35,839 nucleotides of DNA from Deltaproteobacteria bacterium (lineage in GTDB: Bacteria; Desulfobacterota; Binatia; DP-6): NCBI GenBank assembly GCA_005879795.1, contig VBKJ01000197.1, forward strand, positions 1 through 35,839, in the 5' to 3' direction. The position numbers and the translations under genes are program-made. Of this stretch, positions 1-35,839 are shown one piece after another (position 1 is the first letter of the stretch; each line of letters starts with the position of its first letter). The notes below the pieces were generated by a model. The model worked only from the letters and a program-made list of their open reading frames with translations. It was not told the origin of the DNA and made no database searches.

Positions 1-1385
<1,385 letters not shown>

Positions 1386-1386
<1 letters not shown>

Positions 1387-2219
1387 TGCGCGGTGTCCGC
1401 GTCGGGGCGGTCACCGTGGGCGGCGGCGCGCCGCTCGCGCTGATCGCCGGGCCCTGTGTCATCGAGTCGCGCGACGCGGCCCTCCGCCACGCCGAGCGCG
1501 TGCGCGACCTGGCCGCGCGCGCGGGCCTGCCGGTCGTCTACAAGTCGTCCTTCGACAAGGCGAACCGCACCTCGCTCGGGGGTTTCCGGGGCGTCGGCCT
1601 GGAGGAGGGGCTCCGCATCCTCGCCGAGGTGCGGCGCGAGACGGGGCTGCCGGTGCTGACCGACGTGCACGAGAAGGAGCAGGTCGCCGCGGTCGCGGCC
1701 GTCGTCGACGTGCTCCAGACGCCGGCCTTCCTCTGCCGGCAGACCGACTTCATCGTCGCGGTCGCCGCCGCGGGGAAGCCGGTGAATCTGAAGAAGGGAC
1801 AGTTCCTCTCGCCCGGCGAGATGGAGCGGGTGGTGGAGAAGGCGCGCTCGACGGGCAACCAGGACCTGCTCGTGACCGAGAGGGGCTTCGCGTTCGGGTA
1901 CAACAACCTGGTCGCCGACCTGCGCTCGCTCCCGATCCTGGCCGCGACCGGCTGCCCGGTCGTGTTCGACGCGACGCACAGCGTGCAGCAGCCGGGCGGG
2001 CTCGGCACGGCATCGGGCGGGGAGCGCAGGTTCGTCGCGCCGCTCGCGCGCGCCGCGGTCGCGGCCGGCGCCGACGCGATCTTCATGGAGGTGCACGAGG
2101 ATCCGAGCCGCGCGCTCTCCGACGGGGCGACCAGCGTCCCCCTCGCCGACCTCCCCGCGCTGCTGCGCGACCTGGTCGCGATCGACCGTGCGCTCGGGGA
2201 GGGCGCGCGCCTCCGATGA
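1386..2219 (+). CDS. kdsA: 3-deoxy-8-phosphooctulonate (KDO-8-P) synthase
   Basis: KdsA condenses arabinose 5-phosphate with phosphoenolpyruvate to KDO 8-phosphate, the precursor of the inner-core sugar of LPS. The 277-residue protein has the family motifs AGPCVIES (about 21-28), [36 protein letters not shown] and [12 protein letters not shown]. The Cys at about residue 24 in AGPC is the metal ligand of the metal-dependent KdsA class (Aquifex type); the metal-independent enterobacterial class has Asn there. This one is therefore predicted to be metal-dependent. The GTG start at 1386 overlaps the pyrG stop by one base and no better start lies nearby. The stop overlaps the kdsD ATG as ATGA, which indicates one operon. 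Confidence 0.96.
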
Positions 2220-3187
2220 CGACCGAGGCGCGGCTCGCGCGCGCGCGGCGCGTGCTCGACGTCGAGCGGCGGGCGCTGGCCGCGCTCGGCGAGCGCCTCG
2301 ACTGGCGCCTCGCGCGCGCCATCGACCTCCTGCTCGCCTGCCGCGGGCGGGTGATCGTCACCGGCGTCGGCAAGTCCGGCATCGTGTGCCGGAAGATCGC
2401 GGCCACGCTCACCTCGACCGGCACGCCCGCCTTCTTCCTGCACGCCGGCGAGGGCAGCCACGGCGACCTCGGCACGCTCGTACGCGGCGACGTGCTGCTC
2501 GCGGTCTCGAACAGCGGCGAGAGCGCCGAGGTGCTGAGCCTCCTGCCGGTGGCGCGTCGCCTCGGCCTCCCGCTCGTCGCCATCTGCGGCCACCCCCACT
2601 CGACCCTGGCGCGCAGCGCGGACGTCGTCCTCGACGTGAGCGTGCCGGAGGAGGCCTGCCCGCTCGGCCTGGCGCCCACGGCGAGCACGACCGCGACCAT
2701 GGCACTCGGCGACGCGCTCGCCATCGCGCTCCTCGAGGAGCGCGGCTTCTCGGCCGAGGACTTCGCTCTCCTCCATCCCGGCGGTGCGCTCGGCCGCCGC
2801 CTGCTGCGCGTCGAGGAGATCATGCACCGCGGGGGCGAGGTGCCGCTCGTGCCCGAACGCGCGGCGCTCAAGGACACGCTGGTCGAGATCACCTCCAAAC
2901 GTCTCGGCGTGACGGGGGTGGTGAACGGCGTCGGCGAGCTGGTCGGGGTCATCACCGACGGCGACCTCCGGCGCGGGCTCGAGCGGGCCGTCGATCTGGG
3001 GCGGCTCACGGCGCGCGACCTGATGACGACCGCGCCCAAGACGATCGGCGGCGGCGCGCTGGCGGCCGAGGCCGTCGCGCTGATGGAGCGGCACGCGATC
3101 ACCTCCCTCTTCATCCTGGCCGAGGGCGGCCGCCGGCCGGCGGGGGTGATCCATCTCCACGACATGCTCCGCGCCGGCGTCGTCTGA
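2216..3187 (+). CDS. kdsD: arabinose-5-phosphate isomerase (KpsF/GutQ family)
   Basis: KdsD converts ribulose 5-phosphate to arabinose 5-phosphate, the substrate of KdsA encoded just upstream. The 323-residue protein has the usual architecture. An N-terminal SIS sugar-isomerase domain (about 1-200) carries [25 protein letters not shown] and [14 protein letters not shown]-terminal pair of CBS domains (about 205-323) follows, with [12 protein letters not shown] in the first. The ATG overlaps the kdsA stop by four bases. The KDO-8-phosphate phosphatase gene kdsC, which often follows kdsD in related clusters, is absent here; an acyltransferase gene takes that position. Confidence 0.96.
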
Positions 3188-3206
3188 TCCGCGTGCCCGG
3201 AGGCTG

Positions 3207-4172
3207 ATGGCCCGACGCTCGCTATGGCGCCGGCTGCGTCGCGCGACCCGCGGCCCGCGCAACGCGGCGCTCGCGCGCGCGATCGGCGGGTTCGGCCGCG
3301 CGCTGGGCGCGCTCCCCATGCCGGCCGCGCTCGCCGCCGGCCGCGGCCTCGGCATGGCGGCGCACGCGCTGCTCGCCACGCCGCGCCGGCTCGCCGTCGC
3401 CCACATGGGGCTGGCCTTCCCGGAGCTCCACCTCGCGACGCGCCGGCGCCTGGTGCGCGAGACCTTCCGCCACGCCGGGCAGGCGTTCGCCGAGCTGTCG
3501 CTGTTCGAGAAGGTCCTCCGCCGGCCCGACTACATCCGCCTCGAGGGTGTCGAGGCGCTCGACGCGGCGCTCGTCCGGGGGCGGGGCGCCATCGCGGTCA
3601 CGGGGCACGTCGGCAACTGGGAGCTCCTCGCGGCGTGGGCGGCGGCCATCGGCTACCCGATCACGGTGGTCGTGCGGCGCGTGAACGACCTCCGTTTCCA
3701 CTCGCTCATCATCCGCTTCCGGGCGGCGGCCGGGGTCGAGGTCCTGGTGCGAGACGATCCGCGCTTCGTCGCCGCGGTGGGCGAGGCGCTCCGTCGAAAC
3801 CGCGTCGTCGCCATGCTGATCGACCAGGACACGCGCGGCCCCGGGGTCTTCGTCCCCTTCTTCGGCCGCCCCGCGCACACGCCGCCCGGCGCGGCGCTCC
3901 TCGCGCTGCGCGCGCGCGTTCCCGTGGTGTCCGTCTTCATGGAGCGCCGCCCCGAGGGCGGGCATCTCGTGCGGGTGTCCCCCGTCCCGGCCGAGCTGCC
4001 GCGCGGGCGGGACGGCGTGCGCGAGCTCACCGCGCGCCTCACCGCGGCGATCGAGGCGCAGATCCGCCGCAGCCCCGCCGAGTGGGTGTGGTGGCACGAG
4101 CGCTGGCGCAAGCAGCCGTCCGCGTCGGCGACGCGACGTTCGGCCGCGACCGCCGCGCGAGCGCTCTCCTGA
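3207..4172 (+). CDS. LpxL/HtrB-family lipid A acyltransferase
   Basis: This 321-residue protein belongs to the bacterial lipid A biosynthesis acyltransferase family, whose members add secondary acyl chains to KDO-lipid A at the inner membrane. The catalytic HX4E motif is HVGNWE, with His at about 134 and Glu at about 139. Further family marks are the VVVRRVNDLRF segment, the MLIDQD block at about 209 and the terminal PAEWVWWHERWR block. The N-terminus is basic and amphipathic, without a clear long membrane helix. GGAGG at 3197-3201 precedes the ATG at good spacing. Its position between KDO and Lpt genes supports a role in LPS assembly. Which acyl position and chain it uses cannot be told from sequence. 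Confidence 0.88.
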   Translation: MARRSLWRRLRRATRGPRNAALARAIGGFGRALGALPMPAALAAGRGLGMAAHALLATPRRLAVAHMGLAFPELHLATRRRLVRETFRHAGQAFAELSLFEKVLRRPDYIRLEGVEALDAALVRGRGAIAVTGHVGNWELLAAWAAAIGYPITVVVRRVNDLRFHSLIIRFRAAAGVEVLVRDDPRFVAAVGEALRRNRVVAMLIDQDTRGPGVFVPFFGRPAHTPPGAALLALRARVPVVSVFMERRPEGGHLVRVSPVPAELPRGRDGVRELTARLTAAIEAQIRRSPAEWVWWHERWRKQPSASATRRSAATAARALS

Positions 4173-4184
4173 GCGGCGTTCGCC

Positions 4185-4213
4185 TTTACTCTTCCCGAGT
4201 CGCGTGCTAGCTC
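4185..4213 (+). promoter_or_regulatory. candidate sigma70 promoter for the lpt-rpoN operon
   Basis: TTTACT (4185-4190) and TAGCTC (4208-4213) are 17 bases apart, and TG-C precedes the second box as in an extended -10. It lies in the only sizeable gap between the acyltransferase gene and lptC. The -10 match is weak, so this is only a candidate. Confidence 0.3.
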
Positions 4214-4233
4214 TGCCCCGAGCTCGAACGGCC

Positions 4234-4821
4234 ATGAGAAGGAAAGGGGTGCGCGCCACGCTGCTCATCGTGGTGGGCGCCGCCCTCGGGGGCATCGGAT
4301 ACCTGGTCTCCCGCAACGTGGTCGCTCATCGGGCGAACCCGCTCGAGGAGCTCGGCCGCGACTTCCTGCCCCAGGTCGCGCAGCGCATCCAGAATTTTCG
4401 CCGGGTGAAGGTGGAGCACGGGCGGATGATGTGGGAGATCACGGCGCGGGACGCGCAGTTCTTCGAGCAGGAGGACCAGATCGTCGTCCTCGAGCCGCGG
4501 GTGACGTTCTTCATGAAGGAGGAGGGCCGCCAGGCGCATTTGAAGGGCAGCGAGGGCCGCATCACGCTCGAAGGCCACGAGATGCGCGCGGTCACGCTGC
4601 GCGGTCGCGTGGCTGTCCAGCTCGACGACATGGAGCTCGAGACCGAGGAGGCGACCTACGATCGGGCGCACGACCTGATCACGGCGCCGGGCGACGTGAC
4701 CATCCACGGGCGCACACTCGACGTGCGCGGGCACGGCATGGAGATCCAGGTGGGCCCGCAGCACGTGCGCCTGCTGGCGGACGTCCACACCAGGGTGCAT
4801 GGCAATGCGCGGCCGTCGTGA
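4234..4821 (+). CDS. lptC: LPS export protein LptC
   Basis: LptC is the single-pass inner-membrane component of the Lpt bridge; its periplasmic beta-jellyroll passes LPS from LptB2FG to LptA. From the ATG at 4234 the 195-residue protein begins with a short basic stretch and one hydrophobic helix (about residues 8-26). A periplasmic domain of alternating beta strands follows, with the family-like segments EITARDAQFFEQED, LKGSEGRITLEG and MELETEEATYDR. An in-frame GTG at 4204 would add ten residues. I chose the ATG because it puts the membrane helix right after a short basic N-terminus. The 3' end overlaps lptA by 23 bases. The family is divergent, so context (lptA and lptB next door) carries much of the call. 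Confidence 0.86.
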   Translation: MRRKGVRATLLIVVGAALGGIGYLVSRNVVAHRANPLEELGRDFLPQVAQRIQNFRRVKVEHGRMMWEITARDAQFFEQEDQIVVLEPRVTFFMKEEGRQAHLKGSEGRITLEGHEMRAVTLRGRVAVQLDDMELETEEATYDRAHDLITAPGDVTIHGRTLDVRGHGMEIQVGPQHVRLLADVHTRVHGNARPS

Positions 4822-5472
4822 GGGGTCGCGGCGGCGGGCGGGCGGGGGCGTGACCGCCGTCGTCTTGGCCGCGCTCGCGAGTGCAGCGGCGGCGGAGCCG
4901 GCGCGCGAGCCCGCCAAGGGGGGGGCGCTGTTCGACGCGGGGTCGCTCGGCAGCAAGAAGGAGCCCATCGTCATCACGGCCGACACGCTCGAGTACGACT
5001 ACAAGAGCAACGTCGTCGTCTATCGCGGCGACGTGGTCGCGGTGCAGGGTGACACCAAGGTGCGGAGCGACACGCTCACCGTCACCCTCGCGGCGCAGAA
5101 GAACGACGCGCCGGCCGACGCGACGGACAAGGGCCGCCAGCGCCTGCAGGAGGTCGTCGCGGCGGGCAACGTGCGCATCGACAACGCCACGCGCTGGGCG
5201 ACCGGCGGCCACGCGGTGTTCGAGCAGGGCACGCGCACGCTCGTGCTGACCGAGAACCCGGTCCTGCACGACGGCGCGAACGAGGTGTCGGGCGACCGGG
5301 TCACGGTGTACCTGGACGAGAACCGGAGCGTGGTCGAGAGCGGGCGGCGGCGGGTCAAGGCGACGGTGTTCCCGAACCAGGGCGGCGACCTCGCCGGCCC
5401 GAACGCCGCGCCCCCCAAGGACGACGCCTCGGCGCTCCAGGCCGTCGCCGGCGGCGACCGGGACGGGGCGCC

Positions 5473-5476
<4 letters not shown>
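4799..5476 (+). CDS. lptA: periplasmic LPS-binding protein LptA
   Basis: LptA forms the periplasmic bridge that carries LPS from LptC to LptD. The 225-residue protein starts with a signal peptide: basic N-terminus, hydrophobic stretch [12 protein letters not shown] and likely cleavage near AAA-EP. An OstA-like beta-jellyroll follows, with [29 protein letters not shown] and [16 protein letters not shown], typical LptA blocks. The last 40 or so residues are low-complexity and rich in Ala, Gly and Asp. It overlaps lptC upstream and shares a GTGA overlap with lptB downstream, so translation of the three genes is probably coupled. A second ATG at 4805 is an equally possible start. Confidence 0.92.
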
Positions 5477-6222
<746 letters not shown>

Positions 6223-6239
6223 CATTCGCGAAGCAGCCG

Positions 6240-7715
6240 ATGGCGCAAGACGCCCGCATCGTCCTCCAGCAGCGCCTCTCGCAGCAGCTGGTGATGACGC
6301 CGCAGCTCCGGCAGGCCATCAAGATCCTCCAGGTCTCCCGCGCCGAGCTGGAGACGCTGGTCGACCAGGAGCTGACCGAGAACCCCCTCCTCGAGGAGAA
6401 CCTCGACGAGAAGCTCGACGCGGCCTCCGAGGTGCCCACCGTCGACGGACAGAACGGCGCCGAGGAGTGGCAGGCCGACGCCGACAAGCCCGAGAGCGAG
6501 GCGGCCACCAGCGTGGGCGAGATCGACTGGAAGGAGTACGCCGAGAACTACAGCAACGACATCCACGGCTCGATCGGGCACAGCGGCGGTGCCGACGACG
6601 ACGATCGGCGCGCCGCGCTCGAGAACGTGTTGGTGAAGCGGACGCTCCTCCCCGACCATCTGATGTGGCAGCTGCGCCTATCCGACCTCTCCGACCGGGA
6701 GAAGGAGGTGGGCGCGCTCATCATCGGGAGTCTCGACAAGGACGGCTACCTGCCGCTCCAGCTCGAGGAGGTCGCCTTCCTGGCCGACACCTGGCCCGAC
6801 GTCGCGATCGTGGAGCGGGTGCTCGGCCGCATCCAGGAGTTCGACCCATCCGGCGTGGCCGCCCGCGGCCTGGCCGACTGCCTGCTCATCCAGCTCCGGC
6901 AGCTCGGCGTGGCCGATGACGCGCTCCCCGTGCGCATCGTGCGCGACTACCTGCCCATGCTCGAGAGCCGCCGCTTCGACCGGCTGGCGCGCGAGCTGGG
7001 CGCCACCATCGAGCAGATCGCCGAGGCGACCAAGGTGATCTCGGTGCTCGAGCCCAAGCCCGGGCGCGATTTCGGCGACTCCGACACGCGCTACGTCACG
7101 CCGGACGTCCACGTCCACAAGGTGGGCGACGAGTACGTGGTGACGTTGAACGAGGAGGGACTGCCGCGGCTGCGCGTCTCGCACTTCTACCGCCGCATGC
7201 TCGGGGAGAACGGCTCGCCCGAAGCGCGCGGCTACATCCAGGAGAAGATGCGGGCCGCCGCCTGGCTCATCAAGTCGATCCACCAGCGGCAGCGCACGCT
7301 CTACATGGTCACCTCGAGCATCGTGAAGTTCCAGCGCGACTTCCTCGAGGGCGGCGTCGCCTTCCTGCGCCCGCTCGTGCTGAAGGACGTCGCCAACGAC
7401 ATCGGCATGCACGAGTCGACCGTGAGCCGCGCCACCGCGGGCAAGTACGTGCACACGCCGCAGGGGACCTTCGAGCTCAAGTACTTCTTCACCTCGAGCC
7501 TGCGCGGGGGGCAGGGCTCCGAGGTGTCGGCGGAGAGCGTCAAGGAGAAGATCCGGATCATCATCGCCAAGGAGGACGCCCGCAAACCGCTCTCGGACCA
7601 GTACATCGCCGAGCTCCTCGGCAAGGAGGAGATCGACATCGCCCGCCGGACGGTTGCCAAGTACCGCGAGCTGATGGGCATCCTGCCCTCGTCGAAACGG
7701 AAGCAAGTTTACTGA
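6240..7715 (+). CDS. rpoN: RNA polymerase sigma-54 factor
   Basis: Sigma-54 directs RNA polymerase to -24/-12 promoters and needs AAA+ activators. The 491-residue protein has the full layout. Region I is Gln- and Leu-rich (QQRLSQQLVMTPQLRQAIKI, residues 10-29, then ENPLLEENL). An acidic region II (about 60-115) follows, then the core-binding domain, a helix-turn-helix around DIGMHESTVSRATAGKY, and the RpoN box ARRTVAKYRE at about 468-477 near the C-terminus. It starts 17 bases after lptB. The order lptB-rpoN-hpf-ptsN is widely conserved. No -24/-12 site was confidently recognised in the window. Confidence 0.98.
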   Translation: MAQDARIVLQQRLSQQLVMTPQLRQAIKILQVSRAELETLVDQELTENPLLEENLDEKLDAASEVPTVDGQNGAEEWQADADKPESEAATSVGEIDWKEYAENYSNDIHGSIGHSGGADDDDRRAALENVLVKRTLLPDHLMWQLRLSDLSDREKEVGALIIGSLDKDGYLPLQLEEVAFLADTWPDVAIVERVLGRIQEFDPSGVAARGLADCLLIQLRQLGVADDALPVRIVRDYLPMLESRRFDRLARELGATIEQIAEATKVISVLEPKPGRDFGDSDTRYVTPDVHVHKVGDEYVVTLNEEGLPRLRVSHFYRRMLGENGSPEARGYIQEKMRAAAWLIKSIHQRQRTLYMVTSSIVKFQRDFLEGGVAFLRPLVLKDVANDIGMHESTVSRATAGKYVHTPQGTFELKYFFTSSLRGGQGSEVSAESVKEKIRIIIAKEDARKPLSDQYIAELLGKEEIDIARRTVAKYRELMGILPSSKRKQVY

Positions 7716-7721
7716 TAGACT
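7692..7721 (+). promoter_or_regulatory. candidate promoter for hpf
   Basis: TCGAAA (7692-7697) and TAGACT (7716-7721) are separated by 18 bases and span the end of rpoN. The -10 box ends nine bases before an ATG at 7731, so a transcript could begin close to that codon or give a 60-base leader for the ATG at 7791. Confidence 0.4.
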
Positions 7722-7790
7722 CCGCCGGCGATGCCGCCCGCGCCTTCCCGGCCGAAGAGGAGCCGTTTCCGAGAGCGCCAGGACGGGGCC

Positions 7791-8339
7791 ATGCAGATCA
7801 CGGTCACCTTCCGGCACGTCGACCCGACCCCGCCCCTCAAGGCCTACGCCGAGGAGAAGCTCCAGCGGGTCCGGAAGTACCTCCACCGCCCGGTCGATGC
7901 GCACGTGATCCTCTCCGTGTCGAAGGAGCGGCACGTCGCGGAGATCACGCTCAAGGCCGACCACGTGACCATGTTCGCCGAGGAGGAGACCCACGACCTC
8001 TACGCGGCGATCGACCTCGCCATCGACAAGCTCGAGCACCAGGCGCAGAAGCTCCACGAGAAGCGCCGCCGCCACAAAGGCGCCGCGGCGGCGCGCGGCG
8101 TGTCGGAGGTGACGACCTCGGTGCTGGCCGCGGACCGGCGGCGGCCCGGCGGCGCGCCCGAGGTGATCCGTACCCAGCGCGTGCCGGCCAAGCCGCTCGC
8201 GATCGAGGAGGCCGTCGAGCAGCTCGCCGTGTCGGGCGACGAGTTCCTCGTCTTCACCAACGCGTCGAACCAGCGCCTCGCCGTCCTCTACCGCCGGCGG
8301 GACGGTAACTTCGGCCTGATCGAGCCGCAGGGGCGCTAG
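7791..8339 (+). CDS. hpf: ribosome hibernation promoting factor, long form
   Basis: HPF binds the decoding centre of the 30S subunit and inactivates ribosomes in stationary phase; long forms dimerise ribosomes directly. The N-terminal domain (about 1-100 of 182 residues) carries the HPF/RaiA fold with MQITVTFRHVDPTPPLKAYAEEKL and KADHVTMFAEEE. The C-terminal dimerisation domain (about 125-182) carries IRTQRVPAKPLAIEEAVEQL and FLVFTNASNQRLAVLYRRRDGNFGLIEP. The presence of both domains marks the long type. I chose the ATG at 7791 because family members begin with this MQI strand and AGGA lies seven bases upstream. An in-frame ATG at 7731 would add a basic 20-residue tail and would fit a leaderless transcript. 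Confidence 0.93.
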   Translation: MQITVTFRHVDPTPPLKAYAEEKLQRVRKYLHRPVDAHVILSVSKERHVAEITLKADHVTMFAEEETHDLYAAIDLAIDKLEHQAQKLHEKRRRHKGAAAARGVSEVTTSVLAADRRRPGGAPEVIRTQRVPAKPLAIEEAVEQLAVSGDEFLVFTNASNQRLAVLYRRRDGNFGLIEPQGR

Positions 8340-8361
8340 CTAGGGCGCGGAGCACGGACGC

Positions 8362-8826
8362 ATGAAGATCACCGACATCCTGAGCGAGGACCTGGTGCTC
8401 CCCGCTCTCGCCGGGCGCTCGAAGGACGACGTCATCGAGGAGCTGGCCCGGGCGGTGGCGGAGCGGCACCGGGACGAGGTCGACTTCGCCAAGCTCGTCC
8501 AGGCGCTCGAGGATCGCGAGAAGCTGAACAGCACGGCGCTGGGCGAGGGGGTCGCCATTCCGCACGGCAAGCTCCCGGGCCTGCGGCGCGTGATCGCCGC
8601 CTTCGGGCGCAGCCCGGGCGGCGTCGACTTCAGCTCGCTCGACGGCAAGCCGACGCATCTCTTCTTCCTGCTCGTGGCCCCGGAGGACTGCGCCGGCGCG
8701 CACCTGAAGGCCCTGGCGCGCATCTCGCGGCTCTTGAAGGACGAGTCGTTCCGCCAGCGGCTGATGCGCGCGACGACGGCCGCCGACCTCTACCGCACCA
8801 TCCGCGAGGAGGACGAGAAGTATTGA
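8362..8826 (+). CDS. ptsN: PTS IIA-like nitrogen-regulatory protein (EIIA-Ntr)
   Basis: EIIA-Ntr is the terminal phospho-acceptor of the regulatory PTS(Ntr) and controls targets by protein contact rather than by moving sugar. The 154 residues form a PTS EIIA type-2 domain. The phosphorylated His lies in AIPHGKLPGL (about residue 68), preceded by REKLNSTALGEGVAIPHGK, which is the family signature; the FFLLVAPEDCAGAHLKALARIS block follows. GGAG at 8350-8353 precedes the ATG. The TGA stop overlaps the TTG start proposed for hprK. The downstream genes hprK, rapZ, EIIA(Man) and HPr complete most of a regulatory PTS set. Confidence 0.95.
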   Translation: MKITDILSEDLVLPALAGRSKDDVIEELARAVAERHRDEVDFAKLVQALEDREKLNSTALGEGVAIPHGKLPGLRRVIAAFGRSPGGVDFSSLDGKPTHLFFLLVAPEDCAGAHLKALARISRLLKDESFRQRLMRATTAADLYRTIREEDEKY

Positions 8827-9773
8827 CGGTGCGGGTGCGTGAGCTGCTCGAGGAGGCAGGTGCGGCGCTCCGCCTGCGGCTCGTCTCCGGTGCTCGCGGC
8901 CTCGAGCGCGCGATCGCGCTGCCGCGCCTCCAGCAGCCCGGCCTGGCCCTCGCCGGCTATCTGCCCCAGCTCCATCCCGACCGCGTCCAGGTGCTCGGCA
9001 ACAGCGAGACCTCCTACCTGGCTACGCTCGAGCCCGCGCGGGCGCGCGCCGCGGTCGCCGCGGTGGCGACGGCGGGGGTGGCGTGCTTCGTAGTGACCAA
9101 CGACACCGCGCCGCCCGCGGTGTTGACCGAGCCGGCCGAGGCGGCGGGCGTGGCCGTGCTCGGCTCGGCGCTGCGCACCGCGGATTTCATCCGCAGCACG
9201 ACCGCCTGGCTCGAGGAGCGCATGGCGCCGGAGGTGAGTCTCCACGGCGACCTGGTCGAGATACACGGCCTCGGCGTCCTCATCCTCGGCAAGAGCGGGA
9301 TCGGGAAGAGCGAGGCGGCGCTCGATCTGGTCGTGCGCGGGCACCGCCTGGTCGCCGACGACGTGGTGCTGGCGCGCCGCATCTCGCCGACCGTCGTGCG
9401 CGGGCGTGCCGCGCGGCTCCTCGAGTACCACATGGAGATCCGCGGCCTCGGGGTGATCGACATCGCAGGGCTCTTCGGCACGCTCGCGACGCTGGAGGAG
9501 CGCCAGATCGACCTGGTGGTCGAGCTGGTCGAGTGGCCCGGCGGCGCCGACCGCCTCGCGCTGGTCGAGGGATGCTATCCGCTCCTCGAGATCGAGCTGC
9601 CGCTGGTGCGCGTTCCGGTGCGCCCGGGCCGCAGCATGGCGATGCTGATCGAGACCGCGGCGCGCAACCACCTCCTCCGCAGCCGCGGCCGGCACGGCGC
9701 GCTCGACTTCGCCGAACGCATCGACGAGGAGATCGCCAGCCGCCGCCGGCGCCGCGCCGGGGAACCGGAGTGA
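8823..9773 (+). CDS. hprK: HPr kinase/phosphorylase
   Basis: HprK phosphorylates and dephosphorylates HPr on a serine. In proteobacteria it usually tunes the regulatory PTS rather than carbon catabolite repression. The 316-residue protein has the N-terminal HprK domain (RPGLxLAGY-like QQPGLALAGYLPQ, about 37-49). The C-terminal kinase domain has P-loop LGKSGIGKSE (about 155-164) and the HprK signature YHMEIRGLGVIDI (about 202-214). The catalytic His is probably the one at 141 (SLHGDLVEI). The start is uncertain: TTG at 8823 overlaps the ptsN stop as TTGA, while GTG at 8829 would be two residues shorter. Its substrate HPr is encoded four genes downstream with an intact target serine. Confidence 0.94.
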   Translation: MTVRVRELLEEAGAALRLRLVSGARGLERAIALPRLQQPGLALAGYLPQLHPDRVQVLGNSETSYLATLEPARARAAVAAVATAGVACFVVTNDTAPPAVLTEPAEAAGVAVLGSALRTADFIRSTTAWLEERMAPEVSLHGDLVEIHGLGVLILGKSGIGKSEAALDLVVRGHRLVADDVVLARRISPTVVRGRAARLLEYHMEIRGLGVIDIAGLFGTLATLEERQIDLVVELVEWPGGADRLALVEGCYPLLEIELPLVRVPVRPGRSMAMLIETAARNHLLRSRGRHGALDFAERIDEEIASRRRRRAGEPE

Positions 9774-9777
9774 GCGT

Positions 9778-10641
9778 GTGACCGAGGGGCTGCGCCTGGC
9801 CGTGGTGACCGGCCTCTCCGGCTCGGGCAAGAGCAGCGCCATCAAGGTGCTCGAGGACCTGGGGTTCTACTGCATCGACAACCTGCCGGTGGCGCTCATC
9901 CCCCGCTTCGTCGAGCTGCGGCAGAGCTCGGGCGAGGAGGTGCGGCGCGTGGCGCTCGGCCTCGACGCGCGCGACCGGCACTTCCTCGACGAGTTCCCGC
10001 GCGTCTTCGAGGAGCTGCGTGGGCGCGGCGTCGCGCTCGAGGTGCTCTACCTCGATGCGAGCGACGATGTGCTGGTGCACCGCTTCAGCGAGACGCGCCG
10101 GCCGCATCCCGCCGCCGGGGGCGGCGGACTCGCCGACGCCATCCGGCGCGAGCGCGAGAAGCTGCGGCCGCTGCGCGAGGTCGCTGACCGCGTCCTCGAC
10201 ACCAGCGCGCTCACCGTGCACGAGCTGCGCAGCGCGCTGCGCGACCTCGTCGACCACCCCGAGGCGGGCACGATGACGATCGCGCTCGTGTCGTTCGGCT
10301 ACAAGTACGGCCTCCCGACCGACGCGGACCTGGCGCTCGACTGCCGCTTCCTCCCCAACCCCTTCTTCGTCGAGGAGCTGCGCACCAAGACGGGCGCCGA
10401 TCCGGCGGTCGCCGACTGGGTGCTGCGCCGCGAGGAGGCCGCGGAATTCCTCCGCCACGTCCTCGACCTCCTCGACTTCACCCTGCCGCGCTATCAGCGC
10501 GAGGGGAAGAGCTATCTCACCATCGCGCTCGGCTGCACGGGCGGCCGCCATCGCTCGATCGTGTTGGTCGATGAGCTGAGCCGCCGGCTCGCGGCGCGGG
10601 GCCACCGCGTGCTCGTCCGCCACCGGGACGCCGAGCGCTGA
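9778..10641 (+). CDS. rapZ: RNase adapter / nucleotide-binding protein RapZ
   Basis: RapZ (YvcJ family) is a P-loop protein; in enterobacteria it senses glucosamine 6-phosphate and guides RNase E to small RNAs. Its role in other lineages is less settled. The 287 residues carry Walker A GLSGSGKSS (12-20), the segment FYCIDNLPVALIP, a second nucleotide-binding region around DASDDVLVHRFSETRRPHP, and the strongly conserved C-terminal block TIALGCTGGRHRSIVLVDEL. The GTG start lies four bases after the hprK stop. ptsN-hprK-rapZ linkage is common in proteobacteria. The enterobacterial small-RNA function should not be assumed here. Confidence 0.95.
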   Translation: MTEGLRLAVVTGLSGSGKSSAIKVLEDLGFYCIDNLPVALIPRFVELRQSSGEEVRRVALGLDARDRHFLDEFPRVFEELRGRGVALEVLYLDASDDVLVHRFSETRRPHPAAGGGGLADAIRREREKLRPLREVADRVLDTSALTVHELRSALRDLVDHPEAGTMTIALVSFGYKYGLPTDADLALDCRFLPNPFFVEELRTKTGADPAVADWVLRREEAAEFLRHVLDLLDFTLPRYQREGKSYLTIALGCTGGRHRSIVLVDELSRRLAARGHRVLVRHRDAER

Positions 10642-10678
10642 TTGCTTGCCCGAGCCGGGCTGCCGGAGTAAGCATTGC

Positions 10679-11122
10679 ATGATGGTCGGAATCGTCGTGG
10701 TCGGGCATGGGCGGTTGGCGGAGGAGATGGTGCAGACGCTCGAGGGCGTGCTCGGCCCGCTCGAGGGCCTGGCGAGCGTGGCCGCCGCCTTCAGCGACCC
10801 GCCCGACGCGATCCGCGAGCGCATCGCGAGCGCGGTGCGCGGGGTCGATCGCGGGGACGGCGCGCTCATCGTCACCGACATGCTGGGCGACACGCCGACC
10901 AACCTGAGCCTCGCGGTCGCGCGCGAGACCGGCGCCGAGGTGGTGGCCGGGGTCAACATGCCGATCCTCGTCAAGCTCGCGACCGCGCGCGGCCAGATGG
11001 ACGCCCGCAGCCTGGCGTGCTTCATCCAGCGCTACGGGCAGGACCACATCTTCTGGGCGACCGCGCCGCGCGGCGACGCCCGCGCGCGCCACGCAGACGC
11101 CGATGGGCGCCGCGACCACTGA
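10679..11122 (+). CDS. PTS EIIA component, mannose/fructose family
   Basis: This 147-residue protein is a PTS EIIA of the Man family (fold with a histidine after the first strand). The motif GIVVVGHGRLAEEM places the phosphorylated His at about residue 10, and TDMLGDTPTNLSLAVA matches the second family block. No EIIB, EIIC or EIID gene is present, so a regulatory rather than transport role is likely, as reported for similar solitary proteins in deltaproteobacteria-like clusters. I chose ATG at 10679 because GGAG lies at 10664-10667; an in-frame TTG at 10646 would add an unlikely 11-residue extension, and ATG at 10682 is also possible. The 3' end overlaps the HPr gene by 20 bases. Confidence 0.88.
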   Translation: MMVGIVVVGHGRLAEEMVQTLEGVLGPLEGLASVAAAFSDPPDAIRERIASAVRGVDRGDGALIVTDMLGDTPTNLSLAVARETGAEVVAGVNMPILVKLATARGQMDARSLACFIQRYGQDHIFWATAPRGDARARHADADGRRDH

Positions 11123-11393
11123 CGAGCACCGCGCCAGCCTGGAGATCCGCAACCGCCTCGGGCTGCACGCGCGCGCGGCCGCGCTCCTCGTGCAGACCGC
11201 CAGCCGCTTCGACGCCGAGGTGACGATCGCCAAGGACGGGCAGGTGGTGAACGGGCGCAGCATCATGGGCGTCATGATGCTCGCCGCCGAGCAGGGGAGC
11301 CGCATCGACGTGGCGACCAGCGGACCCCAGGCCACCGAGGCGCTGGCCGCCATCCGCGAGCTGGTCGCCGCGTGCTTCAACGAGCCCGAGTAG
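11103..11393 (+). CDS. ptsH: phosphocarrier protein HPr
   Basis: HPr passes phosphate from enzyme I to EIIA proteins. The 96-residue protein has the active-site motif [14 protein letters not shown] with phospho-His at about 22. The regulatory serine region [10 protein letters not shown] has Ser at about 53, the residue HprK would modify. It carries a slightly longer N-terminus than classical HPr. Its start lies inside the 3' end of the EIIA gene, so the two are coupled. Enzyme I, which commonly follows HPr, is not here: metK follows. With hprK and ptsN upstream this is best read as NPr/HPr of a regulatory PTS. Confidence 0.94.
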
Positions 11394-11396
11394 CCC

Positions 11397-11429
11397 GCCC
11401 GTCGCGCTGGGTTGCTCCGCCGGACGGGC
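11397..11429 (+). other. hairpin between HPr gene and metK
   Basis: GCCCGTC (11397-11403) and GACGGGC (11423-11429) form a perfect 7-bp stem around a 19-base loop. It ends just before the metK -10 box and has no T-run after it. It may act as a factor-dependent terminator for the PTS operon or may simply be GC-rich spacer. Confidence 0.4.
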
Positions 11430-11441
11430 ATCGGATATACC
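11412..11441 (+). promoter_or_regulatory. candidate sigma70 promoter of metK-ahcY
   Basis: TTGCTC (11412-11417) and TATACC (11436-11441) are 18 bases apart. The -10 box ends eight bases before the metK GTG, and no Shine-Dalgarno sequence precedes that codon, so the mRNA is predicted to be leaderless or nearly so. Confidence 0.5.
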
Positions 11442-11449
11442 CGCGAGCC

Positions 11450-12640
11450 GTGTTGAGGAACTACGTCTTCACGTCGGAATCGGTCAACGAGGGCCATCCC
11501 GACAAGGTCTGCGACCAGATCTCGGACGCCGTCCTCGACGCGTTCCTCGCCGAGGACCCGGACAGCCGGGTCGCCTGCGAGGCGCTCATCAAGACGGGGC
11601 TCGTGGTCATCGCCGGCGAGATCACGAGCCAGGCGCGGGTCGAGTTCGGCGAGATCGCGAGGAAGGTGATCCGCGACATCGGCTACACGAGCGCCGAGAG
11701 CGGCTTCAACTGCGACAGCTGCGCCATCGTGACGGCCATCGAGCGGCAGTCGCTCGACATCTCGCAGGGCGTCACGGAGGGCGAGGGGCTCTTCAAGGAG
11801 CAGGGCGCCGGCGACCAGGGGATGATGTTCGGCTACGCCTGCGACGAGACCCGGGAGTACATGCCCTTCGCCATCTACACCGCGCACCGCATCGGGCAGC
11901 GGCTCGGCGAGGCGCGGCGCTCGGGGCTGCTCCCCTTCCTCCGGCCCGACGGCAAGTGCCAGGTGACGGTCGAGTACCGCGACGGGCAGGCGGTGCGGGC
12001 CGACACGGTGGTCGTCTCGACGCAGCACGCCCCCGAGGTCTCCTACGGCGCGCTCAAGGAGGCGATCGTCGAGGAGGTGGTGAAGAAGGTCATCCCGTCC
12101 GAGTTCCTCGACGGGTCGACCGTCTACTACATCAACCCGACCGGCCGCTTCGTCGAGGGCGGGCCCAAGGGTGACTGCGGCCTCACCGGGCGGAAGATCA
12201 TCGTCGACACGTACGGCGGTTACGGGCGGCACGGGGGCGGCGCCTTCAGCGGCAAGGACCCCTCGAAGGTCGACCGGAGCGCCGCCTACATGGCGCGCCA
12301 CATCGCCAAGAACATCGTCGCCGCCGAGCTCGCCGGCCGCTGCGAGGTCCAGCTCGCCTACGCGATCGGGGTCGCCGATCCGGTCTCCGTGCTGGTCGAC
12401 ACCTTCGGCACCGGCGCCGTGCCCGACGAGAAGATCGCGACGATCGTCCGCGAGGTGTTCGACTTGAAGCCCGCGGCCATCATCCGCGCGCTCGGGCTGA
12501 AGCGCCCCATCTACCAGCGCACCGCCTCCTACGGCCACTTCGGGCGCGTCCCCGACGGGCCGTACTTCACCTGGGAGCGCACCGACCGCATCGGCGACCT
12601 GCGCTCCGCCGCCGGGCTCGGGCGGGCCGCGGGACGCTGA
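11450..12640 (+). CDS. metK: S-adenosylmethionine synthetase
   Basis: MetK makes S-adenosylmethionine from methionine and ATP in the cytoplasm. The 396 residues include the N-terminal [19 protein letters not shown] block with the catalytic His at about 16, the hexapeptide-like [12 protein letters not shown], and the glycine-rich loop [16 protein letters not shown]. Length and motifs are those of a normal enzyme. The frame is open upstream to 11372 but only the GTG at 11450 gives a family-like start ([11 protein letters not shown]). No Shine-Dalgarno is visible, and a -10-like TATACC lies eight bases upstream. ahcY follows 13 bases downstream, so SAM synthesis and SAH removal are co-transcribed. 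Confidence 0.97.
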
Positions 12641-12653
12641 ACGGGAAGGACTC

Positions 12654-14138
<1,485 letters not shown>

Positions 14139-14145
14139 TCCTAGG

Positions 14146-14160
14146 AGGCCGTGACGGCCT
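14146..14160. terminator. bidirectional hairpin between ahcY and hemW
   Basis: AGGCCG-TGA-CGGCCT forms a perfect 6-bp stem with a three-base loop in the 20-base gap between these convergent genes, touching the hemW stop codon. No T-run follows on either strand. It is the natural place for termination of both transcripts. Confidence 0.5.
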
Positions 14161-15313
14161 ACACGAAGCTCGCCGCCACCGAGTCGGCGAAGCGGAAGCC
14201 GCGCGCGGTCAGGCGCACGCGGCCGCCGCTCACCTCGACGAGCCCGTCGGCGATCAGGCGCTCGAGGTGCGGGAAGGCGGCATCGAGCGCCACGCCGAAG
14301 CGGCGCCGGAACCGCTCGAGATCGACGCCGGCCGCCTGCCGGAGCCCGGTGAAGCAGAACTCGCCGCGCGCCTGGGCCGGGCTGAGCCGCTCCTCGGTCG
14401 CAACCGCCGTCCCGCGTTCGCGCACGGCCGCGACGTAGCGCTCGGGAAGGCGCTCGTTCGTCCAGCGCCGCCCGGGCGCGGGCTCGGCGCTGAAGGAGTG
14501 CGCCCCGGCGCCGAGGCCGAGGTAGTCCGAGCCGTCCCAGTAGCTCGTGTTGTGGCGCGAGGCGAAGCCGGGACGAGCGAAGCTCGAGACCTCGTAGCGC
14601 GCGTAACCGGCGGCCGCGAGCCGCTCGAGCGCCGCCTCGGCCATCGCGGCCTCGCCGTCCTCCTCGACCGCGCGGAGCCGGCCACTCGCGCGCCAGGCAT
14701 GGAAGGGGGTGCCCGGCTCGTAGGTGAGGGTGTAGGCCGAGACGTGCTCGGGTCCGAGGGCGAGCGCGGCCTCGAGATCGTCCTCCCACTCGGCAAGCGT
14801 CTGTCCCGGCACGGCGAAGATCAGGTCGAGGCTCAGGTTCGCGAAGCCGGTGGCCCGCGCCGCCGCTGCCGCGGCGCGGACGTCGGCCGCGCCGTGGTCG
14901 CGGCCGAGCGTGCGCAGATGCCCGGCGTGGAAGGACTGCGCGCCCAGCGAGAGGCGGTTCACGCCCGCGGCGCGGTAGCCCGCCAGGCGCTCGCGCGTGA
15001 CGGTACCCGGGTTCGCCTCGAGCGTCACCTCGGCGCTGCCGGCGATGCCGAAGGTGTGCGCGACCGCGTCGAGGACGGTCGCGATGGCTGCGGGCGAGAG
15101 GAGCGACGGCGTCCCGCCGCCCAGGTAGACGGTCTTCGCGCACCGCCCCCGCCACGGCGCGCCCCGGGCCCACGCACGCAGCTCCGCGACCACGGCCTCC
15201 ACGTACGAGCGCTCGGGCGGCTCGGCGCTCGGGTACACGTTGAAGTCGCAGTACGGGCAGACGTGCCGGCACCACGGCACGTGCACGTAGAGCGCGAAGG
15301 GCTCCGCCGTCAT
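14159..15313 (-). CDS. hemW: heme chaperone HemW (radical SAM)
   Basis: HemW is a radical SAM protein that binds heme and is thought to deliver it to membrane targets; it was long mis-annotated as oxygen-independent coproporphyrinogen oxidase. The 384 residues start MTAEPFALYVHVPWCRHVCP, with the [4Fe-4S] cysteines C15, C19 and C22 (Cx3Cx2C). YLGGGTPSLL and EANPGTV follow as radical SAM blocks. The C-terminal HemW domain includes FCFTGLRQAAGVDL. True coproporphyrinogen dehydrogenase HemN has an N-terminal extension and an extra cysteine context not seen here. The ATG overlaps the stop of the HAD gene as ATGA. Confidence 0.93.
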   Translation of the reverse strand: MTAEPFALYVHVPWCRHVCPYCDFNVYPSAEPPERSYVEAVVAELRAWARGAPWRGRCAKTVYLGGGTPSLLSPAAIATVLDAVAHTFGIAGSAEVTLEANPGTVTRERLAGYRAAGVNRLSLGAQSFHAGHLRTLGRDHGAADVRAAAAAARATGFANLSLDLIFAVPGQTLAEWEDDLEAALALGPEHVSAYTLTYEPGTPFHAWRASGRLRAVEEDGEAAMAEAALERLAAAGYARYEVSSFARPGFASRHNTSYWDGSDYLGLGAGAHSFSAEPAPGRRWTNERLPERYVAAVRERGTAVATEERLSPAQARGEFCFTGLRQAAGVDLERFRRRFGVALDAAFPHLERLIADGLVEVSGGRVRLTARGFRFADSVAASFV

Positions 15314-15948
15314 GCGAGCGCGCCCAGCGCCCGCTCGAGCTCGAGCACCGAGCCGATCGACAGGTCGGCCCCGGGCACGGGCGGGCCGCCGTCGGCGATG
15401 TACACGGTCCGCATGCCGAGCTGGCGCGCCGCGCGCAGGTTGACGGCCCGGTCCTCGACCAGGATGCAGTCGCGCCCGAGCGCGTGCATATCCGCGAGCA
15501 CCATCTGATATGCCTGCACGTAGGGCTTGGGGACGAAGGCGAGGCGCTCGAGGCCGTAGACGCGGAAGAAGAGCGGGCGCACCCCGAGGCAGTCGAGGAC
15601 GCCGCGCGCGTGCGCCGCCGAGCCGTTGGTCACCGCCACCTTGAGGAGCGGGATGCGGCCGAGCATCGCGCCGAGCGGCGGGTCCGGCGCGAGCAGCTCG
15701 CCCAGCTCGATCGCGTGCACGAAGCGCAGGTAGTCGTGGGGGTCGATGCCGCGGCGGTGCATGAGCCCGTGGAGCGTCGTCCCGTAGTCGCTCCACAGCC
15801 GCCGGCGGATGTCGTCCACCTGGGCGGCGTCGATGCCGACCCGCTCGATCAGGTAGCGGTTGATGAGCGTGTCGACCCGCTCGACGACGCCGCGCGAGGG
15901 CGGGTAGAGCGTGTTGTCGACGTCGAGGAGGAGGAGGCTCCGGGGCAT
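15310..15948 (-). CDS. HAD-superfamily hydrolase, pyrimidine 5'-nucleotidase-like
   Basis: A 212-residue haloacid-dehalogenase fold phosphatase. Motif I is LLLDVDNTLYP with nucleophile Asp at 9 and acid Asp at 11. Motif II is the Thr in VAVTNGSA, motif III the Lys in FVPKPYVQAY, and motif IV the EDRAVNLRAARQLGM segment. The N-terminal DVDNTLYPPSRGVVERVDTL region and the small helical cap resemble the pyrimidine 5'-nucleotidase (SDT1-like) subgroup, which would dephosphorylate UMP or CMP. Substrate prediction for HAD enzymes is weak, so treat that as inference. It lies between lexA (five bases upstream) and hemW (4-base overlap). It is not a KdsC: the cap and motifs differ. Confidence 0.82.
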   Translation of the reverse strand: MPRSLLLLDVDNTLYPPSRGVVERVDTLINRYLIERVGIDAAQVDDIRRRLWSDYGTTLHGLMHRRGIDPHDYLRFVHAIELGELLAPDPPLGAMLGRIPLLKVAVTNGSAAHARGVLDCLGVRPLFFRVYGLERLAFVPKPYVQAYQMVLADMHALGRDCILVEDRAVNLRAARQLGMRTVYIADGGPPVPGADLSIGSVLELERALGALA

Positions 15949-15953
15949 CCGGG

Positions 15954-16553
15954 TCAGCGATACCGCCGCAGCAGCGCGATCACGACGCCGCGGATCTCCA
16001 CGTCGGCGGCGCGTGCGACGATGGGAGCGAGCTTCTCGTTGGCGGGCACGAGGCGGACGCGCCCGCGCTCGCGGTGGAGCTTCTTGACGGTCGCCTCGCC
16101 GCGCACGAGCGCGACCACGGTGGCGCCGTTCTCGGCGTCGGGGCGCGACGCGACCACGATCAGGTCGCCGTCGAGGATGCCGTCGCGGACCATCGAGTCG
16201 CCGCATACGCGCAGCGCGAAGGTCTCGCCGCGACCGAGCAGCTCCTCGGGCAGGGTCACGGTCTCGGGTACCTCCACCGGCTCGATGGGCGTGCCCGCGG
16301 CCACCCGCCCGAGGAGCGGGACCGCGACCGCCGCGCCGACGGCCGGCACCTCGGTCAGCTCGAGCGCGCGGCTGTGGTTCGCCAGGCGCCGGATGCGCCC
16401 CTTTCGCTCGAGGTTGGTGAGGTGCTTGTGCACGGTCGCCAGCGAGCCGAGCGCGAATTGCCGCCCGATCTCGTCGAGCGTGGGCGCGTAGCCGTGCTCC
16501 GCGATGTAGGCGCGCAGGAAGTCGAGCAGCTCCTTCTGTCGCTTGGTGAGCAT
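15954..16553 (-). CDS. lexA: SOS repressor LexA
   Basis: LexA represses DNA-damage genes and cleaves itself when RecA filaments form. The 199 residues hold an N-terminal winged helix (MLTKRQKELLDFLRAYIAEHGY, recognition region GSLATVHKHLTNLERKG) and a C-terminal S24 peptidase domain. The self-cleavage bond is Ala86-Gly87 in GRVAAGTP, the nucleophile is Ser120 in CGDSMVRDGI, and the general base is Lys157 in EATVKKL. All residues needed for autocleavage are present. The frame extends upstream but the ATG at 16553 gives the canonical start with GGAGG nine bases before it. It heads a three-gene operon with the HAD gene and hemW. Confidence 0.96.
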   Translation of the reverse strand: MLTKRQKELLDFLRAYIAEHGYAPTLDEIGRQFALGSLATVHKHLTNLERKGRIRRLANHSRALELTEVPAVGAAVAVPLLGRVAAGTPIEPVEVPETVTLPEELLGRGETFALRVCGDSMVRDGILDGDLIVVASRPDAENGATVVALVRGEATVKKLHRERGRVRLVPANEKLAPIVARAADVEIRGVVIALLRRYR

Positions 16554-16576
16554 CCGCAGCCCCTCCGCGGGCGTGC

Positions 16577-16605
16577 ACCATAAGCGAAGAAGAGGCGAAA
16601 GACAA
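16577..16605 (-). promoter_or_regulatory. lexA promoter
   Basis: On the minus strand TTGTCT (16605-16600) and TATGGT (16582-16577) are exactly 17 bases apart. The predicted transcript starts near 16570 and leaves a short leader with GGAGG before the lexA ATG. The -35 box sits inside an imperfect inverted repeat (16582-16617). Confidence 0.6.
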
Positions 16606-16617
16606 ACTCTTCCGCTT
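16582..16617. promoter_or_regulatory. imperfect inverted repeat over lexA promoter, possible operator
   Basis: AAGCG-AA-GAAGAG (16582-16594) faces CTCTTCCGCTT (16607-16617). Apart from two extra bases in the left arm the 11 positions pair perfectly across a 12-base gap. The element covers the -35 box and spacer, where a repressor such as LexA itself would act. It matches neither the enterobacterial CTG-N10-CAG nor the Gram-positive GAAC-N4-GTTC box. Confidence 0.35.
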
Positions 16618-16684
16618 CCAAGCATTGCGACGGCCGGACGCGGGCGGCAGAACCGCGCTGAGTGTCTGGGCGAGGGGGTGCTCC

Positions 16685-16945
16685 ATGCGGATGGTCGGGA
16701 TGGTTCTCGTGTTGGCAATCGGCAGCGCGCCCATCGTCGTGCTTGCGGACGGACCCGGCGGCGGCCGGCGCGTCACCCGCTGCTGCCTCGAGCTCGAGCT
16801 GCCGGGCGTTCCGCCGGGCCCCGTGTGCACGCAGGTGCACGGGCGCCACGGCCTGCGTCCTCGGCTCGCGTGCCGGCTGCTGGGCGGGCGACCCATCGGG
16901 CGGGGCGACTGCAGCCCGGCGGCCTGCCAGGTGCCGCCCGCGTGA
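16685..16945 (+). CDS. small exported cysteine-rich protein, unknown function
   Basis: I do not recognise the family. The 86-residue protein begins with a clear signal peptide: basic MRMVG, hydrophobic MVLVLAIGSAPIVVL, likely cleavage after VLA at about 21. The mature part of about 65 residues is basic, rich in Gly, Pro and Arg, and has six cysteines (33, 34, 48, 63, 76, 81). An even number in an exported protein suggests three disulfides. The frame is open further upstream but the ATG at 16685 gives the signal peptide and has GAGGGGG before it. It is divergent from lexA and 86 bases before the STN-domain gene. It could be a small structural or binding protein of the envelope; no catalytic motif is visible. 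Confidence 0.55.
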   Translation: MRMVGMVLVLAIGSAPIVVLADGPGGGRRVTRCCLELELPGVPPGPVCTQVHGRHGLRPRLACRLLGGRPIGRGDCSPAACQVPPA

Positions 16946-16995
16946 GCGCCCTCGTGGCGGTCACGCCGGGTGCGGGATCGCCCCCGACCGCGCGT

Positions 16996-17024
16996 TTGCG
17001 GGGCTGCGATGCGGCCGTTATGCT
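16996..17024 (+). promoter_or_regulatory. candidate promoter of the STN-domain gene
   Basis: TTGCGG (16996-17001) and TATGCT (17019-17024) are 17 bases apart. The -10 box ends seven bases before the GTG at 17032 and overlaps the alternative ATG at 17020. This favours the GTG as the true start on a leaderless mRNA. Confidence 0.5.
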
Positions 17025-17031
17025 CGGTGGC

Positions 17032-17811
17032 GTGCGGCTCATGCTGGCGTGCCGCCTGGCGCTCGCGGCGGTCGCGGCCGGGCTCGCGGCGCCGGCCGCA
17101 TGGAGTGACGAGGGCGCGCCCGAGCGGGTCATCCGCTACGAGCGGGACACGCTCACCGTGCACGTCACGAGCATGCCGGTGACCGAGGTCCTCGACGAGC
17201 TCGGCCGGCAGAGCGGCGCGAAGATCCAGGGCCAGATGCGCGACCCGCGCGTGCTGAGTGTCGAGTTCGAGGCGGTGCCGCTCGCCGACGCGCTCCATCG
17301 GCTCCTCGGGGATCAGAACTTCGCGCTCGTGTACGGGAATGAGGGGCAGCTCAAGTCGGTGCGCTTGCTCGGCGGCCCGCAGGCCGTCCCCGCCGCACCC
17401 GCGACGGCGGCCGCCTCGCCCGCGAACCAGCCGGCGGCGCCGGCGAGCGTGATGGACGCCCTCGCGAACCACCCGCCCATCCCGGTCACCGGGCGCCTGG
17501 GCGACGTCATCGGCGGCCACGACGCCACCCTCCTCCAGCTCGCCGACCTGGGGGTCCACCACGCGGACGCGACGGTGCGCGCTCAGGCGGCGCGCGCCTT
17601 CATTGCCGCCGTCGACACCGATCCGACGCTCCGCGCCAGCGTCCTGACACAGCTCAACGCGATGGACGAGGGGACGCTCAGCAACCTCCTCCGCAACGCG
17701 GCCGGTGCGCACGCCGAGGAGGTGGCAATGCAGATCCTGGCCAACGCACGCGCCACCGAGATCCGCAGCAAGGCGTCGGCAGTACTGCAGCGGCTGCGGG
17801 CCGGGGGCTAG
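17032..17811 (+). CDS. exported STN-like domain protein with helical C-terminal repeat region
   Basis: A 259-residue exported protein of unknown role. From the GTG at 17032 it has a signal peptide (MRLMLACRLALAAVAAGLAA, cleavage near AAW-S at about 25). Residues 36-105 resemble the secretin/TonB short N-terminal (STN) domain: TLTVHVTSMPVTEVLDELGRQ, then VEFEAVPLADALHRLLG and FALVYG. An Ala/Pro linker (117-140) follows. Residues 150-255 are predicted all-helical and HEAT/armadillo-like (TVRAQAARAFIAAV, VAMQILANARATEIRSKASAVL). STN domains usually sit in secretins or TonB receptors, but no barrel follows here, so this may be a soluble accessory protein of such a machine. ATG at 17020 or 17041 are other possible starts. 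Function remains open. Confidence 0.75.
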   Translation: MRLMLACRLALAAVAAGLAAPAAWSDEGAPERVIRYERDTLTVHVTSMPVTEVLDELGRQSGAKIQGQMRDPRVLSVEFEAVPLADALHRLLGDQNFALVYGNEGQLKSVRLLGGPQAVPAAPATAAASPANQPAAPASVMDALANHPPIPVTGRLGDVIGGHDATLLQLADLGVHHADATVRAQAARAFIAAVDTDPTLRASVLTQLNAMDEGTLSNLLRNAAGAHAEEVAMQILANARATEIRSKASAVLQRLRAGG

Positions 17812-17822
17812 GGGGCCGCCTC

Positions 17823-18833
17823 CTAGGGGGATCGCTCCGGGCGCTGGTGGTGTGCGCGCTGGTAGCGCACCACGGCGGCGTGGTGGGCGGCGAGCGTGGT
17901 CGAGAACTCGTGGCTCCCGTCGCCGCGGGCGACGAAGTAGAGATAGTCGACGGGGGCGGGGTCGAGGGCCGCTTCGAGTGCGTCCTTGCCGGGGTTGGCG
18001 ATCGGCGTGGGGGGGAGGCCGCTGATCGTGTAGGTGTTGTACGGCGTCGGGCGGGCGAGGTCGGCACGCGTGATGGTGCGGCTCGCGTCCGCGCGGCCGT
18101 AGAGGACCGTGGGGTCGGACTGGAGCGGCATGCCGCGGTGGAGGCGGTTCAGGAACACCGCCGCCACCAGGCGACGCTCCTCGGGGCGCGCCGTCTCCTC
18201 CTCGACGAGCGAGGCCAGGGTCACGGCCTGCTCCTCGGTGAGGCCCTGCGCGCCGGCGCGCCGCGCGAGCGACGGGCCGAAGATCTCGCGGAAACGGTGC
18301 ACCATGGTGCGCAGGATGCGCTCCTGGGGCGTGGCGAGCGGGAACTGGTAGGTGTCGGGGAAGAGGTAGCCTTCCGCGCCCGCGGGCGGCAGGTCTTCCG
18401 AGGCGAGGAAGGTCGGATCCTCGAGCAGGCAGAGGAAGCTCTCCTCCGCCCCGAAGCCGCTCGCGGCTAGGAGCTGGACCACCTGCCGGACCGTGAGGCC
18501 CTCGGCCACGGTGAGCTGGTGGACGGGGTCGGGGGGACCCGTCAGGCGCGCGAGCAGCTCGAGCGGCGAGAGCGGGGTCGTGATCCAGTACTCGCCCCAG
18601 TGCACCGCGCGGTCCTGCCGCGTGAGGCGCGCCCAGACGACGAGCGCCAGCGGATGGCGGAGCACGCCCTGGCGGCGCAGGTCCTCGGCGACGTCGGCGA
18701 AGCGCTCGCCCTCCTCGAGCGTGACCGTCACGGGCGTGGGCCGCGGCGGCCCGGGGGCGCGCAGGAGGAGCACGAAGGCGACGACGGCGCCCGCCGCGGC
18801 GAGGACGGCGCCGGCGGCGAGGAGACGGATCAC
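17823..18833 (-). CDS. mltG: endolytic murein transglycosylase MltG
   Basis: MltG (YceG) is an inner-membrane lytic transglycosylase that cuts nascent glycan strands and sets their length. The 336-residue protein has one N-terminal membrane helix (about 4-24) and a periplasmic part with a LysM-like segment (about 36-100). The catalytic YceG domain carries EGYLFPDTYQF, LASLVEEETARPEER with the catalytic Glu at about 211, FLNRLHRGMPLQSDPTVLYG and the Asn/Gly-rich YNTYTISGLPPTPIANPG. The GTG start overlaps the ruvX stop as GTGA, so mltG is translated behind ruvX. The gene converges with the STN-domain gene. Confidence 0.95.
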   Translation of the reverse strand: MIRLLAAGAVLAAAGAVVAFVLLLRAPGPPRPTPVTVTLEEGERFADVAEDLRRQGVLRHPLALVVWARLTRQDRAVHWGEYWITTPLSPLELLARLTGPPDPVHQLTVAEGLTVRQVVQLLAASGFGAEESFLCLLEDPTFLASEDLPPAGAEGYLFPDTYQFPLATPQERILRTMVHRFREIFGPSLARRAGAQGLTEEQAVTLASLVEEETARPEERRLVAAVFLNRLHRGMPLQSDPTVLYGRADASRTITRADLARPTPYNTYTISGLPPTPIANPGKDALEAALDPAPVDYLYFVARGDGSHEFSTTLAAHHAAVVRYQRAHHQRPERSP

Positions 18834-19240
18834 GGCTGGCGCGCGAGGTAGCCCTCGAGGATGAGCGTCGCGGCCACCTTGTCGACCACCTCGCGCCGCC
18901 GCCGGCGGCTCACGTCCGCCTCGAGGAGCACGCGTTCCGCGGCGACCGTCGTCAGGCGCTCGTCCCAGAACTCGAGCGGCAGGGCCAGGTGCGCGGCCGC
19001 CCGCTCGGCGAAGGCTCGGACGCGAGCCGCGGCTGGGCCCTCCGTGCCGCGCATGTCGAGCGGCAACCCCACCACCAGGCGGGCCGGCGTGTACGGGGCG
19101 AGCAGCGCGGCCAGGGCCTCGAGATCACGCCGGCCGCCCACGCGGCGGATGACCCCCACCCCCTGCGCCGTGATGCCGAGCTCGTCGCTCACCGCCACGC
19201 CGATCCGCGCCTCGCCCACGTCGAGTGCAGCGATCCGCAT
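18830..19240 (-). CDS. ruvX: pre-16S rRNA processing nuclease / Holliday junction resolvase-like protein
   Basis: RuvX (YqgF) has an RNase H-like fold and is implicated in maturation of the 16S rRNA 5' end; a Holliday-junction role has also been proposed. The 136 residues show the family landmarks: MRIAALDVGEARIGVAVSD with the first acidic residue at 7, LVVGLPLDMRGTEGPAA, FWDERLTTVAAERVL and VDKVAATLILEGYL with the last acidic residue. It is the first gene of a two-gene unit with mltG, an arrangement seen in many proteobacteria. The ATG lies seven bases after a -10-like box and lacks a good Shine-Dalgarno. Confidence 0.94.
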   Translation of the reverse strand: MRIAALDVGEARIGVAVSDELGITAQGVGVIRRVGGRRDLEALAALLAPYTPARLVVGLPLDMRGTEGPAAARVRAFAERAAAHLALPLEFWDERLTTVAAERVLLEADVSRRRRREVVDKVAATLILEGYLARQP

Positions 19241-19247
19241 CGCCTGG

Positions 19248-19276
19248 CGCTTAACATCCGCCCCGCGGGCCCGCAA
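19248..19276 (-). promoter_or_regulatory. candidate promoter of ruvX-mltG
   Basis: On the minus strand TTGCGG (19276-19271) and TAAGCG (19253-19248) are 17 bases apart, and TGT before the second box makes an extended -10. It ends seven bases before the ruvX ATG, again a leaderless geometry. The -10 hexamer itself is a weak match. Confidence 0.38.
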
Positions 19277-19354
19277 CGCGGCGTCTGGCCGGCGGCCCCG
19301 AGAAACGGCCGCGCGAGAACGGGATTGACGCGCGGCACGCGACCCGGTGCAGTC

Positions 19355-19374
19355 GTCCCGAGCCTGCTCGGGAC
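19355..19374. promoter_or_regulatory. perfect dyad in the ruvX/M23 divergent intergenic region
   Basis: GTCCCGAGC-CT-GCTCGGGAC is a perfect 9-bp inverted repeat with a two-base centre. The loop is too small for a normal hairpin terminator, so a dimeric regulator site is the better guess. The remaining roughly 250 bases between 19241 and 19510 hold the ruvX promoter at one end and GGAG/AAGG ribosome-binding bases at the other; I see no other gene. Confidence 0.4.
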
Positions 19375-19510
19375 AGTACCGGACGGTCGCTTCCGGCGAC
19401 GAGCTGAAGGGCCTTTGGCAGGTAGCCGATACTCTCAAGCAAGCTTCGCCCAGACTCTCTCGCGTCGCGTCCGCCGTACAGCGCGGCCGGATCGGAGAAG
19501 GGCCGACAGC

Positions 19511-20824
19511 GTGCCCGGACGACGGATGCTCGGCACCCCGCGGAGGCTCACGGCCCTCGGCTGCGCGATGGCGCTGCTCGAGCCCGGGCTCGGAGCTGCG
19601 GCCACCCACCGGCGTCCGGCGCGCGCGGAGCAGCACCATCCCGAGCGGCTGGCGTGCCCCGTGCGGGCCGCGGCCCGCGAGCGGGGCACGCCCGGCATCG
19701 CCGAAGAGCACGTCCACGTCCGCCGCGGCGACACGCTGGAGAGCCTGGTCGCCGCACGCGGCGTCGCCGCTGCCGAGGCCCGGCCGTGGGTCGCCGCCGC
19801 CGCCGTCCACGACCTCCGCCGCCTCACGCCGCGCCGCGGGCTCACCCTCAGCTTCGACCGTGACACCCACACGCTCGAGGCGATCCGCTACGAGATGGAC
19901 GACCGCTCGCTCCTCGCCCTCGAGCGGACCGCGAGCGGCATCCGCGCCGAGCGCGCCCCGCTCCCCTATTTGACCGAGGTGAAGGGCGTGGCGCGACGGA
20001 TCGAGCGCGGGCTGCGCGAGGACGCGACCGGCTCGGGCGTGCCACCGCGGGTCGTCTCCGAGCTGGCCGACATCTTCAGCTGGGAGCTCGACCTGGAGAG
20101 CGACCTCCGCCCCGGCGACGAGTTCCGCGTGCTCTACGAGAACACGCGGCAGGCCGCCGAGGCCGTGGCGGTCACCGTGATCGCCGCCGAGATCATCGCC
20201 GGCGGCCGGGAGCTGACGGCCGTCTTCTTCGAGGATGACGACGGCCACGGCGCCTACTACCAGCCGAGCGGCGAGCCGCTGTCGCGGGAGTTCCTGCGCT
20301 ACCCGCTCGAATTCATGGAGATCACCTCGCAGTTCTCGCCGCTGCGCCGCCACCCGATCCTGAGCCGCAGCCGCCCGCACCTGGGCGTCGACTTCGCCGC
20401 GCCGCCGGGCACGCCCGTGCGCGCGGTCGCCGACGGCACGGTCGCCGAGGCGCGCTGGGTAACCCAGCTCGGGCGCTGCGTCCGCATCGAGCACACGGGC
20501 GCGCTCGTCTCGGTCTACGGGCACCTGAGGAGCCTCGCGGACGGCGTGCGGGAAGGGCTGGCCGTCGAGCGCGGGCAGGTGATCGGCTACGTCGGCTCGA
20601 GCGGCCTCTCGACCGGCCCGCATCTCCACTTCGCGATCGAGCGCGGCGGCGAGTACGTCGACCCGCTGGGCCTCACGGCGACCCCCGGCAGGCGCCTCCC
20701 GGAGACGGCGCGGCGCCTCTTCGATCGGGTGCAGAAGGCCGTGACGCGCCAGCTCGCGAGCTTGCGCGGGGACGGGAGCCCGCTCACCGTCTCGCTCTCG
20801 ACGCCGGCGTACCGCACGGAGTAG
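19511..20824 (+). CDS. M23 (LytM) family murein endopeptidase
   Basis: A 437-residue exported zinc peptidase that should cut peptidoglycan cross-links. A signal-like stretch (LTALGCAMALLEPGLGAAA, about 13-31) leads to a LysM-like segment (HVHVRRGDTLESLVAARGV, about 68-86). The OapA/Csd3-like N-terminal region of the MepM type follows, then the M23 domain: H290 and D294 in RPHLGVDFAAPPGTPV, H338 in SVYGHL, and H373 in GPHLHFAI. All four metal and catalytic positions are intact, so it is predicted to be an active enzyme rather than an EnvC-type activator. The GTG at 19511 is preceded by GGAGAAGG; ATG at 19526 is the alternative start. The stop lies only four bases before the unusual start of the next gene. 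Confidence 0.92.
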   Translation: MPGRRMLGTPRRLTALGCAMALLEPGLGAAATHRRPARAEQHHPERLACPVRAAARERGTPGIAEEHVHVRRGDTLESLVAARGVAAAEARPWVAAAAVHDLRRLTPRRGLTLSFDRDTHTLEAIRYEMDDRSLLALERTASGIRAERAPLPYLTEVKGVARRIERGLREDATGSGVPPRVVSELADIFSWELDLESDLRPGDEFRVLYENTRQAAEAVAVTVIAAEIIAGGRELTAVFFEDDDGHGAYYQPSGEPLSREFLRYPLEFMEITSQFSPLRRHPILSRSRPHLGVDFAAPPGTPVRAVADGTVAEARWVTQLGRCVRIEHTGALVSVYGHLRSLADGVREGLAVERGQVIGYVGSSGLSTGPHLHFAIERGGEYVDPLGLTATPGRRLPETARRLFDRVQKAVTRQLASLRGDGSPLTVSLSTPAYRTE

Positions 20825-20828
20825 GCGC

Positions 20829-21623
20829 ACGCGCTACCTCGACGGCCCCCGCCCGCGGCTCTTCGCGCATCGCGGCGCCTCCGGCCTCGTCCCCGAGAAC
20901 ACGCTCGACGCCTTCGCCGCGGGCCTGAAGGCGGGCGCCGAGCGGCTCGAGCTGGACGTGCACGCGACCTCCGACGGGGTCGTGGTGGTGCTCCACGACG
21001 AGACCCTCGAGCGCACGACCGACGGCGCGGGCGCGGTGCGCGCGCTGCCGCGCGCGGCAGTCGAGCGCCTCGACGCCGGCTACCGCTTCCGCGCGCCCGA
21101 CGGCACCTACCCGTACCGCGGCCGCGGGGTCGGCGTCCCGACCCTCGCCGCGCTCCTCGAGGCCTTCCCCGGCGTGCCGCTCAACATCGAGTTGAAGCAG
21201 AAGGAGCCGCCGATCGAGACCGCCGTGCTCGCCACCCTCGACCGCTTCGCGGCCCGCGAGCGGACCCTCCTCGCCGCCGAGGACGCGGCCATCATGGGGT
21301 GCATCCGCGCCGCCGCGCCCGAGGTGCTGACCAGCCTCTCGGCGGCGGAGGTGGCGGAGTTCATCTACCGGCTTCGCGACGGCCGGCTGGCCGGCTACCG
21401 CCCGCCGGGCGTCGCCCTCCAAGTGCCGCCCGCCTTCGGCGGCACGCCGCTCGTGACCCCCGAGTCGGTCGCGGCGGCGCACGCCCTCGGCCTCGAGGTC
21501 CACGTGTGGACCATCAACGACGAGGCGGAGATGGAGCGGCTGCTCGACCTCGGCGTGGACGGCATCATGACCGACTTCCCGGCGCGCGCCGCAGCGGTGC
21601 TCCGGCGGCGGGGGCTGCGCTAG
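20829..21623 (+). CDS. glycerophosphodiester phosphodiesterase, no canonical start codon
   Basis: GDPD-family enzymes hydrolyse glycerophosphodiesters to glycerol 3-phosphate and an alcohol. The frame encodes a complete domain: RLFAHRGASGLVPENTLDAF with the catalytic His and metal Glu, ERLELDVHATSDGVVVVLHD with the second metal residues and catalytic His, LNIELKQKE, and VHVWTINDEAEMERLLDLGVDGIMTDFP. The first in-frame ATG, GTG or TTG is the GTG at 20958, which would delete the HRG catalytic block. Coverage of the whole domain needs a start near 20829, where ACG CGC TAC CTC occupies the place expected for an ATG. Either ACG is used, translation is coupled to the M23 gene, or a base is missing. 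The length of 264 codons fits the family. Confidence 0.85.
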   Translation, partial: TRYLDGPRPRLFAHRGASGLVPENTLDAFAAGLKAGAERLELDVHATSDGVVVVLHDETLERTTDGAGAVRALPRAAVERLDAGYRFRAPDGTYPYRGRGVGVPTLAALLEAFPGVPLNIELKQKEPPIETAVLATLDRFAARERTLLAAEDAAIMGCIRAAAPEVLTSLSAAEVAEFIYRLRDGRLAGYRPPGVALQVPPAFGGTPLVTPESVAAAHALGLEVHVWTINDEAEMERLLDLGVDGIMTDFPARAAAVLRRRGLR

Positions 21624-21629
21624 GAGGCC

Positions 21630-21978
21630 TCATGGGGGCGGTGGCGGCCCGCCGGGCGGGCCGAAGGGATGTGCCGGCCGGGGGGCACGGAGCTTGGCCT
21701 GCTGCTCGCGATCGAGCTGGTTCTTGGATCCGGACGAGCAGGGTGAAGTTCACTTTCTTCACCTGCTGCTCGATGGCCGTCACCTGGTCGAGCTTCGTGA
21801 GCACGGCCGCCTCGTCCACGTGGTCGGCTGCCAGCAGCTTGCCGAGCGCCTCGGACTCGGCGTCGAGCCGCCACTGGAGGTCGACGAGCTGCTGCTGCGT
21901 CTCGTTCATCGCCAGGGTCAAGACGAGAATGGCCAGTGTTGAGATGACGAGAGACCTTCGGTCACGCTTCACGATCAT
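21630..21978 (-). pseudogene. Spy/CpxP-like periplasmic protein with an apparent frameshift
   Basis: On the minus strand an ATG at 21978 with the strong site GAGGAGG starts a small exported protein: basic MIVKRDRRS, hydrophobic LVISTLAILVLTLAM, then a charged helical region (TQQQLVDLQWRLDAESEAL, VDEAAVLTKLDQVTAIEQQ, KVNFTLLVRI) typical of Spy/CpxP/heavy-metal-resistance proteins. In these proteins the segment after LLxRI continues into an LTxxQ-type helix. Here the frame drifts into Arg/Pro junk after RIQ. Removing one C in the GGATCC at 21728-21733 restores KNQLDREQQAKL and then a Pro-rich tail ending at the TGA at 21632-21630. This is either a real frameshift or an assembly error. Without correction the frame runs on to 21565 inside the GDPD gene. 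Confidence 0.7.
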
Positions 21979-22044
21979 TCCCGTTTCCTCCTCTTCCCTG
22001 GGTTCCCCGTTCCTTCCGCTTCACGCCCAGGTCGCGACGCGGGC

Positions 22045-22096
22045 TCGTCCGCTTGAACGGACGACCGGGCAGGACCCGTCGCTCGGGCAAGCGGAC
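22045..22096 (-). promoter_or_regulatory. two competing hairpins between dioxygenase gene and Spy-like gene
   Basis: TCGTCCG (22045-22051) pairs with CGGACGA (22058-22064) around a six-base loop. The overlapping GTCCGCTTG (22047-22055) pairs instead with CAAGCGGAC (22088-22096), a perfect 9 bp. The two structures exclude each other. The element lies in the 170-base gap after the dioxygenase gene and 67-118 bases before the Spy-like ATG, so it could be a terminator or an attenuator. Confidence 0.38.
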
Positions 22097-22148
22097 AACC
22101 CGTCCAGGCGATACGCGGTGACGAAGTCGCAGGGCCGCGTTCCGAGGC

Positions 22149-22853
22149 TCAGGTCTGGACGGCGAGCGTGTTCCTCGCCGCGTAGCCGCCCTTCTTTCCC
22201 CGCTTGCGGAGCTTCAGCAGCGACTGCGCTCCACCGCGGGCGTAGATGCCGTCGCTCGCGTTGGTCGTGTCGCGCCGTCCGTGCGCGGCGTAGGGCGCCT
22301 GCGCGTACAGGGCGTCCGTGATGGTGTCGTCGAAATACAGCTGGCCGGTGTGGACCACCGTGCCGCCGACGTGGACCTTGACGTGGATGTGGGCCGTCCG
22401 GCCCATGTACCAGCCCGGGTAGATCGTCGTGAACTCGGCTCGGCCGACTCCGTTCGTCGTCTGCTGGCCGCGCAGGAAGGTGGTGCTCGCGCCGTTGATC
22501 CCGGAGTAGTTGCCCCCTGCGTCGGCGTGCCAGATTTCCACGGTGGCACCGGCGATCCGCTTGCAGGTGGTGGCGCTCCGCACTCTGAAGCGGATCACGA
22601 GGGGAAGACCAGGGTGGTCCTCGGTGATGTCCGAGCGGAAGGGCTCGTTGGCAATGTAGTAAGGCCCTTCGGTCTCTTCCGGCGCCAGCACGCACGTGCT
22701 CGCCGCCGACGCAGGGCGGACTGCGAACGCCGATCGGATGGCGCGACGGGCCGCGCGTGACGCGTACCAGATGACGCCGATGCCGCCGAGGGCGACGATC
22801 GCTTCCCGGCGCCCGAGGAGTCGGTGGTCGCTCTCGGGGTGATCGGCCCTCAT
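22149..22853 (-). CDS. exported intradiol ring-cleavage dioxygenase-like protein
   Basis: A 234-residue protein of the intradiol dioxygenase family, which opens catechol-type rings with a non-heme Fe(III). Family blocks visible are LAPEETEGPYYI (57-68), ATVEIWHADAGGNYSG (103-118) and IYPGWYMGRTAHIHVKV (144-160). The iron ligands would be Tyr116, a Tyr at 145 or 149, His155 and His157. The N-terminus has a Tat-like twin Arg (LGRREAIVALGGIGVIW), so export in folded, iron-loaded form is likely, as in other secreted intradiol-like proteins. I prefer the ATG at 22853 (AGGAG upstream) to the one at 22868. No aromatic-degradation genes are nearby, so the substrate is unknown; some members of this exported group act on plant or lignin-type phenolics. 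Confidence 0.86.
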   Translation of the reverse strand: MRADHPESDHRLLGRREAIVALGGIGVIWYASRAARRAIRSAFAVRPASAASTCVLAPEETEGPYYIANEPFRSDITEDHPGLPLVIRFRVRSATTCKRIAGATVEIWHADAGGNYSGINGASTTFLRGQQTTNGVGRAEFTTIYPGWYMGRTAHIHVKVHVGGTVVHTGQLYFDDTITDALYAQAPYAAHGRRDTTNASDGIYARGGAQSLLKLRKRGKKGGYAARNTLAVQT

Positions 22854-22961
22854 ACGCCTGCTCCTCATGTATGGGGCGCACGCGTCGCGCGCCGCCGTGA
22901 ATGGCCCGGTCGCCGCGGTCTTGAACGGTTGGGGGAGGATAATCCGTCGGTGAGCTGGATG

Positions 22962-23183
22962 CTACCGCGCCTTTCTGCTTCGGCCCTTCCCGCGATTGCG
23001 GTAACGAGCACGCCGAGGACCCCGCGTCGCAGCCTGGCGTCCCGGGCGTGTCGCCAGGTACTCGAGCACCGCAAAGGTCTTGAGCCGGAGCGGCACGTTC
23101 GTGCCGCGGAGAAGACGACCGCTCGCCCGGTCGAGCCGATAGGGTCCGAACGCGACTACCTGATCGGGCGGCTCAACGACCAC
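22962..23183 (-). pseudogene. truncated winged-helix (Trans_reg_C) regulator remnant
   Basis: From a GTG at 23183 the minus strand encodes VVAFGPYRLDRASGRLLRG and VPLRLKTFAVLEYLATRPGR. This is the start of an OmpR/PhoB-type winged-helix domain as found in one-component regulators and TPR/adenylate-cyclase-like activators (typical pattern FGPFRLDxxxRxLLRxGxPVPLxPKAFxxLxxLxxxPG). The frame then turns into Arg-rich sequence (RRARYRNRGKG) and stops after about 73 residues. The recognition helix is missing in all three frames, so the protein cannot bind DNA normally. This looks like a decayed gene. Confidence 0.55.
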
Positions 23184-23211
23184 ATCTCCTCCAGCACCCT
23201 GCAGTGCCGCC

Positions 23212-23337
23212 CGGCTCTTCACCACCTTCCTGCGCGACGGGCGCGCCACCACGATCGAGGGCGCCATCCTCGCGCAGTTCGCGGCGCTCGCGGAGGAGGA
23301 GAAGGCGAAGCTCGTGGCGTTCCTTCGCACACTCTGA
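23212..23337 (+). pseudogene. C-terminal fragment of a di-haem (cytochrome c peroxidase-like) oxidoreductase
   Basis: The plus frame ending at the TGA at 23335-23337 reads RLFTTFLRDGRATTIEGAIL, then AQFAALAEEEKAKLVAFLRTL. The HDGRA-T-EEAI and LLAFLRSL signatures are the usual C-terminus of di-haem oxidoreductases, here as FLRDGRATTIEGAI. The HGGEA segment normally in between and everything upstream, including the CxxCH haem sites, are absent. No start codon serves it. It overlaps the upstream edge of the winged-helix remnant's region. The rest of 22869-23535 holds no gene I can support, only the two remnants and one dyad. Confidence 0.5.
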
Positions 23338-23445
23338 GGTCAGTCCGGCTCGAGCTCGGTACGCGGCGCCGGCGGGGGGGCAGGGTACTCCGCAGCAAGG
23401 AGTGGCTCATCGGACGCCTCTCGTTTCGTCATCGCCGGTCGCTCG

Positions 23446-23463
23446 CGGCCGTTGTAACGGCCG
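23446..23463. repeat. perfect dyad CGGCCGTT-GT-AACGGCCG
   Basis: A perfect 8-bp inverted repeat with a two-base centre, 72 bases past the stop of the inositol-monophosphatase-family gene. The short centre is similar to the dyad at 19355-19374 but the sequence differs. It may be a protein-binding site or a weak terminator for the minus-strand operon. Confidence 0.3.
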
Positions 23464-23535
23464 AGGGTGGGGAATCCGTCGCAGCGAGGCACCGAAGCGC
23501 CCGCGGAGCGATTCGGAGGAACGAGCCGGGACCCG

Positions 23536-24330
23536 CTAGCGCGCACCCACCACCTCCGCGATCAGCGCCAGCAGCCCCGCGTGCAGCACCCCGTTCGACG
23601 CGATCATCCCCGGCCGCAGAGTTTGCGGCTGGTTGAACCGGAGCGGCGCGCCCGCGAGGTCCGTCACCCTGCCGCCCGCCTCCTCGACGAGCAGGCTGCC
23701 CGCGCAGACGTCCCACTCGTTCTTGGGCGTGAGCGTGAAGGTCGCGTCGCCCGCCCCCGTCGCCACCTCGGCGAGCTTGTACGCCACGCTCCCCGTGAGC
23801 TTCACGCGCACGCGGCCCTTGAACCCGGCCCAGTCGCCGCGCTGATCCTCGGAGCGGCTCGCGAGCACGACCGCGTCGGGCACGCGCGCCGTCCGGCTGA
23901 CGCGCGCCGGTGCGCCGTTCACGGTCGTGCCCTGGCCGCAGACCGCGGAGTAGAGGCGATCGGCGGCCGGGTCGTACTCGACCGCGACCACCGGCCAGCC
24001 GTCCTCCACCAGCGCGATGCACACGGAGAACTCCGGGATGTGCTGGACGAACTCCCTGGTGCCGTCGAGCGGATCGACGACCCAGACGCGGCGTTTGGCG
24101 AGCCGCGTGCTCGAGTCGGCGGTCTCCTCGGAGAGCCAGCCGTCGTCGGGGAAGGCGGCGGCGACGAGCGCGCGGATGCGTGCGTCGGCCTCGAGGTCGG
24201 CCCTGGTGACCGGGTTGTCCGGCCCTTTCTCGGCCACGCCGACGCCGCGCTCGTAGTAGCGGCGGACGATCGCACCGGCCTCGTGCGCGGCGCGCTCCGC
24301 CAGCTCGCGCTCGCGCGCGAAGGTCGTCAT
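23536..24330 (-). CDS. inositol monophosphatase-family phosphatase, CysQ-like
   Basis: A 264-residue Mg2+-dependent, lithium-sensitive-type phosphatase. Metal ligands are visible: LSEET (Glu at about 68-69), [11 protein letters not shown] (Asp86, Asp89) and [17 protein letters not shown] near 208. The DPLDGT motif followed by REF, rather than NF, and the sequence [12 protein letters not shown] resemble the CysQ/3'(2'),5'-bisphosphate nucleotidase subgroup that recycles PAP from sulfate assimilation. myo-Inositol-1-phosphate remains possible. Its ATG overlaps the stop of the deoxyhypusine-synthase-like gene as ATGA, so the pair is one transcript. Confidence 0.88.
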
Positions 24331-25454
24331 CGGCGCGGCTTCACGCCCCCGTCGGGGCCGAAGTCGTGGGCCGCGCGGTACTCGCGCAGGAGCTCCGCCA
24401 TGAGCGCGTCGCGCCGTTCGTAGAGCCGCATCGGCTTGCGCGGGGGATGGTTGGCGAGGGCGTAGGCGGCGAGCAGCGGAAGCGCGATCGTCGAGTCGCA
24501 GTAGCAGACGACCGTGTCCGGCAGGCGCTCGGGGTCGACCTTGCCCCAGCTCACGGCCTCGCTCGGCGTCGCGCCCGAGAGGCCGCCGGTGTCGACGCGC
24601 GCGTCGGTGAACTGGATGTAGTAGTCGTGCCCCTTCTCCGCGATGCCGAGCACCTCCTGCACCTGCGGCTCGGTCTGGAGGAGGAAGTTCTTGGGCGAGC
24701 CCCCGCCGAGGATCAGCACGCCCGACTTGCCGCCCGCGCGCTTGGCGCCGAGCACGATGGCGGCGGTCTCGTTCACGTCGCGTGACACGTCGATCTTGAG
24801 CTTGCAGCCCTCGATGGCGAGCGCGGCCACGTTCATGCCGATCGAGCTGTCGCCCGGCGAGGAGGTGTAGACGGGCACGCCGTACTCGTACGCGGCGGCG
24901 ACGAGCGAGCGGCGGCTGAGTCCGAGCGCGCGCTGCCGCTCCGCCACCACGCGGCCGATCAGGTAATGGAACTCGGCGGTGCCCATCTCGCGTTGGAACT
25001 CGGGCGCGAACAGGATCTTCCGGTAGAAGGCGTCGGTGTCGAGCAGGACCTTGTAGTCGAAGACGATGTCGTAGATGCGGACGACCTCGTCCTTCCTGAG
25101 CACCACGTCGTTCAGGTCGGGCCGGCCGCGGTGCATGGTGAGGCCGATGCCGAAGTGCGTATCGTGGTAGAGGTTCGCCCCGGTCGACACGATCCAGTCG
25201 ATGAAGCCGGCCTCGATGAGCGGGATCAGGCACGACATGCCGAGGCCGGCGGGCGTGAGCGCGCCGCTCAGGCTGACCCCGATGGTCACGTCGTGGGCGA
25301 GGAGCTGGCGCGTGAAGAGCTGCGCCGCCTCGCGCAGGCGGGCCCCGTTGTAGGCGAGGAACGCCTTGTCGACGAGCTCGGTGATGCTCGTCCGTGGCGT
25401 CACCGGCGGGGGATCGATCTTCGTCCCCCGCAGCCACCGCTTAATCTCCCCCAT
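24327..25454 (-). CDS. deoxyhypusine synthase-like protein
   Basis: A 375-residue member of the deoxyhypusine synthase family, which uses NAD and spermidine to transfer an aminobutyl group. Visible are the NAD-fold blocks [16 protein letters not shown] and [31 protein letters not shown], and [14 protein letters not shown] with Lys255 at the position of the enzyme-imine lysine (Lys329 of the human enzyme). [22 protein letters not shown] completes the set. Bacteria lack eIF5A, so the usual protein substrate is absent. Bacterial homologues have been linked to polyamine chemistry such as homospermidine formation; that is inference here. GGAG at 25463-25466 (minus) precedes the ATG, within an extended -10-like TGC-TACGGA. 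Confidence 0.9.
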
Positions 25455-25504
25455 GGGCGCCTCTCCGTAGCATTCTCACGTCGATCGCAAAAGAGGAGAA
25501 GCGT

Positions 25505-25590
25505 CGAGAGCGCTCACGCTGGCCGACGGGGTCTGGGGGCATCGGAGCAGCGCAGCGGCCGCAGGGCGCGAGCAGCGCACGGGCCCCCAG
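25505..25590. repeat. 86-bp element, copy 1
   Basis: First copy of a direct repeat in the divergent gap between the deoxyhypusine-synthase-like gene and pgpA. Each unit starts CGAGAGCGCTCACGCTGG and ends CGGGCCCCCAG. Inside, CTGGGGGC and GCCCCCAG form an 8-bp inverted repeat around about 48 bases, and GAGCAGCGCA occurs twice directly. It differs from copy 2 at one base in the middle. No open frame of known function crosses it. Confidence 0.9.
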
Positions 25591-25609
25591 ATGTGTGGGA
25601 GGCCGAGCG

Positions 25610-25695
25610 CGAGAGCGCTCACGCTGGCCGACGGGGTCTGGGGGCATCGGAGCAGCGCAGCGCCCGCAGGGCGCGAGCAGCGCACGGGCCCCCAG
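25610..25695. repeat. 86-bp element, copy 2
   Basis: Second copy, displaced by exactly 105 bases from the first and separated from it by 19 unrelated bases. Only one substitution (CGCAGCGCCCG against CGCAGCGGCCG in copy 1) is seen, so the duplication is recent or kept uniform. The copy ends ten bases before the pgpA -35 box. Confidence 0.9.
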
Positions 25696-25704
25696 GAGTA
25701 TTGA

Positions 25705-25733
25705 TTGACGGACCGGGTGCGAGCCTCTACGGA
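25705..25733 (+). promoter_or_regulatory. candidate promoter of pgpA-cinA
   Basis: TTGACG (25705-25710) and TACGGA (25728-25733) are 17 bases apart. The second box ends six bases before the pgpA GTG, and there is no Shine-Dalgarno in between. The -35 match is five of six. Confidence 0.48.
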
Positions 25734-25739
25734 TCGGAC

Positions 25740-26198
25740 GTGGACACGCTCGCCATGGCGCTCGCGACGGTCGGGGGCGTCGGCCGCGTGCCGGTCGCGT
25801 CCGGCACGTTCGGGTCGCTGGTCGCCCTGCCCTTCCTTCCCGCCCTGGCCGCGCTCCGCGCCGGCTCGCTCGCGGGCTACGTGGCCCTGGTCCTCGGCAT
25901 CGTGGCCGTCGCCGTCTGGTCGGCCGGGCGCGCCGGACGCCTGCTGGAGGATCGCGACCACTCCCACATCGTCATCGACGAGGTGGCAGGCATGGTGCTG
26001 GCGGGCCTCTTCCTGCCCGGCACGTGGCTCGCGGCAGGGGTGGCGTTCGTGCTCTTCCGCCTCTTCGACGTCGTGAAACCGTTCCCCGCCAACCTGATCG
26101 ACGGGCAGGTCGAGGGCGGCCTCGGGGTCGTGGGGGACGACCTCGTGGCCGGGGCCTACGCGGGCCTCCTCGCCCGCCTCGTCCTGTGGCTCCTCTGA
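25740..26198 (+). CDS. pgpA: phosphatidylglycerophosphatase A
   Basis: PgpA removes the phosphate from phosphatidylglycerol phosphate at the inner membrane. The 152 residues carry the family motifs GRVPVASGTFGSLVALP, DHSHIVIDEVAGM with the acidic metal-binding residues, and LFRLFDVVKPFPANLID. Three or four hydrophobic helices (about 26-60, 80-100, 133-150) give the membrane anchor. GTG at 25740 is the best start; TTG at 25701 and ATG at 25755 are other in-frame choices. The TGA stop overlaps the cinA ATG by one base. pgpA-cinA linkage is common across proteobacteria. Confidence 0.94.
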   Translation: MDTLAMALATVGGVGRVPVASGTFGSLVALPFLPALAALRAGSLAGYVALVLGIVAVAVWSAGRAGRLLEDRDHSHIVIDEVAGMVLAGLFLPGTWLAAGVAFVLFRLFDVVKPFPANLIDGQVEGGLGVVGDDLVAGAYAGLLARLVLWLL

Positions 26199-27475
26199 TG
26201 CTCCACGCGGCCGTCCTCTCGACCGGCGACGAGCTCACCACCGGGCGCATCGTCGACACCAACGCGAGCTGGATCGCCGACAAGCTGTTCGAGATCGGCC
26301 TCGAGCTGGTGGGCGTGCTGACCGTCGGCGACCACCACGACCGGCTCCTCTGGGCGTGGCGGCGGGCGCTCGAGCTGGCCGACGTCGTCATCTCGACCGG
26401 CGGCATCGGCCCGACCGCCGACGATCTCACCTCCCAGGTCGTGGCCGAGCTGCTGGGCGTGCCCCTGGTCGAGGACGCCGAGCAGGCGGCCCGCATCCGG
26501 CGGCTGTTTGAGGCCCTCGGGCGCGAGATGCCCGCCAACAACCTGAAGCAGGCCCTCCTCCCGCGCGGCGCGATCGTGATCCCCAACGCACTCGGCACCG
26601 CGCCCGGCTACCGCGTGGCGCACGGGGCGAAGCACCTGGTCGTCCTCCCGGGCGTGCCGCGCGAGATGAGGCCGATGATGGAGGAGACCGTGCTGCCGTG
26701 GCTGGTCGCCCTCCGTGGCGGCGACCAGGTCCATCTCGCGCACGTCTTCCAGACCTTCGGACTCACCGAGTCGGGTCTCGACGAGATGGTGGCGGGCGCG
26801 GTCGACCCCTCCGAGGGGCGGGTGTCGTTCCGCGCGAGCTTCCCGGAGATCTCGCTGCGCGTCGTGGTGCACGGGCGGCCAGACGAGGCCCGGGCGCGCC
26901 TCGACCGGCTCGCGGCGCGCATCCGCGAGCGCATCGGCCCCTACGTCTACGGCGAAGGCGCCACGACGATGGAGGTCGTGGTGGGGGGCCTCCTTCGCGA
27001 GCGCGGCCTCACCGTCGCGCTCGCCGAATCCTGCACGGGCGGCCTCGTCGGCCACCGGCTCACCAACGTGCCGGGCAGCTCGGCGTACGTGTGCGGCGCG
27101 GTGGTGGCGTACGCCAACAGCGCCAAGGAGCAGCTGCTCGGCGTCCGGCGCGAGACGCTCGCCGCCCACGGCGCCGTGAGCGAGGAGACCGCGGGCGAGA
27201 TGGCCGCGGGGGCGCGGCGGGCGTTCGGGGCGTCGATCGGCGTGTCCACGACGGGGATCGCCGGACCCGACGGCGGCACGCCGGAGAAGCCGGTCGGGAC
27301 GGTGTGCTTCGGGCTCGCGTCGGACGCCGGCGTGGTCACGCGCCGCTACCAGCTCTGGGGAACGCGCGACTGGGTGAAGCTGCTCGCCTCGCAGGTGGCG
27401 CTCGACTGGATCCGGCGCCATGCGCTCGGGTTGCCAGTGACGGAGTCCCGGCTCTTCTCCGGCCATCGCCCGTGA
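26198..27475 (+). CDS. cinA: competence/damage-inducible protein CinA
   Basis: A 425-residue two-domain protein. The N-terminal MoaB/MogA-like COG1058 domain (1-170) carries STGDELTTGRIVDTNASWIA and STGGIGPTADDLT and in this family acts as an ADP-ribose pyrophosphatase. The C-terminal CinA domain (about 265-415) carries ALAESCTGGLVGHRLTNVPGSS and STTGIAGPDGGTPEKPVGTV and acts as nicotinamide-nucleotide amidase, recycling NMN. Both domains look complete, so NMN and ADP-ribose salvage is the likely role. cinA is often near recA, and recA lies two genes downstream here. Confidence 0.94.
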   Translation: MLHAAVLSTGDELTTGRIVDTNASWIADKLFEIGLELVGVLTVGDHHDRLLWAWRRALELADVVISTGGIGPTADDLTSQVVAELLGVPLVEDAEQAARIRRLFEALGREMPANNLKQALLPRGAIVIPNALGTAPGYRVAHGAKHLVVLPGVPREMRPMMEETVLPWLVALRGGDQVHLAHVFQTFGLTESGLDEMVAGAVDPSEGRVSFRASFPEISLRVVVHGRPDEARARLDRLAARIRERIGPYVYGEGATTMEVVVGGLLRERGLTVALAESCTGGLVGHRLTNVPGSSAYVCGAVVAYANSAKEQLLGVRRETLAAHGAVSEETAGEMAAGARRAFGASIGVSTTGIAGPDGGTPEKPVGTVCFGLASDAGVVTRRYQLWGTRDWVKLLASQVALDWIRRHALGLPVTESRLFSGHRP

Positions 27476-27577
27476 AACCCGACTGCGTGCGCGAGCTGGC
27501 GATGCTCCGTTCGGGGACGCGGGCGCAACCAGGGGCGTGATACCGATGCGCCGAGCGTTTGGGCTACGCTCGCGGCG

Positions 27578-28153
27578 GTGCGCTGCTTCGTCGCCGTCGA
27601 CCTGACCACGGACGTCCGCGCGGCGATTGCCCGGGCGCAGACGCGTGTCCGCACCGCCGCCGCGCAGGCCGACGTCCGTTGGGTCGATCCGACCCAGTTT
27701 CACCTGACCCTCAAGTTCCTGGGCGCGGTCCCGGACGAGCGCGTGCCGGCCATGGCGGCTGCCCTGGGAGCCGCGGTCGCCGACACCCGGCCCCTCGGCC
27801 TCGCCGCTGCCGGCCTGGGGGGCTTCCCGAGCCTCAAGAGCGCGCGTGTCCTGTGGGCCGGCATCACGGCCGGGGTCCCCGAGCTCGCTCGGCTCGCGGC
27901 CTCCCTGGACCGTGCGCTCGCACCCCTCGGCTTCCCACCCGAGAGCCGCCCCTTCCAGGGTCACCTGACCATCGGCCGCGTGCGCTCGCCGCGCGGCGGA
28001 CGCGTGCTGGCCGCGGCGGTCGAGGCCGCGGGCGCCTCGGCGTTCGGCTCCTGGACGGCTTCCGAAGTCGTACTCTACGAGAGCCGCTTGAAGCCCACGG
28101 GGGCCGTCTACACGCCGGTGTCCCGGCACCCCCTGTGGGGCGTCCGTGCCTGA
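27578..28153 (+). CDS. thpR: RNA 2',3'-cyclic phosphodiesterase (2H family)
   Basis: ThpR (LigT) is a 2H phosphoesterase that opens 2',3'-cyclic phosphate ends of RNA and was first described as a 2'-5' RNA ligase. The 191-residue protein begins MRCFVAVDLTTDVRAAI, the usual first strand. It holds both HxTx motifs, HLTLKFLG (His42) and HLTIGRVRSP (His129), as the catalytic pair. The C-terminal LYESRLKPTGAVYTPVSRHPL is also typical. The GTG at 27578 gives the family start. TACGCT lies seven bases upstream without a clear -35 partner. The cinA-thpR-recA order is widespread. Confidence 0.93.
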   Translation: MRCFVAVDLTTDVRAAIARAQTRVRTAAAQADVRWVDPTQFHLTLKFLGAVPDERVPAMAAALGAAVADTRPLGLAAAGLGGFPSLKSARVLWAGITAGVPELARLAASLDRALAPLGFPPESRPFQGHLTIGRVRSPRGGRVLAAAVEAAGASAFGSWTASEVVLYESRLKPTGAVYTPVSRHPLWGVRA

Positions 28154-28173
28154 GAATATGTAGCCCGTCCGGC

Positions 28174-28202
28174 TGGAGACCCGGCCCGCACCGGGGTAGA
28201 GT
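28174..28202 (+). promoter_or_regulatory. candidate recA promoter
   Basis: TGGAGA (28174-28179) and TAGAGT (28197-28202) are 17 bases apart, each matching four of six consensus positions. A leader of about 55 bases with GGAGGAGGG before the recA ATG follows. GGAGAC (28175-28180) and GTCTCC (28209-28214) flank the core as a 6-bp inverted repeat that could be part of an operator. Confidence 0.42.
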
Positions 28203-28264
28203 GGTCGAGTCTCCGGAAATCTGGGGCCCGGGGTCCAGGCGTTTCGTGTGGAGGAGGGTGTGAC

Positions 28265-29350
28265 ATGGGCATCGACGTAAACCGCGAGCGGGCGATCGAC
28301 CTCGCCCTCAGCCAGATCGAGAAGCAGTTCGGCAAGGGCGCCATCATGCGGCTCGGCGAGGCGGCGCTGACGCAGGACGTCGCCTGCCTGCCGACCGGCT
28401 CGCTCGGCCTCGACATTGCCCTTGGTATAGGCGGGATCCCGCGCGGGCGCGTGGTCGAGATCTACGGGCCCGAGTCCTCGGGCAAGACCACCCTCGCGCT
28501 CCAGTTGATCGCCGAGGGCCAGAAGCGCGGCGGCATCTGCGCCTTCATCGACGCCGAACACGCGCTCGACGTGGGCTACGCGCGCAAGCTCGGCGTCCGG
28601 ACCGAGGACCTCCTCATCTCGCAGCCCGACCACGGGGAGCAGGCGCTCGAGATCGCCGACACGCTGGTGCGCTCGGGCGCGCTCGACGTGCTGGTCATCG
28701 ATTCGGTCGCCGCGCTCGTGCCGCGCGCCGAGATCGAGGGCGACATGGGCGACCCGCAGATGGGCCTCCAGGCGCGGCTCATGTCGCAGGCGCTCCGCAA
28801 GCTGACCGGCACCATCTCCAAGTCGCGCACGATCGTCGTCTTCATCAACCAGATCCGCATGAGGATCGGCATCCTGTTCGGCAACCCCGAGACCACGACG
28901 GGCGGCAACGCGCTCAAGTTCTACGCCTCGGTCCGGCTCGACATCCGCCGCCTCGGCGCCATCAAGCACGGCGACGAGGTGATCGGCAGCCGCACCAAGG
29001 TGAAGGTGGTGAAGAACAAGGTCGCGCCGCCTTTCCGCGAGGCGGAGTTCGACATCCTCTACGGCAGCGGCATCTCGAAGGAGGGAGAGCTGATCGACAT
29101 CGCATCCGAGCACGGCATCCTCGAGAAGACCGGCGCCTGGTACGCCTTCGGCGGCGACCGCATCGGCCAGGGCCGCGAGAACGCGCGCGACTTCCTGCGC
29201 GAGCATCCCGAGGTCGCCGCTCAGATAGAGGCGAAGGTACGCGAGAAGTTCGGGCTGCGCTCCGGCGCGGCCGAGGGGGGCAACGGGGCGAGTGCAGAGG
29301 GAGCGCGGGCGGCCGAGGCCGGCCGGCGGGGGAGGGGCGGAAAGGAATGA
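28265..29350 (+). CDS. recA: recombinase RecA
   Basis: RecA forms filaments on single-stranded DNA for recombination and triggers LexA self-cleavage. The 361 residues show Walker [10 protein letters not shown] (68-76), Walker [10 protein letters not shown], the L1 and L2 loops ([22 protein letters not shown] and the [18 protein letters not shown] region) and [11 protein letters not shown]. The C-terminal tail is charged and glycine-rich. No intein is present. GGAGGAGGG precedes the ATG. It is followed within three bases by pilT, then recX and alaS. Confidence 0.99.
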
Positions 29351-29353
29351 CCC

Positions 29354-30505
29354 GTGGAGCTCGAAGCGATCCTGCGTGAGGGCGTCGCTCGCAACGCATC
29401 CGACATCCATCTCAAGTTCGGCTCGCACCCGGTCTTCCGCGTCACCGGCAACCTGATTCCGTGGGACGAGGCGCCGCGGCTCGACCGCGACACGATGACC
29501 GCCCTCATGCGGGGGCTCCTCTCCGCGGCCCACTGGAAGCAGCTCCAGGAGCGGCTGCAGGTCGACGCGGGCTACGGTCATCCGGAGCTCGGCCGCTTCC
29601 GCGTGAACGTCTTCCACCAGCGCGGTGAGCTCCAGGCCGCACTCCGTCTGATCCCGCCCCGCGTGCGGCAGATCCGCGACCTCAACCTCCCGCCGGTCAT
29701 CGAGCGCATCGCGTCCGAGCGGCGCGGGCTCATCCTGGTGACGGGCACGACGGGCAGCGGGAAGTCGACGACGCTCGCCGCCATGATCGACCACATCAAC
29801 CGCACCGTCGACCGGCACGTCATCACGGTCGAGGACCCGATCGAGTATCTCCATCAGGACGAGCAGTCGATCATCACCCAGCGCGAGATCGGCGCCGACT
29901 GCACGGGCTTCGCGGTCGGGCTCAAGGGCGCGCTCCGCCAGGACCCGGACGTCATCCTGGTCGGCGAGATGCGCGACCTGGAGACCATCGAAACGGCCAT
30001 CCTGGCCGCCGAGACCGGCCATCTGGTCATGTCCACCCTGCACACCCTCGACGCCGCCGAGACGATCACGCGCGTCATCTCGGCCTTCCCCGACCACCAG
30101 CGAGCCCAGGCGCGGCTCATCCTGGCGAGCATCCTGAAGGGCTGCATCAGCCAGCGGCTCGTACCCCGCGCCGACGGCCGGGGCATGGTGCCGGCCATCG
30201 AGGTCATGGTCTCGACGGGGCTCGTGAAGGAGTGCATCACGCAGCCCGAGCGCACGCGCGAGATCCGCGACGCCATCGCGCGCGGCTACACCACCTACGG
30301 CATGCAGACCTTCGACCAGTCGCTCATGGCCCTCTGGCGCGAGGGGCTCGTCACCTTCGACGAGGCGCTCGCGCAGTCGACCAACCCGGACGACTTCGCG
30401 CTCAAGGCGCGCGGCATCTCCTCGACCAGCGACGCGCGCTGGGACGACTTCTCCAAGGAGCCGGGGGCAGCTGCCCAGGAGCCGATCAAGGTCGACCGCT
30501 TCTAG
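29354..30505 (+). CDS. pilT: PilT-family twitching motility ATPase
   Basis: PilT-family hexameric ATPases depolymerise type IV pili from the cytoplasmic side. The 383 residues have the N-terminal PAS-like half (ASDIHLKFGSHPVFRVTGNL) and the ATPase half: Walker A GTTGSGKSTT (131-140), Asp box VEDPIEYLHQD, Walker B VGEMRDLETIETAILAAETGH, His box HLVMSTLHT. RFRVNVFHQRG also fits PilT/PilU. The PilT AIRNLIRE motif is modified (EIRDAIARG), so PilT versus PilU is not settled. GTG at 29354 with GGAAAGGA upstream. Placement between recA and recX is unusual; no other pilus gene is in the window. Confidence 0.92.
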   Translation: MELEAILREGVARNASDIHLKFGSHPVFRVTGNLIPWDEAPRLDRDTMTALMRGLLSAAHWKQLQERLQVDAGYGHPELGRFRVNVFHQRGELQAALRLIPPRVRQIRDLNLPPVIERIASERRGLILVTGTTGSGKSTTLAAMIDHINRTVDRHVITVEDPIEYLHQDEQSIITQREIGADCTGFAVGLKGALRQDPDVILVGEMRDLETIETAILAAETGHLVMSTLHTLDAAETITRVISAFPDHQRAQARLILASILKGCISQRLVPRADGRGMVPAIEVMVSTGLVKECITQPERTREIRDAIARGYTTYGMQTFDQSLMALWREGLVTFDEALAQSTNPDDFALKARGISSTSDARWDDFSKEPGAAAQEPIKVDRF

Positions 30506-30542
30506 CGGCCGCCGGCGCCGCCCGGCGCCGACGCCGCTCGAC

Positions 30543-30941
30543 GTGGCGGCGCGCTGGCTCCGGCGTGCGCCCGAGACCGAGGCTCGGCTCGAGGCGCGGC
30601 TCGTCGCCCTCGGCTACCGGCGCGAGACCGCCGCGGCCACCGTCGCCCGCTGCCGCGAGCTCGGCTGGGTCGGCGACACGGCCTTCGCCCACGAGCGCGC
30701 GCGAGCGCTCCGGACACGCGGGGCGGGGAGGCTCCGCATCGAGGCGGACCTGACGGCGCGCGGGCTCCCCGAGGCGCTCGTCGCCGAGGCGGTCGAGGCC
30801 TCGCGCGAGGGGCAGCCCGAGGTCGCGTGGGCGCGCCGCGCGCTCCGCGGCCTGCGCGACCGGCGGCGGGCGTGGCGACTCCTCGCGTCGCGGGGGTTTC
30901 CGGAGGAGGTGGCGGTGGAGGTGCTGGGCGAGGAGGAATGA
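30543..30941 (+). CDS. recX: RecA regulatory protein RecX
   Basis: RecX caps RecA filaments and limits their extension. The 132-residue protein is short and helical with RecX-type three-helix repeats: AARWLRRAPETEARLEARL, VARCRELGWVGDTAFAHERA and LRTRGAGRLRIEADLTARGLP, ending with the RAWRLLASRGFPEEVAVEVLG repeat. These match the pattern LxxRGY-D-AFA-xxR-GxxRI-xELxxKGI. GTG at 30543 is the only near start. Position between recA(-pilT) and alaS agrees with the classic recA-recX-alaS order. Confidence 0.9.
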   Translation: MAARWLRRAPETEARLEARLVALGYRRETAAATVARCRELGWVGDTAFAHERARALRTRGAGRLRIEADLTARGLPEALVAEAVEASREGQPEVAWARRALRGLRDRRRAWRLLASRGFPEEVAVEVLGEEE

Positions 30942-30996
30942 CGCGCCCCTGCCCCGAACGGGGTCGATCGCCTGCGCGGTGCCGTTCGCGTGCGCG

Positions 30997-31074
30997 GGCT
31001 CCGTCCGTCGAGCAGGACGTTCACGGCGGCCCCGAGGTTGCGGTGCGCGCCGGTTGCCGCTCCGGGACGGAGCC
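30997..31074. promoter_or_regulatory. 10-bp perfect inverted repeat upstream of alaS
   Basis: GGCTCCGTCC (30997-31006) and GGACGGAGCC (31065-31074) are perfect inverted copies 58 bases apart. The right arm fills the spacer of the alaS promoter. A smaller hairpin CCCC-GAAC-GGGG sits at 30952-30963, just after recX. Arms so placed could bind a regulator, or the element could fold in a read-through transcript. Confidence 0.42.
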
Positions 31075-31082
31075 GGTAGAAA
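31054..31082 (+). promoter_or_regulatory. candidate alaS promoter
   Basis: TTGCCG (31054-31059) and TAGAAA (31077-31082) are 17 bases apart. The -10 box ends seven bases before the alaS GTG. No Shine-Dalgarno precedes the start codon. Confidence 0.52.
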
Positions 31083-31089
31083 CGGGTCG

Positions 31090-33738
<2,649 letters not shown>

Positions 33739-33742
33739 GGCC

Positions 33743-35839
33743 TTGGCCGAGACGGCGTCCGCACCCGCCGAGCTGCGTTTCGCCGACGCGCGCCTCTTCC
33801 GCGAGCTGCTCGGCCAGCACGACGAGCACGTGAAGGCGCTCGAGCGGCAGGTGGGCGTGCGCATCGACGTCGCCGACTCGACCCTCACCCTGCACGGCGA
33901 CCCGGTCGAGACCGAGCTCGCGAGCCGCGTCCTCCTGCAGCTCTACGGGCTGCTCGAGAGCGGCTACCCGATCTACGCCGCCGACGTCGACTACGCGCTC
34001 CGCATCCTCTCCAGCGACCGCAACGCCAAGCTGCGCGACATCTTCCTCGACACGGTCTTCATCTCCGCGCACAAGCGCGTCATCACGCCGAAGAGCGTGG
34101 CGCAGAAGGAGTACATCGACGCCATCCGCAACTTCGACATCGTCTTCGGGATCGGCCCGGCGGGGACCGGGAAGTGCGTCGCCGGCTCCTCGCTGGTGCT
34201 CACCACGCGAGGCCTGGTCGAGATCGCCTCGCTCGCGGAGGGAACCGCGCCGGGTGAGTATCGGCCGATCGATCTGCAGATCGCGAGCCTCTACGGGGGA
34301 GAGCGGGCGAGCCACGTGTACGACGGTGGCCGCTCGCGGACGCGTCGCATCACGACGCGCCTCGGGCTCGAGATCGAGGTGACGCCGGAGCACCCGCTCC
34401 TTCGACTTCGGCCCGACGGCACACTGGCGTGGCAGCGCGCGGACGAGCTGCGGACGGGCGACTACCTCGCCGTGCAGCGGGGGCAGGCGATGTTCGGCCG
34501 GGACACCGAGATCCGCTTCGCGTATCGCCGGAACGGTCCGCAAGACCGCGCGAAGGCGATCGCCGTCGAGAGGCTCGACGAGGGCCTCGCCTACTTGCTC
34601 GGCGTTCTCACCGGCGATGGTTGCCTGACGTTCCGGAACCGGGTGATCCTCTCGACCGCCGACCCGGAGATCGTGGAGCGCTTCCGGGCCCTCGCAGACC
34701 GCTTGGGGCTCAAGGTATTCCGCAACAGCGGCAATCGTCCGTACGACTACATCATCGCCAGCGCCCAGCTGTACCAGCTGCTGCTCGGCCTCGGCATGTC
34801 GGCCGGCAAGGCGTCGACGAAGCGCATCCCCGGGGCGGTGCTGCGAGCCCCGAAGGAGATCGTGGTCGCCTTCCTGCGGGGCCTCTTCGACACCGACGGG
34901 ACGGTCGAGCGGCGGGGTGGCTACCCGAGCCTCTGCTCCGCGTCGAAGCGGCTGATCGACGAGGTGCAGATCGTTCTCTTGAACTTCGGCATCCTCTCCG
35001 CCAAGCGCGTGCGCCAGGTCGAGTACCGGGGTCGCGCGCGGCAGTACTACGAGCTCGAGATCCGGGGCGCCGAAGCCGCGCGCTTCTTCCGAGGGATCGG
35101 CTTCGGTCTCGTCAGGAAGCAGACGCTCCAGAAGCCGCAGAACACGAACCTCGACCTGGTCCCTCACGTGGCCGCGCTCATCGACGCTGCGACGAGGGCC
35201 ACGGTGCTTTCTCACGCGAGCCACAAGCGGGTTCACGACTATCGCATCGACCGCCGGCAGCCGAGTTACGCCAAGCTGGATGAGATCCTTGGACTGCTCA
35301 CCACCGCCGTCGCCGGTGAGGCGTACCGGCTCGGACTCTTCTGGGCGGAGATCACGGCGATCGAAGAGGGCGAGGCCGACGTCTACGATCTCACCGTCCC
35401 GGGCTCCCACTCCTTCTGCGCGAACGGCTTCGTGAACCACAACACGTACCTCGCCATGGCCATGGCCGTCGCCGAGCTCATGAAGAACAGCTTCACCCGC
35501 ATCATCCTGACGCGCCCCGCGGTCGAGGCGGGCGAGAAGCTCGGCTTCCTCCCCGGGGATCTGGCGGAGAAGGTGAACCCCTACCTCCGCCCGCTCTACG
35601 ACGCGCTCCACGACATGGTCGACTTCGATCGCGCCCGGCGGATGGTGGAGCGGGGCACGATCGAGGTGGCGCCGCTCGGCTTCATGCGCGGAAGGACGCT
35701 CAATGACTCGTTCGTCATCCTCGACGAGGCCCAGAACACGACCACCGAGCAGATGAAGATGTTCCTGACCCGCCTCGGCTACGGCTCGAAGGCCGTGGTG
35801 ACGGGCGACGTGACGCAGATCGACCTCCCCGCGGGCAAG
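33743..35839 (+). CDS. PhoH-like ATPase interrupted by an intein, 3' end outside the window
   Basis: PhoH-family proteins are P-loop ATPases related to superfamily I helicases; in bacteria the gene usually precedes ybeY and has been tied to RNA metabolism. The N-extein (1-144) has the short N-terminal domain ([15 protein letters not shown]) and the [18 protein letters not shown] block before GPAGTGK. The C-extein (568-699) resumes with [35 protein letters not shown], the Walker B region [14 protein letters not shown] and [13 protein letters not shown]. The spliced part seen is 276 residues of an expected 320-340. The TTG at 33743 is four bases after the alaS stop. Without splicing the P-loop is cut in two and the ATPase must be inactive. 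Confidence 0.95.
34175..35443 (+). mobile_element. LAGLIDADG intein in the PhoH P-loop
   Basis: A 423-residue class 1 intein in frame between Lys and Thr of GPAGTGK-T. It starts with Cys1 ([17 protein letters not shown], block A). It has the block B TxxH motif as TPEHPLL (Thr70, His73), and ends with a block [19 protein letters not shown] and block G FVNHN (His422, Asn423), followed by Thr as the +1 nucleophile. Between them lie two LAGLIDADG motifs, [11 protein letters not shown] (Asp148) and [11 protein letters not shown] (Asp241), so a homing endonuclease is present with both catalytic acids. The codons are richer in A/T-ending forms (GAT, GGT, CTT, CGA) than the exteins, consistent with transfer. 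All splicing residues are intact. Confidence 0.95.

Follow-up and report, generated by a model that had tools for sequence, protein, structure and literature searches.

Between two divergently oriented genes in the 35,839 nt of DNA from a Deltaproteobacteria bacterium analysed here (the window) lie two nearly identical stretches of 86 nt. The question that this locus raises is whether these are spacer duplicated on the spot, a control element of the adjacent genes, or copies of something that moves. We consider it likely that they represent a head-to-tail double insertion of a non-autonomous, dispersed and structured mobile repeat, which is restricted, as far as searched, to one family of soil bacteria.

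Anatomy and folding of the repeat unit

The 86-nt copies (25505-25590 and 25610-25695, start-to-start spacing 105) are 99% identical with a single mismatch (25558 G, 25663 C), and the window contains a 21-nt segment of the unit twice, as opposed to no occurrence in shuffles. This duplication, its one-base difference and the internal direct repeat GAGCAGCGCA (in copy 1 at 25545-25554 and 25570-25579) are all present as the first-pass annotation had described them. Comparison with other copies in the genome of the window (G000) shows that the true unit exceeds 86 bp and measures about 100 bp. It starts with GGGAGGCCGAGCG (25597 in copy 2), which is common to most other copies in this genome, and continues along copy 2 through hairpin 1, a linker and hairpin 2 to a short AT-rich tail (Table 1). 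In copy 1 the 5' end is degenerate and one inner-stem pair is mismatched. Thirteen of the 19 bases between the 86-nt copies, formerly regarded as unrelated and as an argument against a tandem arrangement, are the start of copy 2; the linker between the copies is only ATGTGT (25591-25596), and they are arranged head-to-tail. The 8-bp inverted repeats CTGGGGGC (25533-25540 and 25638-25645) and GCCCCCAG (25583-25590 and 25688-25695) exist, but they form the base of the internal hairpin 2 and not the ends of the unit. The actual ends are GGGAGGCCGAG and the AT-rich tail, which show no inverted relationship to each other.

Table 1. Coordinates of the repeat copies, their substructures and the flanking genes in the window.
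Feature	Position	Strand	Evidence
Deoxyhypusine synthase-like (DHS) gene	24327..25454	-	PF01916, 232 bits
Copy 1 of repeat unit	25492..25590	+	R1 match 25489-25594, 86.8 bits; 5' end degenerate, lower stem of hairpin 1 lost, inner-stem mismatch at 25558
Hairpin 2 of copy 1	25533..25590	+	Sequence match, own-genome alignment, family covariation
Copy 2 of repeat unit, complete including AT-rich 3' tail	25597..25704	+	R1 match 25595-25711, 124 bits; tail bounds from empty-site alignment
Hairpin 1 of copy 2, GGCC-GAGCGC-GAGA-GCGCTC-(5 nt)-GGCC, GAGA loop	25601..25629	+	Helices 1 and 2 of alignment A2: double changes in 10/10 pairs
Hairpin 2 of copy 2, CTGGGGGC ... GCCCCCAG, internal loops, hypervariable inner stem	25638..25695	+	Helices 3 and 4 of A2: 96.9% and 99.3% of cells paired
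AT-rich tail GAGTATTGA, brought with the element	25696..25704	+	Missing from four empty sites
Presumed pgpA promoter TTGACG-N17-TACGGA, just outside the insert	25705..25733	+	TTGACG-N17-TACGNA conserved in five genomes
pgpA, start GTG 25740 or ATG 25755	25740..26198	+	PF04608, 125 bits

The hairpins are supported by covariation over 101 copies from 91 chosen loci. Standard pairs occupy 97.5% of the 2514 pair cells and double changes are seen in 19 of the 26 pairs; double-change cells number 324, whereas shuffling gives 96 on average and sliding of the partners 48 at the most. An alignment fitted to the model favours pairing, and related copies do not count as independent evidence, but some stem swaps, such as GAGCGC/GCGCTC to GACCGC/GCGGTC, are directly visible in the sequences. 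The interpretation as a structured repeat is thereby upheld, whereas folding of the single window copies, which had been proposed as a check, gave a weak result (sense-strand z of -0.58 and -1.54); the strong evidence comes from the family covariation instead.

G.T pairs outnumber A.C pairs by 159 to 11, and by 38 to 11 (binomial p 1.4e-4) if the two pairs in which U.G is common are left aside. This excess identifies the strand as written as the folding one, be it as RNA or as single-stranded DNA. Of the 136 copies scoring 40 bits or more, 125 are more stable on this strand, and 99 after shuffle correction, while both strands fold better than their own shuffles (mean z -3.3 and -2.8).

Rfam 15 gave no match above the gathering score in the window, and only a tRNA across 15 loci. 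A canonical intrinsic terminator was rejected, as the pattern scan reported no site at hairpin 2; its sole match, on the minus strand at 25499-25515, covers nothing but spacer and the degenerate start of copy 1. An integron attC site, considered because some tails read GTTRRRY, was likewise set aside, since no inverse core is visible at the other side of hairpin 2.

Distribution among genomes and genes

Copies in G000 and in six relatives (G001-G006) were found by DNA search of the genome combined with the covariance model R1, with at most 150 candidates scored per genome, and all counts are lower bounds. There are at least 36 R1 matches in G000, at least 36 in G004, at least 39 in G005, at least 21 in G006 and at least 13 in G002. 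A single 32-bit match in G003 was taken as chance, and no R1 match was found among the candidates scored in G001. The genome search thus agrees with the earlier reading as a dispersed repeat. Two head-to-tail copies are all that the window alone shows, which would suit ordinary spacer with a local tandem duplication; this explanation can hardly be entertained, as it is refuted by the at least 36 genome matches and opposed by the covariation and by an empty orthologous site. Spacer that occurs only here is ruled out on the same three grounds, and tandem expansion as the only process by the genome searches.

Matches at E<=1e-6 occur in five of the 58 genomes searched, all five from the same family and representing three genera; the other 53 gave no covariance-model match at this threshold. 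Elsewhere in the class, other families gave weak, partial DNA matches (E>1e-5); these are regarded as chance because the covariance model is silent there at E<=1e-6. Searches for spread on phages, plasmids or viral contigs gave no match. In a named collection, 15 of the 16 matching stretches originate from the 'Deltaproteobacteria bacterium' soil MAGs DP_3, DP_23 and DP_26, which we take to belong to Binatota/Binatia. The sixteenth (L066, QHWQ01000264.1, 46-162) is a 113-bit copy at a contig's extreme end; the contig was assigned to an Acidobacteria gp6 MAG of the same soil site, and the copy may reflect transfer, a chimera or mis-binning.

Many copies in G004 display a longer four-hairpin form of about 170 bp with two further 5' hairpins (e.g., L141, about 2320-2540), and traces of this extra 5' part precede some G000 copies (C129, C134, C147). 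Another abundant repeat, about 85 nt long and carrying GTAGTACC, was observed on C104 of G005 upstream of 45748 and also genome-wide in G002, with at least 30 matches, and in G006. It looks like a true GTAG-type REP; its motif is absent from the eight Y1 loci examined.

To describe placement relative to genes, 146 matches were reduced by a 35-bit cut, which dropped six, to 140 copies in 130 arrays, and the counts for 108 arrays leave out 17 that overlap a called gene and five with a missing neighbour. Gene starts, taken from our own codon-score caller, are approximate and stops are exact. The 108 arrays are distributed over 73 co-directional, 28 convergent and 7 divergent gaps, compared with 223, 17 and 45, respectively, among the element-free gaps (>=0 nt) of the same loci. 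The enrichment of convergent versus divergent gaps (Fisher p 6.5e-7) remains significant with each of the length cuts applied; across the repeat family, preference goes to convergent and co-directional gaps. The 3' end lies at most 16 nt from a convergent gene's stop codon in 45 of 53 cases, with a median distance of 4 nt, and the 5' end at most 16 nt from an upstream stop in 16 of 76 (median 52). Part of this proximity arises because the stop codon can be provided by the AT-rich tail itself; tails are 61% AT versus 29% in element-free gaps. Where the downstream gene is on the same strand, 25 of 55 copies are found at most 16 nt from its start.

Among the 122 copies with an anchorable hairpin end, some lie 5-13 nt before start codons, and together with the conserved structure this could be understood as a cis-regulatory leader RNA, e.g., a riboswitch, controlling the downstream gene. 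Such a function is highly improbable. Ten tested neighbours are functionally unrelated (rpmC in the S10 operon, lpxD, guaA, murG, cdsA, ftsH, argS, rpiB, mreC and an ABC-2 permease, some of these names being our own reading of Pfam domain and sequence), copies occur in both orientations relative to genes, no Rfam match exists, and relatives with the same gene have empty sites. A riboswitch in particular is largely refuted by the diversity of neighbours and by the inversions.

In the S10 operon of G000 (L119, 2430-2600), a copy is located between rplP and rpmC, 9 nt before the latter. A frame starting MKGRELRK precedes this copy and resembles the start of L29, and rpmC now begins after the element. 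At C89:68297 of G005 and C318:1143 of G006, the end of the element lies directly upstream of a strong promoter-like TTGACA-N18-TATAGT.

Filled, empty and shared sites

The divergent setting reported for the window copies is confirmed by Pfam matches, with the DHS gene on the minus and pgpA on the plus strand. This divergent pair is retained in G002, G004, G005 and G006, in which DHS is 76-88% identical and the distance between the genes is 82-87 nt, versus 285 nt in G000; model R1 found nothing above 11.2 bits in these four gaps. G001 and G003 have only distant DHS relatives, so that the comparison comprises four relatives. The alignment places the insert between ...CAAAAG and TTGACGG, and hence between conserved -35-like motifs, i.e., between two presumed promoters, with neither gene broken. 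A consensus promoter scan of the window did not report the presumed pgpA promoter. The site is consequently empty in all four relatives that keep the gene pair at high identity, as expected from the first-pass annotation for a mobile repeat; as these four genomes span two genera, a gain in the lineage of G000 is the favoured explanation. A binding site serving both genes had also been suggested; because the four relatives keep the pair without the element, it is not a conserved operator of the DHS-pgpA pair. The direct local effect of the insertion would have been an increase of about 200 bp in the distance between the two divergent promoters.

Filled and empty orthologous sites, which the same annotation had named as proof of mobility, were found not only here. 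Two copies are present at murG in G000 and none at the murG loci of the six other genomes, and a copy on C106 of G005 separates two stop codons; G006 lacks this copy, and there only about 2 nt lie between the stops. A presence/absence difference at L241 (G006) looks like a deletion, and a truncated copy was found on C199 of the same genome.

Ten of 34 G000 copies have a counterpart in the same syntenic gap of another genus. The syntenic partner is the nearest copy in only one of 12 tested pairs, and six of 45 syntenic pairs are inverted, a pattern that is better explained by replacement, or by copies entering favoured gaps repeatedly, than by slow vertical descent. Domestication may have occurred at some sites. 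The gap before cdsA holds a copy in G000 (C212:15819), G002 (C9), G005 (C94) and G006 (C403), with the opposite orientation in G000.

An alternative would be a domesticated gene-junction RNA, whose copies arose by mobility and were kept since the folded RNA, after a stop or before a start, sets mRNA processing, stability or translation. This is in accordance with the compensatory changes that maintain pairs on one strand, with the prevalence of convergent over divergent gaps (28 to 7, versus 17 to 45 in element-free gaps), with the 10 of 34 copies shared between genera and with the copy 9 nt before rpmC. We regard it as rather unlikely, however, given that copies occur in both orientations to genes, that syntenic pairs include inversions (6/45) and seldom nearest copies (1/12), and that the window copy lies outside both presumed transcripts.

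Probable mobility and relation to known repeats

The mobile repeat, which remains our likely interpretation, could not be connected to a mobiliser in its own genome, and the unit itself encodes no protein. Domain searches of G000 gave no match to a Y1 transposase, a reverse transcriptase (RVT_1), the TnpB zinc ribbon or IS110, and RAYT, reverse transcriptase, TnpB and IS110 were rejected as its mobiliser there; the TnpB zinc ribbon had no match in any of the seven genomes. Flank-shared k-mers, compared for target-site duplication in 122 copies, have a mean of 4.89 versus 4.72 in control pairs, which is no excess. With neither terminal inverted repeats nor a target duplication above control, the unit gives no support to a MITE in the strict sense, one of the two labels initially considered. 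MITEs (ERIC, Correia and NEMIS types) are small, non-autonomous, intergenic and structured, and this repeat resembles them in these respects. Elements derived from IS200/IS605, and HEARO or omega RNA, combine a structured single strand with a short AT-rich junction motif and lack a target duplication. The same combination is found here, but with no Rfam match, no TnpB zinc ribbon in seven genomes and no Y1 in G000.

The other initial label, REP, is not supported in the strict sense either: no GTAG stands at the hairpin foot, the alignment of 17 own-genome copies having no conserved GTAG, and no Y1 transposase was found in G000. A strict REP or BIME moved by a RAYT (Y1 tyrosine transposase) is accordingly very unlikely, even though the placement rules are those given for REPs in PMC3733652 and the four relatives with the element have one to seven Y1 matches each. 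G001 has two Y1 matches yet no element was found in it, and eight Y1 loci of relatives contained no convincing copy (best 18 bits).

According to that source (Di Nocera et al. 2013, PMC3733652), REPs of the GTAG and CGTC super-families are high-copy palindromic repeats of co-directional and convergent gaps, at most about 20 bp from stops. They are single hairpins of 20-40 bp whose ends can supply a stop codon; the CGTC REPs are without a dedicated transposase, and their units are mostly head-to-head dimers. Our repeat is similar in its placement in co-directional and convergent gaps close to stop codons and in an end able to supply a stop codon. It differs in its length of about 100-170 bp, its two to four hairpins, its head-to-tail arrangement when doubled and the lack of a GTAG tag or short CGTC stem-loop. 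The CGTC-type layout (CGTC tag, 8-9 bp stem, 4-5 nt loop, short CCA-like tail) is not found in the unit; CGTC is present on the opposite strand in the linker, outside such a layout.

Closest in modularity are the BOX repeats of Streptococcus pneumoniae, which PMC3049150 characterises as modular, strongly folded, dispersed, enriched in convergent gaps and transcribed within operons. Modularity, folding, dispersal and convergent-gap enrichment are shared by our repeat, while sequence and host differ. The BOX authors state that no easily comparable empty site was found; here empty sites exist, and covariation extends over more than 100 copies. A literature search on REP/RAYT, Binatota, MITEs, intergenic repeats and structured RNA, covering few subscription journals, yielded no description of this repeat family among the entries listed. 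It falls under the definition of no named family, and we file it as a new one that works like REP and BOX repeats.

Dispersal may proceed by means of a trans-acting enzyme, located outside the element and not found in G000, that would recognise the folded single strand (ssDNA or RNA) and join its AT-rich 3' tail to the target DNA. Copies that break genes would be lost, and survivors would remain beside stop codons, start codons or, as in the window, between divergent promoters. The hairpins of transcribed copies probably influence how the mRNA is processed or translated locally. Several observations count against this likely scenario of a mobile repeat. If copies spread freely and at random, fewer than 10 of the 34 G000 copies should share a syntenic gap with another genus; called genes are overlapped by 17 of the 130 arrays; and certain sites that differ in presence or absence (L241) resemble deletions. 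Movement itself was not seen among the species-level genomes compared, and G000 gave no match to Y1, reverse transcriptase, TnpB or IS110.

A further-reaching proposal, which we deem decidedly unlikely, is that of a mobile gene punctuation: a small element spreading via its own folded single strand, independent of the searched mobiliser classes, and re-entering the same gene junctions in either orientation, where it would supply a leader before a start or an end after a stop. Small dispersed repeats without a known mobiliser, such as CGTC REPs and BOX, are a long-standing puzzle. The family described here unites strand-specific covariation, gene-junction placement, clean empty sites, and gain or loss between close genera. 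Annotation is affected as well, since copies are found within operons (S10, murG) and can shift where gene starts are predicted; and with this family, the question of which enzyme moves such repeats can be addressed on concrete material.
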